Below, in pieces: positions 1-64,000 of a stretch of DNA of 64,000 nucleotides. Position 1 is the first letter of the stretch, and each line of letters starts with the position of its first letter. The position numbers and the translations under genes are program-made. Source of the DNA: an uncultured Actinomycetes bacterium (GTDB taxonomy: Bacteria > Actinomycetota > Actinomycetes > Nanopelagicales > Nanopelagicaceae); NCBI GenBank assembly GCA_903873185.1, contig CAIQNN010000023.1, positions 1-64,000 on the forward strand. Direction: 5' to 3'. Under the pieces are notes generated by a model that saw only the letters and a list, made by a program, of their open reading frames with translations, ran no database searches and was not told the DNA's origin.

Positions 1-96
1 CTGGCGCAGGAGTAGTTGGCGCTGGCGCAGGAGTAGTTGGCGCTGGCGCAGGAGTAGTTGGCACTGGCACTGGCGCAGGAGTAGTTGGCGCTGGTG
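1..96. repeat. 21-bp coding minisatellite
   Basis: About four copies of a 21-bp unit (starting CTGGCGCAGGAG) lie head to tail. A 6-bp partial unit separates copies three and four. The array continues to the left edge of the window. It is inside the FMN-binding protein gene and, read on the minus strand, encodes a Pro/Ala/Thr heptad linker of the PAPTTPA type. Because the unit is a multiple of three, copy-number change would alter linker length without a frameshift. Confidence 0.85.
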
Positions 97-967
97 TCGG
101 CGCAGGATTAACAATTATTAAGGCTGAAGCACCGAGGGTTCTGCCAGCAGCGGCTGCTTTCGAGATTGCAGATGAAAGTGAAGATACCCAAGTGTTTGAA
201 ACATCTGTATTCCCTGAGACAGAAACAGGAGCGATGTTAGCGCTTTGTGCTGCCAATGCTTCGGATCTCAAAGTCGGAAATATGGACTGGTCAGTTGTAC
301 TCACGCCTGAAGCGGCGGTTGAAATAGAGGTCATCTGGAACTTTCCGCTTACAGATCCCACAACTATTGACACGGTAATGGTGCCACCATTTGGGTTCTG
401 AAGTTGATTTCCGGTATACGAAGCGGGCGCTGCCGTTGCGGTGGTGGATGGAGCTGGTGCTGGAGTGGTAACAACAGGAGCCGGAGTGGTAACCACAGGT
501 GTTGGAGTTGGTGCTACAACTACTGCAGCTCCAACTGTGTGACCAGCAGTAGCTGCTTGTGCAATCGCGTCCTTCAATGAAGTGATCCAAGAAGTCGAGA
601 TTGTCGTCGCACCTGAAACGGAGTTGATTGTGGCACTTTGGGCCGCCAGCGCCTCAGTTTGTAAAGTAGCCCCTGAATGCCAGTTCGGATTATTTGGAGT
701 GATTGGGTTATTTAAATACTTATCATTTTGGGAGCCAACTACTGGTTGAACCGGGGTGGTTACGGCAGTTATCTTGTTGGTTCCAGTGCTGTTGTCAACG
801 GTGATCGCGACCTGAACGGATGAAGTCCCACCCGACTCGTTGTAGGTTTTAAGAATTCCGGTGTATGAGAAAGTCGCTGCGGCGGCTGGTTGGAGTTGGA
901 CCAGCTCCAAAATCGTGAGTGCGCCCATGGCGGAGGAGCCGACTACTTTTCTAAACGTCGAGGCCAC
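1..967 (-). CDS. Exported protein with two FMN-binding-like domains (3' end outside window)
   Basis: An open frame runs from a GTG at 967 to the window edge (322 codons visible). The start is supported by a GGAG ribosome site about 8 bases upstream and by an N-terminus that matches the next gene (ASTFRKVVG versus ATTFKKVVG). After a short hydrophobic export segment ending near residue 31 comes an FMN_bind-like domain with the SGAT flavin-attachment-type motif near residues 118-121. A Pro/Thr linker follows, then a second similar domain with the variant SGNT, then another Pro/Thr/Ala linker encoded by the minisatellite. In known FMN_bind proteins (NqrC, RnfG) ApbE joins FMN to the Thr/Ser of this motif outside the membrane. 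Likely role: extracytosolic electron carrier with the genes upstream. The family call rests on the motif and paralogy, not on an alignment. Confidence 0.72.
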   Translation of the reverse strand, partial: MASTFRKVVGSSAMGALTILELVQLQPAAAATFSYTGILKTYNESGGTSSVQVAITVDNSTGTNKITAVTTPVQPVVGSQNDKYLNNPITPNNPNWHSGATLQTEALAAQSATINSVSGATTISTSWITSLKDAIAQAATAGHTVGAAVVVAPTPTPVVTTPAPVVTTPAPAPSTTATAAPASYTGNQLQNPNGGTITVSIVVGSVSGKFQMTSISTAASGVSTTDQSIFPTLRSEALAAQSANIAPVSVSGNTDVSNTWVSSLSSAISKAAAAGRTLGASALIIVNPAPTPAPTTPAPVPVPTTPAPAPTTPAPAPTTPAP

Positions 968-1159
968 TTAGGACTCCAATCGCTGGGGAAACTAATATAA
1001 AAGCGTAAAAAATATAAAATAAATTACACTTTTACGCAATAGATATTAAGCTCAAGGAAGTTCCACATCTCTTTTCAGGGATCTGTAGAGTGTAGACGCT
1101 AGAGGCAAAACATCACGTTTCTGTCATGGAGTATTCGCAAATTTCTCTTTTTAAAGAAT

Positions 1160-2272
1160 TTACTTGCCGTTCATAATCGTGAAGCCGGCCGGGCATTTGA
1201 CCACAAATGCCTTCACAATCTTCTTTGTCGTCTTCCCCCCGACCGTTTTGGCACAGGTAAAGGACTTCTTTATGACGATCCCGGTTTTGACGGCAGTCAA
1301 GGCAACTGACTTTGTGGGAGTCGGAGTAGCCAGCGCCGCCGCTGAGGCTTTGGCATCGGCCATTAACTTGTCCGCCGAGGCTTTGGCATCGGCATATAAC
1401 TTGTCGGCTGCAGCCTTTACCGATGCGTAGTAATCCGCGATGGCTTGGTTGGTTAGTGCAGTTAGCTTGCTTAATTGATTATTGACGTTATCGACATAAG
1501 TTTTAAGTGCAGCCGGCGATGATGGTGATAGCGAAGAATCACTCTGTACTTGGGCTTGCAATGTATAGAGCACGCTACGAGCGTTGGCGATCGAAGAGCT
1601 TTTAACATCTTCACCGCCACCTCGTGACAATTGCGAAATCACATATGAAATTTGAGATAGGTAACTACTTAAATCCAGAGTCGATGTTGAACTGGAGGCT
1701 GAATAAGCCGGCAACACAAAAGGAGTAAAAGTTGGAGCAACACCTACCGAAGTTGGAACTATTGAAGATGTTGGCGTTGGTGGTTTGGTTACTGCAGGTG
1801 TGGTGGTGGCAACCGTAGGCGTTGGGGCTGGCGTAGTGACCGTTGGAGTTGGAGTTGCGGCAACCAAACTCGCGGATTGGCCGATGGGATTGCCAGCAGC
1901 AGTTGCGGCGCTGATTGCCGAAGAAAGTGAATTTTTCCAAGCTGCAGAGATTTGGGAAGCGCCGGAAACGCTCTGAACATTTGCACTTTGCGCTGCTAAA
2001 GCGGAACTAGTCAAAGTTGGAATTGCATAAGATGCATAAGAGCCATTTTGGCCGCCTGGTTGAACTGGTGTTGAGATGTTGGTGATTCGGTAAACGCCAC
2101 TGGCACCATCAACTGTGATTGAAACTTGAACACTGCCACCGCGTGGATTGGAGTAAGTGGCCCCGGCAAAATTCATTGGAGCAGCTGAAGCCTGCTGCAA
2201 TTGCAGCAAATCCATTAATGTGATCGCTCCGATCGCCGAAACTCCAACGACCTTCTTAAAGGTGGTAGCCAC
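1160..2272 (-). CDS. Exported FMN-binding-domain protein with helical C-terminal part
   Basis: This 370-residue protein starts with a hydrophobic export segment (residues 1-31, ending ASAA). An FMN_bind-like domain follows to about residue 115, with the SGAS motif at 103-106. Then come a Pro/Thr linker (about 135-190), a helical and Ala/Lys/Asp-rich segment (about 200-310) and a short tail with two cysteines near the C-terminus. It is a paralogue of the downstream gene and probably lies in one operon with it and with the ferric-reductase-like gene. The Ser/Thr of the SGAS motif would be the flavin attachment site if ApbE modifies it, but no apbE lies in the window. The helical region may anchor or oligomerise the protein; that is inference. 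Confidence 0.72.
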   Translation of the reverse strand: MATTFKKVVGVSAIGAITLMDLLQLQQASAAPMNFAGATYSNPRGGSVQVSITVDGASGVYRITNISTPVQPGGQNGSYASYAIPTLTSSALAAQSANVQSVSGASQISAAWKNSLSSAISAATAAGNPIGQSASLVAATPTPTVTTPAPTPTVATTTPAVTKPPTPTSSIVPTSVGVAPTFTPFVLPAYSASSSTSTLDLSSYLSQISYVISQLSRGGGEDVKSSSIANARSVLYTLQAQVQSDSSLSPSSPAALKTYVDNVNNQLSKLTALTNQAIADYYASVKAAADKLYADAKASADKLMADAKASAAALATPTPTKSVALTAVKTGIVIKKSFTCAKTVGGKTTKKIVKAFVVKCPAGFTIMNGK

Positions 2273-2390
2273 TTTTTGCTCCTATAACTAGGGATCCTAA
2301 TTATAAAGCGCAACAGGTCGAGTAATAGTTACATATCAGGGCAAAGCACACCCACTTCAGCGGCTATTCACACTGAATTCTAAGAAGTGC

Positions 2391-3026
2391 TTACAAACCA
2401 GCTTTCGCAAGTGCGCTTACGAGCGAGTCATACCAACCCTGTGAGGTATAGCTGGCTCCGCTTACTCCTTGGATATCGGAAGATTGAGCGGCCAAGGTCT
2501 GGCTGATCAATAAGGGAACGCTGGACTCATTTAATTGGATGTCATAAGGCTGTGCGGTTGGCAGTTGCAACGCTGAGACATCAACAATCTTGTTGTTGAC
2601 TACTTTTATTTGAACTTGAACGGGTCCATAGACGGTCTTAGAAACGGCACCGGCGAAAGTTCCGTTAACCGCCGCAGCCTTGGCAGGCTTCGTCTTCTTT
2701 GGAGCGGGCTTTGGCGCCGCCTTGGTGGCCTTCGGTGCTGGGGTTGTGGCTTTGGCGGCTGGGGTCGTCTTCTTCGGTGCTGGGGTTGTGGCTTTGGCAG
2801 CCGGAGTTGTCTTCTCAGTGGTGGGAGTTGGAGTGGCGGCAACGGTCTCGGTTGGCGTGGCTGCGGGAGTATCGGTAGCGGCAGGCGTGGTTTTAGCTAC
2901 CCCACCAGAGCCTTTGAAGCCACCCGCGCCAAAACTGGAGGTCTGATGAGGTGGCTGGTAGGCCAAAACGGCACCTAAGCCACCCACTGTGCCAACTGCG
3001 ATCAGCGCTGCTTTAGTTACGCCCAT
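2391..3026 (-). CDS. Small exported FMN-binding-domain protein
   Basis: 211 residues. A hydrophobic N-terminal segment (about 5-23) acts as signal or anchor. Residues 45-118 form a low-complexity Thr/Pro/Ala/Lys spacer with repeated KATTPAPK blocks. Residues 120-211 are an FMN_bind-like domain ending in VSGASYTSQGW, where SGAS (189-192) matches the flavinylation motif S-G-A-S/T. It lies 27 bases after the ferric-reductase-like gene on the same strand, so the two are probably co-transcribed. The long charged spacer would let the flavin domain reach away from the membrane. Likely partner: direct electron acceptor of the transmembrane reductase (inference from adjacency). Confidence 0.78.
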   Translation of the reverse strand: MGVTKAALIAVGTVGGLGAVLAYQPPHQTSSFGAGGFKGSGGVAKTTPAATDTPAATPTETVAATPTPTTEKTTPAAKATTPAPKKTTPAAKATTPAPKATKAAPKPAPKKTKPAKAAAVNGTFAGAVSKTVYGPVQVQIKVVNNKIVDVSALQLPTAQPYDIQLNESSVPLLISQTLAAQSSDIQGVSGASYTSQGWYDSLVSALAKAGL

Positions 3027-3053
3027 TGCTTCACGAACCTTTCTGGAGAAGTA

Positions 3054-4385
3054 CTAGCTAGCATGAAATTCAAAGACCTCGGTATGGAAGCGCTCCTTAG
3101 GGATGCCACAGGCAATTGTGGCATCTCGGACCGCTTCGACAAGAGGGGTAGGACCACAAACATAGACATCGCAGTACCTGAAATCTGGCACATAATGCAT
3201 GATGTCTTTGGCGGTCATTGGGTGGCTCTTACGCGAGCCAACTAAATAGTGAACCCTGGCACCACGACGTCTCGCCAGCGCTTCTAAATCGCGGTTAAGA
3301 ATAATTTCATCTTCATTCGATACTCGGAATAAAAGATCAATATCAACGGCATCATCAAAATCATCGAGCAGTGCAACAAGCGGGGCGACACCAACGCCGC
3401 CACCAATTAAAACAACGTGGCCGAGGCCGCGAGTAACAGTCTTAGCGGTGAAAATTCCGTAAGGACCTTCAAAAAATACTCGAGTGCCAGGTTGTAAGTG
3501 GCGAACCGAACCGGAGCCATCTCCGAGATTCTTAACAGTAATTCTAAATTCCGTACTGGTTGGCGTTGCCGATAATGAGTACGGATGTGAAACCCATATA
3601 TGCCCAGGCGTTAGGAAACGCCAAGCGAAGAATTGACCGCCCCATGCTTTCATTCGATCGAGTTGGCGGCCAGTCATAACAATGGAAACCATATTGGCGC
3701 CTTCATCGACAATCTTTTCAATACGCAGTTGATGGCGGTAGAAACGAAATACTGGAATTACGAAACGCCAATAAAGAACTATGAATCCAACGATCGCGTA
3801 TAGGCCGTACCAGTAATAGCGATAGATCGCGTGGGTGAGAAACATCGGCCCCGTACGAATTTGATGCATGAAGCTAAGCGAAATTCCTAAGTAGGTATAA
3901 AGATGTACCGTCCACCAAGTTTCATAGGACATCTTTTTTCGTACCTTTTTATACGAGGTCAATCCGGCGACGACGAAGAATATGAAGCCAACAGTTGCCG
4001 CAAGCATCCAGTCATAGGTCCAAGTAAATTTCCAAAGCTCGCCACCGACGCGCGATCCATCGTTACCGGCATAGCCCAGTGAAACAAGCAGTACGTGAAA
4101 TCCAATTAAGAAAAGTGAGTAAGGACCAAGCTTGCGATGCCACAAGATCAAGCGATCGTGGCCAACAGCTTTCTCGATCCACGCGATTCGCGAGACCATA
4201 ACCATGCCAACAAGTGCGAAGTAAGTTCCAACGAGTGCGGCGATACGTGAGATCGAAAGAATCAGCGGGTAAGGCCAGACCCAATCGTGTGAGGTAGATG
4301 TTGTTACAAAAATTCCAAGGGTCAACCCAAGGCCGATACCTAAAATTAGGTTCGCAGAATTGTGAGTTACGTCAGCACGTTTCAA
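3054..4385 (-). CDS. Ferric-reductase-like transmembrane flavohaem protein
   Basis: 443 residues. The N-terminal half has about six membrane helices with two His pairs at haem spacing (H83/H97 and H161/H174), as in the ferric reductase/NADPH oxidase family. The cytosolic half has the FAD motif HPYSLS (267-272), the nucleotide-binding GGGVGVAP (328-335) and CGPTP (410-414). The predicted job is to move electrons from NAD(P)H through FAD and two haems across the membrane. The three following genes encode exported FMN-domain proteins, the likely acceptors. The start is a TTG at 4385 with no strong ribosome site. Substrate (iron, quinone or another oxidant) is not shown by the sequence. Confidence 0.85.
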   Translation of the reverse strand: MKRADVTHNSANLILGIGLGLTLGIFVTTSTSHDWVWPYPLILSISRIAALVGTYFALVGMVMVSRIAWIEKAVGHDRLILWHRKLGPYSLFLIGFHVLLVSLGYAGNDGSRVGGELWKFTWTYDWMLAATVGFIFFVVAGLTSYKKVRKKMSYETWWTVHLYTYLGISLSFMHQIRTGPMFLTHAIYRYYWYGLYAIVGFIVLYWRFVIPVFRFYRHQLRIEKIVDEGANMVSIVMTGRQLDRMKAWGGQFFAWRFLTPGHIWVSHPYSLSATPTSTEFRITVKNLGDGSGSVRHLQPGTRVFFEGPYGIFTAKTVTRGLGHVVLIGGGVGVAPLVALLDDFDDAVDIDLLFRVSNEDEIILNRDLEALARRRGARVHYLVGSRKSHPMTAKDIMHYVPDFRYCDVYVCGPTPLVEAVRDATIACGIPKERFHTEVFEFHAS

Positions 4386-4423
4386 GGCGCGGCTACGCTC
4401 TCGCCGTAGGGGAGGAAAACGAC

Positions 4424-4480
4424 ATGCGTGGAGTGTACAAGACGGGCCTTTCTCGGAGATTAAAAGTTGCCCTTAAATAA
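4424..4480 (+). CDS. Possible 18-residue small ORF
   Basis: An ATG at 4424 has an excellent AGGGGAGG ribosome site 7-9 bases upstream and opens an 18-codon frame for a basic peptide beginning MRGVYKTGLSRR, ending with TAA at 4480. It lies in the 140-base gap between two minus-strand genes and is oriented against both. No family is recognised. The only support is the ribosome site and position, so it may be chance. Confidence 0.2.
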   Translation: MRGVYKTGLSRRLKVALK

Positions 4481-4526
4481 GCCTGAGTCTTTTCTTATCT
4501 ATTCAAGCGAATTTATCTCGAATTCA

Positions 4527-5504
4527 TTACGCATCGACGCTACCCATATCCGGGTAACGCTCACCTTTGGCTATCCCCGAGGGGGCGATAAGGTGGAGTT
4601 CGGACATTTCTGCAGGGCTCAATGTAATTTCTGCAGCAGCCGCATTCTCCTCGAGTCGAGAAATTTTGCGAGTTCCTGGAATTGGAACATTGTTTTCACT
4701 CATATTAAGAACCCATGCCAGCGCGATTTGCGCGGGGGTTAGACCTTTTCGGTTTGCAATCTCTTTGATCTTTTCCACGAGGATCATGTTGCTTTGGAAG
4801 TTCTCATCGAAAAATCGGGGATATGTCCGTCGGCGATCGCCGGCATCGAGTTCGGCTGTTGAAGCGATTGACCCAGTCAAAAAGCCACGTCCCAGTGGGG
4901 AATAAGGCACGAAACCAATTCCTAACTCTTTTGCAACGGCAAATACCCCGTTGGTTTCTGGATCGCGACTCCAAAGAGAATATTCGGATTGAATAGCAGT
5001 GATTGGGTGAACGGCATGGGCTTTGCGAATCGTTGGTGCTAAAGCTTCAGAGATACCTAAATGTTTAACTTTGCCGGCGATAACTAGTTCTTTGAGCGCG
5101 CCCCAAGTTTCTTCAATCGGAACTGATCGATCCACGCGATGCTGGTAATAGAGGTCGATAGATTCGACTCCAAGTCTAGTTAGCGAGGCATCGCAGGCTG
5201 CGCGGACATATTCTGGCTTTCCATTAATCCCAAGCCAGGAACCATCGGCGCCACGTTCGTTACCGAACTTTGTTGCGAGTACTACCTCATCGCGACGACC
5301 GGCAATGGCTTTGCCAACTAATAATTCATTAGTGAATGGACCATACATATCAGCGGTATCAATGAAGTTAACTCCAATATCGAGCGCACGCCGAATCACG
5401 GCGATTGATTCTTGGTCGTCTCGCGGCCCATAAAAGTCGCTCATTCCCATGCAACCAAGACCGATAGCACTTACTTGAAGACTGCCGAGCGCGCGTGTTT
5501 TCAT
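4527..5504 (-). CDS. Aldo/keto reductase
   Basis: NAD(P)H-dependent oxidoreductase of the aldo/keto reductase superfamily (YajO/AKR12-like by general appearance). Visible family signatures are [12 protein letters not shown] near the N-terminus, [11 protein letters not shown] with the catalytic Asp and Tyr, VVLATKFG with the catalytic Lys, and LYYQHRVD with the active-site His. The C-terminus has the cofactor-binding [16 protein letters not shown]. The ATG at 5504 is preferred over an in-frame start 14 codons upstream, because family members begin right before the first beta strand ([12 protein letters not shown]). The gene is divergent from dipZ. Substrate unknown. Confidence 0.9.
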
Positions 5505-5607
5505 AGTGAAGAGTCTAGTCTCCGGCTTACTTAACGGCGCTCGCAAGTTTTTCGATCACCCAAATTCAAAATCTGCGCTGGCTAACTTTTAACCGTAACC
5601 TAACGCC

Positions 5608-7347
5608 ATGTTTGTTCTCTATGGTGTTGCATTCCTGGCTGGGTTGCTGACCATACTCGCGCCATGTATTTGGCCATTGTTGCCAATTGTTCTAGCCGAT
5701 GTCTCACAGACAAAGAGTAGAAAACGCCCGTTAGGGATAACGCTCGGTGTGGCAATTTCATTCACAGTTCTTACGCTTTCAATATCGGGGCTAGAAAGTT
5801 CGCTTGGACTAAATCCAAATGTTCTTCGCAAACTGGCGGTAGTTGTACTTGTAGTTCTTGGAATATCTATGGTCATTCCAAAAGTATCGCAAAAATTAGA
5901 ATCAACTATTAGCCGATTCTCCGGCATCTTAGGCAGCGTTGGAAAGAATAGTCGGAGCGACTTTCGCGGCGGCTTTATTACTGGTTTAGCGCTCGGCGTT
6001 GTTTGGGCTCCTTGCAGCGGCCCGATTCTCGCTTCGATTGCGACGCTTGCGGCAACTAACAAAGTTTCATTGCAGGTAGTTTTCGTAACTCTGTTTTATG
6101 TAGCTGGCGTATCCATCCCGCTCTTTGGTTTTGCCGTGGGTGGACAAAAGATTTTGGCGCGGTCGCGGTGGATTTCTAAATACACCGGCAAGATTCAAAT
6201 TGCGTCCGGTGTGGTCCTGATTCTTACCGCAATTGCGATTTACACTAATTACGACAAAACACTGGAAGCTAATCTCTTGAACGCAATACCTTCTTATAGC
6301 AGCGCCCTTACAAAGATAGAGGGCACAAAAAGTGTCACTAAGGCACTGGATAAATTAAAGGGCCGAGCAAGTAACAACCCTGGGTATCAAGATAATTCTT
6401 CGTTATTCAATACAAGGACGCCAGCTCCGGGATTCGCCGGTGGAACTGATTGGCTCAACCCAACCACTCCGTTAACTTTGGCCTCACTTAAAGGGAAAGT
6501 GGTCTTGGTAGATTTCTGGACTTATACCTGCATCAATTGCATTCGCACCTTGCCGCATGTAACCGCCTGGTACAACAAGTACCATTCCTACGGTTTTCAG
6601 GTTATCGGCGTGCATGCTCCAGAGTTTGCCTTTGAAAAAGACAAGGGCAACGTTCTGGCCGCAATTGCGCGCTTCAATATTAAGTATCCAGTGGTTCAAG
6701 ATAACGATTTGAATATTTGGAATGACTACAACAATCAGTATTGGCCAGCGGAATACTTAATCGATGCAACCGGAGTTATCCGTCGCGTCGATTTTGGTGA
6801 AGGTCAGTACGATCAAATGGAGAAGGCAATTCAGACCTTGTTATTAGATAGTGGTGCCAAGGCACCAACTTCATTGATTAGCGCTGCGGATTTGACCCCT
6901 AAGAAGCGCACCACCCCGGAAACCTATTTAGGCAGTGATCGTGCCCAGTATGGCTACCCACAAACGATAAACATTAACGGTCAACGCAATTTCAACGCGC
7001 CAAAATTTACGCCACCAAACCTCTTCTCCTTTGGGGGCAATTGGAATATCCAGAGCCAATATGCGCAGGCTAGCGCTGGTGCAACCCTTGCGGAAAGTTT
7101 CTCCGCGTACCATGTCTACATAATTCTGAAACCTCATAAAGAGGGTGCGGTTGATCGAGTAAACGTGACGCTAAACGGGAAACCATTGGCAGGCATTTCC
7201 GCCGGGGCAGATGTACATAACGGAATAATCTCAGTTGATTCCGATCGCCTTTACAATATTTATAGTTCAAATTCGTTCGGTCCAGGTCTTCTCAAATTTA
7301 CTTTCCAAGATTCAGGTACCCAAGCATTTACTTTTACCTTTGGCTGA
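5608..7347 (+). CDS. dipZ: DipZ-like thiol-disulfide protein (CcdA + thioredoxin-like + C-terminal domain)
   Basis: 579 residues in the mycobacterial DipZ order. A CcdA-type membrane part (about 1-215) carries the two conserved cysteines in APCIWP (C19) and APCSGP (C136). A periplasm-side thioredoxin/TlpA-like domain (about 275-425) has the CINC redox pair at C308/C311 within WTYTCINCIRTLP. A C-terminal beta-rich domain (about 430-579) matches the position of the CBM-like domain of mycobacterial DipZ. It passes reducing power across the membrane to extracytosolic thiols, for instance in cytochrome c maturation or oxidase assembly. The gene stands alone, divergent from the aldo/keto reductase and convergent with the TetR-GNAT gene. 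Confidence 0.9.
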   Translation: MFVLYGVAFLAGLLTILAPCIWPLLPIVLADVSQTKSRKRPLGITLGVAISFTVLTLSISGLESSLGLNPNVLRKLAVVVLVVLGISMVIPKVSQKLESTISRFSGILGSVGKNSRSDFRGGFITGLALGVVWAPCSGPILASIATLAATNKVSLQVVFVTLFYVAGVSIPLFGFAVGGQKILARSRWISKYTGKIQIASGVVLILTAIAIYTNYDKTLEANLLNAIPSYSSALTKIEGTKSVTKALDKLKGRASNNPGYQDNSSLFNTRTPAPGFAGGTDWLNPTTPLTLASLKGKVVLVDFWTYTCINCIRTLPHVTAWYNKYHSYGFQVIGVHAPEFAFEKDKGNVLAAIARFNIKYPVVQDNDLNIWNDYNNQYWPAEYLIDATGVIRRVDFGEGQYDQMEKAIQTLLLDSGAKAPTSLISAADLTPKKRTTPETYLGSDRAQYGYPQTININGQRNFNAPKFTPPNLFSFGGNWNIQSQYAQASAGATLAESFSAYHVYIILKPHKEGAVDRVNVTLNGKPLAGISAGADVHNGIISVDSDRLYNIYSSNSFGPGLLKFTFQDSGTQAFTFTFG

Positions 7348-7387
7348 AATATGTCGTTCGCTACCAGGTGGACTTGCCTAATTAGAA

Positions 7388-8632
7388 CTAGGCATTCTGT
7401 TTGACGTAAGTGCGAGTGCTCGGACTTTCGACAAAACCAAGTCGTTTCATAATTGCTTGACGATCTGAAATTAGGTGATCGTTAGTTGATCTGAAGCTAC
7501 GAATTCCTTTATTTAGATTACTGAGAATTGCATACGAAACCAACGCAGTGCTTAAACCTTGCGACCGGTGCTTTCGATTAATAATGCAAATGCCGAACTT
7601 TGCTTGGGTTGGTGTTGAAACTACCTGGATATATCCAACTAATTCGGAGAGAACGAAGGCGCCAAAGATCTTGGATTCAGCGTTCCAAAGCTCCGAAATC
7701 GTTTCTAAGTTTGGTAACTGGTCTTCGGCATTATCTTCGTAATTAGGAAAATCGGAATTAGCGATGGTTAAAGCCAAAATCTCTTTTGCGAATTCTGGTC
7801 CAATTGGTTCAATTAGGTACATCTTTCGTGCGGAATTCAAGTAGCTTTCTGAAAATAGATTTAGTTCAGAGGTGGGTAAAAAATCCAAGCGAGATCTACG
7901 GATCTCCGAAGTTAATACATAATCATCTCGTTCGAGTTCCTGACATTTCGAATCGGATGAGAGAAGTACGACTACCTTGTCATTTGTTGAAACACGTTCG
8001 CCGTTCTTCGCAATATTCAGATTATCAAAGAAGATCGTGTCAAATACAAAGATTAGCGTTTGGATCCAATCAGCAGTGTCAATATGTTTAGTTGCATTGT
8101 CGTCAACCACTCGGCCAATTATGGTTGACTGAAGCAAAACTGAAACTGCGCGCGCATCTAAATTGTGCTTTGTCCAACCTCGCTCGACGCAAATGTTATA
8201 TATCCGCATCCATTTTTGGGTTAACTCTTCTTGAACTGGCGCAATTCTTTGGCGCATCCGCTCATTTGTTGCTGCGGTGTAAGTTATTTGAAATCGTTTG
8301 AGCCGGAACGATAACGAGTCGGTAAATTGCTCTGATAAAGCCAGCTCGTGGAAACTTCGTCTAACTAAAATCGGATCGGTATTATTTTCTACATATGCAA
8401 TCAAATCTTCCAAGGTTTCCCGCACATAATTTGAAAAACGTCTGACCTGGGCGGCCTCCATCAAGTCGCTGAAATCTGCATAATGGTGATACAGCGATCC
8501 CTTGCTGAATCCAGACTCGATGATAATTTGCTCGCTAGTAATTGAATCAAAAGGCTGACTCTCTAGAAATTGAATCGCCACACTAAGCAGCCGGTCCTTG
8601 GTTGACTCGCCCAAGACCGCCGCTTCGCTCAT
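7388..8632 (-). CDS. TetR-type regulator fused to a GNAT acetyltransferase domain
   Basis: 414 residues. Residues 10-60 are a TetR DNA-binding domain with the helix-turn-helix ending SGFSKGSLYHHYADF. Residues 65-205 look like a TetR ligand/dimer domain, ending near DTIFFDNL. After a linker, about 265-414 resembles a GNAT fold, with the acetyl-CoA loop HRSQGLSTAL (355-364, R-x-x-G pattern) and MKRLGF near the end. It is a full-length paralogue of the gene at 16112-17332 and its TetR half also resembles the one at 21102-21728. It may be a repressor whose acetyltransferase half senses or modifies a ligand; that is inference. One continuous frame, no sign of frameshift. No clear palindrome was found upstream. 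Confidence 0.82.
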   Translation of the reverse strand: MSEAAVLGESTKDRLLSVAIQFLESQPFDSITSEQIIIESGFSKGSLYHHYADFSDLMEAAQVRRFSNYVRETLEDLIAYVENNTDPILVRRSFHELALSEQFTDSLSFRLKRFQITYTAATNERMRQRIAPVQEELTQKWMRIYNICVERGWTKHNLDARAVSVLLQSTIIGRVVDDNATKHIDTADWIQTLIFVFDTIFFDNLNIAKNGERVSTNDKVVVLLSSDSKCQELERDDYVLTSEIRRSRLDFLPTSELNLFSESYLNSARKMYLIEPIGPEFAKEILALTIANSDFPNYEDNAEDQLPNLETISELWNAESKIFGAFVLSELVGYIQVVSTPTQAKFGICIINRKHRSQGLSTALVSYAILSNLNKGIRSFRSTNDHLISDRQAIMKRLGFVESPSTRTYVKQNA

Positions 8633-8832
8633 TTACATCTCTTTTGGCTCGCGATTTTCACACACAATCATCTCAACTAACCTGTCGAACTTCAATACCC
8701 TTTAGACCGATTTTTAATGGATTACCCGAGTTCACCAAATTAGTTCCCGTGTGTTATCGCTGGTTTACCTTCCAATTTTAGGCTTCCTAAAGATTTAACC
8801 CGGAAAACCCAATTTTTGAAGGGAATATTTTG

Positions 8833-10578
8833 ATGAGAATAAAATCCTCAATCGTGGCGACAGCTTCAGCGCTATTGATAGCTGGACTTGCTTTCATGCC
8901 ATCGACAATTCAATCAGCCGTCGGCGCGAGCAAAGTTACACCTACCCTTACATTAAACAACTTCAAGCACATCGTGGTTATCTACCAAGAGAACCACAGC
9001 TTTGATAACTTGTATGGAACTTGGGGCAGCGTCAATGGCCAGAAAGTAAATGGCATTTCAAATGCCTCAACAACGGCACTAACCCAAGTGAATCAAGATG
9101 GAAAGCCATTTACTTGTTTACTACAGAATGACGTTAACTTGAATACCTCTGTCGGCGCTGGTGCGAATTGCACAGATTCAACTACGCCTACTCCCTTCAC
9201 AAGTATTTTTCCAAATGCACCTTTCAAGATTACCGATTACATCGGACCAAAGGCCACGACATGTGCAGCTCCTGGAACTTTCGCGGCGCATGGATTAGTA
9301 ACGGGAACGGGTCTACCGAACGGTTGCACCGAGGATATTGTTCACCGCTACTATCAAGAGCAGTACCAAATCGACGGTGGCAAGATGGATCGCTATGTAA
9401 CAGGTAGCGATGCTGTTGGACTTGCAATGGGTTACTACGACACCACTCAACTTCCAATTTATCAATATCTAAATGCTCCAGGAGCCCCAAAGTATGTTGT
9501 TGCTGACAACTTCTTCCAGGCAGCCTTCGGCGGGTCATTCCTAAATCACCAGTGGTTGATCGCCGCTCAAACTCCTAAGTGGGAGGGTGGCGCACTGAGT
9601 GATAACTCTGCCAATGATCTGCACTCAATTGTTGGACCAGATGGTTCCCCTAAGGCATATCCGCTGCACACCGCGCCAGCTTATGTGCGCGATGGCGCTT
9701 TGACCGAGTGGTGCACCGTTCCTGATGTCGCAGTCACTGCTGGCGTTCCTGCAGCACTTCCAACCGGAACCTCTTGTGGCGATTATGCGATCAATACGAT
9801 TCAACCAACCTACCAACCATTCTCTCCAGGAACTCCTGTTGCTAAGCAATTGCCGCCGCTTACATCAAGCAATATTGGAGACTCATTGTCAGCGAAGGGC
9901 GTTGATTGGGCTTGGTACTCCGGCGGTTGGGATAATGCCAACGGAAATACTTCTGGAATCGGTTGGACCAATGGAAGCACGGTTGGCACTTGCGGCGATG
10001 CGCAAACGATCGCGAAGGCAACCTATCCAAACTGCCCGAACGCTAACTTCCAATTCCATCACCAAGCATTTAACTATTACGCAAATTACGCACCAGGTAC
10101 TCCGGCTCGCGCAGCTCACCTATTAGATGAGCAGAACTTCATCGCATCGGCCAAGGCCGGAACCTTGAAGCCAGTTAGCTTCGTAAAGCCAATTGGAAAT
10201 GAGAACGAGCACCCTGGTTACACTGGCGAAAACTCCGGTAGCCAACACCTGGTCGACCTAATTAAGGCGATCAAAAATGGTCCAAACGGCAAAGACACCT
10301 TGATCATCATCACTTATGATGAATTTGGTGGCCAATGGGATCACGTCGCACCAACTAAGGCGAAGGGTGTTTCAGATATCTGGGGTCCAGGAACTCGAAT
10401 TCCGGCGCTAGTTATTTCGTCGGCGTTGACAGCATCTGGCGTAGATCACACCTTGTATGACACCACTTCAATCTTGGCTACTATCGAGACTCGTTTCAAA
10501 TTGGCACCGTTGAGCTCTCGTGATGCTGCTGTTAAGAATCTATCTACGGCACTTGTTGCCGGCAAAGCGAAAGAATAA
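8833..10578 (+). CDS. Secreted phosphoesterase (phospholipase C / acid phosphatase family)
   Basis: 581 residues with an N-terminal signal peptide (about 1-33, ending SAVGAS). The metal-site signature IVVIYQENHSFDNLYG is typical of the phosphoesterase family PF04185 (bacterial phospholipase C and acid phosphatases). The second conserved block, TYDEFGGQWDHVAP, lies near the C-terminus. It probably hydrolyses phosphate esters outside the cell to release phosphate; the actual substrate cannot be told. The ATG at 8833 is chosen with AAGGGA upstream; a TTG directly before it is an alternative. A strong terminator follows the gene. Confidence 0.88.
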   Translation: MRIKSSIVATASALLIAGLAFMPSTIQSAVGASKVTPTLTLNNFKHIVVIYQENHSFDNLYGTWGSVNGQKVNGISNASTTALTQVNQDGKPFTCLLQNDVNLNTSVGAGANCTDSTTPTPFTSIFPNAPFKITDYIGPKATTCAAPGTFAAHGLVTGTGLPNGCTEDIVHRYYQEQYQIDGGKMDRYVTGSDAVGLAMGYYDTTQLPIYQYLNAPGAPKYVVADNFFQAAFGGSFLNHQWLIAAQTPKWEGGALSDNSANDLHSIVGPDGSPKAYPLHTAPAYVRDGALTEWCTVPDVAVTAGVPAALPTGTSCGDYAINTIQPTYQPFSPGTPVAKQLPPLTSSNIGDSLSAKGVDWAWYSGGWDNANGNTSGIGWTNGSTVGTCGDAQTIAKATYPNCPNANFQFHHQAFNYYANYAPGTPARAAHLLDEQNFIASAKAGTLKPVSFVKPIGNENEHPGYTGENSGSQHLVDLIKAIKNGPNGKDTLIIITYDEFGGQWDHVAPTKAKGVSDIWGPGTRIPALVISSALTASGVDHTLYDTTSILATIETRFKLAPLSSRDAAVKNLSTALVAGKAKE

Positions 10579-10605
10579 GTTCCATAGTTCGGGGCGGGAA
10601 ATAAG

Positions 10606-10654
10606 GGAAGAGGTCGAACTTCGAAAGTAATTTCGAGTTCGATCTCTTTCTGTT
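10606..10654 (+). terminator. Rho-independent terminator after the phosphoesterase gene
   Basis: A long hairpin, with left arm about 10606-10626 and right arm about 10631-10650, has a 4-base GTAA loop. It forms roughly 20 pairs, with G-T wobbles and one bulge. The right arm ends in TTTC and is followed by TGTT. It begins 28 bases after the stop codon and ends before the PaiB start. Confidence 0.8.
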
Positions 10655-10676
10655 GTTCCGCTGGCATACTTGAGGG

Positions 10677-11321
10677 ATGTACATTCCAAAGCACTTTGAG
10701 ATCACCGAATGGTCGCAGATCCTTCCCTTTGTTGCGGAGGCTAGATCTGCTGACCTGATTACCGTTGATTCAAGCGGTCAACCTTTGGCAACCCTGATGC
10801 CCTGTAACTGGATCGTTGGAGAAATCTTTGAAGACGAGTACGGCTGGTTGTTAATGCATATGTCCAAAGCCAATGAGCAATGGAAATCGATTTTGCCCGG
10901 AGCTAAAGGCTTAGCAATAATTAGAGGACCGCAGGCTTATATTTCACCGACCAATTACGAGCACAAAACAACCGACCATAAAGTGGTTCCTACGTGGAAC
11001 TATCAAGCAGTGCACTTAAGTGGCACAGTGGAGATTAGTGAAGATATTGAAGTACTTCGTGGCATCGTTACGGATTTAACCCAGGTCCACGAGGCTGGAC
11101 GCGAAAAATCTTGGAGCGCCAGCGAATCGGACCCCACATACTTTGAAGCACAACTTCGAGGCATCGTCGCAGTAACGCTTAAAGTTACAAAGGTTGAGGC
11201 CGTTTACAAGTTAAGCCAAAACCGCAGCGCCGAAGATCGGAAGCGAATTGCAGACGACCTATCAAATTCTGCGTTACCCGAGGAACGGCTAATCGCAGAA
11301 CAAATGAAGCGGCAGCTTTAA
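10677..11321 (+). CDS. PaiB-type FMN-binding split-barrel protein
   Basis: 214 residues, full length for the PaiB family (FMN-binding negative transcriptional regulators, PF04299). Signatures are the start MYIPKHFE, then LITVDSSGQPLATLMP, then a GPQAYISPTNYE-like block followed by VPTWNYQAVHLSG, and a C-terminal RxLI/AEQMKRQL-like tail. Homologues bind flavin or haem on a split barrel; regulation by Bacillus PaiB is known, but many members are of unknown role. GAGGG abuts the ATG, too close for a normal ribosome site, so a leaderless transcript is possible. Convergent with the tryptophanase gene, 11 bases apart. Confidence 0.9.
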   Translation: MYIPKHFEITEWSQILPFVAEARSADLITVDSSGQPLATLMPCNWIVGEIFEDEYGWLLMHMSKANEQWKSILPGAKGLAIIRGPQAYISPTNYEHKTTDHKVVPTWNYQAVHLSGTVEISEDIEVLRGIVTDLTQVHEAGREKSWSASESDPTYFEAQLRGIVAVTLKVTKVEAVYKLSQNRSAEDRKRIADDLSNSALPEERLIAEQMKRQL

Positions 11322-11332
11322 CCCGATCTTGG

Positions 11333-12709
11333 CTATGTGATGGGTTCAAAGATTGCAGTGAAGTGGCGAAGTGCCGGTGGCTCTTTAGTAATTCGGTAGC
11401 CAGTAAGTTTTTCGCTATTCGCTTTAACCGCCAGGCAAACCTCGATTACATAATCGATATGGCTTTGGGTATAGGTTCGACGTGGAATAGCTAAGCGCAC
11501 TAACTCCATAGTCGCTGGCACTTCAGTGCCATCAGGTTTCTTGCCAAACATGACGGTTCCGATTTCACAACCACGAATACCGCCAACTTTGTAAAGTTCA
11601 ACGGCCAGCGCTTGTCCGGGATATTGCAGAGCTGGGATATGCGGCAAGAGTGCCTTGGCGTCGATGTAGACGGCGTGACCACCAATTGGTTGAACTACTG
11701 GGATGCCGCCGGCAAGCAGCGCATTGCCAAGGTAGGCAGTGGATTGAATTCGATATTTTAGATAATCGTGCGAAACGATTTCGGTTAGCCCAACAGCCAG
11801 CGCTTCAAGGTCGCGACCAGCAAGGCCACCATAAGTTGGAAAACCTTCGGTCAGGATTAATAGATTTCTACAGACTCCGGCAAGTTCGTCATCATTCAAT
11901 GCCAGCCATCCGCCAATATTTCCCAACGGATCTTTCTTTGCGCTCATGGTCATTCCATCGGCCAAAGATGCGATTTCGCGAACGATATCTATGACGTCGC
12001 GATCGCCCTGACCGGCTTCGCGCTCTCGAATGAACCAGGCATTTTCGGCAAACCGACAAGCATCTAAAAATAGCGGCAGTCCGTATTTCTTGCAGAGATC
12101 GCTTACGGCATGGAGGTTTGCTAATGAAACCGGCTGGCCACCGCCAGAGTTGTTAGTGATCGTCATCATTACGACCGGAATATTTGCGACGCCAACCTTC
12201 TGGATGAAATCCTCGAGCGCCTGAACATCCATATTTCCTTTGAAGGGGTGCAGGTTCGCGGCATCTTTACCTTCGGCAATTACGAAGTCGACCGCTTCGG
12301 CGCCGCTGTATTCGACATTGGCGCGGGTGGTGTCAAAGTGAGTGTTATTGGGAATGAATTTTCCTTTGCCACCGAGTGCAGTGAAAAGAATTTTTTCGGC
12401 GGCTCGACCTTGGTGAGTGGGAATTACGTGCTTAAATGGAAATAGATTTTGAACGGCATCGCGAAAGATTTCCCATGAGGGGGAGCCAGCGTAGGACTCA
12501 TCGCCATGTTGGATCGCGGCCCATTGATTTCGGCTCATCGCTCCAGTTCCCGAATCCGTTAATAAATCGATTAGGACATCGTCGGAGCGCAACGAGAAAA
12601 CGTTGTAACCGGCATCGGCGATAAAGCCCGCACGTTGTTCGGGGGTTGTCATACGAATGGGCGCAACGGAGTGGATTCGGAACGGTTCGATAATAGTTTT
12701 AAAGCTCAT
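11333..12709 (-). CDS. tnaA: Tryptophanase (beta-eliminating lyase)
   Basis: 458-residue PLP enzyme of the tryptophanase/tyrosine phenol-lyase family, which splits tryptophan to indole, pyruvate and ammonia. Conserved blocks are IDLLTDSGTGAMS, PTHQGRAAE, LFLDACRFAENA and MSAKKD, whose second Lys (about 259) should carry PLP. Two points favour tryptophanase over tyrosine phenol-lyase. MSAKKD is the TnaA form (TPL has MSGKKD), and CEIG near the C-terminus replaces the substrate-binding Arg region (RSMERG) of TPL. Both are from memory of the reference enzymes. No tnaC-like leader with Trp is seen upstream, and no tryptophan permease is adjacent. No ribosome site precedes the ATG. Confidence 0.87.
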   Translation of the reverse strand: MSFKTIIEPFRIHSVAPIRMTTPEQRAGFIADAGYNVFSLRSDDVLIDLLTDSGTGAMSRNQWAAIQHGDESYAGSPSWEIFRDAVQNLFPFKHVIPTHQGRAAEKILFTALGGKGKFIPNNTHFDTTRANVEYSGAEAVDFVIAEGKDAANLHPFKGNMDVQALEDFIQKVGVANIPVVMMTITNNSGGGQPVSLANLHAVSDLCKKYGLPLFLDACRFAENAWFIREREAGQGDRDVIDIVREIASLADGMTMSAKKDPLGNIGGWLALNDDELAGVCRNLLILTEGFPTYGGLAGRDLEALAVGLTEIVSHDYLKYRIQSTAYLGNALLAGGIPVVQPIGGHAVYIDAKALLPHIPALQYPGQALAVELYKVGGIRGCEIGTVMFGKKPDGTEVPATMELVRLAIPRRTYTQSHIDYVIEVCLAVKANSEKLTGYRITKEPPALRHFTAIFEPIT

Positions 12710-12832
12710 CTGGGAAGGTTAGGGAGGAAAAGAACAATTGTCCAAGGTAAAAGATGAGTGGGGCCTCTTAAATTACAAGATTGGCGTACTCTCTAATCGA
12801 GGAGAATTAGGCATAATCCTGAAGGGTTGGCG

Positions 12833-14644
12833 ATGCAAGAGTTCACTGATTTCTTGGCGAAACAGCCGCCATTCAATGCCTTATCAACCGAGGATTTAGA
12901 GCGGGTTTGCGCTCAAATCGAAGTTGAATTCTTCTCGGCCGACACCGTAATTGTGGCAGCAAGATCTCCTGCCCTAAGGCATATATATATTGTGCGAACC
13001 GGGTCGGTGGAAGTACTAGATCGCGGCAACGTTATTGATCAGCTTGGTCCAGGCGATGTCTTTGGTCATATCTCAGTGCTCACGGGAATGCCACCGCAAT
13101 ATTCGGTTCGGGCGGCGGAAGAGACCTTGTGCTACCGAGTACCAGACCCGCGAAGACTAATTTCAAATCCATCGCTTTTAGATTTCAACCATTTTGGAAC
13201 TTTGATAACTAGACATCGTTTGACCGCTAGCGCCCTAATGTCCGATATGCAGTCGAGCATTTCACGATTTTTGCGCCCAATCGTGTGGGGCAACGCAAAT
13301 GACTCAGTTCGAGAGATCGCGATGGCGATGACCGAGGCGGAACAATCATGCGCAGTGATTCGTGCCGGTACCGAGCTGGGACTCGTAACCGATCGAGATT
13401 TCCGCAGCAAAGTTGTTGGTGGATTGGTAAGTATTGATTCTCCGGTTCATTTAATTCTGTCCACGCCAATCATCACCGTGCGAAGTGACATAACGCTGGC
13501 AACAGCATTTCTCACCATGGTCGAACATGGATTTCATCATTTAGTTGTCGTTGATGAATTTGAAAATCCTATTGGAGTTGTTCGCGCAATGGATTTGTCA
13601 TCAGTGGAACTTCGCAATCCATTGCTAATAAGGGCGGCAATTGAGTCAGCGAAAAATATGGATGAACTTGCTGCGGCTGCTAATTTATTAATGCCATCCT
13701 TGGTGGAACTTCACGACAACGCGATTCCTTCCCTTCATGTGGGATCCTTGATGTCTGCGATTGTTAGCTCAATCCTGGCTCGGATCCTGGCACTCACGAG
13801 CTCAATCTCAGAGCCGGTTGATCATTCGTGGTTGATATTGGGTTCAATTGCCAGAGGCGAAGGATTGCCCGCCTCGGATGTTGATACCGCGATCGTCTGG
13901 GCTGATCAGCCCGGAGAGAAAGATCCAGCCGAAGAGATTAGAAACAATGCAAAACATATTTTGGATTTGATGGAGCGTTGCGGATTGCAACGGTGCTCTA
14001 ATGGTGCCAACGCCGACAATGGCCTCTTTAGTCGTTCTCGTTCCTCGTGGATAGAAGTCTCCAGTGCTTGGTTGGCAGACCCCACTAGGCCCGGCGCGTT
14101 ACTGCTTTCCGCGATTGCTGCTGATAACCAACCAATTACCCAAATAACGCTGGGGCGAACGATCTTAGAAAACCTTCGGACGACCGCTCGCTCTCACGAA
14201 TTCTTAGCTGATGCACTTCGCTTTGCCTTGGCAAAGAAACCACCTATCGGTTTTGTGAAAGACTTTGTTGTAGATCATTCCGGTGAGAATCGTGGTGGTC
14301 TAAATCTTAAGGAAGGTGGCTTGACACCAATCTCCTCGTTGGCACGATGGGCGGCAATTGCCATGGGTGATGTTCGGGGCGGAACCGTTGAGCGTCTGAA
14401 GAGAGCAGCTGAAGCTAATATTTTTCTAACCGAAGAAGCTGAGATTCTGGTTGCCGCCTTCAAAGATATCCACCAATTAGTTTTCGAAGCCGAGATCGCC
14501 GGAATTCGATCGGGATTGCCGATCACGCCTTGGGTTTCACCCGATTCCCTTGATTCGTTAACCCGTCGTCATCTTCGCGAATCGTTTCGCTCAATTTCGA
14601 CGATTCAAAATCGGATCGAAGGCGATTGGACCATGCGACTCTAA
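12833..14644 (+). CDS. cNMP-binding / CBS / DUF294 nucleotidyltransferase-like signalling protein
   Basis: 603 residues. An N-terminal cyclic-nucleotide-binding fold (about 10-115, with LGPGDVFGHISVLTG) is followed by a CBS pair (about 140-265). A DUF294 putative nucleotidyltransferase domain comes next, with an apparently intact G-S...D-x-D motif (GSIARGEGLPASDVDTAIVW), then the DUF294 C-terminal helical domain. Proteins of this layout are thought to be uridylyl/adenylyltransferase-like sensors, often next to a DnaQ-like exonuclease, as here. The ATG at 12833 has GAAGGG at good spacing; the TTG two codons earlier does not. The stop overlaps the next start (TAATG). Confidence 0.88.
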   Translation: MQEFTDFLAKQPPFNALSTEDLERVCAQIEVEFFSADTVIVAARSPALRHIYIVRTGSVEVLDRGNVIDQLGPGDVFGHISVLTGMPPQYSVRAAEETLCYRVPDPRRLISNPSLLDFNHFGTLITRHRLTASALMSDMQSSISRFLRPIVWGNANDSVREIAMAMTEAEQSCAVIRAGTELGLVTDRDFRSKVVGGLVSIDSPVHLILSTPIITVRSDITLATAFLTMVEHGFHHLVVVDEFENPIGVVRAMDLSSVELRNPLLIRAAIESAKNMDELAAAANLLMPSLVELHDNAIPSLHVGSLMSAIVSSILARILALTSSISEPVDHSWLILGSIARGEGLPASDVDTAIVWADQPGEKDPAEEIRNNAKHILDLMERCGLQRCSNGANADNGLFSRSRSSWIEVSSAWLADPTRPGALLLSAIAADNQPITQITLGRTILENLRTTARSHEFLADALRFALAKKPPIGFVKDFVVDHSGENRGGLNLKEGGLTPISSLARWAAIAMGDVRGGTVERLKRAAEANIFLTEEAEILVAAFKDIHQLVFEAEIAGIRSGLPITPWVSPDSLDSLTRRHLRESFRSISTIQNRIEGDWTMRL

Positions 14645-15300
14645 TGAGTTTTCTTACGCGTAATTTTCGCACCAAAGCCGAAAATGGTGAAAGTTGGCGA
14701 GGCACCAACTTTTGTGTAATTGACGTGGAAACCACTGGCCTAGACCTAAAGCGCGATGAAATTATTTCGATTGGTATGGTTGCTATTGAAGATGGGCGAA
14801 TCTGTAGTTCTAAAAACTTCTACACCGAAATTGCTCCTTCGCAAAAGCCATCTATTCCCTCGATAAAAGTTCACGGTCTGCGTTCGGCTGACCTTCAAGG
14901 CAGCAGAACATTCGCTGATGCGGCGCCAGAGATTGTGGCGAAGTTTCAAAACCAAATGATTGTAGGTCATGCACTTTGGGTAGAACGGGCATTTTTGACT
15001 GCGCCGCTAAAGCAGGCCAACTTCACTTTTCCAAAACGAGTAATAGATACCGCAGCCCTGGCGCGCGCAACGAATCGTGCCGATTTAGCTAGTGATCACG
15101 AACCTTCGCTGGAATATTTAGCTCGGTCAATGAAATTGCCGGTTTATTCACCACACCACGCGCTCGGAGATGCCATGACAACATCGGTAGTCTTTTTGGC
15201 ACTGGCTGCTGAAATTGAAAAGAGCCACAGGATTGCGAAGAATCGAGAACTATCAGTCTTAGATTTACTAGAGATCTCGGAGCAATTCGCCAAAAAATAG
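14644..15300 (+). CDS. DnaQ-like 3'-5' exonuclease
   Basis: 218 residues from an ATG that overlaps the upstream stop codon (TAATG), so it is translationally coupled to the DUF294 gene. DEDDh exonuclease signatures are IDVETTGLD (ExoI), a middle VGHALWVERAFL block (ExoII) and HHALGDAMTT (ExoIII, His and Asp). It resembles DNA polymerase III epsilon but has no polymerase-associated tail and is probably a stand-alone nuclease. The pairing with a cNMP/CBS/DUF294 protein is seen in other bacteria; the biological link is unknown. Confidence 0.88.
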   Translation: MSFLTRNFRTKAENGESWRGTNFCVIDVETTGLDLKRDEIISIGMVAIEDGRICSSKNFYTEIAPSQKPSIPSIKVHGLRSADLQGSRTFADAAPEIVAKFQNQMIVGHALWVERAFLTAPLKQANFTFPKRVIDTAALARATNRADLASDHEPSLEYLARSMKLPVYSPHHALGDAMTTSVVFLALAAEIEKSHRIAKNRELSVLDLLEISEQFAKK

Positions 15301-15330
15301 CCTTTAGTGAGAGGATTACGCCGCACACCA

Positions 15331-15403
15331 GCGTCTGTAGCTCAACGGATAGAGCATCTGACTTCGGATCAGAAGGTTGGGGGTTCGAGTCCCTCCAGGC
15401 GCA
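15331..15403 (+). tRNA. tRNA-Arg (anticodon TCG)
   Basis: A complete cloverleaf. The acceptor GCGTCTG pairs with CAGGCGC with one G-T pair. The D arm is GCTC...GAGC. The anticodon stem TCTGA/TCAGA has loop CTTCGGA, giving anticodon TCG. The T arm contains GGTTCGAGTCC. Discriminator base is A; no CCA is encoded. It follows the exonuclease gene by 30 bases. Confidence 0.95.
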
Positions 15404-15470
15404 CTTTTATAGCAAATGAATTTCAAAATCTCGTCATCAACGACGTTCCCAGTGGTTTACATCGGTGATG

Positions 15471-16043
15471 CTATTTAGCTAAAGCGTTCGAAGCTTGACG
15501 CAATTCGATAAGGGAGTAGAAAGAGATAGATGCGACAGCTAGCATCCAGAGGATTGCAATCATCGCGAGGGCACTTGATAGGGAAGGTAGTGCTCCTAGT
15601 GCGGCAAAGAGGCTCAACATTCCAATCGAACCTCCAATGATTGACAGAATCCACCTTTTAAAACTATGTAGGTTCAATTTAAGGGTTTCAAAAATCAGCA
15701 TGTAAGTGCCTCGAATATGGATGAGGGCACTAATACCGTTAACGACTCGCCAAACCAATACTTGGTGAGTGTCAGCGCTGATTAGGAGAATGCATGAGAA
15801 TAAAGATAGAAAAAGAGCAGTGAAGCCGGCGAAGAGAATATGGGACTGCGACTCATGTGCATTGGCTAGCGTCATTTTTTGGAACGGCGCAGCACTTGGG
15901 ATTTGAATCGGCAAAAATTCCTTTTCAGCCTCTTTCGAATCAGTGTCTATTCCCAAAGCGGCCGTTAAAACTAGGACGACCGAGGTTGCCGCGAAAAAAC
16001 CAAGAACCGTAATATGCATTATAAATATCGTCTCGCTTGACAT
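15471..16043 (-). CDS. Uncharacterised multi-spanning membrane protein
   Basis: 190 residues with about five hydrophobic segments: residues 8-30, 68-88, 95-115, 132-152 and 158-180. No catalytic motif or known family is recognised. AAGGG precedes the ATG at good spacing. It lies 68 bases downstream of the second TetR-GNAT gene on the same strand, so it may be co-transcribed with or controlled by that regulator (inference from position). Confidence 0.7.
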   Translation of the reverse strand: MSSETIFIMHITVLGFFAATSVVLVLTAALGIDTDSKEAEKEFLPIQIPSAAPFQKMTLANAHESQSHILFAGFTALFLSLFSCILLISADTHQVLVWRVVNGISALIHIRGTYMLIFETLKLNLHSFKRWILSIIGGSIGMLSLFAALGALPSLSSALAMIAILWMLAVASISFYSLIELRQASNALAK

Positions 16044-16111
16044 CGATTGCCCTTTCTTGACGAAAAAATGAACGCGCTTTATTCAGATCCACATCAACTA
16101 TAGGGGCACTT

Positions 16112-17332
16112 CTATTCACTCCGTGCAAAAGTTTGGGTATTCACCTGCTCGACGAAGCCCAAGTTAGTCAATAAATTGATTGGGGAGAGATTTAGAACTT
16201 CGCCACTAGCGACAAACGAGTGGAAACCTTCATTAATTTGAATCATCAGCATATAGGCGACTACTGCGGTGCAAACTCCCTTTGATCGATGATCGGAACT
16301 AACGTAGCCACGGCTGATGACTAGTTGCCCATTCAGCCGATTAGCATTTACAACACCAACCAATACTCCATCGCGAAAGGCGCCGGCAACGACAGAATTT
16401 TCACTCCAGGTCTTTTCCACTTCTCTAAAAGTCAAGGAGCTGACTTCAGAAATATCACTGTTCCGGAATAAGTCGGTCACCTCACCCAAATATTCTTGTC
16501 CCAGAAGTTCGATTTGATAAAGGTTGTAGATAGCCTTCAAATAGTTCTCAATCAAGTTAGAAATATCTGGATTTTCATTTACCTTAAGCTCACTAGACAA
16601 ATATTCCGATTCCAACATAAATCCCGCCGAAAGCAATTCGGCTGCTTTTGGATCTCCAGCATTAAGAATTATTAAAGGGTCCTGACTAGATTGACTATTC
16701 GTAGACGATAATGTGCGATTCAGATTACCAAAGAAGAAGGTATCAAATATAAGGGCCATCGCCTTTGACCACTCAGTAGGGGTTACTTGGTTGGAAGAGT
16801 TGTCGTCAATGACTCGCCCCATGATTACCGATTGAATTATTATGGATGAAGCCCTGGCGTCCAGATAACTACTGGCCCAACCTCGAGCGAGGCAGATATC
16901 AAAGATCTGCATCCATTTAGTTGTTAAACGTTCCTGCGCTGGAGCAATGAGATCTCGCATTCGATCATTTGAAGAGGCATGGAAAGACAGCCTGATCAGC
17001 TTATTTCGAAGTCTCTTTGATCCCGTAAATTGTGGGGAGCTCGCGAAAAAGTGGAATTTTGATCGCACTCTGATTGGGTCGTCAGTATCACTAACGAATT
17101 GAAGAACCTCTTCAACTGCACCGTCAACAAAATTGGAAAAAATTAGGGCCTGAGCAGATTCTAAGAGTTCGGAGAAATCATGATAGTGATGGTAAAGCGA
17201 GCCCTTACTAATTTCGGCTTCAGCTAATACTTTCGCACTTGTCAGTTCCTCAGGTCGCCACTCTTCTAATAATTTCACAGTCACTTCAAGCAGGTGTTCT
17301 TTGGTGGTAGGAAGCTGTTCTAATTGCTGCAT
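16112..17332 (-). CDS. Second TetR-GNAT fusion regulator
   Basis: 406 residues with the same layout as the protein at 7388-8632. A TetR helix-turn-helix sits near residues 28-55 (EISKGSLYHHYHDF), then a TetR-like helical core to about 205, then a GNAT-like region. That region has the acetyl-CoA loop DHRSKGVCTAV and ends TNLGFVEQ. The start is well supported: GGAGG lies 6 bases before the ATG. Immediately upstream are a good promoter and a 16-bp perfect palindrome over the expected transcription start, pointing to autoregulation. The neighbouring membrane-protein gene is the best candidate target. Confidence 0.84.
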   Translation of the reverse strand: MQQLEQLPTTKEHLLEVTVKLLEEWRPEELTSAKVLAEAEISKGSLYHHYHDFSELLESAQALIFSNFVDGAVEEVLQFVSDTDDPIRVRSKFHFFASSPQFTGSKRLRNKLIRLSFHASSNDRMRDLIAPAQERLTTKWMQIFDICLARGWASSYLDARASSIIIQSVIMGRVIDDNSSNQVTPTEWSKAMALIFDTFFFGNLNRTLSSTNSQSSQDPLIILNAGDPKAAELLSAGFMLESEYLSSELKVNENPDISNLIENYLKAIYNLYQIELLGQEYLGEVTDLFRNSDISEVSSLTFREVEKTWSENSVVAGAFRDGVLVGVVNANRLNGQLVISRGYVSSDHRSKGVCTAVVAYMLMIQINEGFHSFVASGEVLNLSPINLLTNLGFVEQVNTQTFARSE

Positions 17333-17346
17333 CTCTTACCTCCGGT

Positions 17347-17399
17347 AGTTTTTCGAAAAACTTCTACCAGATTCTAAATGGGTGCATTGTCGTCAGCAA
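17347..17399 (-). promoter_or_regulatory. Promoter with palindromic operator for the TetR-GNAT gene
   Basis: On the minus strand, a -35 TTGCTG (17399-17394) and -10 TAGAAT (17376-17371) are separated by 17 bases. Eight bases downstream of the -10 is the perfect palindrome AGTTTTTCGAAAAACT (17362-17347), which would cover the transcription start. The ribosome site and ATG of the TetR-GNAT gene follow directly. This layout is typical for a self-repressing TetR gene; binding itself is not shown. Confidence 0.65.
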
Positions 17400-17403
17400 C
17401 GAT

Positions 17404-17432
17404 CTACTGGTCTAACGAAACTAGACCATTAG
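17404..17432 (-). terminator. Hairpin just downstream of arsC
   Basis: An inverted repeat (CTACTGGTCTA / TAGACCATTAG, one mismatch, 7-base loop ACGAAAC) begins a few bases after the arsC stop on the minus strand. There is no T-run after it, so it may be a weak or factor-dependent terminator. Confidence 0.4.
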
Positions 17433-17437
17433 TATCG

Positions 17438-17842
17438 TTAAGCCAGTAATTCCTCAATTAGCGCTTGTACCTTGGCTTTTATTTGATTGCGAATCTCGCG
17501 GACCTTTTCTAAATCTTGTCCGGCTGGATCTTCTAAAACCCAATCCTCATAACGCTTTCCCGGAAAGACTGGGCAAACGTCGCCGCAGCCCATTGTGATT
17601 ACGGCATCGGATTCTTGAACCGCTTCAGTGGTGAGAATCTTTGGCACGTTATTTGCGATATCGATACCTTCTTCAGCCATAACAGCGATCGCTACTGGAT
17701 TGATTTGATCCTTGGGTTCTGAACCTGCGGAGAGAACTTCAATCTTTCCTCCTGAAAGGGCGCGCATATAACCGGCAGCCATTTGGGAGCGCCCAGCATT
17801 GTGGACACAAACAAAGAGAACAGTGGGCTTGGAATCAGTCAT
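17438..17842 (-). CDS. arsC: Arsenate reductase, low-molecular-weight phosphatase type
   Basis: 134 residues. The start holds the phosphatase-like active-site loop CVHNAGRS (C-x5-R-S). The acid loop DPAG lies near residue 110, and two further cysteines (MGCGDVCPVF) fit the thioredoxin-linked ArsC disulfide cascade. It reduces arsenate to arsenite in the cytosol. The ATG has AGGAGTAA upstream and overlaps the end of the aquaporin gene by 8 bases, so the two are one operon. No arsR or arsB is next to it. Confidence 0.93.
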   Translation of the reverse strand: MTDSKPTVLFVCVHNAGRSQMAAGYMRALSGGKIEVLSAGSEPKDQINPVAIAVMAEEGIDIANNVPKILTTEAVQESDAVITMGCGDVCPVFPGKRYEDWVLEDPAGQDLEKVREIRNQIKAKVQALIEELLA

Positions 17843-18491
17843 TAGTTACTCCTAAAGCTAAGAGAGTGCCGACGCCGGCACCAATCAATTGGGCCAAAAT
17901 AAAGGCTGGAACCGATGCAAGTGCGATGCCAGAAAAGGTATCGCTCCATGCCCGGGCAAAAGTAACGGCAGGGTTCGCGAATGAGGTGGAGGAGGTAAAG
18001 AAGTAGGCGGCACCTATCCAAAGCGGAATCAAAATGGGTGCGATTGCGCCGCGCTTTTGTTTCGTGAGCAATGTAATGATGAAAAGTAATCCGACCGTTG
18101 CAACAACTTCACCAAGAAAGAGGTTTACGCCATTTCGCTGATGATGTGAAGCATTGATTGCCGAGTGCTTGAACATTAAGTTAGCAATCACCGCACCAGA
18201 AACGCCACCGATAATTTGGGCTGCAATATAAAGCAGCGTCAAAGAAATGGTAAGCCGGTTGAATATACGTTCGACCAATGAGACGGCTGGATTAAAATGT
18301 GCCCCGCTGATTGGACCAAGTAAAGCGATCAAGATCCCAAGGGAAAAAACGGTAGCTAAGGCATTTATCAATAATTGGAGCCCGACATCTTTGGTGAGAT
18401 TGGTTGCCATGATTCCTGAGCCCACAACGGTCGCGACCAAGATCGCAGTGCCCAAGAATTCCGCCAGGACCTTTCGCCATTGAATTGGCAT
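17835..18491 (-). CDS. Aquaporin-family channel (AqpS-like, arsenite efflux candidate)
   Basis: 218 residues with six membrane helices and the two pore motifs of the MIP family: HFNPAVS in the first half and FANPAVTFARAWSDTF in the second. The gene overlaps arsC and precedes it. In Sinorhizobium meliloti an aquaglyceroporin (AqpS) takes the place of ArsB and lets arsenite leave down its gradient after ArsC reduction; this pair fits that scheme. The function call is inferred from the operon; general glycerol or water transport cannot be excluded. Confidence 0.87.
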   Translation of the reverse strand: MPIQWRKVLAEFLGTAILVATVVGSGIMATNLTKDVGLQLLINALATVFSLGILIALLGPISGAHFNPAVSLVERIFNRLTISLTLLYIAAQIIGGVSGAVIANLMFKHSAINASHHQRNGVNLFLGEVVATVGLLFIITLLTKQKRGAIAPILIPLWIGAAYFFTSSTSFANPAVTFARAWSDTFSGIALASVPAFILAQLIGAGVGTLLALGVTND

Positions 18492-18547
18492 CAGAAGCTG
18501 CTCTCCAATCTAATTAATTCGATGGGAGAGTATCAGGCGTTAGTGAA

Positions 18548-19066
18548 CTAAAGGTGTCGAACGTAGCGAACCTCGATAAGGTCGAAGTTCCCGCGATGCT
18601 CACTTTTCACGTGGCCATCAGCATGCCAACCTCGAGTCTCGTACCAAAGGCGAGAGGAGCTGTTTTCGGCCAAGACCCAAAGCGCAACGCTGGTGAAGCC
18701 CGAGCCCTTAAGGAAGGCCATGGCTTGATTTAGTAGTTGAGTTCCAATTCCAAATCCTTGCTTATCTTGGTCCACATAAATTGCGTAAATCTCACCTTGA
18801 TTTTCTGGGGAGTCGCCGTCTCTACTGGCGCCAACATCGATGAATCCAATTACGGTGCCTGCGATCTCGGCCACCAAGGTATGGGTGGCAGAGGTCTCTG
18901 CCTCTAACTTCTTCTTCCAAGTCTCTTCCCGTTGTGGGACAGAGAGTGATTGCAAGTATGAGTCCGGAATCAAACCTAAGTAGGAATTTTGCCAAGTCTC
19001 AACATGGACCAGCGCGATTTGTTGAGCATCATCTAATTGAGCTTGCCTGACCAAGAGATCTTCCAT
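18548..19066 (-). CDS. GNAT N-acetyltransferase
   Basis: About 172 residues from the ATG at 19066 (MEDLLVRQAQ), which places the first beta strand at the usual position; an upstream ATG at 19096 is an alternative. It carries VHVETWQNSYLGLIPDSYL near the N-terminus and the acetyl-CoA loop DKQGFGIGTQLL. The tail RLWYETRGW is typical of motif B. Small-molecule or protein substrate unknown. Divergent from the alcohol dehydrogenase gene. Confidence 0.88.
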   Translation of the reverse strand: MEDLLVRQAQLDDAQQIALVHVETWQNSYLGLIPDSYLQSLSVPQREETWKKKLEAETSATHTLVAEIAGTVIGFIDVGASRDGDSPENQGEIYAIYVDQDKQGFGIGTQLLNQAMAFLKGSGFTSVALWVLAENSSSRLWYETRGWHADGHVKSEHRGNFDLIEVRYVRHL

Positions 19067-19152
19067 GACGAAATTATTAACCCAAACGATGCGCAATTTA
19101 TGGAAATCAGAAAGACATAAGGGCTAGCCCCAAAGGTAGGTACGATCAGAGA

Positions 19153-20187
19153 ATGAAGGCCATATATTTTGAAACTTTTGGCGGCGAATTGTCGTTAACG
19201 GAGTTGCCAATTCCAAAGGCCGAAGGCAAAAGTGTGGTTATCCAGGTAATGGCTACTGGACTTTGTCGAAGCGATTGGCATGCCTGGGTTGGCCACGATG
19301 ACGATATTCAATTGCCCCACGTACCAGGCCACGAGTTCGCTGGGGTAATTTCGGCAGTCGGATCGGAAGTCAAGAACTTTTCAGTTGGCGACCGCGTCAC
19401 AGTTCCCTTCGTGTGTGGGTGCGGTGAGTGTGAGTTTTGTTTAAGCGCAAATGCGCAGGTTTGCCCAACCCAGAGCCAGCCTGGCTTTACACATTTTGGC
19501 TCCTTTGCCGAATATGTGGCGATTAAGAACGCCGACTTTAATTTGATTCGGTTGCCAGTCGAACTCACTTTCGAAAGTGCCGCCAGTTTGGGTTGTCGTT
19601 TCGCTACTGCTTTTCGTGGCTTAACGGCACGAGCAAAAGCAGAACCTGGTGAAGTTGTGGCCATATTTGGCTGCGGTGGTGTGGGACTTTCCGCGGTAAT
19701 GATTGCGAAGGCGCTTGGTGCCAAGGTGATTGCGATCGATATCTCCGAAAGCGCGCTCGCAAAGGCCCAAGAGCTAGGAGCGGATTTCGTAATTAATAGC
19801 GCTGAAGTATCAGTTGCAGATCGAATTAGTGAACTAACTGCTGGCGGTGCACATGTTTCAGTGGATGCACTGGGATCGCAAGCAACGGCCAGCGCTGCCA
19901 TTCTTTCCCTCCGCCGACGCGGTCGACATCTGCAACTAGGGTTACTTCCATCGGAATCTGGCACGACTAAACTTCCAATGGCGCGGGCAATTGCTTATGA
20001 ACTCGATTTGCTGGGAAGTCATGGAATGGCTGCAGTTGACTATCCGAAATTGCTGGAACTGGTTTCTGCGGGTTTGCTTCAGCCAGAATTATTGGTTGAT
20101 TCGGTAATTTCGTTGACCGAAGGCGTTGCGGCGCTTAGTAGTTTCGCAGCAAAGCGCAGCCCGGGTATGACAATCATTAAGCCTTAG
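19153..20187 (+). CDS. Zinc-dependent alcohol dehydrogenase
   Basis: 344 residues, medium-chain dehydrogenase family. Catalytic zinc ligands are in GLCRSDWHAW (Cys) and PGHEFAG (His, Glu). The structural zinc site is the four-cysteine block CGCGECEFCLSANAQVC. The NAD-binding loop GCGGVGLSAV is in the middle. It oxidises alcohols or reduces aldehydes with NAD(P); the substrate is not shown. The last 11 bases overlap the convergent esterase gene. Confidence 0.92.
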   Translation: MKAIYFETFGGELSLTELPIPKAEGKSVVIQVMATGLCRSDWHAWVGHDDDIQLPHVPGHEFAGVISAVGSEVKNFSVGDRVTVPFVCGCGECEFCLSANAQVCPTQSQPGFTHFGSFAEYVAIKNADFNLIRLPVELTFESAASLGCRFATAFRGLTARAKAEPGEVVAIFGCGGVGLSAVMIAKALGAKVIAIDISESALAKAQELGADFVINSAEVSVADRISELTAGGAHVSVDALGSQATASAAILSLRRRGRHLQLGLLPSESGTTKLPMARAIAYELDLLGSHGMAAVDYPKLLELVSAGLLQPELLVDSVISLTEGVAALSSFAAKRSPGMTIIKP

Positions 20188-21070
20188 ATTGCGCTAACAA
20201 GAAATCAAAAATCCGGGCAGCAAAGGTTGGCGATAATTGTGGAACATGTTCGCCACCTGCGATGCTCCAATACTGAAGATTGAAATGTGCCGGGCAACTG
20301 AACTTATAAATCGAAGTCTCAGGACCGGCGATACCGCTTTCTAGATCCATTTTCCCGGAGACTTTAGGCAAGCCGGCGGTTGGCTTACAGCGATCAACTT
20401 TGGCCCAGAAGGTGAGATTGGATTGAACGCTGGCGTATGGACTGGTGTGACCCGGTGCTAAATCGCCACCTGCGGGAAGAATGGTGGTGTCATTAGTGCC
20501 ATGAATATGCAAAATACTTATTGGATGTTTTGCCGGGCAAGTGGATCGGTCTACTGACAAAGAGCCAGCGAAACTTACAATGGCTGCGATAGTTGAAGCT
20601 TGATCACAAGCCAACTTATAGGCCATGAAACCGCCATTCGAGTGGCCAATAACGTAAATTCGTTTTCGATCCACCGGGTACTTCTTTGCAACTTGATCAA
20701 TTAAACCCGTCAGATACTTTTCGTCATCCACTGTTGAAGAGAAGAAATTGCAGCATGAATTTCCAGCATTCCAGAAGCGATTTCCCGAGGCATCACTCGA
20801 TCCATCTGGCAACAAATATATAACGCCACGTTTGCTAGCTTCGGACTTCATCTTTACATAGGCCTCTTGTTGCGCACCGGAACTGGTGTAGCCGTGCAGC
20901 GAAATTAGCAGCGGGCTTGGGCTAACAATTTGGGCCGGTAAATAAACTGTGACGGGCCGGTCGCCACCAACTACAAAACTGGTGGGAGCGCCGGCTTGAA
21001 CTGGCGCAGCAAGCCCAACGGTTGATCCGATAACGAGCACTGCCGAAAGGAGAAATTTGCCAATCTTCAT
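20177..21070 (-). CDS. Secreted PHB-depolymerase-like / LpqC-type esterase
   Basis: 297 residues with a signal peptide (1-27, ending VQAGA). The alpha/beta-hydrolase features are LISLHGYTSSG (oxyanion region), the nucleophile elbow GHSNGGFMA, an Asp in HIHGTNDTT and a His in GGEHVPQL. A cysteine pair lies in NSCCNFF, as in many polyhydroxybutyrate depolymerase-family (LpqC) proteins. It probably acts on an extracellular ester such as a feruloyl or polyester substrate. The gene overlaps the convergent alcohol dehydrogenase gene by 11 bases. Confidence 0.87.
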   Translation of the reverse strand: MKIGKFLLSAVLVIGSTVGLAAPVQAGAPTSFVVGGDRPVTVYLPAQIVSPSPLLISLHGYTSSGAQQEAYVKMKSEASKRGVIYLLPDGSSDASGNRFWNAGNSCCNFFSSTVDDEKYLTGLIDQVAKKYPVDRKRIYVIGHSNGGFMAYKLACDQASTIAAIVSFAGSLSVDRSTCPAKHPISILHIHGTNDTTILPAGGDLAPGHTSPYASVQSNLTFWAKVDRCKPTAGLPKVSGKMDLESGIAGPETSIYKFSCPAHFNLQYWSIAGGEHVPQLSPTFAARIFDFLLAQSKA

Positions 21071-21101
21071 TGCCTGAGATTACCGCGCAGGCGACGCTAT
21101 T

Positions 21102-21728
21102 TCAGGCGATAAGTTTTTCGATTTTTTCCGCTGGCGAAGTGGCGAAGAAAAGGGATTCAAGGACTAAATCAACAACTTGATGCCAGGCATCAAGATCGAC
21201 TTGAATTAGGGACACCTCATCAAAGAGTCGCCCCATTAACATTCCTTGTACCAGTAGCGCTACCGCCCGCGGATTTAGCTCTGGCTTTCCCCATCCGCGA
21301 CGAGCACATTCTTCAAATAGTAAAACCCAGCGTTGTGTTAGTCGCTCCTGCTCAAATCGCATTTCCTTCTTTAACCGCTCAGAATGGAGAGATCTGCAAA
21401 GTGGATCTAACTGATTGAAAAGTTCAACTTTAGACTTTCCTTCATCCGTGGATCGAATCAGGATTCGAAAATCTTTTTTTATTTCCTCTTCGCTCTGAAC
21501 TTGACCCAAGATCTTGGTTAACTGAGTGATCTTATTATCGACAGTCTCGCAAAAAAGTTTGAGTTGAGCTGTTTCAACAAGTTCAGAAAAGTCTTCAAAG
21601 TGGTGGTAGAGCGACCCTTTTGATATCCCGGAGACCGTTAGTACCTGGTCTATTTTAATTTCTAAGCCGGGTTTTTCGCTCAACAAACTCGCGGTGTAAG
21701 AAATTAGCCGTTCCTTTGTTGAATGCAA
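21102..21728 (-). CDS. TetR-family regulator
   Basis: 208 residues; helix-turn-helix ISKGSLYHHFEDFSELVETAQ-type block near residues 33-53, clearly related to the two TetR-GNAT fusions, but with no acetyltransferase half. The start is a TTG at 21728: an in-frame TAA sits directly upstream, so no earlier start exists. The C-terminal half repeats the pattern LTQRWVLLFEECARRGW and a conserved VQGMLMGRLFDE segment seen in the fusions. Target unknown; uppP upstream and its own gene are candidates. Confidence 0.87.
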   Translation of the reverse strand: MHSTKERLISYTASLLSEKPGLEIKIDQVLTVSGISKGSLYHHFEDFSELVETAQLKLFCETVDNKITQLTKILGQVQSEEEIKKDFRILIRSTDEGKSKVELFNQLDPLCRSLHSERLKKEMRFEQERLTQRWVLLFEECARRGWGKPELNPRAVALLVQGMLMGRLFDEVSLIQVDLDAWHQVVDLVLESLFFATSPAEKIEKLIA

Positions 21729-21789
21729 TTAAGAGCCGCCGTATTTCATAGAGGAAGAAACTAAAAACAACTTAACTCATACGAAATGG

Positions 21790-21802
21790 TTGGCTACGCC
21801 AA
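21790..21802. promoter_or_regulatory. Short inverted repeat upstream of the tetR gene
   Basis: TTGGC-TAC-GCCAA, about 60-75 bases upstream of the TetR start on the minus strand. A further TTGGC copy follows 6 bases later, so alternative pairings exist. It could be an operator; evidence is only the symmetry. Confidence 0.25.
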
Positions 21803-21858
21803 TTCCTGTTGGCAAGCAGTTATTTAGATGTGTTTTTGCTTTGAGTATTTAAGTTAAA

Positions 21859-21872
21859 TGGGGTTAACCCCA
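21859..21872 (-). terminator. GC palindrome after uppP
   Basis: Perfect 14-bp palindrome TGGGGTTAACCCCA, 9-22 bases downstream of the uppP stop. On the minus strand it is followed by the T-rich TTTAACTTAAAT. It fits a short terminator; an operator role is also possible. Confidence 0.4.
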
Positions 21873-21880
21873 ACTATTAC

Positions 21881-22765
21881 CTAATTAAATAGCCCAAATT
21901 TCAAAAGCGATGCGCCGCCGATTATTAAGCAGTAAATTGCAAATGGATACAAGGTGTTGGTCTTAAACCATTTAACTAAGAATTTGATAGCAACAAAAGT
22001 TCCGATAAAGGCAACCACGGCGGCAACAATTATTGGTCCAACCATGCCATGAAGATCGCTGCTGGCTAACTTTGGAAGTTTTGTTATTGAGGCACCGAGA
22101 ATTACTGGAAAGGCTAAGAGAAAGGCGAAGTCAGAAGCGACCGAGCGAGAGAGTCCTCGGATCAAACCAAAACTCATGGTGATTCCAAACCGGCTGATAC
22201 CTGCGAAGAGCGCGGCACTTTGACCAACACCAACTACGAAAGCCTGACCCACAGAAACGCGTTCTGCAATGGCAACATCGGGATCTACATAAGTGCCGTG
22301 TGAACGACTGAGGCGTTCAGCTCCTATAAGAATGAAACCATTTAGTAGTAGAAAGGAAGCGGCAGCTAATGGTTTTCCGAAGAGTGTTTGAAAGTAATCG
22401 CCGAATAAATAGCCCAATAGCGCAACTGGAACAGTAGCTACCAAAATTAGCCAAAGAACTCGAAAGCCAGTTTTAGTGAAATCTCTTCGAATCAAGCCCT
22501 GAATAAATGCCGCTAATAGCCGAAGCCAGCGCTTCCAAAAAACTAAAAAGAGTGCGATGGCGCTTGCAAGGTGAAGAGCGATGGTTACCAAGAAATAGCG
22601 ATCGCTGGAAGCAAATACCCGCCACGAACCGCCCACCCAAGCCGGCATTAAGACCGCATGCCCAAGGCTTGAAACTGGAAAAAGTTCAGTTACACCCTGA
22701 ATCAATCCGGTAAAGATCGCTTGCACGTAGGAAAAGTGAAGTGGCACAAATACGGCACTAGTCAT
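21881..22765 (-). CDS. uppP: Undecaprenyl-diphosphatase
   Basis: 294 residues, about eight membrane helices. Family signatures are the N-terminal QGVTELFPVSSLGH (catalytic Glu region) and the internal-repeat block GISRFGITMSFGLIRG (Ser/Arg region). UppP removes a phosphate from undecaprenyl diphosphate to recycle the lipid carrier for peptidoglycan and other envelope polymers, and raises bacitracin tolerance when abundant. No ribosome site is obvious before the ATG. It sits just upstream of the stand-alone tetR on the same strand. Confidence 0.9.
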   Translation of the reverse strand: MTSAVFVPLHFSYVQAIFTGLIQGVTELFPVSSLGHAVLMPAWVGGSWRVFASSDRYFLVTIALHLASAIALFLVFWKRWLRLLAAFIQGLIRRDFTKTGFRVLWLILVATVPVALLGYLFGDYFQTLFGKPLAAASFLLLNGFILIGAERLSRSHGTYVDPDVAIAERVSVGQAFVVGVGQSAALFAGISRFGITMSFGLIRGLSRSVASDFAFLLAFPVILGASITKLPKLASSDLHGMVGPIIVAAVVAFIGTFVAIKFLVKWFKTNTLYPFAIYCLIIGGASLLKFGLFN

Positions 22766-22869
22766 GGTGGAAGGTTAACAGTGCTGTGCTAATTCACAGC
22801 CAAAAATACTTCCCTTTCAAGCCCCGGAGAGCATAATAAAGAGACAACTTGAGGGAGAGGTTTTAGATC

Positions 22870-23142
22870 ATGTGGGGAAATCAAGACGGTTTCGATCGCG
22901 GACAAAATGGCCTGCTATTGGCGGGAATGATGATTTTTTGGGTTGCTGTAATTGTTGTCGCAATCTGGCTGGTAATTCGTTTAACTGAGCGCCGACCAAG
23001 CCATCACATAGGTCATAGCGGCGGACATTTTGAAGCGGTAGCTAGAGGTGAAGCGCCGAAAGATATTTTGGATCGCAGATTGGCTTTGGGCGAAATTGAT
23101 GCTGAGCAATATTCGATCACAAGGAAATTGTTAGAGAGTTAA
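22870..23142 (+). CDS. Small membrane protein with SHOCT-like C-terminus
   Basis: 90 residues: one membrane helix (about 16-41), a His-rich linker (SHHIGHSGGH), then a SHOCT-type motif (ILDRRLALGEIDAEQY). A GAGG ribosome site precedes the ATG. SHOCT motifs occur as short oligomerisation or membrane-targeting tails; no enzymatic function is expected. Confidence 0.8.
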   Translation: MWGNQDGFDRGQNGLLLAGMMIFWVAVIVVAIWLVIRLTERRPSHHIGHSGGHFEAVARGEAPKDILDRRLALGEIDAEQYSITRKLLES

Positions 23143-23149
23143 ACGGATT

Positions 23150-23731
23150 CTATAAAGTTGGCTCGGCGATCGCTAAACTCTTGCTCTGTTTGTATTGAAT
23201 CAAGACCGAACCATCGGCAAGAAGGCGATAACCGTTGGTTACCCCGACCGGTAAGTTTGCGGTGCTGAAGTTATTTAAGTTGCTCCAACGTATCCCCCGA
23301 GCGCTTCCTCGAACTGACGGTGAAATATTTTGGCGACCGAAATGAATTGAGTCTAAATCTCCCAAATTGATTTTATTGAGAGTTGTCATATCAATTCCAG
23401 TAAGCATTAGCGAAACTAATTCTTGCTTGCCACCTGGAAGTGTTACTCGAGAAAGATGCTCGATTCGAATGGCATGATCATGCTTACTTGAAGGTAAGCC
23501 AATTCTTACCGTCATCATCTCGCCAGTTGGCGAAGACAGCCAGGTTTGAAGGCTTTGGTAAGAGTTGCTGTCAGTTTGAAAGACCGAGAGAGAAGAAGAG
23601 TTTGGCGTTGAAATATTAAGTGGCGCGGGTGGGATTTGACCGGCGCTAGCGGAGGTTGCGAAAGAACTTCCGATCAATAGCGCGGTGACCATGGCGCAGA
23701 TCGCCCATAACTTCGTCCCCATTGATCCCAT
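23150..23731 (-). CDS. Uncharacterised secreted protein
   Basis: 193 residues with a clear signal peptide (about 1-31, ending SASAG). The mature part is rich in Ser/Thr and beta-prone stretches and has no cysteine or known motif. An in-frame ATG three codons downstream (23722) is an alternative start. The gene is convergent with the SHOCT gene, 7 bases apart. Function unknown. Confidence 0.7.
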   Translation of the reverse strand: MGSMGTKLWAICAMVTALLIGSSFATSASAGQIPPAPLNISTPNSSSLSVFQTDSNSYQSLQTWLSSPTGEMMTVRIGLPSSKHDHAIRIEHLSRVTLPGGKQELVSLMLTGIDMTTLNKINLGDLDSIHFGRQNISPSVRGSARGIRWSNLNNFSTANLPVGVTNGYRLLADGSVLIQYKQSKSLAIAEPTL

Positions 23732-23838
23732 TTGCGAATATTAAAACAATTTTCTAGTCCCAGTTACTGATTCAGTTGCGAGGATCCTTTTTTATGGGAT
23801 AGCACCTCGCTAAGTTCGCAACAACCTCTCAAAAAAAT

Positions 23839-23867
23839 CACGCCCTCCTAACTTAAAGGAGGGCGTG
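23839..23867 (-). terminator. Rho-independent terminator after the gdh/small-ORF unit
   Basis: A perfect 10-bp stem (CACGCCCTCC / GGAGGGCGTG) with a 9-base loop. On the minus strand it is followed by a seven-T run (complement of the A-run at 23831-23837). It lies about 40 bases after the stop of the 37-residue gene. Confidence 0.92.
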
Positions 23868-23905
23868 CGCTCAAATCAAAAATTGTTGCTTATGACGAAG
23901 ATCTC

Positions 23906-24019
23906 TTAATCTTTTCGCTTGCTATCTGATTTCTCTTGCTTCTTAACTCGCTTCTCTTTGAGTGAGAGCTTTGGTTCCTTCTTAGCATTTGCATTGCTCT
24001 TCTGTTCTTTATTAGCCAT
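23906..24019 (-). CDS. 37-residue highly basic peptide
   Basis: ATG at 24019 with a GAAAGGGA ribosome site about 7 bases upstream, TAA at 23906-23908, and a strong terminator after it, so it looks like a real small gene. About half of the residues are Lys, Arg or Glu (MANKEQKSNANAK...LSLKEKRVKK), with no membrane segment. It may bind nucleic acid or ribosomes, but no family is recognised. It lies 40 bases after glutamate dehydrogenase and may share its transcript. Confidence 0.65.
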   Translation of the reverse strand: MANKEQKSNANAKKEPKLSLKEKRVKKQEKSDSKRKD

Positions 24020-24059
24020 TTCATTCCCTTTCTTATTAGTCCCTATTAATCACAATGGA

Positions 24060-25298
24060 TCAAGGATATAGACCTCGTAGACGATGCGCTTCGGCAACTC
24101 GGCCGACGCCGAGCATGTGGGCAGCTTCGCGCCAGGTAACTTTGCGAGAGGTCGCGGTCTCTTCGACTTCTCTAAATGCCCGCATCATGATCTGATTCAG
24201 GTTTACCTTAACTTCATCGGCATCCCAGAAGTAGTTTTGCTTATCTTGGACCCATTCAAAGTAAGAAACTATGACACCACCGGAGTTTGCCAAGATATCT
24301 GGAACGACAAGTACCCCTTTGTCGTTCAGAACCGCATCACCTTCGGGCGTCGTTGGGGCGTTGGCACCCTCGACCACGACTTTGGCGCGAATCCCTGGAG
24401 CAGAGTGCCCAGTAATGGCATCAGCGAGCGCCGCCGGGATCAAGACATCGACATCCAGGTGAAGAAGTTCCTCGTTGGTCATTCGTTCGGTGCCTGGAGC
24501 GTCCAAATTATTGTGGGTTAAGAAATGATCCCAAAGCTCTTTAATGGAGGCAAAACCCGTAACGCCGCCGTGAACGTCGCTGACCGCCACAATCTTTAGC
24601 CCCATATTTTCCAGCGCGACCGCCGCCCAGTAGCCAACTTTGCCGAAACCTTGGATTGCAACCGTTGCACCCAATGGATTGATATTGCGAGCCAAGAGCG
24701 CTTCGCGGGTCGAAATTGCAACGCCATCGCCAGTTGCTGAAGTTCTACCCAACGAGCCACCGAGAACAATGGGCTTACCGGTTACTACGCCAGGCACTGA
24801 AAATCCCGCGTTAACCGAGTAGGTATCCATCATCCACGCCATATTTTTTTCATCGGTTCCAACATCAGGCGCCGGGATATCACGGTCGGGTCCGATGATT
24901 GGCAAAATTTCTGAGGTGTAGCGTCTGGTTAATCTTTCATTTTCAACGAGCGAAAGCGTTGCTGGGTCAACTGCAATTCCACCTTTGGCCCCGCCGTATG
25001 GCAAATTGGTTAGCGCGCATTTCCATGTCATCAACATTGCAAGCGCAATGGTCTCTTCCATGTTGATATCTGGGTGGAAGCGAACTCCGCCTTTGGATGG
25101 ACCGCGAGTAGTTGAGTACTGGACCCTAAAGCCCTTGTACATTTCAACGTTTCCATTATCGCGCCGCAGTGGTACCGCTACTTCAAGTACTCGTCTTGGG
25201 GTGGAAAGGGTTTGCCATTCATTCTCCGAAAGGCCTAATTTCGTAACGGCGGTTCGTAATTGAGAAAGGGCGGTATCTAGTGCTGACTCCGTTGTCAT
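24060..25298 (-). CDS. gdhA: Glutamate dehydrogenase (Glu/Leu/Phe/Val dehydrogenase family)
   Basis: 412 residues. N-terminal substrate domain with KGFRVQYSTTRGPSKGGVRFHP and the catalytic-Lys block LPYGGAKGGI; Rossmann domain with VAIQGFGKVGY, followed by an Asp (VSDVHGG) that suggests NAD preference. The tail includes NSGGVIVSYFEWVQ. It interconverts glutamate and 2-oxoglutarate plus ammonia. It lies 47 bases downstream of the liv transporter genes on the same strand. A catabolic role on imported amino acids is a reasonable inference. Confidence 0.92.
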   Translation of the reverse strand: MTTESALDTALSQLRTAVTKLGLSENEWQTLSTPRRVLEVAVPLRRDNGNVEMYKGFRVQYSTTRGPSKGGVRFHPDINMEETIALAMLMTWKCALTNLPYGGAKGGIAVDPATLSLVENERLTRRYTSEILPIIGPDRDIPAPDVGTDEKNMAWMMDTYSVNAGFSVPGVVTGKPIVLGGSLGRTSATGDGVAISTREALLARNINPLGATVAIQGFGKVGYWAAVALENMGLKIVAVSDVHGGVTGFASIKELWDHFLTHNNLDAPGTERMTNEELLHLDVDVLIPAALADAITGHSAPGIRAKVVVEGANAPTTPEGDAVLNDKGVLVVPDILANSGGVIVSYFEWVQDKQNYFWDADEVKVNLNQIMMRAFREVEETATSRKVTWREAAHMLGVGRVAEAHRLRGLYP

Positions 25299-25345
25299 GG
25301 TTCAAAGATACGACTAAAGGCTTGCTTAAGCCAATATGAGAAGGG

Positions 25346-26083
25346 TTACTTCGCGCTCGCGCCTAAGTAGAGTCGAGATACTTCTGGATCGGTAAGTAAT
25401 GATTGACCAGTGCCGACCAAAGCAACTTTTCCAGATTCTAAAACCGCTCCTTGATCAGAAACGGCTAGGCCAGAACGAGCATTTTGTTCAACCAAGAGAA
25501 TGGTGCGACCAGCGCTCGCCAATGAGCGAATACTTTCAAAGACCAACTTCCGCGACTTAGGATCAAGCCCGATTGATGGCTCATCCAACAAGATAATGGT
25601 GGGATCTAACATTAAAGAGCGGGCAATTTCTACCTGCTTCTGCTCGCCACCGGAAAGTGAGCCAGCCATGGCGCTCTTTCGCTCCAAAATAATAGGAAAG
25701 AGTTCTGCGGCTAATTCAATTCTTTTGTTGATCAGCTTTTGATCCGAGATGATGAAAGCTCCCATCAAAACGTTCTCCCATACCGACATAGCTGGGAAGA
25801 GGCTGCGATCTTGGGGGACGTGAACTATTCCCTTAGATAAGCGTTGGCGAGAAGTGAGTGCCGAAATTTCTTCGCCATTAAAGCGCACTGCACCACTTTT
25901 AATACCCAATAAACCAGAAATAGTTTTAAGGACCGTGGACTTACCGGCGCCGTTGGGACCAATTAAACAGACGATCTGTCCCGCTTCAACTGTTAAGTCG
26001 ACGCCTTTAAGAACTAACCCAGCCCCATAACCAGCAGTTACATTTTCAAGCTGCAATAGTGATACGTGGTTATTAGTAGTCAT
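25346..26083 (-). CDS. livF: Branched-chain-type amino acid ABC transporter ATPase LivF
   Basis: 245 residues. Walker A GPNGAGKST, the signature LSGGEQKQVEIARSL and Walker B IILLDEPSIGLD are intact, with the switch His replaced by Gln in LLVEQN, as is usual for LivF. It is the last transporter gene of the livKHMGF operon and starts one base after livG ends. It powers uptake with LivG. The transported compound is uncertain. Confidence 0.93.
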   Translation of the reverse strand: MTTNNHVSLLQLENVTAGYGAGLVLKGVDLTVEAGQIVCLIGPNGAGKSTVLKTISGLLGIKSGAVRFNGEEISALTSRQRLSKGIVHVPQDRSLFPAMSVWENVLMGAFIISDQKLINKRIELAAELFPIILERKSAMAGSLSGGEQKQVEIARSLMLDPTIILLDEPSIGLDPKSRKLVFESIRSLASAGRTILLVEQNARSGLAVSDQGAVLESGKVALVGTGQSLLTDPEVSRLYLGASAK

Positions 26084-26084
26084 C

Positions 26085-26816
26085 TCAACTTCCTAGGTAT
26101 GCATCGAGAACTTGAGAATTGGACTGAACTTCTGACGGGGTACCTTTTGCAATCATGGCGCCGTGATCTAAAACGATCACTGGGTCACAAAGGCGCATAA
26201 CTAATTGCATATCGTGTTCAACAATTAGAAAGGTAACTCCCGCGGCGTGCCGGGCACGGATATGTCGCTCCATGGTTTCGATCATTACTGGATTAACGCC
26301 AGCGGTGGGTTCATCAAGCAAAACCAACTTTGGACTGCTCATCAAAACCGAAGCAAATTCCAAAAGTTTGCGTTGCCCGTAAGAGAGTTCGGAAGCATAG
26401 AAATCTGCAAGCGCAGAGAGTTTGAACTCCTCTAGCATTTCGCCGGCTCGCACTCGGTCAGCCTTTGTGGTTCTGGCGCCAAAGAGGCCCTTCCAGGAAT
26501 AGCCGCTGGCGACGATCAGATTTTCCAAGACGCTGATCTCGGGAAAGATGCGTGCTTGTTGAAAGGTGCGCGACAAGCCGCTGCGATAAAGAGTGGCTGG
26601 GTTGGGTTCGGCAATTTGCTTGCCTTGGAAAGTTATCGAACCAGAATCTGCCTTCAGATATCCGGTAATAATATTGAATGCCGTTGTTTTACCAGAGCCA
26701 TTCGGTCCGATAAGGGCGGTGATTGAGCCTTCTTGAACTTCAAAGGAACAATTATTTACTGCGGTAATCCCACCGAATCTCTTTGTTAAGCCATTGACCT
26801 CAAGGAGCGCGCTCAT
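26085..26816 (-). CDS. livG: Branched-chain-type ABC transporter ATPase LivG
   Basis: 243 residues. Walker A GPNGSGKTT, a LivG-type FQQARIFPEISVLEN block, the signature LSYGQRKLLEFASVL, Walker B LVLLDEPTAGVNP and switch His in VEHDMQLVM. The Q/Y in the signature (LSYGQ) is normal for LivG. The start overlaps the end of livM (ATGA-type). It pairs with LivF on the cytosolic face of the LivHM channel. Confidence 0.94.
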   Translation of the reverse strand: MSALLEVNGLTKRFGGITAVNNCSFEVQEGSITALIGPNGSGKTTAFNIITGYLKADSGSITFQGKQIAEPNPATLYRSGLSRTFQQARIFPEISVLENLIVASGYSWKGLFGARTTKADRVRAGEMLEEFKLSALADFYASELSYGQRKLLEFASVLMSSPKLVLLDEPTAGVNPVMIETMERHIRARHAAGVTFLIVEHDMQLVMRLCDPVIVLDHGAMIAKGTPSEVQSNSQVLDAYLGS

Positions 26817-27784
26817 TTGGCAGCCTCTGCAGCGATCTTTGCTTTCAATCTAATCCGATCAGTAAGTGTGGGCAAAATTCCACGGGGGAGCACGAGCATG
26901 ATGATGAGGAAAATTGCGGCATAAGCCAAAAGATAGAACTGGGTGGCGCCAAATTCATAAGAGAAATATTGCTGGGCTGGCACCAAGATAAAAGCGCCTA
27001 GGACTGGTCCCCACAGCGTTGCCCGACCACCAAGAAAGGTCATAAGAACCATTCCGATGGTGATGAGAGGATCAACTGCAAATTGTGGGTAGATGAATCC
27101 CTCGTAATAGCCCCATACGCCACCGACCATTGCGGCGATACCTACGGAGATTGCAAAGGCAATAATCTTCACCGCTGTTACTTGGATGCCAACACCATGA
27201 GCTTTATCTTCGTCCGCTCTCACTGCCGCCAACGAAAGACCAATCTTCGAACGGCGGAAATAAAATGAAATTCCCATTGCAGTGAGAAGCAAGATCAGCA
27301 TCACGTAATAGAAAGGTCGGCCAAAAGTTGCCGGAGCAAATGGCGGAACCGCTACACCCTTACCTTGGGCGCCGCCGGTGACGGCACGCAAGTTGTAAGC
27401 CAAGGTCTGCACCATGAATAACAAAGTGATGGTCACGATCGCAAAAACATCTTTACGAGTTTTCATAGCGATGTAGCCGATAGGGATACTTATCAAGCCC
27501 GCGCAAAGACCTACTAGCGGCAGAATTAAAAATGGGTTGTAACCATTGCCGACGTTATTTTCAAAGATGATTCCGATGAAATAAGCACCGAAACCAAAGA
27601 AGGCGGCATGTCCAAGCGATGGATAACCCGCATAGCCACCGATTAAATTCCAGGAAGAGGCCAAGGTGGCGTACATCAGGGTAAAGATTAAAAGATTAAT
27701 AACCCATTGAGGTTTTACGCCAAGCGGAAGCAATCCCAAGATTCCAAAGAATGCGACTGCCCGAATGATGCCGGCCTTGCTCAT
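26813..27784 (-). CDS. livM: ABC transporter permease LivM
   Basis: 323 residues with about nine to ten membrane helices. Permease signature ASSWNLIGGYAGYPSLGHAA near the N-terminus and the cytoplasmic-loop region around GLSLAAVRADEDKAHGVGI, which contacts the ATPases. Overlaps livH by four bases at its start. Forms the heterodimeric pore with LivH. Confidence 0.93.
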   Translation of the reverse strand: MSKAGIIRAVAFFGILGLLPLGVKPQWVINLLIFTLMYATLASSWNLIGGYAGYPSLGHAAFFGFGAYFIGIIFENNVGNGYNPFLILPLVGLCAGLISIPIGYIAMKTRKDVFAIVTITLLFMVQTLAYNLRAVTGGAQGKGVAVPPFAPATFGRPFYYVMLILLLTAMGISFYFRRSKIGLSLAAVRADEDKAHGVGIQVTAVKIIAFAISVGIAAMVGGVWGYYEGFIYPQFAVDPLITIGMVLMTFLGGRATLWGPVLGAFILVPAQQYFSYEFGATQFYLLAYAAIFLIIMLVLPRGILPTLTDRIRLKAKIAAEAAK

Positions 27785-28659
27785 AGCGCTCCTCTAACTT
27801 TGGCACCGAAGAGGCCGCGGGGACGTAGTAATAAGACAAGTAATAGAACAATGAAAAAAGTGAAGTCGGCCCAGATAGGAGAAGCCAGCGCCGAGACAAG
27901 TGCGGCTCCAACTCCCATCATTAATGCGGCAATTACCGAACCGCCGATGGCACCCATGCCACCAAGTACAACAATGGTTAGCAAGCGACTAATTAAGTCG
28001 TAGTGGCTACCGGGGTTGAATGGTGTGATCAAGCCAAATACGGCGCCTGCTGCTGCTGTGGTCGAGACGCCAAGTCCAAACCCAAAAGCCGAAACCGCTT
28101 TGGAATTAACGCCGAGCAACTGCGCTGCCATGGGATTCTGCACCGTGGCGCGAACAGAGCGGCCAAACTTGGTTTTTTGTAGGAGTACATAAAGAATTAC
28201 TAACATCGCGATTGAAAGTAAGAACGCATAAAAACGAACTTCATTTACTTGGTAGCCCCAAATAGTCCAGCTGTGATTTTCATAGCCAGGCATAATGCTT
28301 CGGAGGGTGGTCTTGTAAACGATCGAAAGTGCGCCTTCGAGTCCAAGGGCAACTGCAAAGGTAACTAATAGCGAAAGTTCTGCCGCATCATCTGGTCGCA
28401 GCGGCCGCAGTAAAAACCACTGCGTCGCTGCGCCCAAAATGAACATGATTGGTGTTGTTATGACAATGAGTAGAAACGGATCCAATCCAGTCATCTGGAA
28501 GAGACTGAAGGTGAAATACGAAGCCACGATTACAAAAGCACCTTGGGCCAAGTTAATGACTTTCATAATTCCGAAAATCAAAGTTTGACCGCTGGCCATT
28601 AGCGCGTAAACGCCGCCGGTCAAGGAGCCCAGTATCAGGGCCTGAATTACTAGATGCAC
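27781..28659 (-). CDS. livH: ABC transporter permease LivH
   Basis: 292 residues, about eight membrane helices. Family blocks are GGVYALMASGQTLIFGIMKV at the N-terminus, RATVQNPMAAQLLGVN (coupling loop) and LGGMGAIGGSVIAALMMG. GTG start at 28659 with GAGAG upstream. It lies 40 bases after livK. Forms the pore with LivM. Confidence 0.93.
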   Translation of the reverse strand: MHLVIQALILGSLTGGVYALMASGQTLIFGIMKVINLAQGAFVIVASYFTFSLFQMTGLDPFLLIVITTPIMFILGAATQWFLLRPLRPDDAAELSLLVTFAVALGLEGALSIVYKTTLRSIMPGYENHSWTIWGYQVNEVRFYAFLLSIAMLVILYVLLQKTKFGRSVRATVQNPMAAQLLGVNSKAVSAFGFGLGVSTTAAAGAVFGLITPFNPGSHYDLISRLLTIVVLGGMGAIGGSVIAALMMGVGAALVSALASPIWADFTFFIVLLLVLLLRPRGLFGAKVRGAL

Positions 28660-28699
28660 GTTTCTACTCTCTGTCTGTTATTACTCTGTTATGAGTTCG

Positions 28700-29944
28700 T
28701 TAACCGACCCAAGCAGGCTTTGGAGCCACTGGAGCGTGTTGCGCGATCTTGGCTGGGAATACCGTCTTAAGCGTGCCACCAATCCACTGAGTCAAAAGGT
28801 ATGAACCTTGTGGCTCGCCGTAAGCATTCCAACTCAGATTGCCCACGAGTGTTGGCCAAGAGCCGGTGTGCAGCGTCTTGATGATGGTTGCGTTATCGAT
28901 CTTTCCAGTCTTCTTTGCAACTTGCTCAAGCAACGTTCCAGCTGAGTAAGCCTCTGCCGAAGTGCTGTCGATGAGTTCAGCGTTTCCGCCGTACATTGCT
29001 AGATAGGACTTGATGAAAGCTGGCGTTCCGGTAGCGGTTGACTGTGGGTACCAGTCACTGCTTGTGAAGACGCCTTCGGTGTTTTTGGTACCGATTGCTT
29101 TAGGGAATTCCAAAGGTGAGCTGGCACCGTTAGAGAGGTAGAGCCACTTTGGATTGAACTTCAGCTGAATCATTGCCTTAACTTGAGCAAAGGCATCAGC
29201 TGTTTGTGTTCCACCAACGAGAACATCTGGGCTCTTGGCCGCAACACCAGAAATTACTGGTGTCATGTCAGCAGTCTCAGAAGGATAGGTCTGGTCGTAG
29301 ACCGTTTTAATTCCGGCAGCTTCAAAGCGGGCTTTGATGTTATCTGCCAATGGCGCAGCAAATGGATCGTCAAGCTTTACATAAGCTGCGGTCTTTGGCC
29401 GTGATGCGGCTGGCAACGAAAGGATGTAATCGGCGAAGACATCGCCACCCTTTGTTGTAGCTGCTGGCTGTACGAAGAAGAGGTTCGGATTCTTCTCGAG
29501 GAAGACTTTTGGTCCGCCACCGGCTGGCTCAATGAATGAGTAGCCATATCGCTTTGCCACGCGGGAAGCAGGAATCGTCAGCAAGCTGGAGAACGGTCCC
29601 ATGACGATATCAACTTTGGTTTGGGTGATCAGGTTGGTGTAATTGGTTACGACCTGGTCTGGGCTCGAGGCATCGTTCACGACCTTCATCGTTACTTTGC
29701 GCCCCAAGATTCCGCCCCGTTTATTAACATCTGAGACCCACAACTTGTAACCCTTTTGGGCTGCAGTTCCAGAATCAGCGAAGTCGCCAGTAAGGGAGAG
29801 CGATACGCCGATGGTTAGTGGCTTGGCGGCAGCTGAAGCTGCATTGCCAAGAGTTGAGATTAGAGAAGTCGAAACAAGGGTCAGGGCCACTGCGGCTGCG
29901 ACGGTGCTTCGGCGCTTTAAGAACTTGCTAGTACTTAACTTCAT
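28700..29944 (-). CDS. livK: Periplasmic-binding protein of the liv-type transporter
   Basis: 414 residues, type 1 periplasmic-binding fold (Peripla_BP_6). A signal peptide (about 1-39) ends in a run AASAAAKP; then LTIGVSLSLTGDFADSGTAAQ and DVNKRGGILGRKV, typical of LivJ/LivK. No lipobox cysteine is seen. AGGGGTAA precedes the ATG. First gene of the liv operon, behind a promoter with a LacI-type operator. The natural ligand may be an amino acid, amide or other small compound; the LacI control argues for a specific substrate. Confidence 0.92.
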   Translation of the reverse strand: MKLSTSKFLKRRSTVAAAVALTLVSTSLISTLGNAASAAAKPLTIGVSLSLTGDFADSGTAAQKGYKLWVSDVNKRGGILGRKVTMKVVNDASSPDQVVTNYTNLITQTKVDIVMGPFSSLLTIPASRVAKRYGYSFIEPAGGGPKVFLEKNPNLFFVQPAATTKGGDVFADYILSLPAASRPKTAAYVKLDDPFAAPLADNIKARFEAAGIKTVYDQTYPSETADMTPVISGVAAKSPDVLVGGTQTADAFAQVKAMIQLKFNPKWLYLSNGASSPLEFPKAIGTKNTEGVFTSSDWYPQSTATGTPAFIKSYLAMYGGNAELIDSTSAEAYSAGTLLEQVAKKTGKIDNATIIKTLHTGSWPTLVGNLSWNAYGEPQGSYLLTQWIGGTLKTVFPAKIAQHAPVAPKPAWVG

Positions 29945-30010
29945 TGTTACCCCTATCAGGTTGAAAGCAAGTAAATATGCGCGACTGAATTCCCCGCGAT
30001 TAAACGGCTA

Positions 30011-30056
30011 TGCAATCGTTTGCATTAACTTTGCCCCGATATCGAAGGAGTGTCAA
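30011..30056 (-). promoter_or_regulatory. livK promoter with LacI-type operator
   Basis: On the minus strand, -35 TTGACA (30056-30051), 17-base spacer, weak -10 CAAAGT (30033-30028), then TGCAAACGATTGCA (30024-30011) three bases downstream. That 14-mer is a one-mismatch inverted repeat and differs by one base from the perfect palindrome at 31161-31174. A repressor there would block transcription of livKHMGF. Confidence 0.72.
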
Positions 30057-30064
30057 GAGGTTAT

Positions 30065-30084
30065 TTATAACGGGCTCGTTATAA
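30065..30084. repeat. AT-rich inverted repeat at the lacI stop / livK upstream region
   Basis: TTATAACG-GGCT-CGTTATAA, an 8-bp stem with 4-base spacer, spanning the lacI stop codon and lying about 10 bases upstream of the livK -35 box. It could be a weak terminator for lacI or a second regulator site. Confidence 0.4.
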
Positions 30085-31092
30085 AACGCGAGCTGTGGAA
30101 CCACGAATGATCAGTGAAACAGGGAGCGTTACTTTAACTGGCGCGGTATCGATGCCATCAATCTGGCTCAATAAAAGTCGGGCCGCTTCCACTCCCATAT
30201 CAAAATGGGGCGCGTTGACCGTGGTCATGGGAGGTTGGAAGTCAGCAGTAAATGGCATGTTGTTGAAACCCACAACTGAAACATCCTCGGGGCACTTTAG
30301 ACCATGAGTTCTTAGCGAGTGATAAGCACCAAGTGCGAGCAAGTCATTGCCAGCGACTATTGCACTGAAGTTACGGGTGCCATGATCTAGTAATTTATCC
30401 ACGGCCGCTTGGCCTTCATCAATAGAGTAGCTCTCATTCTTTATAACTTTTCCACTTATTCCCAGGCGTTTGCATTCACTGACAAAAGTGCGAGAGCGAA
30501 GCAAGCCAGTGGAGGAGTCGGCAGGTCCGGCGAGGTGGATAAAGTTCTTATGTCCCAAAGCGACCAAATGTTCAATAATGGCGCTGATTCCAGCGCTATC
30601 GTCGCTGGTGACGGCAGGAAAAGGGATGCCGGGGGATTCCCGATTAACCATCACAACTTTAACCCCGCGTTGGTGATACTGAGTCAGAAGGTCGCCTTCA
30701 GTATGTCCGGTTGCAACAATTAGACCATCAACCTGGCGCTCCATAAGCGAACTTATTAACGTTTGTTCAATTTCATGGTTGCCATCGGTATTAACCACAA
30801 AAGCTGAGTAACCGCGTGGTATCAAGTAGCTATCAATTCCACGCACGATTGGTGGGAAAATGGGATTTGTCAGGTCTGGAATTACTACCCCGATGGTTAG
30901 CGACTTTCGGGTCCTCAGGCCTCGCGCAACGGTATTCGGGGTGTATCCCAAATCCTTTGAAATCTTTTTAATCTTTCGAGCGGTCTCTTTGCTCACTTGA
31001 CTCTCAGTTGCAGGGTTCAGCGAGCGCGAAACAGTGGCGGCATTTACGCCAGCTGCTTTGGCAACATCTGCCAGCGTTACACGGTTTCGCAT
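30079..31092 (-). CDS. LacI-family transcriptional repressor
   Basis: About 337 residues from the ATG at 31092; an in-frame TTG six codons earlier is possible. The N-terminal helix-turn-helix and hinge are typical (TLADVAKAAGVNAATVSRSL, then YTPNTVARGLR). The rest is a sugar-binding-protein-like sensor domain (GVVIPDLTNPIFPPIVRGI; VVGFNNMPF). It lies between two transcription units that each carry a TGCAA(T/A)CG(A/T)TTGCA-type operator. It very likely represses both until an inducer binds; the inducer is unknown. Confidence 0.92.
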   Translation of the reverse strand: MRNRVTLADVAKAAGVNAATVSRSLNPATESQVSKETARKIKKISKDLGYTPNTVARGLRTRKSLTIGVVIPDLTNPIFPPIVRGIDSYLIPRGYSAFVVNTDGNHEIEQTLISSLMERQVDGLIVATGHTEGDLLTQYHQRGVKVVMVNRESPGIPFPAVTSDDSAGISAIIEHLVALGHKNFIHLAGPADSSTGLLRSRTFVSECKRLGISGKVIKNESYSIDEGQAAVDKLLDHGTRNFSAIVAGNDLLALGAYHSLRTHGLKCPEDVSVVGFNNMPFTADFQPPMTTVNAPHFDMGVEAARLLLSQIDGIDTAPVKVTLPVSLIIRGSTARVL

Positions 31093-31120
31093 TGTTGAAC
31101 GATATGGCAAAAGGAGAGGG

Positions 31121-31174
31121 TTGACGAGTGTGGCAACGTGCGCCGATAATGGGGGATTACTGCAATCGATTGCA
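31121..31174 (+). promoter_or_regulatory. Promoter with perfect LacI-type operator
   Basis: -35 TTGACG (31121-31126), 18-base spacer, -10 GATAAT (31145-31150), then the perfect 14-bp palindrome TGCAATCGATTGCA at 31161-31174, covering the expected start of transcription. A ribosome site AGGAG and the ATG of the dehydrogenase gene follow at 31189-31200. The CG centre and half-sites fit LacI/PurR-family operators. Confidence 0.82.
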
Positions 31175-31199
31175 CTTCCGCCACCCCTTAGGAGCGACT

Positions 31200-32147
31200 A
31201 TGACAACGACCGGATCCCCCACCCTGGGTTGGATTGGCACTGGCCGCATGGGCTTTGAGCTCAGTACGCGCTTATTAGCTGCTGGCCACGACCTAACTGC
31301 ATATAACCGAACTCGGGCAAAAGCCGAGCCGCTAACCGCCAAGGGCGCGAAGATTGTGGATACCCCGCGTGAATTGGCTGATCGCGAAATTGTCTTTGTC
31401 ATGGTCTCAGCGCCAAAGGATCTTGAGCAGGTTATGTATGGTGAAAACGGGCTTCTAACCAACCCCGATCATGCTCCGAAGATCATTGTTGATTCCTCTA
31501 CCGTTTCTGAATCGGTCTCAGCCAAAGTGCGCGCGGCCGCGGCCGAGCGCGGAACAGTTTTCTTAGCTGCACCAGTTAGTGGAAACCCAGCTGTAATTGC
31601 TGCAGGAAAGTTGACCGTAGCTGTCTCTGGTCCGCATGAGACCTTCAAGGTTGTTGAACCACTATTGGCCACCTTTGGTCGCAGCGTTACATGGGTAGGC
31701 GAAGGCGAAGTTGCTCGTCTAGTGAAAATTGCTCACAACGTCTATTTGGGAATAGTCATTCAAGCGCTCGCCGAAATCACTGTGCTTGCAGAACGTGGTG
31801 GCGTTAGCCGAGCCGCATTTCTAGATTTTCTAAATGACTCCGTTATGGGGTCGACCTTCTCTCGTTACAAAACTCCGGCGTTAGTAAATCTCGATTTCAA
31901 TGCCACCTTCACGATTCCGCTTTTGAGCAAGGACTTTGATCTTGGCTTAGCAGCCGCTCACGAGCTTAAAGTTCCAATGCCAATTGCGTCCGCGACCTCG
32001 CAGTTGATCGCTTCTGCCGGTGGTGCTGGTTACTTAACAGAAGACTTTGCAGTTTTGATCGTAGAACAGGCTCGTCGATCTGGATATGAAATAACATCGG
32101 AGCAGACACCAGTCTTGTCTGGACTAGAGGTAACGGAAAATGAATAA
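31200..32147 (+). CDS. 3-hydroxyisobutyrate-dehydrogenase-like reductase
   Basis: 315 residues from the ATG at 31200, chosen for its AGGAG site and because the Rossmann motif follows at once (LGWIGTGRMG). It has the beta-hydroxyacid dehydrogenase blocks: substrate-binding APVSGNP, the catalytic Lys in VKIAHNVYLG, and SKDFDLGLAAAHEL near the C-terminus. It oxidises a beta-hydroxyacid or reduces a semialdehyde with NAD(P). First gene of the LacI-controlled operon; it overlaps the next gene by 8 bases. The exact substrate is unknown. Confidence 0.9.
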   Translation: MTTTGSPTLGWIGTGRMGFELSTRLLAAGHDLTAYNRTRAKAEPLTAKGAKIVDTPRELADREIVFVMVSAPKDLEQVMYGENGLLTNPDHAPKIIVDSSTVSESVSAKVRAAAAERGTVFLAAPVSGNPAVIAAGKLTVAVSGPHETFKVVEPLLATFGRSVTWVGEGEVARLVKIAHNVYLGIVIQALAEITVLAERGGVSRAAFLDFLNDSVMGSTFSRYKTPALVNLDFNATFTIPLLSKDFDLGLAAAHELKVPMPIASATSQLIASAGGAGYLTEDFAVLIVEQARRSGYEITSEQTPVLSGLEVTENE

Positions 32148-33387
32148 CCATGGTCAACTTCAAGCGCCTGGTCATATGGCGGTTGATTACGAATCACGAG
32201 TCGATTTTGATCGGTTAAGAAAATATCGAATCGGCCGCGCCAAAGAATCACTGAACGCTAGCGAGTGCGGTGCTTTCTTACTTTTTGATTTCTACAATAT
32301 TCGCTACACCACGCAAACGTGGATCGGTGGCGCTTTGGGCGACAAAATGACGCGCTACGCGCTGCTTACTCGTGATGGCGGGGAACCAATGCTTTGGGAC
32401 TTCGGTTCAGCTGTGCGCCATCACAAACTTTATTCACCATGGCTAAAGGAAGAGAACAATCGTCCCGGAATGCTGGGAATGCGCGGCGCGGTTGCGCCAT
32501 CTGCTGGCTTGATGGAATCTGCTGTGAAGGAAATCAAGGGTTTGCTCGAAGATGCCGGCGTAGCTCACTTGCCGGTCGGTGTGGATATTGTGGAGCCACC
32601 ATTTCTCTTTGAAATGCAACGTCAAGGATTAAAAGTTGTTGATGCTCAACAGTACATGCTTGATGCGCGGGTTATCAAATCTATGGATGAAATCATGTTG
32701 CTCAATCAAGCAGCCGCAATGGTGGATGGCGTCTACCAAAATATTGTCGATGTATTAAAGCCTGGAATTCGTGAGAACGAAATCGTGGCGCTAGCAAATA
32801 AGCGATTGTATGAAATGGGTTCGGATCAAGTTGAAGCGATTAATGCAATTTCTGGCGATCGTTGCAATCCACACCCACATAACTTTACCGATCGAATAAT
32901 TCGCCCTGGTGACCAAGCCTTCTTCGACATTATTCATTCTTTCAATGGTTATCGCACCTGCTATTACCGCACCTTTGCAGTGGGCAGCGCAACTTCAAGC
33001 CAGCACGATGCATATACAAAAGCTCGTGAGTGGATGGATGCCGCAATTGATACCGTCAAAGCTGGGGTGGGTACGGATGACATTGCGCGAGTTTGGCCTA
33101 AGGCGGAAGATTTCGGTTTTGCCAGTGAACTCGCTGCGTTTGGTCTGCAATTTGGCCACGGTCTTGGGCTCGGACTTCACGAGCGACCAATAATTTCCCG
33201 ATTAAATAGTTTAGATAATCCCATCGAAATTAAGCCAGGCATGGTCTTTGCTCTCGAGACCTATTGCCCAGCATCGGATGGGGTTTCGGCGGCGCGAATC
33301 GAAGAGGAAGTTGTGGTCACTGAAACAGGTGTTCACATCTTGACCAAGTTCCCCGCCCAAGAGTTATTTATTGCTAACGAGTATTAG
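32140..33387 (+). CDS. M24-family (creatinase/prolidase-like) hydrolase with altered metal site
   Basis: 415 residues: an N-terminal creatinase-like domain (about 20-170, with LLFDFYNIRYTT) and a pita-bread domain. Of the usual five metal ligands, D263, H340, E373 and about E388 are present. The second Asp of the D-x10-D pair is Cys274 (FFDIIHSFNGYRTCYYRT). H347-E348 follow in the HGLGLGLHE block. M24 members with changed ligands include non-peptidases such as creatinase, ectoine hydrolase and the DMSP lyase DddP, so a true dipeptidase is not assured. Co-transcribed with the dehydrogenase and an MFS carrier under LacI control. Confidence 0.87.
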   Translation: MNNHGQLQAPGHMAVDYESRVDFDRLRKYRIGRAKESLNASECGAFLLFDFYNIRYTTQTWIGGALGDKMTRYALLTRDGGEPMLWDFGSAVRHHKLYSPWLKEENNRPGMLGMRGAVAPSAGLMESAVKEIKGLLEDAGVAHLPVGVDIVEPPFLFEMQRQGLKVVDAQQYMLDARVIKSMDEIMLLNQAAAMVDGVYQNIVDVLKPGIRENEIVALANKRLYEMGSDQVEAINAISGDRCNPHPHNFTDRIIRPGDQAFFDIIHSFNGYRTCYYRTFAVGSATSSQHDAYTKAREWMDAAIDTVKAGVGTDDIARVWPKAEDFGFASELAAFGLQFGHGLGLGLHERPIISRLNSLDNPIEIKPGMVFALETYCPASDGVSAARIEEEVVVTETGVHILTKFPAQELFIANEY

Positions 33388-33433
33388 ACCGTTTATATAG
33401 GAGTGATGCTCCAGCGGCCAATAAACTAACGAG

Positions 33434-34648
33434 GTGGAGTCGCCCGATTTAGCTCGTATTGCCAGAGCTAGATGGGCGCTTCGAACAACCTTCTTTTTTA
33501 TGGGCATGACCGTGGCAGCCACGGCGGCCCGATTGGCGGAGATTAAATCCCATATTGGCGCTACGAATACCGCCTTCGGAATAAGTTTAATGGTGGGTAA
33601 TTTGGGTGCGTTGGCTGGAACGATGGTCGGCGGCCGAATCGCGCACAAAGTTGGAACGCGTAAATTAGTTCAGATCGTCATGGTTGGCGTGGGTGCCGCT
33701 CAAGTTTTAAATGGTTTCATGAACGCCCTTTGGCAAGTTCCATTGGTTGCCTTTCTTGGTGGCTTTACCTACTCATTAACCAATGTTGGTTCTAATTCCC
33801 AAGGTGCGATGATCGAAAGCAAATCCGGAAAATCTTTAATGCCTTCCTTTCATGGCTCTTGGAGTATTGGCGCCTTGACTGGTTCGCTTGCTGCCGGTTC
33901 GATTGCAAAAATTCTTACGCCACAATCTCACCTGCTAATAAATTCCATTGTGGGGATCACGGGGATAATTTTTGTCTCCCGCGGCCTACTTCCATTTGCA
34001 TCGGACAAGGAAGATATTGCGGCGAATCAAGTGGTTCAACACCGAGCGCCAATTCCACCGAAGATTAAACGTTTTCTTTACCTGGTTTCTTTCGGTTCGT
34101 TACTAGCCCTCATTGCCGAAGCATCGGTTGGTGATTGGAGCGCGATCTTGCTGAAGGAAGATCTGAAAGTTGGGATTGGCGTAAATACCTTGGGCTATAG
34201 CTCCTTTCTTCTGGCCCAAATCGCTGGCCGGTTTTTGGCTGGCAGAGCGATCGATCGGTATGGGATTCCAACCGTGCTTAAGTTTGGCGGTTTGTTAGGT
34301 GGTATCGGTTACGCGGGCGGCCTGCTGATTTCGCGCCAAATTGTTGCGCAACACCAAATCCTGGCTGTGAGTGTTATGTGCATTTCCTATGCGCTGCTTG
34401 GTCTTGGGGTTTCACCCATGCCACCGGCTTACGTCACGATTTCTGGTTCAATCCCAGGATTGCCGACCTCGCGCGCCTTAGCCCGCATGGGAATCGTCAG
34501 TTCGCTGGGATTTTTCTTCGGTCGCGGCGCGGTCTCGCTCTTGGCGGGTTGGATCGGCTTACCGCTGGCGCTGCTCTTCCCGGCCTTTTCTCTGATTGGC
34601 TGTGCATTTCTAGCTGCCAACCTGAGAGTGGAGCGAATCGCTGAATAG
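33434..34648 (+). CDS. MFS transporter
   Basis: 404 residues, twelve predicted membrane helices. The first half has MVGNLGALAGTMVGGRIAHKVGTRK, including the MFS loop 2-3 pattern; the second half has the matching GRFLAGRAIDRYG. Overall resemblance is to YbjJ/FucP-type carriers. GTG start at 33434 without a well-spaced ribosome site; a later ATG is possible. Third gene of the LacI-controlled set, 46 bases after the M24 gene. It may import or export the compound handled by the enzymes. Confidence 0.85.
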   Translation: MESPDLARIARARWALRTTFFFMGMTVAATAARLAEIKSHIGATNTAFGISLMVGNLGALAGTMVGGRIAHKVGTRKLVQIVMVGVGAAQVLNGFMNALWQVPLVAFLGGFTYSLTNVGSNSQGAMIESKSGKSLMPSFHGSWSIGALTGSLAAGSIAKILTPQSHLLINSIVGITGIIFVSRGLLPFASDKEDIAANQVVQHRAPIPPKIKRFLYLVSFGSLLALIAEASVGDWSAILLKEDLKVGIGVNTLGYSSFLLAQIAGRFLAGRAIDRYGIPTVLKFGGLLGGIGYAGGLLISRQIVAQHQILAVSVMCISYALLGLGVSPMPPAYVTISGSIPGLPTSRALARMGIVSSLGFFFGRGAVSLLAGWIGLPLALLFPAFSLIGCAFLAANLRVERIAE

Positions 34649-34704
34649 TTCGCCATTATTCCGTGGGAGGATTCACCCTCTTCCGACGAAAGGTACAAAA
34701 TTAA

Positions 34705-34962
34705 TTGAAAAAGATCATCATTGCCTCAGTTTTAGCACTCGCGCTTCTCACGCCAACGGCCGCTATGGCAGCCACCTCCAAGCCAGCGATCAAGCTCTCA
34801 GGTAAGACCTCAGCATCCAAGGAAGGCACTGCCACTCACGAGATGTCTGAATCTGGCACCAAGCAGAGCGAAGAAGGCGCGACAACCAAGAAAAAGGGAT
34901 TGATCACCAAGAGCACAACCAAGACCGCTCCGAAGAAGATCGTAAAGAAGGCTACAAAGTAA
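34705..34962 (+). CDS. Small secreted lysine/threonine-rich protein
   Basis: 85 residues from a TTG with GAAAGG about 11 bases upstream. Residues 1-22 form a signal peptide ending AMAA. The mature part is rich in Lys, Thr and Ser (KKKGLITKSTTKTAPKK), with no cysteine or known domain. It could bind the anionic envelope; function unknown. Confidence 0.65.
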   Translation: MKKIIIASVLALALLTPTAAMAATSKPAIKLSGKTSASKEGTATHEMSESGTKQSEEGATTKKKGLITKSTTKTAPKKIVKKATK

Positions 34963-34997
34963 TACGCCAGAAATAACCACCCTTTATAGTGGGCGGC

Positions 34998-35573
34998 ATG
35001 CAAGGACGATGGGTCAGGTTAGAACCGCTATCAACCGCACATGCCGCTTCGTTATTTAAAAATACGGCTGGCGATGATGAGATGTGGCGCTGGGTAGTTA
35101 CCCACTTTCCAATTCCAAAAAGTGAAGCCGAGATGGTTCGAATGATCTCGCAGATGGTCGCACAACGAGACGCTGGAACCCGAGAACCATTTGCAGTAAT
35201 TGATATGAGAAGCAATGAAGCTGTTGGCAGTTCTTCATTCTTGGATATTTCCCCGGACTCTGGCTATTTAGAGATCGGTTCAACTTTTTATGGCGCCATT
35301 GCTCGGCGCACTGGGATTAACACTGAGGCGAAATTACTTTTGCTCACCAAAGCCTTCGAAACCCGAGGTTATGAGCGCGTTCAATTGAAGGCCGACAATC
35401 TAAATACTCGTTCCCTTATTGCGATCGAACGCATCGGGGCAAAGTACGAAGGCACACTTCGAAGCCATATGATCCGTAGAGATGGCTCCCGGCGCGATAC
35501 CGTCGTTTATTCGATTTTGAAGGCCGAATGGCCCGAAGTTAAAGCCAGGTTGCAGCTCCTACTCGAGCGCTGA
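34998..35573 (+). CDS. RimJ/RimL-type GNAT acetyltransferase
   Basis: 191 residues from the ATG at 34998; a GTG three codons upstream is an alternative. Family features: WVRLEPLSTAHAASLF at the start, and FYGAIARRTGINTEAKLLLL covering the acetyl-CoA loop. NLNTRSLIAIERIGAKYEGTL in motif B is characteristic of RimJ/L-like enzymes. Acetylates a protein N-terminus or a small amine; target unknown. Confidence 0.88.
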   Translation: MQGRWVRLEPLSTAHAASLFKNTAGDDEMWRWVVTHFPIPKSEAEMVRMISQMVAQRDAGTREPFAVIDMRSNEAVGSSSFLDISPDSGYLEIGSTFYGAIARRTGINTEAKLLLLTKAFETRGYERVQLKADNLNTRSLIAIERIGAKYEGTLRSHMIRRDGSRRDTVVYSILKAEWPEVKARLQLLLER

Positions 35574-35602
35574 AGTCCGCTTAAACAGTATCTTTACCCC
35601 CT

Positions 35603-37027
35603 ATGGCTAAAACAAAACTTGAGCTCAATGGCACCAACTTCATTGCCGAAGGTGAGCGTGGTGGTAGCACCCGTTCGCTATTTTGGCCGTGGGCGGCAGG
35701 CAATGTCTCCTTCCTTGCGCTGTCATACGGCGCCTTCTTTTTAGGCTTTGGAATTTCATTTTGGCAAGCAACTTTTGCAGCTGTCATTGGAACGGTCGCA
35801 TCATTCTTGGCAGTTGGAATAAGTTCCTTGGCGGGCAAGCGAGCTAATGCACCGACCATGACGCTTTCGCGCGCCGCCTTTGGTGTAAAAGGAAATGTGC
35901 TTCCTGGATTTCTTTCCTATTTAATTTTTGTTGGTTGGGAAACAGTTTTAGTTTCGTTAGCTACTTTGGCGACGGAAACAGTTTTTAATCGGCTAGGACA
36001 TTTCGATCACAATCTTTCGCGCATCTTGGGATTTCTCTTCGCAGGTGGCTTGACGGTTTTCGGCGGCGTACTTGGTTTTCAAATGATTATGAAGATTCAG
36101 CGTTGGTTAACCAGTGCAACAATAATTCTGACGATCGGCTATATCGCTCTAACTTTTCACAAAATTAATTGGCATGCAATTCATTCGATGCACTCTGGAA
36201 CCACGCAGGGAGTTATTGGCGCCTTGATTTTTGGAATTACGGGAATTGGTTTGGGTTGGGTTAATTCGGCGGCCGACTATTCCAGATACCTGCCAAGAAC
36301 TGCATCCAGCCGTGGCGTAATCGGATGGACGGTATTTGGCGCCTCCGTTGTGCCCATTATTCTCGTTATGTATGGCTCACTTTTGGCCGGCAGTAGTAAG
36401 TCGTTGAGCGATTCAATCGCTAATGATCCAATCGGTGCACTAACCACGCTTTTGCCAACTTGGTATTTAATCCCGTTCGCGATCGTCGCTGTGCTTGGCT
36501 TGGTAGGTGGCGCGATCCTAGATCTCTATTCATCTGGGATTACCTTGGTTTCAATCGGCCTGCCGGTGCGACGCCATGTTGCCGCTTCGATTGACGCAGT
36601 GATCATGACTATTGGGACTATATATATTGTATGGATCGCCAAAAATTTCTTTATTCCTTTTCAAGGCTTCCTTATAACGCTTGGCGTTCCAGTGGCAGTC
36701 TGGTCAGCAATCTTTGTAGCCGACGTAATAATGCGAAAGCGCGATTACGCTGAAGCCGAGCTCTTTGATCCCAATGGTCGATATGGCGCCTGGAATTGGC
36801 GTTCAATTGCACTGGTTGTCGTTGGCTCGATAGTCGGCTGGGGATTTGTCACAAACTCTTTCGCCTCTTGGCTTTCTTGGCAGGGGTACTTTTTAGGTGC
36901 GATTGGTGGCAAAACCGGGCCGTGGGCATTTGCGAATGTGGGTGTAATTTTCGCGATGGTGATCGGGTTTTTAGGGCACGTTCTTTTGTCTGGTAGCGCA
37001 ATAAAACGTCAAGAGAGCAATCAATAA
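35603..37027 (+). CDS. NCS1-family nucleobase permease (CodB-like)
   Basis: 474 residues, about twelve membrane helices. The NCS1 pattern includes FWPWAAGNVSFLALSYGAFFL-type helix 1, AFGVKGNVLPGF, and GLGWVNSAADYSRYLPR in the middle. Predicted proton- or sodium-coupled uptake of cytosine, purines, allantoin, hydantoin or thiamine-like rings; the specificity cannot be read here. Stands alone between GNAT and cydA. Confidence 0.87.
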   Translation: MAKTKLELNGTNFIAEGERGGSTRSLFWPWAAGNVSFLALSYGAFFLGFGISFWQATFAAVIGTVASFLAVGISSLAGKRANAPTMTLSRAAFGVKGNVLPGFLSYLIFVGWETVLVSLATLATETVFNRLGHFDHNLSRILGFLFAGGLTVFGGVLGFQMIMKIQRWLTSATIILTIGYIALTFHKINWHAIHSMHSGTTQGVIGALIFGITGIGLGWVNSAADYSRYLPRTASSRGVIGWTVFGASVVPIILVMYGSLLAGSSKSLSDSIANDPIGALTTLLPTWYLIPFAIVAVLGLVGGAILDLYSSGITLVSIGLPVRRHVAASIDAVIMTIGTIYIVWIAKNFFIPFQGFLITLGVPVAVWSAIFVADVIMRKRDYAEAELFDPNGRYGAWNWRSIALVVVGSIVGWGFVTNSFASWLSWQGYFLGAIGGKTGPWAFANVGVIFAMVIGFLGHVLLSGSAIKRQESNQ

Positions 37028-37086
37028 TTCTTGGGGCTAGCCCTCATTAAATTCGCAAGTGTGCTTTTTTCGCGCTCAATTAAGTG

Positions 37087-37105
37087 CGTGGTGATCTATT
37101 CCACG
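37087..37105. promoter_or_regulatory. Inverted repeat in the cydA upstream region
   Basis: CGTGG-N9-CCACG about 80-100 bases upstream of cydA, followed by a possible -10 (TATAGC at 37135-37140). A redox or oxygen regulator could bind here. It does not match the Rex consensus. The rest of the 158-base gap has no gene. Confidence 0.25.
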
Positions 37106-37185
37106 GGGGTTTTCCTACAGTTCATGCTCATCTGTATAGCATCCTTGGCGTAACAGTTTGTTAAAACGCAGTGAGGAGAGCCTGA

Positions 37186-38577
37186 GTGAATGCATTAGAT
37201 CTTGCCCGTTGGCAGTTTGCAATTACCACGGTCTACCACTTCATCTTTGTGCCGATCACGATCGGCTCGGGATTCTTGGTGGCTGGATTGCAGACCGCTT
37301 GGTATCGCACCCAGAAAGAGAAGTATCTGCGCGCGACCAAATTCTTTGGAAAACTATTTTTGATTAACTTTGCGATTGGTGTGGTTACAGGAATCGTCCA
37401 AGAGTTCCAATTTGGAATGAACTGGTCGGCTTACAGTCGATTTGTTGGAGACATTTTTGGTGCTCCGCTGGCGATGGAGGGCTTGCTTGCCTTCTTCCTA
37501 GAGAGCACCTTTTTGGGGCTATGGATCTTCGGTTGGGATCGGTTGTCGAAGAAAGCTCACCTGGCTTCAATTTGGGTTGCAGCTTTTGGAACCCTATTCT
37601 CGGCCTACTTCATTTTGGCAGCGAATGCCTTTATGCAACATCCAGTTGGTTACACCATGAATGTGGAACGAGGTCGGGCAGAACTAACCGATATCGTTAA
37701 AGTCTTAACGCAAAATACCGCGGTCGCTGCTTTCTTCCACACGATTCCATCGGCCTTCTTAACTGCCGGCGGTCTATTTGCTGGTGTTGCAGCATGGATG
37801 ATAGTTCGCAAGCGTGATGTCGAAGTTGCAAAGCCGGTTTTGAAGATGGGTCTGGTAACTATCGTTATCGCCTTCGTGGTTGTTGGGATTACCGGTGACT
37901 GGACGGCACGAGTCATGACTACTCAACAGCCAATGAAGATGGCCGCTGCTGAAGCTGCATATGACACCAAGTCGAACGTTCCTTTCTCGCTCTTAACGAT
38001 CGGAACCTTGGATGGCGCTAAGCCAGTCTTCCAAATTGGGCTACCTTCCGTTCTCTCCTTTATGTCCACTGGAAATTTCAATGGCGTAGTTGAAGGGGTA
38101 AATGATCTTCAGGCTCAATATGTGAAGAAATATGGTCCAGGGGACTACAAACCTAATATTCCATTGGCTTATTGGGGCTTCCGCTTAATGATCGGATTCG
38201 GCGCTTTGGCTGCGCTATTCGCGGTCATTGTCTTGGTTGGGATTCGCCGAGGGCGCTCCCCGTCAGGTAAATGGTTCTTGCGCGGCGCGATTGCGCTGCC
38301 ATTCCTGCCAATTTTGGCTAACTCATTCGGTTGGATCTTTACCGAAAGCGCTCGCCAGCCTTGGGTTGTCTTTGGTTTGATGAAGACTTCGGCCGGCGTC
38401 AGCCCAACCGTAGGAGCAGGAAGCGTCGCATTCACGATGATTGCCTTTACTTTGCTCTACGGCGTACTTGCAGTAATTGAGTTCGGATTAATGATCCGCA
38501 CTATCAAGGTTGGACCAGAACCAATTGCGGTTGCTGGGAAAGCCGATTCCGATTCCGTATTAACTATGGCTTACTAA
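37186..38577 (+). CDS. cydA: Cytochrome bd ubiquinol/menaquinol oxidase subunit I
   Basis: 463 residues, GTG start with an AGGAG site. Haem ligand H18 (TTVYHFIFVPIT) and H185 (AAFFHTIPSAF), and the two Glu of the di-haem region (E98, E106 in AMEGLLAFFLES), are present. QPMKMAAAEA begins the quinone loop, which is short, as in most actinobacterial and Bacillus enzymes. Catalyses O2 reduction by quinol at low oxygen without pumping protons. First gene of cydABDC. Confidence 0.96.
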   Translation: MNALDLARWQFAITTVYHFIFVPITIGSGFLVAGLQTAWYRTQKEKYLRATKFFGKLFLINFAIGVVTGIVQEFQFGMNWSAYSRFVGDIFGAPLAMEGLLAFFLESTFLGLWIFGWDRLSKKAHLASIWVAAFGTLFSAYFILAANAFMQHPVGYTMNVERGRAELTDIVKVLTQNTAVAAFFHTIPSAFLTAGGLFAGVAAWMIVRKRDVEVAKPVLKMGLVTIVIAFVVVGITGDWTARVMTTQQPMKMAAAEAAYDTKSNVPFSLLTIGTLDGAKPVFQIGLPSVLSFMSTGNFNGVVEGVNDLQAQYVKKYGPGDYKPNIPLAYWGFRLMIGFGALAALFAVIVLVGIRRGRSPSGKWFLRGAIALPFLPILANSFGWIFTESARQPWVVFGLMKTSAGVSPTVGAGSVAFTMIAFTLLYGVLAVIEFGLMIRTIKVGPEPIAVAGKADSDSVLTMAY

Positions 38578-38583
38578 GGGGTG

Positions 38584-39630
38584 ATGAAAATGTCATTAAA
38601 TTCTTTCTGGTTCGTGATCATCGCCGTTCTTTGGGTCGGCTACTTCATTCTTGAAGGTTTCGACTTTGGTGTCGGAATATTGTTAAAGGTTGTGGCAAAG
38701 GATCAAGCTGAACGACGAGCAGTTCTCACAACCCTCGGACCGCTATGGGATGGTAACGAAGTTTGGCTACTTGTAGCCGGCGGCGCCACCTTCGCAGCAT
38801 TTCCAGAGTGGTATGCCACGCTCTTCAGTGGCTTCTATTTGCCGCTCTTTTTAATTCTCATTTCGCTAATTGTTCGCGGCGTGGCCTTTGAATATCGCAG
38901 TAAATATGGCAAGGCGCAATGGCGAGGCAATTGGGATACCGCAATCATGATCTCTAGCGCGATACCGGCGATTCTTTGGGGAGTCGCCTTCACCAATATC
39001 GTGCATGGTGTTCCACTAGCAAAGAGCAGTGCTGGCGTAATCGAATACACCGGCGGATTCTTCAACTTGCTAAATCCATTTGCACTTCTGGGTGGACTGA
39101 CTACCTTCGCGCTCTTTGCTACTCATGGCGCATTTTTCTTGGCGCTAAAAACCGATGGCGTTATTCGTCAACGAGCAAATGCAGTTGCGCTAAAGATTGG
39201 TTTAGTTACTGCCGTTCTGGCTATTGCTTTCTTAGCCTGGACTAATCACCTGGTAGCTAAGACTGATGTTCATATTCTCTCGTTGGCTATCGTCATCATC
39301 TGGGTTGCAGCTTTGGCTGCACACCGAATGGGCCGAGAAGGGTGGGCCTTCTTGGCTTCGGCCATTACCTCTGGCTTAGTGGTAATAACCCTCTTCGCGG
39401 CGTTGTATCCAAATGTGATGCCAAGTTCGACCAATCCAGCTGATTCGCTGAATATCTTCAACGCTTCCAGCACTCATTACACGCTCAAAGTAATGACTTA
39501 TGTGGCTGTAGTGTTGACGCCAATCGTCCTGATCTACCAAGGTTGGACTTATTGGATCTTCCGAAAGCGCATCAGTGCTTCTAATATCGCTTCGCCAAAT
39601 AGCGGAGTTTTGGACAAAATACATCCGTGA
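38584..39630 (+). CDS. cydB: Cytochrome bd oxidase subunit II
   Basis: 348 residues. The N-terminus FWFVIIAVLWVGYFILEGFDFGVG-type block and WDGNEVWLLVAGGATFAAFP are diagnostic for CydB. AAGGGG precedes the ATG at 38584; GTG at 38581 is an alternative. About eight to nine membrane helices. Its stop overlaps the cydD start (GTGA), so the genes are coupled. Confidence 0.96.
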   Translation: MKMSLNSFWFVIIAVLWVGYFILEGFDFGVGILLKVVAKDQAERRAVLTTLGPLWDGNEVWLLVAGGATFAAFPEWYATLFSGFYLPLFLILISLIVRGVAFEYRSKYGKAQWRGNWDTAIMISSAIPAILWGVAFTNIVHGVPLAKSSAGVIEYTGGFFNLLNPFALLGGLTTFALFATHGAFFLALKTDGVIRQRANAVALKIGLVTAVLAIAFLAWTNHLVAKTDVHILSLAIVIIWVAALAAHRMGREGWAFLASAITSGLVVITLFAALYPNVMPSSTNPADSLNIFNASSTHYTLKVMTYVAVVLTPIVLIYQGWTYWIFRKRISASNIASPNSGVLDKIHP

Positions 39631-41261
39631 AACCTTTAGATCCGCGGCTACTTCGATATTCCAGAAGTAGTCGCGGATTTATTTTTGCCGAGGTAATTTT
39701 GGCGGCGCTCAATGCGTTGCTAATTATTCTGCAAAGCGCGGCAATCGTAGATTTAGTTTGCCGAATCTTTCAATCCCATACGACGGTGAGTCAGCTTCGC
39801 ACTCGATTCCTTTTAGTTCTCACATTTTTTGTTCTTCGAGGATTATTAAGCATTGGGTCCGAATACCTGGCGGCTTTTTCCAGCACTCGAATGCGCAATG
39901 AACTTCGGATTGGTTTGTTAGATAAAATTTTGGGCGGTCGCTCTCGTGCGATCTTCAAAGAAGGCCCAGCGACTATCTCATTGTTGGCAACTAAAGGGAT
40001 AGATAATTTAGATTCCTACTTCTCCAGGTTTTTACCACAGCTCTTCATTGCTGCGATAGTGCCGCTAGCAGTCGGGTTAACCATCACAAGCGAAGATCTC
40101 ATATCTGGCGCGATCGTCCTTTTCACTGTTCCGTTGATACCGCTCTTTGGCATATTGATTGGTCGCTTCACTGGCGCTGCTACCGAGAAGCGATGGCAGA
40201 CGATGTCGCTATTAAGCGGCTATTTTCTTGACCTCCTCTCTGGCTTGGCAACTTTGAAGGTTTTCGGTCGTTCCCGCAAACAAGAGGAGCGCCTCGAAGA
40301 GGTGGGGGAGCGATATCGCGCCGAAACCATGAAAGTTCTGAAAGTCTCGTTTCTATCTTCACTGGCGCTAGAAGTAATCGCCACGTTATCGGTAGCTTTG
40401 ATTGCAGTTTCGATCGGGCTTCGTTTAGTTGATGGGGGATTATCACTTCGAACAGGACTTTTTATCTTGGTTCTCGCACCTGAGGTTTATTGGCCAATTC
40501 GCCAGGTTGCGCTCTTCTTTCACGCCGCCGCAGATGGTGTCGAAGCGGCTAATCGAATCTTTGAAATTCTGGAAGAACCAGAAAGTGTTGGTGTAGAAGT
40601 TCTTGATACCGTTACCGAAATTGATTGGGACCAACTAACGGTGGAGTTTCCTGGCCGAGAAACACTTTCTATTCCAAGCGGGCGAATCTGCGCTGGTCAG
40701 ATCAATTTGATTACTGGACCTTCTGGGGCGGGCAAGAGCACATTTCTTTCCATCATATTGGGCTTCAACGATAATTTCATTGGGCAGGTACGGGTGCGTG
40801 CTGGTCAAAGTGAGTGTGAAATAAGGACCTTAGCGCCGACATCCTGGCGTCAGCAAATCTCTTGGTTACCTCAAGAAGTTAATTTTCCAGCAGCCACAGT
40901 TCGGGAAGTTTTACATCAAGGAAATCCAGACGCAATTGACTCCGAGTTAATACGACAGCTAAGTCGCGTTGGACTATCCCCGAGCGAGCTACCCAAAGGT
41001 CTGGATACAAAACTTGGAACTTTGACCGAGACGCTTTCGGTTGGGCAGAAGCGCAAAATCGCATTGGCGCGAGCCTTAATGAAGCCGGCAAGTATTCTAA
41101 TTTTGGATGAACCATCGGCATCCGTTGATGATGTGAGTGAAGCTGATATCGAGCAGGCAATAACTGAAGAGATTCAACGCGGAAAGATTGTCATCTTGGT
41201 ATCTCACCGGGTCAAATTAATGAGCGGGGAAAGCGCAATTTCATTTGGGGTGCGCTCATGA
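39627..41261 (+). CDS. cydD: CydD: ABC exporter subunit for cytochrome bd assembly
   Basis: 544 residues: an N-terminal ABC exporter membrane domain with six helices (about 15-300) and a C-terminal ATPase with Walker A GPSGAGKST, signature LSVGQKRKIALARAL (V for the usual G at one position), and Walker B ILILDEPSASVDD. With CydC it exports glutathione/cysteine-type thiols or binds haem for cytochrome bd assembly in characterised bacteria. GTG start overlaps cydB; stop overlaps cydC (ATGA). Confidence 0.92.
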   Translation: MKPLDPRLLRYSRSSRGFIFAEVILAALNALLIILQSAAIVDLVCRIFQSHTTVSQLRTRFLLVLTFFVLRGLLSIGSEYLAAFSSTRMRNELRIGLLDKILGGRSRAIFKEGPATISLLATKGIDNLDSYFSRFLPQLFIAAIVPLAVGLTITSEDLISGAIVLFTVPLIPLFGILIGRFTGAATEKRWQTMSLLSGYFLDLLSGLATLKVFGRSRKQEERLEEVGERYRAETMKVLKVSFLSSLALEVIATLSVALIAVSIGLRLVDGGLSLRTGLFILVLAPEVYWPIRQVALFFHAAADGVEAANRIFEILEEPESVGVEVLDTVTEIDWDQLTVEFPGRETLSIPSGRICAGQINLITGPSGAGKSTFLSIILGFNDNFIGQVRVRAGQSECEIRTLAPTSWRQQISWLPQEVNFPAATVREVLHQGNPDAIDSELIRQLSRVGLSPSELPKGLDTKLGTLTETLSVGQKRKIALARALMKPASILILDEPSASVDDVSEADIEQAITEEIQRGKIVILVSHRVKLMSGESAISFGVRS

Positions 41262-42829
41262 AAAATTTAAGACGCTTTGTGCTCCCAGAAGCACCAAGAA
41301 TTTTGATCGCTGCGATCATTGGTGGGTTGTCATCTGCGATGGCAGTCGGATTGTTGGCTTGCAGCGCCTGGTTAATCTCCATGGCTTCGCTGCGACCACC
41401 GATTATGGTTTTAGAGGTTGCGATTGTTGCGGTTCGCTTCTTTGGACTTTCTAGGGGCGTGCTGCGATATATGGCTCGAATTATTGAACACAACAGTGCA
41501 CTTAGAACTCTGACCAAGATTCGAGTTGGGCTCTACCTAAAATTGGAAGGCCAGCTGCCAGAGTATTTTGTGATGCTACGCCGCGGTGAGGTTTTACGTC
41601 GAATGGTTGCCGACAGTGAATTGCTTATGGACCTTTGGTTACGAATCGCCAATCCGTGGGTTGGCGCGTTAGTTTCCGGAACCGCGGGCCTAGGAATTAT
41701 TTTCGCGCTAGCGCCGCACCTCGGGATGGTCTTGGCTGCAATATTTGTCACCGCTCTCTTTCTCATCCCGGTTGTTTCTGTTGGTCTCAGTGCCAATGAA
41801 GGACAGCGCCGAGAAGAGGAACGAATCTTCGATGCGATTATCCAAGCCAGTGATTCCGTTCAAGAATCACTGATATTTGGTTATCAAAAAGCGGTCCGAA
41901 CTGAGATTGCTGGTGCGCAGCGATTATTGAATCGGATTGATATCAAGAGTGGCTTGGCTGCTGGTTTGGCAATCTTCCTGCAGTACTTAGTCACTGGTCT
42001 ATCAGTAGTTATTGCTGCTGCTTCATCGATAGCCCTCTTTCACGATAAGACCCTAGCCGGCGTGAATGTGGCCGTTGTAGTTTTGCTCCCGCTTGTGATC
42101 TTCGATGGCTTTACTGGACTACCAGCAGCCTTCAGTCGGCTTTCCACGATAATGAACTCGGCTCGAAGCGTCGATACCTTACTTTCTGAACCAGCTTTTG
42201 CCGTGAACCTTCACGGTGACAAAAACCCTTCAACTGGCGTAATTGAATTTGCAAATGCAATTCCGCGCCTGCCGATGGTCAAGATTGAGCCCTTCTCAGG
42301 ACGTGCCGAGATCGGGCGACCCTTGGTAATTTCTGGCAAGAGCGGTGCCGGAAAGTCTTCACTCCTGCACGCACTGATTGGGTTCTTAGATTTCGAAGGA
42401 GCAATCACGATTTCCGGTCAACCGGCTGCACAAATGAGCTCAGAGGAGAGAATTGAAGAGTTTGCAATCTTGTTGCAACAAGACCATCTCTTTGCCACGT
42501 CAATTCGTGAGAATCTAAAGATTGGCAACCCTGATGCGAGCGATGCGCAAATTATGGCGTCATTAGATCTAGTTGAATTGTCGGAGTTGATTTCGAAGGT
42601 TGGCTTGGAGACGCATATTGGTGCATATGGCCACAATTTCTCTGGTGGCGAGAAACAACGTTTAAAGTTAGCGCGCACCTTGCTTCGTAATAGACCCTAT
42701 CTATTACTCGATGAGCCCTTTGAATATCTGGATGCGGAACAAGCGCAACGGATCGCTGCTCGGGTATCGAACTATTGCAAAACCAAAACTTTGATCGTGA
42801 TCTCCCACCTAGCCATTGAACTCAACTAA
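41258..42829 (+). CDS. cydC: CydC: ABC exporter subunit for cytochrome bd assembly
   Basis: 523 residues with six membrane helices and an ATPase domain: Walker A GKSGAGKSS, signature FSGGEKQRLKLARTL and Walker B YLLLDEPFEYLD. Heterodimer partner of CydD. The D-loop and switch region look intact (VISHLAIELN). The start overlaps the cydD stop. The following SCO1 gene is on the same strand, 9 bases on. Confidence 0.92.
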   Translation: MKNLRRFVLPEAPRILIAAIIGGLSSAMAVGLLACSAWLISMASLRPPIMVLEVAIVAVRFFGLSRGVLRYMARIIEHNSALRTLTKIRVGLYLKLEGQLPEYFVMLRRGEVLRRMVADSELLMDLWLRIANPWVGALVSGTAGLGIIFALAPHLGMVLAAIFVTALFLIPVVSVGLSANEGQRREEERIFDAIIQASDSVQESLIFGYQKAVRTEIAGAQRLLNRIDIKSGLAAGLAIFLQYLVTGLSVVIAAASSIALFHDKTLAGVNVAVVVLLPLVIFDGFTGLPAAFSRLSTIMNSARSVDTLLSEPAFAVNLHGDKNPSTGVIEFANAIPRLPMVKIEPFSGRAEIGRPLVISGKSGAGKSSLLHALIGFLDFEGAITISGQPAAQMSSEERIEEFAILLQQDHLFATSIRENLKIGNPDASDAQIMASLDLVELSELISKVGLETHIGAYGHNFSGGEKQRLKLARTLLRNRPYLLLDEPFEYLDAEQAQRIAARVSNYCKTKTLIVISHLAIELN

Positions 42830-42838
42830 AGTGACCTT

Positions 42839-43624
42839 ATGAAATTTCAACGCGCGATAGTGCTCGGGGCTGCTGTACTCCTACTTGCAGGGTGCGGCGT
42901 TGCCAAAGTCGCCCCGGTGCCAACTCCAACAAAAGGTCAGGCAAGCGCGGCAATCGGCGGCGGCACCTTTCTAAATGAAAAGATTCCGCAAAGTGTTTTG
43001 GATTTAAAATTGACGGACGAAACGGGAAAAAATTTCTCGTTGAATTCCCTTGCTGGCCAAACTGTAGTAATCGCTAATTTCCTGACTTCTTGCCAAGAAA
43101 TTTGTCCCATGACTACCGTGAATATGCGAGACATTGCCGACTCAGTTGCTAAGACTTCACTGAAGGACCAGGTTAAAGTTTTGGAAGTTACGGTCGATGC
43201 CGCGACGGACACACCAGCTCGCTTGAAGGCATACCAGGCGCTCTTTGGCGAAACTAGTTGGTCCTTAGCCACGGCGAGTGAAGCGGATCTAAATACTTTC
43301 TGGACCTATTTCGGCGCTCCCGCTGAAAAGACCGTCAGAACAGCGGCAGAAGCCGCAGCAGGGCCAGGGGATTGGCAGACGGGCAAGCCGGTAATAATTG
43401 ATTACACCCACTCCGACTTAGTTTTAATCGTGGGTCCAAAATCAACTTGGAGCTGGCTGGATCTAGGTTCACCTAAAACTACTAGCGGAGTGATTCCGAC
43501 AAAACTAAAGGCCTTCTTGAGCAGCGATGGCTTACATAATCTTGCAAAGCCAGAAGAGCCTTCATGGAGCGTCAGCGCAGTGACGAGCGCTCTCACTCAG
43601 TTAACCGGCGTAAAAGTAAGTTGA
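42839..43624 (+). CDS. SCO1/SenC copper-chaperone lipoprotein
   Basis: 261 residues. Lipoprotein signal with lipobox LLAGC (Cys19), then a Pro/Thr linker. A thioredoxin-like SCO domain has the copper pair C85/C89 (CQEIC) and the conserved His191 (DYTHSD). SCO proteins load or reduce the CuA centre of cytochrome oxidase subunit II. It sits at the end of the cyd operon but faces the ctaCDE operon tail to tail, which fits CuA assembly there. Confidence 0.93.
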   Translation: MKFQRAIVLGAAVLLLAGCGVAKVAPVPTPTKGQASAAIGGGTFLNEKIPQSVLDLKLTDETGKNFSLNSLAGQTVVIANFLTSCQEICPMTTVNMRDIADSVAKTSLKDQVKVLEVTVDAATDTPARLKAYQALFGETSWSLATASEADLNTFWTYFGAPAEKTVRTAAEAAAGPGDWQTGKPVIIDYTHSDLVLIVGPKSTWSWLDLGSPKTTSGVIPTKLKAFLSSDGLHNLAKPEEPSWSVSAVTSALTQLTGVKVS

Positions 43625-43631
43625 AATAAGA

Positions 43632-43665
43632 AATCCCCCGCACTGACACCGCAGCGTGGGGGATT
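43632..43665. terminator. Shared terminator between SCO1 and ctaE
   Basis: A hairpin with outer 8-bp stem AATCCCCC / GGGGGATT and a partly paired interior. It lies between two convergent units, 8 bases after the SCO1 stop and 15 bases after the ctaE stop. Moderately T-rich sequence follows on the minus strand. Confidence 0.75.
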
Positions 43666-43679
43666 CCTTGATAGCAGAA

Positions 43680-44279
43680 CTACCTAATGAAGGTAGTGGT
43701 TAATGCACAAGCGATACCCGAGATTGCAATCCAAGTGAACCAAGATCCAGCAGTGCGCAGGCGCCAGGTTTCTAGGATTGGATCAATACTTGCTCGTCGA
43801 GCTCGTAGAACTAAGCCTAAAGCAATGAAACTACCAACCAAGAAGTGGAAGAAGTTAGCGCCCGCGATTAGTAGCCACATTGAGGCGTAGCCACCTTCGA
43901 AGATGCCAGTATCTTTCACAATAAATGGCATATGAGCTAATTGATGCCATTGGTAGTAAGCACCTAGCAATAACGCTACCAAGGTAACGATTGAAAGGGC
44001 TTTAAAACTCTCGCGCTGACGCTCACCCATACGATGGGCAAAAGCAGCAACGACAAGAGGAACAACCGTCATCCAACCTGATGCTGCACTTAAGTAGTGG
44101 GCACCCTTTGGCAGCCAACCACCGTTCGCATCAAGGTTACGAAGATAGAAGTAAGAGAAGATCATGCCGAAGACAAAAGCGCCGTCAGCAACGATCAATA
44201 ATCGAACACCTAGGCGTTCGCGACGACCAACAACTTCTGGCGCATCGTGATGGATATGAAACTCAGTCTCTGTGCTCAT
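43680..44279 (-). CDS. ctaE: Cytochrome c oxidase subunit III
   Basis: 199 residues, five membrane helices, the short form usual in actinobacteria. Conserved features are RRERLGVRLLIVADGAFVFG near the start, a WHQLAHMPF region, and HFLVGSFIALG-type helix with the conserved His. The start overlaps the ctaD stop (TAATG). Supports proton uptake and stability of the oxidase core. Not followed by qcrCAB in this window. Confidence 0.93.
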   Translation of the reverse strand: MSTETEFHIHHDAPEVVGRRERLGVRLLIVADGAFVFGMIFSYFYLRNLDANGGWLPKGAHYLSAASGWMTVVPLVVAAFAHRMGERQRESFKALSIVTLVALLLGAYYQWHQLAHMPFIVKDTGIFEGGYASMWLLIAGANFFHFLVGSFIALGLVLRARRASIDPILETWRLRTAGSWFTWIAISGIACALTTTFIR

Positions 44280-46141
44280 TACTTTTCGCTCCTTCCATAT
44301 CCATATGGATCGCTAGTGATTATCGGGGCTTCATCAAAGTTCTCTAGTGGGACAGGGAATGGAACGGTCCACTCTAGAGTCTTAGCTCCCCATGGGTTCA
44401 TTGGAGCGATTGCTCCCTTGCGCCAGGAGTGAACTACCGCCCATAGCAAGGTGATCATTCCGGTTCCGATCAGGTAAGCACCCATGGTGCTGATTCGATC
44501 AGAGTTGCGATAGACCGCAGCGTAATCGGCTACTCGGCGGGGCTGACCTTCAGCGCCAGCGATAAACATTCCCAAGAAGAGGATCTGGAATCCGATTTGG
44601 GTAAACCAGAAAGAAATGTAACCAGCTCGCTCATTAAGCATTCGGCCGGTCATCTTAGGGAACCAGTAAACCAATCCAGCGATTGCACCGGTTAGCGCAG
44701 CACCCATCAAGGTGTAGTGGAAGTGTGCGGTTACATACATGGAACCATGAAGGTAGTTATCGGCTGGAACGTCAGAGAGGTAAACCCCTGTAACGCCACC
44801 GATCAACATATTCCAAAGGAAGGCATAGACCGAAAGCATTGGAAGCTTCATCCAAGGTTTTCCACGCCACAGCGTTCCCAAGATAACCAAGAAGATCAGG
44901 CCGGTCGGCACTGAGATCATCTCAGTAGTGACCATGAATGGCCCATTGAGCATTGGCAACCAACCAGACATATACATGTGGTGCGCCCAAACCAAGACGG
45001 ATAGTCCGGCGATTCCAGCAAAGCCAAGGATCGCGGCCGTATAAGAGAAGAGCGGCTTACGTACAAAGACGGGTGCAACTTCCATCAAGATGGCAACACC
45101 AGGAAGCAGAATTACATATACCTCTGGGTGACCCATGATCCAGAAGAGGTGGGCATAGAGCCAACCACTTCCGCCGAAGTTAGCATCGAAGTAAGTAGTT
45201 CCTGCAGTTCGATCCAAGGCGGTCATGATCATCGAGACCATGAAGGTTGGGAAGGCTGGAATAGCAAGGGCTACCGACATGGTTGCGCCGATTACGAAGA
45301 TTGGGACGCGGTTCCACTTCATTCCCTTTGCGCGCATTGTTACAACCGTTGCGGTGATGTTGGCACCAGCAACTGCAGTAGAAATTGCAAAGATAATGAT
45401 GGTTGCCACGAAGGCATTCATTCCGGGTCCGGCTTGAACGCTAAGTGGTGCGTAAGCAGTCCAACCAGTAGGAATTCCACCTAAGAACCAAGCGCTGCAA
45501 AGAACTGGGATGGCGGTAAAGAGAACCCACCAGCTAAGTGCATTGAGTCTTGGGAAAGCCATATCTCGGGCACCGATCATGATCGGCAAGATGAAGTTTC
45601 CGAAAGGACCAGTGGAAACAACGATCATGGCAACGATCATGGTGATTCCATGAAGACCGACCAGTGAGTTGTAAATAACTGGCGTTACGAACTTTGAACC
45701 AGGGCTTATTAAGTTGGTTCGGATCATCATTGCTAACGTGCCGCCAACGCCCAGCATTGCCATTACTCCGACCAGATATTGAATTCCAACCACTTTATGG
45801 TCGGTGCAATAGCGGAAGTATCTGGAGACGCCTTGGCCTTCGCCAGCTAAGAAGAGTTGTTCTTCAGCGGTTAGATCTTTTCCGATCAACCAACGGAATG
45901 GTCCAATGAAGGCACCAATACCGAGCATGAAACCGAAGCTCCACATGAACATAGAGATTAAAAGAACCTTATTTACATTTCGCGCGACCGTCATATCTTG
46001 ACCAGAGCGCAACCAGTAATAAGTTCCGAAGGCGAAAATGGCACCGATAACCAATCCGGTACCCATGTGAAGTTTGGTAATCAAACTCTTCTGTGGGTTA
46101 GGAATTGGATGAGATCCAACTTGATGTTCTAGCGTGGTCAT
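44279..46141 (-). CDS. ctaD: Haem-copper oxidase subunit I, with non-canonical proton/Mg sites
   Basis: 620 residues from the ATG at 46141, which overlaps the ctaC stop (ATGA). All redox ligands are present: low-spin haem H164 and H475, CuB H338/H387/H388, haem a3 H473, and the cross-link Tyr342 in GHPEVYVIL. The D-channel entry DMAFPRLN and the E340 position are kept. Two changes are notable. The K-channel motif PTGxK reads PTGLI (Ile416 for Lys), and the Mg-site HD before AHFHY is HG (Gly466). O2 reduction is still expected; coupling may differ. Numbering is from this start. Confidence 0.94.
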   Translation of the reverse strand: MTTLEHQVGSHPIPNPQKSLITKLHMGTGLVIGAIFAFGTYYWLRSGQDMTVARNVNKVLLISMFMWSFGFMLGIGAFIGPFRWLIGKDLTAEEQLFLAGEGQGVSRYFRYCTDHKVVGIQYLVGVMAMLGVGGTLAMMIRTNLISPGSKFVTPVIYNSLVGLHGITMIVAMIVVSTGPFGNFILPIMIGARDMAFPRLNALSWWVLFTAIPVLCSAWFLGGIPTGWTAYAPLSVQAGPGMNAFVATIIIFAISTAVAGANITATVVTMRAKGMKWNRVPIFVIGATMSVALAIPAFPTFMVSMIMTALDRTAGTTYFDANFGGSGWLYAHLFWIMGHPEVYVILLPGVAILMEVAPVFVRKPLFSYTAAILGFAGIAGLSVLVWAHHMYMSGWLPMLNGPFMVTTEMISVPTGLIFLVILGTLWRGKPWMKLPMLSVYAFLWNMLIGGVTGVYLSDVPADNYLHGSMYVTAHFHYTLMGAALTGAIAGLVYWFPKMTGRMLNERAGYISFWFTQIGFQILFLGMFIAGAEGQPRRVADYAAVYRNSDRISTMGAYLIGTGMITLLWAVVHSWRKGAIAPMNPWGAKTLEWTVPFPVPLENFDEAPIITSDPYGYGRSEK

Positions 46142-46938
46142 GCGACGTGACCTCCTTGTGCGGTTACCCAATTATTAAAATCGGCTGCAGTCATGATCTG
46201 ACCGGTGGTTTCCATGTATGCGTGGTAGAGCCCGCAGAGTTCGGCGCATTTAACATCGATGGCGCCTAACTTTGTTGGAGTGGTGTGAACTACCGTTGTC
46301 TGTAATCGATTTGCATCAACTTTAACTCCAAGTTGAACTGGCCAGAAAGAGTGATTCACGTCAGAGGAGATAACATCAAAGATCACTGGTTGATCGATCG
46401 GCAGGTTCAGTTCGTGCGTCTCGATGCCTTGAGCTGGATATTTAAAGGTCCAGACCCATTGCGATCCAGTTACTTCAACTACCATCGCGGTTCTAGCTTC
46501 GGAAGCTGCTGCCTCGGAACCAACATTGAGTTCCACTAAACCCCAGATAATTGCGAGCAATGCCATAAGGCTGGAGACAATTCCCCAAACAACGACAACC
46601 GGAGTGTTAGTTCGGATTGCTGGTCCATCCTCTGGAGGAGTATCACCTGTGTGTCGATTTAAGAAGGTATACGTGGCAATTCCCAAGACGACACCGCAAA
46701 CTGGAGCAGAAATATAAGTGAAGGCAACCATTAAGGCTTCATTCGCTTTCATATCGGTGCTCATAATTGTTGGCATCCATTTTGGATAAAAGTCACGTCC
46801 AAGGATTACAAAAACCAGGGTAAAGAAAATCCCTAGTACAAACGATTGCACTACATCCTTACGTTTCAAAAAGGTGATTACTCGATCACCAGGTGTGGGA
46901 GGTAATACTTCTTCAACTTCGTGATCATGAGAACTCAT
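46138..46938 (-). CDS. ctaC: Cytochrome c oxidase subunit II (CuA)
   Basis: 266 residues from the ATG at 46938, which overlaps the stop of the upstream gene. All CuA ligands are present: H197 (NHSFWP), C231, E233, C235 (CAELCG), H239 and M242. Unusually three hydrophobic helices (about 32-50, 68-95, 114-135) precede the cupredoxin domain instead of the usual two. No fused cytochrome c domain. Takes electrons from a cytochrome c or copper protein and passes them to CtaD. Confidence 0.93.
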   Translation of the reverse strand: MSSHDHEVEEVLPPTPGDRVITFLKRKDVVQSFVLGIFFTLVFVILGRDFYPKWMPTIMSTDMKANEALMVAFTYISAPVCGVVLGIATYTFLNRHTGDTPPEDGPAIRTNTPVVVVWGIVSSLMALLAIIWGLVELNVGSEAAASEARTAMVVEVTGSQWVWTFKYPAQGIETHELNLPIDQPVIFDVISSDVNHSFWPVQLGVKVDANRLQTTVVHTTPTKLGAIDVKCAELCGLYHAYMETTGQIMTAADFNNWVTAQGGHVA

Positions 46939-47660
46939 GCGACGCTCACCTTTCCAGACATATAACCGAGTTGACCCATAACGGCGCCAAACTTTGCGTA
47001 GGTACCGTCGCCACATGGATATTCACAATTCCAGACATATTCACCTTTACCACCGGTGATGAAAGAGAAAACAACTTTATGTCCGACAGGCAAAGTGCCT
47101 TTGTCGTCATAAACCTTCATCTGGTCATCGGTCATCTTTGGAAGTGGAACATTTACAAAAAGCGGATCTTGAGTTGATGTTGGCAGACCATGCAGCGTGA
47201 AAGTGTGTTGCACCCCATCGGCAGGGAGGGCAGAGACTTGGGTTCCATCAATCGTCATGGTGCCGTCAACTGTTCCAACGACCTTTCCAAAGTAGGCATG
47301 ATTTAGTTTTTCACCGCTGTCGTAAACCGTGAGCGTCATCGTCACATATGAATGTGCTGGGAGAACCAGGTGAGTAGCTGGGCCGTATGACGGCCAACCA
47401 GGATGACTGCCACCATTTGCGCCGTGAGACTTTGAAAGAACGGAGTCTGGATAGACACCTTCTTCAATAAAGGCGTGAGGTAGAACACCTTGGGGTGTGC
47501 TCATCGTTCCAGAGACGGTTGCATAAAGTTTTTTCTGTGGATCCGCACTTAAAGTGTGCAATACAACGCCGACCGTTGAGACGACGATCACACCCAGTAG
47601 TACAAATATCAAGCCACCGATCGCACTCTTATTATTTCGAGTTGAGGTAGTCGTGGTCAC
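46935..47660 (-). CDS. Membrane-anchored cupredoxin-like protein, first gene of the oxidase operon
   Basis: 241 residues from a GTG with GAAAGG upstream. One N-terminal membrane helix (about 12-35) precedes a soluble beta-rich domain. The end resembles a degenerate CuA site: NHAYF (H121) in place of NHSFW, and VWNCEYPCG with C212/C216 at CuA Cys spacing. The later His is missing and Met228/Met234 are possible ligands. Translationally coupled to ctaC (ATGA). It may be a copper electron carrier to CtaC or an assembly factor; both are inference. Confidence 0.72.
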   Translation of the reverse strand: MTTTTSTRNNKSAIGGLIFVLLGVIVVSTVGVVLHTLSADPQKKLYATVSGTMSTPQGVLPHAFIEEGVYPDSVLSKSHGANGGSHPGWPSYGPATHLVLPAHSYVTMTLTVYDSGEKLNHAYFGKVVGTVDGTMTIDGTQVSALPADGVQHTFTLHGLPTSTQDPLFVNVPLPKMTDDQMKVYDDKGTLPVGHKVVFSFITGGKGEYVWNCEYPCGDGTYAKFGAVMGQLGYMSGKVSVA

Positions 47661-47789
47661 TTCCCAGCCTTTCGTGAGGTTTGTAAACTCTGACGCGAGG
47701 GTACGCCAACCAGTATCTTTAGGGAACTCTCAACGCGTTACAAAAAATTTATATACCCATTGTCTAATACCAAGAGTTTGAAGGTGGTT

Positions 47790-48605
47790 ATGAAGCTAAA
47801 CCCGGCGTGGGATCTACTTTTTGCGATCACCTTATTATTAGTTGCCTATTGGTATCGCTGGGAGCGACCAAGCGTTGAATTAATAGCGCGTTGGCGCCGG
47901 GTCGCCTTCTATAGCGCGCTCAGCCTTACATTCATTGTTTTAGTGGGACCCGTACCCCATATTGCGGTACGACTCTTTTGGGTTCATATGGTTCAACATA
48001 TTCTCCTAATGATGCTGATTTCCCCGCTTTTAGTGCTCGGCTCCCCAATCAAGTTGGCTCTAAACTCAAGAAACGGCCAAATAAGTAGGGCTTCACGCTC
48101 AATTTCTCGCGTTCCAGCAGTCCGACTCCTCTTTAAACCACAAGTTGGGTTCGTGATTTTCCTGGCGACTTTGATCGCCACCCACTTCTCGCCCTTAGCT
48201 GATGCTGGAATGCTGAATAGCAATGTGCACTGCTTCGAGTTGATTCTCTTCCTACTCTCGGGGGTTATCTATTACTACCCAGTCCTCGACGGTAACCCAG
48301 CGCCTTTCCCAGTCTCATATGCGGTTCGGCTCGGTTCCCTCTTTGCCATGATGTTGCCCGAGACAATGACCGGCTTCTTTCTCTACTCGGGAAATAAATT
48401 GCTCCATTCAGTCACGATGGAGATGAGTGCTAGCACTCATCGGCTTTCACCGTTACGCGATCAACATACCGGCGGCGCCCTGATGTGGGCGATGGGAATG
48501 TTGATCGATTCGATGTGGGTAGTTTTAGCAGCCAAGGATTGGTTTGCCAACGAGAAGCGGATGGCGGATTTAGAAGATCAAGAAAATGCGAAGGGTGTGG
48601 AATGA
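47790..48605 (+). CDS. ctaG: CtaG-like (caa3-type) oxidase assembly membrane protein
   Basis: 271 residues from an ATG at 47790 with AAGGTGG; a TTG 30 bases upstream is less likely. About seven membrane helices with the family pattern VHMVQHILLMMLISPLLVLG and His-rich loops (HCFELILF, MEMSASTHRL). PF09678-type proteins help place CuB in haem-copper oxidases. Divergent from the ctaCDE operon; its stop overlaps the next small gene. Confidence 0.87.
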   Translation: MKLNPAWDLLFAITLLLVAYWYRWERPSVELIARWRRVAFYSALSLTFIVLVGPVPHIAVRLFWVHMVQHILLMMLISPLLVLGSPIKLALNSRNGQISRASRSISRVPAVRLLFKPQVGFVIFLATLIATHFSPLADAGMLNSNVHCFELILFLLSGVIYYYPVLDGNPAPFPVSYAVRLGSLFAMMLPETMTGFFLYSGNKLLHSVTMEMSASTHRLSPLRDQHTGGALMWAMGMLIDSMWVVLAAKDWFANEKRMADLEDQENAKGVE

Positions 48606-48847
48606 GTCAGAACGAAACCCCACCGCATTTAGATCCAAAGCGAAAATGGATCTTGGGTGCGATCCCAGTTTGCTTAGTTCTAGGGGTAATTGAATTTCAG
48701 CGCGCGCTTAGCGGAAATCATCGAAGTTGGGTCTATGTCTTCGAATGGCCATTCTTTGGGTTATTTATTTATTACATGTACTGGAAACTATCCGAAATTC
48801 GAGAACCCTATGACGATTCCGATGATCCGAAGCGTGAGATCGATTAG
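48602..48847 (+). CDS. Small two-helix membrane protein coupled to ctaG
   Basis: 81 residues; the ATG overlaps the ctaG stop (ATGA), so it is translationally coupled. Two hydrophobic stretches (about 17-33 and 45-62) and an acidic tail (EPYDDSDDPKREID). No known family. Position suggests a role in oxidase assembly or as a minor subunit. Confidence 0.75.
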   Translation: MSQNETPPHLDPKRKWILGAIPVCLVLGVIEFQRALSGNHRSWVYVFEWPFFGLFIYYMYWKLSEIREPYDDSDDPKREID

Positions 48848-50293
<1,446 letters not shown>

Positions 50294-50342
50294 CTATACT
50301 CTTTAATTACGAGCCTGTTCAGCCAGGCGGTAAACTCGTAAC

Positions 50343-51440
50343 GTGCTTGCCTTAATCAACTTATCCACTGAACTCTTTTTCTGGTTCCTAGCCGTGGGAG
50401 CCTTGGTTTTGGTAGTCATCTTCTGGTCAAAACTAGCTAAATCATCATTTCGGTACGTTTTCTTGCGGGTAAGTAGTTTGGTATTAATTCAGGTCTTAAT
50501 TGTCGTCTCGGCCGGAATCACAATCAACCGCTCCGGAAACTTTTATGAAAGTTGGGGCGATCTCTTTGGTAGCAAGAAGAACCTGGCAAAGATTGCAATT
50601 AGTCCGACTGCGCTCTCGGCAATCTCATCAAAGGATTTGGCTTCCGCTACCAGAACTGCAGGAGGAAGTTTAATATTTAAAGAGGTAATCACGGGCGCGA
50701 AATCAAAAGTGAGTGATTACGTATATGTGGTTACCTCGCCAACCATCAGCAAGTTATTGCTGGCCAAGAACAGTTCTGGTATTGGCACCAACTATCAAGT
50801 AGTTGAATTATTTCCGGGCTACCCAGGCGTTCCGCAAACTTGGATCGGAACCATGGGTGGGATTACCACTATGGAGAATTTGGAGAATTCTGGACAAATA
50901 AAACCAACGATTGCAATTATCCCGGCAATAAATGTAGTCGCTGGACAAGATACCGAGTGTCTTAATTACGTGGGCGGTGCTCAAGTTGAAACTTGGTTAA
51001 CCGCAGATATGAAAACTTTGGCAAAGAATTTCGTGGGCATTGATGATCGACTATGGAGTTCATTTGGTTATTCCACCGGCGGTTGGTGTGCCGCGGAAGT
51101 GGCGGTGCGACATCCAGAACAATATGCCCAAGCGATTTCATTGGCTGGTTATTTCGAGCCCACTTTCGCGTTCGGTATCAATAGTCGTGAACGGAACTTT
51201 CTTTCCAATAAATACGATTTGATTAAAACTTTGAAGGCGACTTCTAGCAATTTGAAAATGTTAACAATTGCTAGCAAGCGCGATAAGTACTCTTACTTCT
51301 CAACGAAACGGTTTATCGCGGCTAGTTCCAACCTCATTTCAGTAAAGTTCGATGAGATTCCAAATGGCGGCCACAACATAAAAGTCTGGAAGCCTTATGT
51401 AGCGACCGGCTTTCTTTGGTTAAATGCAGTTGCTCCGTAA
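50343..51440 (+). CDS. Membrane-anchored alpha/beta-hydrolase (putative esterase)
   Basis: 365 residues from a GTG at 50343. Two N-terminal membrane helices (about 8-28 and 42-62) are followed by a putative-esterase domain (antigen-85/mycolyltransferase-like). Nucleophile elbow GYSTGGW (Ser244), a Cys pair (TECLNY and GGWCA), Asp in SKRDKYSY and His in NGGHNIKVW form a plausible triad. Probably acts outside the membrane on an envelope ester; no mycolic acid genes are seen here. Confidence 0.82.
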   Translation: MLALINLSTELFFWFLAVGALVLVVIFWSKLAKSSFRYVFLRVSSLVLIQVLIVVSAGITINRSGNFYESWGDLFGSKKNLAKIAISPTALSAISSKDLASATRTAGGSLIFKEVITGAKSKVSDYVYVVTSPTISKLLLAKNSSGIGTNYQVVELFPGYPGVPQTWIGTMGGITTMENLENSGQIKPTIAIIPAINVVAGQDTECLNYVGGAQVETWLTADMKTLAKNFVGIDDRLWSSFGYSTGGWCAAEVAVRHPEQYAQAISLAGYFEPTFAFGINSRERNFLSNKYDLIKTLKATSSNLKMLTIASKRDKYSYFSTKRFIAASSNLISVKFDEIPNGGHNIKVWKPYVATGFLWLNAVAP

Positions 51441-51445
51441 ATAAG

Positions 51446-53119
51446 TCAAACAGAGTGCGAACGGAAGCTTGCGATAAATTTTTCGGCGCGGAGTGCCGCC
51501 CAAGCGACCGAAACTAAATTGCTTGCCTTCGGATAGAGGACATATCTGGTCTCCCATTCGGGTTGGAACTTTGCATTGAAGCGATACAGCGATTCAACCT
51601 GGAACCAATTTGAGAGAAAACGAATCAAGTTACGAATTCCACGTGTTACCGGTCCAGCGCTGATTTTGTCTGCTCGTTCAAAAAGCGATCGAAATGCCGC
51701 AAAGTTTAGAGATATTTGGGTTATGCCATTCTCTTTCGCGTATTCCACGGTTGCACTAATCATCAATTCGTTAACGCCAGGATCATTTTCGCGGTCGCGT
51801 TGCATTCGATCAAGTGAGAGCCGATTGGTGGTCCAAGGAACAAAGTAAAGGAATCCTTTAATCTCGCCATTTAGTTCGGAAACTGTTACGAAGGTATCGC
51901 CATCAACTGCTTCGCCGAAGCGATCCATTGACATCGAAAAACCTCGCTCCGGAACGCCGTAGCGCCAAGTTTTTGCCAATGAACGCAATTCTTTTTTAGT
52001 ACTTTCCGGAAGATCCGACCACTTCGATGAGTAAGTGGAATAACCCTTGCGACTAATTCGATTAACCATTTGACGGACGTTGCTCATTGAACGACCCTCG
52101 AGGGTGAAATTCGCAACGTTGATAATTGCCTCATCGCCAATATCGATGGCCAACATTCCAGCTTTCTCTACCCACAACTCGCCTCCATGATCGCTGCATC
52201 CCATAACTGCAGGTGTCCAGGCATGGCGACGTGCAATTTCCAGAAACTCATCAATCGCTTCACTCCATAATGAGTACTCACCGAAGGGATCACCGCTGGC
52301 GAGCATTACGCCACCTTGGACACGGTAGGCGATTCCCGCTTTGCGGTTTTTAGCCCAGACCACACTCTTGTCCAGCCGAGTGGCGAAGTAACCAAGTGAA
52401 TCCTGTTCTTGGTCATGTCGAATCAACTTTTTAACTTGATCCAATTCTTCTGGCGACATCTTTGGAGTTGGTTCGATTCTTCGGAAGTACAACCAAACTG
52501 GAATAACAATTAGGGAGACGCCAAACGTTCCAAGCGTTATTCCGACAACATCATTGATTCGATCACTAGCAAAGTGAACGGGTCCGGCGATACCGATGAA
52601 TCCTTCTAGAACTGTGAGTGCAATATCCGAAAACGATGGGTAACCAATCACTTCAGAGCCATGGCGAATGTAGAGAATGAGAATGCTCGCTATTGCAAAG
52701 ACGATGAAAGCTAAAAGAAATCCGAGCAACGGCCTAAATTTTGTAGTTGGGTCAGATTCGGCGAAGAACTCTTTGCGGTAGATCACCAAAAGAAGCACTA
52801 ATAAGATCGAAATCGATATTTCAATTGGAGCCGCTGTGAACCGGAGCCCGTTGGCAAAAATAGAGATCGTCAAAATTGCCAAACTAAGTGACCAAGCTCG
52901 ACGTTTACGACGTACCAAGCCTCGGGCCAAGATAAAGGTTAAAGCGCCAGTAATTACAGAAGTAGCGAATGCGGTGGTGTGAATGAAAACTGGCAGATAA
53001 TGATGAAGATTATGGCTCTTAAGTTTTACCGGGCGAAAAATGCTGGCAGTGAGATTGAAAAAACCAACGAGATAGGCCAATCGCCCAATCCACTTAGGAA
53101 CGCTGCCACCAAGTTTCAT
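51446..53119 (-). CDS. MprF/LysX-like membrane protein (DUF2156, no LysRS domain)
   Basis: 557 residues: about six to seven N-terminal membrane helices (to about 215), then a DUF2156 domain (about 235-555) with YFATRLDKSVVWA, ASGDPFGE, and the LNFAAFRSLF block of phosphatidylglycerol lysyl-transferases. MprF-type enzymes move an amino acid from tRNA to phosphatidylglycerol. The fused lysyl-tRNA synthetase domain of mycobacterial LysX is absent. It overlaps by one base the upstream beta-propeller gene, hinting at one envelope operon. Exact substrate not certain. Confidence 0.83.
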   Translation of the reverse strand: MKLGGSVPKWIGRLAYLVGFFNLTASIFRPVKLKSHNLHHYLPVFIHTTAFATSVITGALTFILARGLVRRKRRAWSLSLAILTISIFANGLRFTAAPIEISISILLVLLLVIYRKEFFAESDPTTKFRPLLGFLLAFIVFAIASILILYIRHGSEVIGYPSFSDIALTVLEGFIGIAGPVHFASDRINDVVGITLGTFGVSLIVIPVWLYFRRIEPTPKMSPEELDQVKKLIRHDQEQDSLGYFATRLDKSVVWAKNRKAGIAYRVQGGVMLASGDPFGEYSLWSEAIDEFLEIARRHAWTPAVMGCSDHGGELWVEKAGMLAIDIGDEAIINVANFTLEGRSMSNVRQMVNRISRKGYSTYSSKWSDLPESTKKELRSLAKTWRYGVPERGFSMSMDRFGEAVDGDTFVTVSELNGEIKGFLYFVPWTTNRLSLDRMQRDRENDPGVNELMISATVEYAKENGITQISLNFAAFRSLFERADKISAGPVTRGIRNLIRFLSNWFQVESLYRFNAKFQPEWETRYVLYPKASNLVSVAWAALRAEKFIASFRSHSV

Positions 53120-54225
53120 TATCTAAAGACTCCTGTGTGTCCGAGTGAGTAACGTCCTGGTTGTGGGTATATCGCTAAGCCGTGGGGCTCTTTGCCAACC
53201 TTTATCTTGGTGAGAAATTTGCCCGCGCTAATATCAAATACATAGACCACATTGTCGTACCGCCCAGAAACCCAGAACTGTTTGCCATCGGCAGAGATCC
53301 CGCCCATATCAGGGCTACCGCCGCCAGGGATCTTCCATTTTGCAATGATCTTGTTATCGGCAAAGCGCAGCACCGAGACGCTGCCTTCGCCGCGATTAGT
53401 GATCAACGCAGTTTTGGAATCCCGGGTCACATAAATACCATGCGCCTCTTTACCAGTCTTGATTAAAGTAAATTTCCCAAACTGGTTTGCTGGCATCATC
53501 CAGACGCCGTTAGACATCATGTCCGCGATATAGAAGGTACTTCCATCTGGTGAGATCTTCACATCTTGGGGCATCGGAGTTTTTGTGAAAGTGTGCGGGA
53601 GGAATGCGGTCTTCACTAATTTCATTTTGACGGTATCAACCCAAAGAATCTCGCCATTAAATTCGCAGCTTACGGCGAAGAAATTTCCATCTTTGGTCCA
53701 GTCGGCGTGGTTAACGCCTTGGCATGGGACGCTAACGGTCTTCTTTATTTTCATTGTGTGTGGGTCGCGAAAAACGATCTGACGGTCAGCTTCAGCCATT
53801 ACCACCGCATATTTACCGTTAGGGGTGAAGTAAAGATTGTAAGGATCATGAACTGCAACTGGCTTGCCAACAGTTACGTGAAGCGGATCGATCGGAGTCA
53901 GCACGTTGCCTTCATTATTATTGATCCATAGGGTCTTTAGGTCCCAAGAAGGAACTACATGTTGTGGCCCACGAGCTACCTTTACGGTCTCAATTACTTT
54001 GAAAGTTTTTGGGTCGATTATCGAAATCGTATTTGAAGAGTGGTTAGGTACATAAACTCGCTCCGGCATATTTTTAACAACGTCGCTAAGTTGATTTGGC
54101 CGATCGGCGGCGTAAATATCATTTTGGTCAAGGACCGGCGGCATCCCAGCCAGCGGCGTTGCCGCAGCAGCAGGGGTCAGCATCGATGCGGTCGCAATTG
54201 CAGCTACCGCCCAGATTTTTTTCAT
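53119..54225 (-). CDS. Exported YVTN-type beta-propeller protein
   Basis: About 368 residues from the ATG at 54225. Signal peptide 1-22 (ATASMLTPAAAA). The mature part is a run of propeller blades of the YVTN/NHL-like type, e.g. RVYVPNHSSNTISIIDPKTF, LYFTPNGKYAVVMAEADRQI and TALITNRGEGSVSVLRF. Probably a seven-blade extracytosolic binding or scaffolding domain; no enzymatic signature. Its start overlaps the stop of the deacetylase gene (TGATG). Confidence 0.83.
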   Translation of the reverse strand: MKKIWAVAAIATASMLTPAAAATPLAGMPPVLDQNDIYAADRPNQLSDVVKNMPERVYVPNHSSNTISIIDPKTFKVIETVKVARGPQHVVPSWDLKTLWINNNEGNVLTPIDPLHVTVGKPVAVHDPYNLYFTPNGKYAVVMAEADRQIVFRDPHTMKIKKTVSVPCQGVNHADWTKDGNFFAVSCEFNGEILWVDTVKMKLVKTAFLPHTFTKTPMPQDVKISPDGSTFYIADMMSNGVWMMPANQFGKFTLIKTGKEAHGIYVTRDSKTALITNRGEGSVSVLRFADNKIIAKWKIPGGGSPDMGGISADGKQFWVSGRYDNVVYVFDISAGKFLTKIKVGKEPHGLAIYPQPGRYSLGHTGVFR

Positions 54226-54923
54226 CAAATTTTTCCTAACAAGGTTGTAAGCGTGACTGGCGTAAAGCCCTTTGCATGCAATTTTTCGATCAATGCAGGA
54301 AGCGCCTCAACAGTGTTCTTGTGTCCAAAGTGCAAACTGACAATGCTGCCGTTCTGTATACCCGCCATTGTGTTAGAAATGACCGCCGCTTTACCTGGAT
54401 TTAGATAGTCCTTCGAGTCGACTTCGTATGAGATGCATTGCTTGTAACCATATTTCGCGGCGGCCTTTCGAATTACTGGCGTTGCATATTGCGTTCCAGA
54501 AGCTCTAAACCATGAACCACCGTAACCGATCTGCTTTTTTAGTTCGGCAGCGCAACCTGCAATCTCGCTATCAACTTTCTTGGCTGAGAGCTTCTTCATC
54601 TCGAAGTGATTTAAGGTGTGATTTCCGATGTCGTGGCCGCCGGCCAATATTAACTTCGCCAAAGTTGGATTGGCTTTGAGCCAGGTTCCGATCGCAAAGA
54701 CGGTGACCGGAGTTTTGGTATCAGCAAAGATTTTTAGAAGGGCGTGCGCATTAGCTGGATCGCCGGCGCCGTGGAAGGTAAGTGCCACGTTCTTGCTCGA
54801 GCGGGAGCCATGGGTGATATCAATCGGTGCCGCTTGGGAGTTATCTGCCAAATTTAGATCAATAAAGCTGGCGGCGGCTGCGAGTGCACCAGCCTGGAAG
54901 AGCTGGCGGCGGTTTAGAGACAT
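54225..54923 (-). CDS. Polysaccharide-deacetylase-family protein with altered motif 1, Tat-like signal
   Basis: About 232 residues from the ATG at 54923; an upstream ATG at 54959 exists but lacks the signal context. N-terminal NRRQLFQAGALAAAASF is a twin-arginine-type signal. NodB domain: motif 1 normally TFDDG reads TFHGAGD, so the usual base/metal Asp pair is shifted or lost; motif 2 is intact (GNHTLNH); FRASGTQY, DSKDY and LHFGHKNT cover later motifs. The TFHG variant is, as I recall, also found in other actinobacteria. May deacetylate cell-wall or exopolysaccharide, or have another hydrolytic role. First gene of the group with the propeller and MprF-like genes. Confidence 0.8.
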   Translation of the reverse strand: MSLNRRQLFQAGALAAAASFIDLNLADNSQAAPIDITHGSRSSKNVALTFHGAGDPANAHALLKIFADTKTPVTVFAIGTWLKANPTLAKLILAGGHDIGNHTLNHFEMKKLSAKKVDSEIAGCAAELKKQIGYGGSWFRASGTQYATPVIRKAAAKYGYKQCISYEVDSKDYLNPGKAAVISNTMAGIQNGSIVSLHFGHKNTVEALPALIEKLHAKGFTPVTLTTLLGKI

Positions 54924-55015
54924 GGACAAATGGTACCTCTTGCGTTGCGCCGCCCCCATTCGGCGGAAGTTGCTAAGGTTGCGGGACGGGCAGTGCTACC
55001 ACTTAAGGAGTTACC

Positions 55016-55945
55016 TTGAGCGAAGATGATGAAAATACCGAAGACCTTATTACTGAGGAAATGCTGTGGGAGCGAATTCCCGAAACTGAAGGTCTGGAAC
55101 GCGCAAATACTTATTATGAATTAAGCGCCCGAATTTATGCCCGCGGTCAATATGACGAAGCGCTCGCCCTTGCCGAAACAGCCCGCGATATCTATGCCGA
55201 ACTCGGACCGGTGGCTCCTTCCGATGGTCTCGCTCAGGCTTACTCTGCTATTGGCTATAACTTAAATCAACTTAAGCGCATGAGTGAAGCTGCCAACGCC
55301 ATGAGTAAAGCTGTTGAACTTTTGCGCGAATCCAAATCACCGCTTGCTATCGATCTTGCTTGCACATTGGGTGAATGGTGGTTCGGCTCTAAGGAATTCG
55401 CTAAAACCATTGAGTGCATGACCGATTGCGTCCAAGAGCATTTAGTTGATGGAAATGACAGTGGCGCGGCTAATGACCTCCATTTGATTGGCTGTGCCCA
55501 GCGCGAACTTGGGAATTTTTCGTTGGCGCTCGACGCCTTTAAAGAGGCCAGGATTCTATTTAAAGGTCTTAAAGAAGTTATCAATGTCGCACGATGTGAT
55601 CAAAAGATCGCTCATTGCCTAGTTGAGTTAAACGAAGGCGAAGCTGCGCTGGCAGCAGCGCAAAAGTCGCTAGATGTTTTTGTAACGGCGCACGATCATC
55701 GCCGCGAGACCTATTCCCTTCTAGAACTTGGGAAGGCTCAGATTATTACCGACCAACCCGAAGAGGGGATGCTCACGCTGGAACGAGTTCTAGAGGTAGC
55801 GACCGATTCCGAACCCAGAGACTTTGAATTTATTCTCGAAGTTGAACGTCGCATCGTGGCAGCTTTAAGAGCTTTGGATCGAGAAGATGAAGCCCTTGAA
55901 ATTGAGCGACGACTCTTGGCGGTCTCTGAAGTTATTGAGGATTAA
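55016..55945 (+). CDS. TPR-repeat protein
   Basis: 309 residues from a TTG with GGAG at good spacing. About six tetratricopeptide-like helix pairs, e.g. ARIYARGQYDEALALAETA, AYSAIGYNLNQLKRMSEAAN, and LALDAFKEARILFKGL. Acidic overall; no membrane segment. A cytosolic protein-interaction scaffold; partner unknown. It ends 4 bases into the convergent methyltransferase gene. Confidence 0.82.
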   Translation: MSEDDENTEDLITEEMLWERIPETEGLERANTYYELSARIYARGQYDEALALAETARDIYAELGPVAPSDGLAQAYSAIGYNLNQLKRMSEAANAMSKAVELLRESKSPLAIDLACTLGEWWFGSKEFAKTIECMTDCVQEHLVDGNDSGAANDLHLIGCAQRELGNFSLALDAFKEARILFKGLKEVINVARCDQKIAHCLVELNEGEAALAAAQKSLDVFVTAHDHRRETYSLLELGKAQIITDQPEEGMLTLERVLEVATDSEPRDFEFILEVERRIVAALRALDREDEALEIERRLLAVSEVIED

Positions 55946-56613
55946 GTACTTAAATTCAAATGCTGCATAGCCCAGGCGTACATTGCGATTGCACCTGCCG
56001 CTGAAGCGTTCATGGACCTGGTGGATCCATATTGCCTAATTGCTAATACCGATTGGCAAATAGCGACCGCTTCATCGGACATTCCGGCGCCTTCTTGCCC
56101 AAAGAAGAGAACACATTTCTTTGGCAGCTTTGCATCTTCTAATTGAGTTGAGATCGGCAGGTTATCAATTCCAATTATTGGAACCTCATTTTCTAAGCAC
56201 CAGCTTTGAAAATCGGCAATTGTCGGGTGGTGAAGCACTTGAAGATATTTATCGGTGACCATTGCGCCGCGTCGGTTCCAATCGCGTTTACCAACGATGT
56301 GTACCGCGCTGACATTGAAGGCATTCGCAGTTCGAACAATTGAGCCAATATTTAAATCATGTTGCCAATTCTCAATCGCAATTTGAAGATCATGTCGCTT
56401 GGTATCTAAATCTGCGACGATCGCTTCAACCTTCCAGTATCGGTAATGATCCAAGACATTACGTCGATCGCCATTTTCTAAAAGTTCCGGATCAAAGTGG
56501 GAATCAGTCGGCCAGGGCGCTGGCATCGGCCCCACGCCAACCACTGGGTAGAACTCCCCGGGGCCGATTTCAACCTTGCCCATTGGCGTAGCTGGTGAAT
56601 TTTCGCTCATCAT
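55942..56613 (-). CDS. SpoU-type RNA 2'-O-methyltransferase
   Basis: About 223 residues from the ATG at 56613; longer starts overlap the divergent transporter gene. SPOUT fold signatures: NIGSIVRTANAFNV, VLFFGQEGAGMS and a C-terminal IRQYGSTRSMNASAAGAIA knot block. Methylates a ribose in tRNA or rRNA using S-adenosylmethionine. The exact site is not predictable from the sequence. Confidence 0.88.
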   Translation of the reverse strand: MMSENSPATPMGKVEIGPGEFYPVVGVGPMPAPWPTDSHFDPELLENGDRRNVLDHYRYWKVEAIVADLDTKRHDLQIAIENWQHDLNIGSIVRTANAFNVSAVHIVGKRDWNRRGAMVTDKYLQVLHHPTIADFQSWCLENEVPIIGIDNLPISTQLEDAKLPKKCVLFFGQEGAGMSDEAVAICQSVLAIRQYGSTRSMNASAAGAIAMYAWAMQHLNLST

Positions 56614-56681
56614 CAGCTCGCTCTCATTAGAATTCCACAATCGTGTCATGTGGCACGGCCACACTTTAGAGGGGATAGACA

Positions 56682-57569
56682 TTGAATCGAAAGTCGTGGC
56701 TACCTTCTTACATCGCCCTTGGCATCGTATGGGGCTGCTCCTTCATTTTTATCAAGCTTGGTTTGGAGTTCCTGACGCCTTTTGGCGTGGCCTTCGTTCG
56801 TTGCGCCTTAGGGGCGCTCTCACTCTTATTAATTGCGCGAATTCGCAAGATTTCACTGCCTAAAGGTCGGGCAATCTGGCTCAAACTCTGGGTAGTTTCA
56901 CTGCTTTTGAATGTCATACCAGGAGTGCTCTTTGCATACGCCGAAGTGCGGGTCACTTCAGTCTTGGCCGGAATCATTAATGCCACTACTCCATTGGCCA
57001 CGGTCATTGTCATTTTGATTGCTTTCCGAGAAGAGCGGCCTAAGCGATATCAGTTGATCGGGCTAGCTTTTGGGGCACTTGGAGTCCTGACCGTTTTGGG
57101 AATTTGGAAAGGGATTGGACATAACTCGTTAGCCGGAATAGTTGCGTTGCTCTTGGCGGTCACTTGCTATGGAATATCTTTCCCATTCACGCGTAAGTAT
57201 GTGACTCCGCTGGGAATGCGCTCTGAATCTTTAGCCGCGGCGCAGATCACGACTGGTGCCATCACCTTGTTGCCCTTCTTTTTAATAGATGGAATCGCCA
57301 AAGATCAATTTCGAATTGGACCGATGCTCGCGATGTTCGCACTCGGCGTTTTGGGTACGGGCTACGCCTACATTTGGAACTTTTCCATCATCTCAGCTGC
57401 CGGAAGTTCAATCGCCAGCACTGTCACTTACTTGACGCCAGTTGTTGCGGTTTTCGTCGGTTGGATATTCTTAGGCGAAACAATTTCATGGAATGAACCG
57501 GCTGGTGGAATACTCGTGATTCTCGGTGCTGCGATATCGCAGGGCAGGTTCGCGCGAAAGAATGGATAA
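56682..57569 (+). CDS. EamA/DMT-family exporter
   Basis: 295 residues, ten membrane helices in two EamA repeats (IALGIVWGCSFIFIKLGLEF and AGIVALLLAVTCYGISFPF starts; IISAAGSSIASTVTYLTPVVA in repeat two). TTG start with AGAGGGG upstream. Exports metabolites such as amino acids; ligand unknown. The 3' end is 3 bases before the carboxypeptidase start. Confidence 0.88.
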   Translation: MNRKSWLPSYIALGIVWGCSFIFIKLGLEFLTPFGVAFVRCALGALSLLLIARIRKISLPKGRAIWLKLWVVSLLLNVIPGVLFAYAEVRVTSVLAGIINATTPLATVIVILIAFREERPKRYQLIGLAFGALGVLTVLGIWKGIGHNSLAGIVALLLAVTCYGISFPFTRKYVTPLGMRSESLAAAQITTGAITLLPFFLIDGIAKDQFRIGPMLAMFALGVLGTGYAYIWNFSIISAAGSSIASTVTYLTPVVAVFVGWIFLGETISWNEPAGGILVILGAAISQGRFARKNG

Positions 57570-57572
57570 TTA

Positions 57573-58697
57573 GTGCATCGCAAAGTTCTAATTCTGGGCG
57601 CGGTAGTTGCTCTATTTTTTTCTGCGCTGCCAGTTGCTAGCGCCGCAACGATTTCACCAACTTTTATTTCGCTAATTCATTCGGCAACTTTGGCCCAACC
57701 GGGTGTGATCCTTATTGATCCAGCAACAAATCAAACGCTCTTTGAAAATCAACCCGATGCCCTTCGAGCGCCAGCTTCCGTCCTAAAGTTGGTTTCAATG
57801 ACTACGGCTATTCGCGATTTAGGAGCGGAGACCGTTTTTCACACCGCTATATATGAAAGTACAAATTCCGGTACCTACTTAATGCAAGGCGAGAGCGATC
57901 CGTGGCTAACCGCCAGCCCATTCGAAGCCGCTAAATATCATCGCGCATTTTTGCCGCAGTTGATTAATGACTTGGTTAAAGCTCACCCTGGCAAGAGAAG
58001 TTTCACTATCGATTACAACGGGGTTTACTCTGCAGAAGTTCATGTTCTGCAACGTTACTTTGCGCCCCGATTCAACCTCAACTTTCATCTGATCTCCTCG
58101 CAGGCTCAAGCTCAACCATTTATGGGAAAAAAGATCGGTGAAATTTCCTCACCAACGCTAGGTGAAATCGTAAAATTTACTTTGCTCTACAGCGACAATG
58201 TTTTGGCTGATCGGTTAGCGCGAACTGCGGCGCGCAAAGTTGGTCTTCCAACAAGTTTCGCTGGCCTCCAGCAATCATTTGAACAGACCTTCACGGCTCT
58301 AAATGTTGAAGCTAAAGGTTTAGTCGTGAAAGATGGAAATGGGTTATCAAAAGAGACCCGAATCTCTGCTCGTACGATCGCCGAACTCTTACTCAGAATT
58401 CAAACAACTCCAGAGCTAAAAGTTATCTTTGATGGTCTCCCAGTCGCGGGTGAAACTGGCACGCTTAAGACTCGTTTTGTGACCGATGCGCCCAAGGCAG
58501 TGGGGCTTATCAGGGCAAAGACTGGTTGGATCAATAGCAGCGTGAGCATGGCTGGGTATGTCACAGTCGGGGACTCAGATTACGTTTTTGCGATTATCGC
58601 CAATCACATAAAACAGAACGACTATTCCCGCCAACTTGCTCGCGAAGCCATTGATAAGGCGTTAGCCTCGATCGCACGCCCAAAAACGAACATATAG
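57573..58697 (+). CDS. dacB: D-alanyl-D-alanine carboxypeptidase (PBP4/DacB type)
   Basis: 374 residues with a signal peptide (1-24, ending ASAA). Penicillin-binding motifs: S-x-x-K in APASVLKLV, S-x-N in YSDNVLAD and K-T-G in AKTGWIN. Extracytosolic peptidoglycan trimming. Start is GTG. In many actinobacteria this gene neighbours tilS-hpt-ftsH; here tilS lies 5 kb away. Confidence 0.92.
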   Translation: MHRKVLILGAVVALFFSALPVASAATISPTFISLIHSATLAQPGVILIDPATNQTLFENQPDALRAPASVLKLVSMTTAIRDLGAETVFHTAIYESTNSGTYLMQGESDPWLTASPFEAAKYHRAFLPQLINDLVKAHPGKRSFTIDYNGVYSAEVHVLQRYFAPRFNLNFHLISSQAQAQPFMGKKIGEISSPTLGEIVKFTLLYSDNVLADRLARTAARKVGLPTSFAGLQQSFEQTFTALNVEAKGLVVKDGNGLSKETRISARTIAELLLRIQTTPELKVIFDGLPVAGETGTLKTRFVTDAPKAVGLIRAKTGWINSSVSMAGYVTVGDSDYVFAIIANHIKQNDYSRQLAREAIDKALASIARPKTNI

Positions 58698-58714
58698 GCG
58701 CCGCTGGGATTTAA

Positions 58715-59605
58715 ATGAGAACTGAGTACGCTAGCGCGGTGACATCAACGATCTTTAGGCCATATATCGCGCTTATGAAGCTGCGCGTCGTTGAGTTGTT
58801 GCTCGTTACCACTCTGCCCGCGCTTTTTTTGGCGGCAAAAGGGGTTCCGCCTTTGGGAACCACCATTGCAACCTTAATCGGTGGCACGCTGGCTGCAGGT
58901 GCCGCAAATGCGTACAACATGATTATTGAAGTGGAATCTGACAAGTTGATGGGACGCACTTCAAAACGCCCACTAGTAAATAACGAACTTTCAAAGAAAT
59001 CTGCTCACATTTTCGCCGCCATCATCTCAATTCTTTCCTTAGCAATTTTTCAAATCTGGACCACGACGCTAGCAACGGTAATTACTGCGGTCGCAATTCT
59101 TTTTTATGTCTTTGGCTATACCATCGGATTAAAGCGCCGAACCTCACAGAATATTGTTTGGGGCGGAATTGCTGGTTGCCTGCCGGTTCTAATTGGTTGG
59201 GCAGCGATCACAAATTCCTTGTCGCTAACTGCTTGGCTCTTCTTCTTCTTGATTTTCTTTTGGACCCCACCGCATTTCTGGGCGCTGGCAATTAAATATC
59301 GCGATGATTACGCCGCGGCTGGAATTCCAATGCTGCCAGTAGTTGCCTCCATCAAATCCGTTCAAAAGCAGATGTGGTTCCACACCACTGGGATGGTTAT
59401 AACTTCGCTCGCGGTTCTGTGGAGCGCACACCTTCCAATTTGGAGTTGGATAATTTCAATCGCTTTGGCCGTTGGCTTTGGCGTGCAGTTGGTCAAAATT
59501 GACGGGCCAGATTCCGATAGATCTGCCGCAAAGCTATTTCAATGGTCGATCACATACCTAAGCGTTTATTCGTTGCTATTAGTTGCCGGAGTCTTGCTTA
59601 AGTAA
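58715..59605 (+). CDS. ctaB: Protohaem IX farnesyltransferase (haem O synthase)
   Basis: 296 residues, about nine helices, UbiA superfamily. Allylic diphosphate-binding block NAYNMIIEVESDKLMGRTSKRP and second Asp-rich motif (KYRDDYAAAGIPMLPVV) are present. Makes haem O, the haem a precursor needed for the ctaCDE oxidase 12 kb upstream. Convergent and slightly overlapping with metZ. Confidence 0.94.
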   Translation: MRTEYASAVTSTIFRPYIALMKLRVVELLLVTTLPALFLAAKGVPPLGTTIATLIGGTLAAGAANAYNMIIEVESDKLMGRTSKRPLVNNELSKKSAHIFAAIISILSLAIFQIWTTTLATVITAVAILFYVFGYTIGLKRRTSQNIVWGGIAGCLPVLIGWAAITNSLSLTAWLFFFLIFFWTPPHFWALAIKYRDDYAAAGIPMLPVVASIKSVQKQMWFHTTGMVITSLAVLWSAHLPIWSWIISIALAVGFGVQLVKIDGPDSDRSAAKLFQWSITYLSVYSLLLVAGVLLK

Positions 59606-60824
59606 GCGCTTGATCTAAATCTCTAATTAGATCGCTGGAATGTTCAAGGCCAACCGATAACCGAACTACGGAATCAGTAATTCCCATTTCGGCACGCATT
59701 TCTGGGGTAAGACGTCGATGCGTTGTTGAAGCCGGGTGGGTTATTAGGGATTTGCTATCGCCAAGATTGTTTGAGATATCGATGACTTTTAAGCGATCCA
59801 TGATTTCAAAAAGATCGCTAACGTCACCCTTTGCTTCAAAACTGATTGTTGTTCCGCCACCAATCATCTGACGCTGCGAGATTGCATAATCAGGGTGCGA
59901 CGCAAGACCAGGATAGTTAACAGTTTTAATTTTGCTTTGGTTGCTGAGAAACTCGGCGATCTGCTGAGCGTTCTCATTCATTCTATTTACGCGCATGGAT
60001 AGCGTTTCAAGTGACTTGACTAGAACCCATGCATTGAAGGCACTCAATGTCGGACCCGTATGACGAATAAATGGATTCAAGGATTCAGTGATGTACTTGG
60101 AACTTCCAAGAATCGCACCGCCCAAAACTCGACCTTGGCCATCGATATGTTTGGTAGCGGAATACATGACGACATCAGCACCTAATTGAAGTGGCTTCTG
60201 CAAAATTGGCGAAGCCATAACATTGTCGACGATTACCGTTGCTCCAGCGGCGTGGGCAAAACTGGAAACCATGGCGATATCGATAACTTCAAGCATTGGA
60301 TTTGAAGGAGTCTCGATAAATACAACTTTAGTTTTTTGACTTAGAGCACGCTCCCAATCATCGGGATTATTGCCACGGACGAACTCAACTTGTACGCCCC
60401 ACTTTGGAAGAATTTCAGCAAGAACTACATAACAGGAGCTAAACATTGCGGCCGAGGCAACGATTCGATCGCCGGCTTCAACTAAACAAGCAACTGATGC
60501 AAACATTGCCGACATTCCAGATCCGGTACCGACGCAATACTCCGCTCCTTCTAGCGCTGCGAGCCGATTTTCAAACATGGCCACCGTTGGATTTGCAAAG
60601 CGGCTATAAACAAAGTGATCGATCTCATCAGTAAATGAATGAACGGCTTGTTCGGCAGATTCATAGGTATAGCCGCTCGTTAAATAGAGCGCCTCACCAG
60701 TTTCACCGAAGCCCGATCGCGCAAGACCCGCACGAATCGCTTGGGTATCGGGATGGAGCTCCCAATCGGGAGTGACTCCTTCAGAATTCTGCTGGTATCC
60801 CCAGGGGCGGTGGTTGTGAGTCAT
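59598..60824 (-). CDS. metZ: O-succinylhomoserine sulfhydrylase
   Basis: 408 residues, Cys/Met-metabolism PLP family. PLP lysine in YSATKHIDGQGRVLGG; SRFANPTVAMFENRLAALEGAE and FIETPSNPMLEVIDI blocks; the C-terminal SLITHPASTTHRRL and VVRLSVGLEH. The HIDGQGR form is typical of MetZ. Uses sulfide with O-succinyl- or O-acetyl-homoserine to make homocysteine. Only about 30 bases separate it from the divergent ABC gene, so there is no room for a SAM riboswitch. Confidence 0.88.
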   Translation of the reverse strand: MTHNHRPWGYQQNSEGVTPDWELHPDTQAIRAGLARSGFGETGEALYLTSGYTYESAEQAVHSFTDEIDHFVYSRFANPTVAMFENRLAALEGAEYCVGTGSGMSAMFASVACLVEAGDRIVASAAMFSSCYVVLAEILPKWGVQVEFVRGNNPDDWERALSQKTKVVFIETPSNPMLEVIDIAMVSSFAHAAGATVIVDNVMASPILQKPLQLGADVVMYSATKHIDGQGRVLGGAILGSSKYITESLNPFIRHTGPTLSAFNAWVLVKSLETLSMRVNRMNENAQQIAEFLSNQSKIKTVNYPGLASHPDYAISQRQMIGGGTTISFEAKGDVSDLFEIMDRLKVIDISNNLGDSKSLITHPASTTHRRLTPEMRAEMGITDSVVRLSVGLEHSSDLIRDLDQALT

Positions 60825-60854
60825 GGCTAAAGATTACACGGTAGCCTTGTGGCC

Positions 60855-61760
60855 ATGAATTCACCAGCGATTTCAGTCTCTGACCTGAGCAAGGTCTATG
60901 GCGATCGACCAGCGCTATCGCACGCCAACTTTGAAGTTCCAATGGGTACGGTCTGCGGTTTTGTCGGCCCAAATGGCTCCGGCAAGACAACGACCATCCG
61001 AATGCTTCTGGGTTTGATCACACCAACTGGTGGCACCGGGACGGTATTAGGGCAAAGCATTAAACATCCCGAAAAGTATTTGCCCCAGGTCGGCGCCATG
61101 ATCGAAGGTCCCGCTTTCTATCCAGCTCTGACTGGCAGCGAGAATTTGAAAGTACTGGCAGACCTTGGCGGGTTTCCAATGAGCAGGGTTCAACCGCTTT
61201 TAGAACAAGTTGGGTTGGGCGATCGCGGTACTGGAAAATTTAAAACCTACTCCTTAGGAATGAAGCAGCGTTTAGGAATTGCGGCAGCGTTACTTCCGCA
61301 ACCGAAATTGTTAGTGCTAGATGAACCTACTAACGGATTGGATCCATCAGGAATCCAAGAAGTTCGAGAGTTAATTAAAGATTTAGCTAACGATGGAACC
61401 ACAGTCTTTGTCTCTTCGCATTTACTTAGCGAACTCGAAATGATCAGCGAACATTTAGTGATGTTGCGCCTAGGCAAAGTTTTATTCGCTGGTAAGACCC
61501 AAGATCTCTTATCGGCGCAGCAACCCGTTTTGGTTGCAAAACCCGAATATGCCGTGGATCTCGGCAAGGTTGTGGCAATCGCGCAAAATAATGGACACGA
61601 AGTCAGCATCATTGACGGCGAAGCCCACATCATCGGTTCGGCCGATTGGGCAGCGACTTTAAATAGATTGGCCTTTGAGGCCGGAATAACCCTGGCGGCA
61701 CTTACCTCAGTTCTCCCAACTTTAGAAGAGACCTTCTTCGAGATGACAGGTGATGAATAA
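60855..61760 (+). CDS. ABC transporter ATPase
   Basis: 301 residues from the ATG at 60855 (a GTG two codons upstream is possible). Walker A GPNGSGKTT, signature YSLGMKQRLGIAAAL, Walker B LLVLDEPTNGLDP, switch His VSSHLL. The C-terminal extension ends LEETFFEMTG, as in two-component DrrA/BcrA-type exporters. Directly followed by its permease gene. Substrate: a drug, lipid or peptide, unknown. Confidence 0.9.
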   Translation: MNSPAISVSDLSKVYGDRPALSHANFEVPMGTVCGFVGPNGSGKTTTIRMLLGLITPTGGTGTVLGQSIKHPEKYLPQVGAMIEGPAFYPALTGSENLKVLADLGGFPMSRVQPLLEQVGLGDRGTGKFKTYSLGMKQRLGIAAALLPQPKLLVLDEPTNGLDPSGIQEVRELIKDLANDGTTVFVSSHLLSELEMISEHLVMLRLGKVLFAGKTQDLLSAQQPVLVAKPEYAVDLGKVVAIAQNNGHEVSIIDGEAHIIGSADWAATLNRLAFEAGITLAALTSVLPTLEETFFEMTGDE

Positions 61761-62552
61761 ATGTTTCATGTCTTTCTAGCTGAATCTCGCAAGCTTCGAC
61801 GTCCGACCCTTCTCTTCTCAACCTTATTAACGGTGGTGGGAATTTCTGGGCTCTTCACCTCTTTATTGTTCCTGCTGATTAATTCGCGTAGCGGCAATGG
61901 CCGGCGCGGAGAACTAATTAATGCAGCCACGCTTTCGTTGCCCAATGGTCTGGTTGTCGGTTTCACCAGCACCGTTACTTTGCTTGGTGTAGTCGCCCTC
62001 TGTATTTTCGCGGCCCAAACCGCTCAGGAATATACTTTTGGAACGTTGCGTAATCTCTTAGTTCGCCAACCTTCAAGAATGAAGATCCTGTTAGGCAAGT
62101 ATCTCTCGATGGCCTTCTTCGCTTTAGTGATGGATGTGCTCTCGTTGATTGTCAGCGTTGCCCTTTCTTATGGTCTAGCAGGTCACGCACATGTTTCGAC
62201 CGCGGCCTGGAGCACAGGTGCCGGTTTTCACGCGCTGGCTCAAGGCTTTGGAAATGTATTCCTAGCCACCATGGGATTTGGAACCCTAGGAATGATTCTC
62301 GGGCTTCTGCTTCGATCGCCCATAAGTTCTATTGCGATTGGTGTCATTTGGGTGTTAATCGTTGAAAATCTTCTCAGTTTGGTCATTAAAGATGCCAATC
62401 GTTGGCTGCCTGGCTCCTTAATCGGTGCCGTCGGGAATGGTGGCGATATCGGTATCACCTACCCACATGCACTTCTCTTCGGCGGTCTCTATTTATTGGT
62501 TGGCGCTGGGATTGTTGCCTTTCTCTTTAAGCGCCGTGATGTCGCCAACTAG
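61761..62552 (+). CDS. ABC-2-type permease
   Basis: 263 residues with six membrane helices, ABC-2 permease type (QEYTFGTLRNLLVRQPSRMK is the typical cytosolic helix after TM2). Starts directly after the ATPase stop, so one exporter unit is formed. GNG/bacitracin or antimicrobial export is possible, not shown. Confidence 0.85.
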   Translation: MFHVFLAESRKLRRPTLLFSTLLTVVGISGLFTSLLFLLINSRSGNGRRGELINAATLSLPNGLVVGFTSTVTLLGVVALCIFAAQTAQEYTFGTLRNLLVRQPSRMKILLGKYLSMAFFALVMDVLSLIVSVALSYGLAGHAHVSTAAWSTGAGFHALAQGFGNVFLATMGFGTLGMILGLLLRSPISSIAIGVIWVLIVENLLSLVIKDANRWLPGSLIGAVGNGGDIGITYPHALLFGGLYLLVGAGIVAFLFKRRDVAN

Positions 62553-62630
62553 CGACACCTCATCGGTTCTGGCCTAAATTTAAAGTTCAACCCGTACCCT
62601 TGGGACATTCCTTCCCCTGGGGGTTCTGTC

Positions 62631-63851
62631 ATGATTTTCCGCTCCAAGCGCTTGCCGCTCTTTGTCGCGCTTACTGTGGCGCTCTTCGCCATCAGTACCG
62701 CCCCACAAATCGCGGAAGCTAAGACGCGCAAACCATCGCTGGCAGAGATCGCAGCTGCAAAACAAGTTGAGATCGCAAAGCAACAAGCAGCGTCAGCTGC
62801 GGCGGCAAAGTTAAATTCCGCAACTAAAACTTTAAACCAACTTACTTCACTTTCTGATGCCGCTCGCGCCCGCTACCAGCAAGCGCTAAAAGAGTTAGCA
62901 ATCGCAATTACCGTTGCACAGGTAGCAGCCGCGCATGCAGCAGAGACTCAAGCAGCCGTAGCAGATGCCACCAAAACCATCGGCAAGTTAGCAACGAATG
63001 CCTACATCATGGGTAGTGGATTTACTGATTTAGAATCCGTGCTTCATGCCAGCGGTCCGCAAGATTTGGTGGATCGCCTCTCCACGTTAAATTCTTTAGG
63101 CGCCAATAATTCGGTAGCGCTCCAACGTTTTCAAATGGCATCGACAGTGGCAAAAGCAGCGAAGAAGGCGGCCGACGATGCCAAAGCCGCACAAGTGGCT
63201 GCAACTAATAAAGTAGCAGCAGCTAAGCAAGCGGCCGACGATGCAAAGGCGGCGCAAGCTAAAGAAGTGGCACGACTGGGCGCCATTCAGAATCAATTGG
63301 CGAAAGAGTTAGCAAGCGCTCGCAAAATTCGATTAACCCTTGAGCAGCAACGCCAATTGGCGATTCTTGAAGAAGCTAATGCGAAGATTGCTTCTCAAAC
63401 GAAAGGGCAAGCACGTGTCTGGCCAGATCGTGGATTCAAAGGCCGCACAACAATTCGTTCCACTGACAAAATTCGAACCGCTGCAGTCACCTATGCAAAG
63501 AAGCAAGTACTCGCCAGAAAGCCATATGTTTGGGGCGCTCAAGGACCTAATTCATATGATTGTTCCGGCTTGGTCTATGCCGCCTATAAAGCCGCAGGAC
63601 TTGGTTACCCAAATTGGTCCAGATTAAATGCTGCTCTCTATTTTGTTGATTCCAAGCGAATTCCATTCGCCCAATTAATTCCTGGCGATTTACTCTTTTA
63701 CTCGTTCGATGGTTCGGTCCAGAATATTCACCACATCACAATTTATGCCGGTGATGGCATGATGTGGGAGGCGAACTCAAAGGGTAAAGGGCTGCTTTAT
63801 TCGAATATGTACAGCATCGCTGGTCTGATGCCATCTGGTGGCCGCGTCTAA
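62631..63851 (+). CDS. NlpC/P60 cell-wall hydrolase with coiled coil (RipA-like)
   Basis: 406 residues: signal peptide (1-29), long Ala/Lys-rich coiled coil (about 35-265, including a near-duplicate AADDAKAAQ block), then an NlpC/P60 domain with the catalytic Cys (YDCSGLVYAAY) and His (HHITIYAG). The third polar residue may be in WEANSKG. Cleaves peptidoglycan stem peptides at division. The 78-base upstream gap is too short for a c-di-AMP riboswitch. Confidence 0.9.
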   Translation: MIFRSKRLPLFVALTVALFAISTAPQIAEAKTRKPSLAEIAAAKQVEIAKQQAASAAAAKLNSATKTLNQLTSLSDAARARYQQALKELAIAITVAQVAAAHAAETQAAVADATKTIGKLATNAYIMGSGFTDLESVLHASGPQDLVDRLSTLNSLGANNSVALQRFQMASTVAKAAKKAADDAKAAQVAATNKVAAAKQAADDAKAAQAKEVARLGAIQNQLAKELASARKIRLTLEQQRQLAILEEANAKIASQTKGQARVWPDRGFKGRTTIRSTDKIRTAAVTYAKKQVLARKPYVWGAQGPNSYDCSGLVYAAYKAAGLGYPNWSRLNAALYFVDSKRIPFAQLIPGDLLFYSFDGSVQNIHHITIYAGDGMMWEANSKGKGLLYSNMYSIAGLMPSGGRV

Positions 63852-63871
63852 CTAGTTACTAGAGTTGCACT

Positions 63872-64000
63872 ATGAAAGCGATGTTGGAGATTCGACAAGC
63901 GCTTCGACCATGGCTTGATCAACTTTCTGAGGGTTCGAAAGTCTTGGTTGGCGTCTCTGGTGGCGGCGACTCCATGGCCTTGGCTTACGCGCTATTTCAA
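63872..64000 (+). CDS. tilS: tRNA(Ile)-lysidine synthase, N-terminal fragment (continues past window)
   Basis: 43 codons are visible from an ATG at 63872. The PP-loop motif VGVSGGGDSMALAYAL (SGGxDS type) is diagnostic for the N-type ATP pyrophosphatase domain of TilS, which makes lysidine at the tRNA-Ile CAU anticodon. The frame runs on at the window edge. Confidence 0.85.
   Translation, partial: MKAMLEIRQALRPWLDQLSEGSKVLVGVSGGGDSMALAYALFQ

Follow-up and report, generated by a model that had tools for sequence, protein, structure and literature searches.

How could a locus that encodes a ferric-reductase-like membrane protein and three exported FMN_bind-type carriers, and that holds no gene for the flavin transferase ApbE, work as an electron-export chain, and where would its covalent FMN come from? 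The locus lies at one end of the window, by which we mean the whole stretch of 64,000 bases analysed here; it runs from the start of contig C23, which is 64,530 bases long, so that window position 1 is the contig edge. The host genome amounts to 1.63 Mb in 65 contigs and is 97.7% complete. All four genes of the locus are on the minus strand and are read leftward from the reductase gene (Table 1), which is separated from the FMN_bind gene by a gap of 27 bases. The last gene in this direction is broken off by the contig edge, and its 3' end is missing. Promoter and terminator patterns were not found above chance.

Table 1. Features of the reductase and carrier locus (positions in the window)
Feature	Position	Strand	Basis
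Ferric-reductase-like (MsrQ-like) transmembrane protein, 443 aa	3054-4385	-	PF01794 and PF00175 matches; invariant His pairs
FMN_bind carrier, 211 aa	2391-3026	-	PF04205 above cut-off
Secreted stalked carrier, 370 aa	1160-2272	-	HHalign to FMN_bind; AlphaFold domain model
C-terminal tail KKSFTCAKTVGGKTTKKIVKAFVVKCPAGF of the 370-aa carrier	1163-1279	-	Profile hits within this genome and in relatives
Secreted carrier with two FMN_bind-like domains, 322 aa visible	2-967	-	ORF open at contig end; both domains homologous
First FMN_bind-like domain of the partial carrier, site SGAT	527-868	-	HHalign set 99.1%; alignment
Second FMN_bind-like domain of the partial carrier, degenerate site SGNT	95-418	-	HHalign of domain alone 94.8%, E 5e-8

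An earlier note on this DNA had described a transmembrane protein with two His pairs and with FAD and NAD motifs, a description that the analysis bore out. The reductase matches Ferric_reduct (PF01794) with 56 bits (cut-off 28) and NAD_binding_1 (PF00175) with 31.9 bits (cut-off 22). The pairs His83/His97 and His161/His174 are kept without exception in all 115 aligned homologues; their spacings, HX13H and HX12H, resemble those of NOX-type proteins and ferric reductases, and the two pairs are the predicted ligands of two b haems. The protein carries the motifs HPYSLS, GGGVG and CGP, and across the alignment of 115 homologues the FAD (GQF, HPxSxS) and NAD (GGG, CGP) motifs are near-invariant. 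Several hydrophobic segments were detected by a simple hydropathy scan, six transmembrane helices being expected of the MsrQ-like type.

The genome does contain apbE, in a single copy on contig C61. The earlier note had placed ApbE outside the window, and the gene is indeed not in the window locus; it stands beside a paralogous reductase on this other contig. The gene order on C61 is OmpA-like, reductase, FMN_bind, ApbE, MacA-like, followed by genes for the ATPase and the permease of a MacAB-type transporter, the MacAB names having been assigned by reading the sequences. A third FMN_bind protein is encoded alone on contig C12. We kept 80 loci from public genomes, each encoding a relative of the window's reductase, and in the majority of these (n = 80) the reductase, FMN_bind and ApbE genes stand in tandem. 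By contrast, apbE is absent from all the window-type loci retrieved (L009-L014 and L058; L013 is shortened by its contig end), whose reductases are 75-79% identical in six loci and 67% identical in L058. Five of the seven window-type genomes also carry the canonical cassette, at a different locus among those retrieved (L041, L049, L036, L031, L019), where same-genome pairing was judged by shared contig prefix. In the tree, the window's reductase groups with six relatives in a single clade (support 0.998) within the reductases of the lineage. Given the apbE-less loci of the window type, the presence of the cassette elsewhere in the genome and the tree, the window locus is best read as a duplicate, a derivative of the actinobacterial MsrQ-like flavinylation system that is devoid of apbE and would be served by ApbE in trans. 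MsrQ-like flavinylation clusters, 1797 in number, are broadly conserved in Actinobacteria (Meheust et al. 2021, PMC8238504). A multicopper oxidase adjoins the loci of three relatives, but it is encoded on the other strand there and nothing in this genome matches it, and it was rejected as a general partner.

The same neighbourhoods bear on the possible role in iron that had been raised for the locus, and nothing found favours iron. The chain could be an assimilatory metal reductase, in which ferric iron (or copper) would be reduced on the cell surface so that it can be taken up: the reductase shares its fold with ferric reductases, and a VIT1 ferrous iron transporter occurs in 153 of the 1797 published MsrQ-like clusters (PMC8238504). 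However, no iron transporter was recognised among the genes read beside the window locus, beside the C61 cassette or among the conserved neighbours of the relatives, and we regard this function as unlikely.

The three exported proteins behind the reductase were claimed to carry SGAS or SGAT motifs and one SGNT motif, all of which are in place, and the matching N-termini of two of the carriers were confirmed by alignment. In the 211-aa carrier, an N-terminal hydrophobic anchor without cleavage site is followed by an Ala/Pro/Thr/Lys-rich linker and one FMN_bind domain (2409-2627, site SGAS), for which PF04205 gives 24.7 bits (cut-off 22). The 370-aa carrier consists of a signal sequence, an FMN_bind domain (about 1871-2176, site SGAS), a Pro/Thr linker, a helical stalk that a low-confidence full-length AlphaFold model (pLDDT 46.6) predicts at about 1337-1672, and the tail; its PF04205 score, 13.7 bits, is under the cut-off. 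The partial carrier is an exported protein with more than one FMN_bind domain, one of them with a degenerate site, and has no Pfam match. Three of the window's four attachment sites (SGAS, SGAS, SGAT and SGNT) thus follow the [S/T]GA[S/T] pattern. When the FMN_bind proteins of relatives were compared by HHalign with the set of stalk-protein domains, the match reached 99.1% (E 7e-19), and FMN_bind matched the SGNT domain alone at 94.8% (E 5e-8). A profile of 46 domains of the stalk-protein type retrieved PDB entry 8p2a at E 1e-34, and 8p2a, which is domain 2 of SaFMN3, was also the best Foldseek match (TM 0.85 by target length, 1.6 A) of the AlphaFold model (pLDDT 89.5) built for the domain of the 370-aa protein. 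Combined, the HHalign results, the profile match and the confident fold match indicate that all four domains are true FMN_bind homologues. The suggestion that the four domains fit FMN_bind therefore holds for their homology, although the PF04205 cut-off itself was passed by one only. Neither of the two outcomes that the earlier note took as refutation, a genome devoid of apbE or domains that do not match FMN_bind profiles, was thus obtained.

The carriers probably extend beyond the contig edge. The first 135 bases of contig C2 are 94.8% identical to window positions 498-632, and three stalk proteins are encoded on this contig with the same orientation: one of which only the final 376 aa are visible, one that is complete at 375 aa, and one of just 215 aa that has a charged tail. 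C2 also holds a polyketide-cyclase/AHSA1-type gene (L109:8117-8620), and a similar gene is found directly behind the stalk gene of L014. From the match at the start of C2, the stalk genes and this L014-like neighbour, C2 would probably be the continuation of the carrier array past the contig break, joined to it here by inference and not by assembly. A further paralogue on C2 has the site SSAT. As SGNT and SSAT are degenerate, some of the domains may carry no flavin. One could go further and suppose that the extra stalked carriers have lost their flavin and are now structural or adhesive surface proteins, electron transfer being left to the 211-aa protein only. The two degenerate sites would fit such a loss, as would the replacement by Ile or Val of the Thr/Ser usually found two residues past the site, the Pfam scores under the cut-off and the repetitive nature of the paralogue array. 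Nonetheless, SGAS or SGAT is kept in place in most copies, and in L009, L010 and L014 stalk genes immediately follow those for the reductase and FMN_bind; we consider the loss of flavin from these carriers doubtful.

The tail of the 370-aa carrier is a divergent copy of one that is common to many secreted proteins of the window's family. Its consensus in the stalk proteins is IKKTFTCVKTVGGKTT-K-VKG---KCPTGF, which contains a cysteine. A broader tail profile has matches in 15 of the 18 listed genomes of the family, with up to 23 matches per genome (counted per match, a few proteins holding more than one); the 179 remaining genomes in the sample of the class gave no match. In the examples read, the tail is at the very C-terminus, and the proteins mostly have a signal-peptide-like start; no family covering it is present in Pfam or NCBIfam. 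Judging from this distribution, our guess is that the tail may anchor proteins at the cell surface or envelope.

The C61 ApbE itself points to the compartment in which FMN would be attached. Its N-terminus, MTARHFLEFDTWGT, leaves no room for a signal peptide. Among 99 ApbEs with an upstream FMN_bind gene, taken from the lineage and from sampled members of other Actinomycetes families, the median distance between the FMN_bind stop codon and the start of the ApbE core is 13 nt (less than 75 nt in 93 of the 99), and no leader-like hydrophobic stretch was found in their short N-termini. The absence of a leader extends beyond the reductase cassette: of the ApbEs sampled from the rest of the class, about 19 of 20 are leaderless too, and the idea of this absence as a hallmark of the cassette alone was dropped. 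Unlike ApbE, the carriers have a hydrophobic N-terminal anchor or a signal sequence. With ApbE observed to be leaderless, the most likely order is that FMN is attached to the carriers in the cytosol and that export follows. Such cytosolic flavinylation is chemically feasible, because a truncated ApbE is functional in the cytosol of E. coli and Klebsiella has a natural cytosolic ApbE that acts on a cytosolic substrate (PMC12052999). Since the C61 ApbE has no signal peptide, the NqrC/RnfG picture of an extracytosolic lipoprotein ApbE is not transferable to it; the study of the Streptomyces protein SaFMN3 assumes an extracellular transferase (PMC10339131).

The export of flavin-loaded domains raises a question of route. 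TatC is encoded in the genome, and RR precedes the hydrophobic core in 24 of 39 carriers of other Actinomycetes. However, KR is mostly found in this lineage and the window-type FMN_bind carriers have neither RR nor KR, so that Tat as the route is only a suggestion. Sec export of the window carriers, which have no RR ahead of the hydrophobic core, would sit uneasily with the passage of a flavin-loaded domain, and this counts against the explanation preferred here. A term search of the text of PMC8238504 found no discussion of Tat export.

The attachment sites of this lineage differ in one further respect. An Asp six residues before the attached residue is reported to be fully conserved and essential for Vibrio ApbE (PMC10722498). 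D occupies this -6 position in 34 of 42 sites from other Actinomycetes versus 4 of 78 sites of this lineage, in which Q, S and N dominate (the sites were chosen by pattern, and a few are possibly misread); the four sites of the window have Q, Q, N and V. Either the ApbE of the lineage reads a different site or the -6 Asp is not generally needed. We tentatively advance a wider proposal, to which we give somewhat less than an even chance: ApbE-type transferases of Actinomycetes would be cytosolic and the loaded domains exported by Tat or a tolerant Sec, the transferase of this lineage would have lost its requirement for the Asp, and the lineage-specific tail would fix the flavoproteins to the surface.

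For the locus itself, we consider it likely that the apbE-less duplicate of the MsrQ-like system moves electrons from NAD(P)H to exported flavin carriers whose FMN is supplied by the C61 ApbE. A hydride from cytosolic NAD(P)H would pass to the FAD of the reductase, and single electrons would then be relayed by two stacked haems to the membrane's outer side; the motifs for this are observed, and the path and direction are presumed from the family. Outside, the N-anchored 211-aa FMN_bind protein would accept the electrons on covalent FMN and hand them to the secreted 370-aa and partial carriers and to their paralogues on C2, whose FMN domains would be borne on Pro/Thr linkers and helical stalks and whose tail would mark them for the cell surface. 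The C61 ApbE, as the product of the genome's sole apbE, would have attached the FMN in the cytosol before export. A chain from NAD(P)H to extracytosolic flavin with several carriers, as proposed in the earlier note, is thus supported at the level of sequence by the reductase domains, the His pairs and the FMN_bind homology of all domains. Against it stand the two of four domains under or without the Pfam cut-off, the lack of the -6 Asp in all four sites and the degeneracy of SGNT. The carriers might alternatively pass their electrons to oxygen, acting outside the cell as an oxidase or oxygen sink. The closest solved relative is domain 2 of SaFMN3, and oxygen reoxidises the reduced SaFMN3 at 1.2 per second (PMC10339131), yet this reaction is slow and common to many free flavoproteins, and neither a linked peroxidase nor another partner could be recognised in the locus, which leaves an oxygen-reducing role improbable.

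The relatives suggest actinobacteria of lake water, of the Nanopelagicaceae/Planktophila type, and a chain for electron export that comes with a whole array of surface flavoproteins would be more than one expects a 1.6-Mb genome to invest in. Among the results listed in literature searches, there was no paper that links this lineage with flavinylation or extracellular electron transfer. The most interesting point, which reaches past this locus, is cytosolic flavinylation in Actinomycetes. The leaderless ApbE poses a testable general question, namely where flavin is attached in Actinobacteria and how a flavin-loaded domain crosses the membrane. If flavinylation is cytosolic, extracytosolic FAD would be unneeded and the order assumed for NqrC/RnfG and for Listeria would be reversed.

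Several known systems can be set beside this locus. NqrC and RnfG, which are served by a lipoprotein ApbE, share with it an FMN_bind domain with an S/T-G-A-S/T site; here, ApbE is not exported, the -6 Asp is absent and no Nqr or Rnf genes are among the genes read. Extracellular electron transfer in Listeria likewise brings electrons to flavinylated proteins outside a Gram-positive cell, but FmnB flavinylates outside the cell, whereas the ApbE here is leaderless, and the present reductase is a predicted bis-haem NAD(P)H enzyme (PMC9973259). SaFMN3 of Streptomyces azureus (PMC10339131; PDB 8p2a) resembles it in the fold and sequence of the FMN domain and also holds several domains on flexible linkers; the domains described here are divergent, have lost the site Asp and are attached to a predicted helical stalk and to a tail at the C-terminus. 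The locus also shares its layout with the MsrQ-like systems, in which the PF01794 membrane protein continues into a PF00175 NAD domain and adjoins an exported FMN_bind protein and among which multi-flavinylated proteins have already been described (PMC8238504). The window locus differs from these in a cluster without apbE, a gene that is typical but not strictly required and would act in trans from C61, and in its extra stalked, tail-tagged carriers, of whose sites one in the window and one on C2 are degenerate. In conclusion, the reductase-FMN_bind core is a member of the known MsrQ-like flavinylation systems, and what is new is the absence of apbE together with an array of several genes for stalked, tail-tagged carriers, which Pfam does not pick up and some of whose sites are degenerate.

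The 370-residue secreted stalked carrier of the flavin locus ends in a lineage-specific C-terminal tail with the consensus KSITCVKGK-TKKV-G--PKCP-GFK-K, which is borne by secreted proteins. Tail matches were found in 15 of 18 listed Nanopelagicaceae genomes (at most 23 per genome) and in none of 179 sampled genomes of other Actinomycetes, and neither Pfam nor NCBIfam has a family for this segment. The tail is a candidate surface-sorting tag. In another genus of the same family, a single-domain FMN_bind protein carries the same tail, and its gene lies between truA on one side and the ribosomal genes rplM-rpsI on the other.

Features in the window, in other contigs of its genome (G000) and in loci of relatives (L numbers)
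Feature	Location	Strand	Basis
Lineage-specific C-terminal tail, window copy	1163-1279	-	
C-terminal tail, other copies	L195-L210; G000:C12:37508-37594, C12:39372-39461, C12:6628-6717, C8:5133-5219		
DsbD-type membrane, AhpC/TSA-type and thioredoxin-like C-terminal domains, one fused protein	5608-7347	+	
N-terminal TetR domain, C-terminal GNAT acetyltransferase domain	7388-8632	-	Pfam, scores just under cut-off
Paralogue of the preceding protein, N-terminal TetR domain	16112-17332	-	Sequence resemblance
Putative cytochrome bd oxidase subunits, then CydD-like ABC transporter	37186-41261	+	Reading of sequences
Convergent three-gene set	L012:10000-17328	-	
Apparent FMN_bind-stalk junction, one relative	L113:1-418	-	
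Apparent FMN_bind-stalk junction, same relative	L112:3-605	+	
Tailed single-domain FMN_bind protein	L114:7891-8664	-	
Tailed single-domain FMN_bind protein	L115:9092-9889	-	

The DsbD-type fusion gene lies on the opposite strand to the flavin locus, at a distance of two genes. The TetR-GNAT arrangement appears to be an unusual fusion, and its paralogue looks similar. In three relatives (L012, L011 and L058), a convergent three-gene set adjoins the reductase of the window type; one gene of the set encodes a giant multicopper-oxidase-like protein (>1686 aa, Cu-oxidase_2). In one relative, the start of the FMN_bind protein passes directly into a stalk of the 370-residue type devoid of the FMN domain; the junction falls at a contig break and reflects either a deletion or an assembly chimera.

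About 19 of 20 control ApbE flavin transferases from outside the reductase cassette (L163-L182, other Actinomycetes) are leaderless, and therefore a cytosolic ApbE may be the rule across the class. At the flavinylation site, the Asp six residues before the flavin-attached residue has almost always given way to Gln, Ser or Asn in the carriers of this lineage (Asp kept in 4 of 78 sites, FMN_bind carriers of loci L015-L088); it is retained in 34 of the 42 sites of other Actinomycetes.
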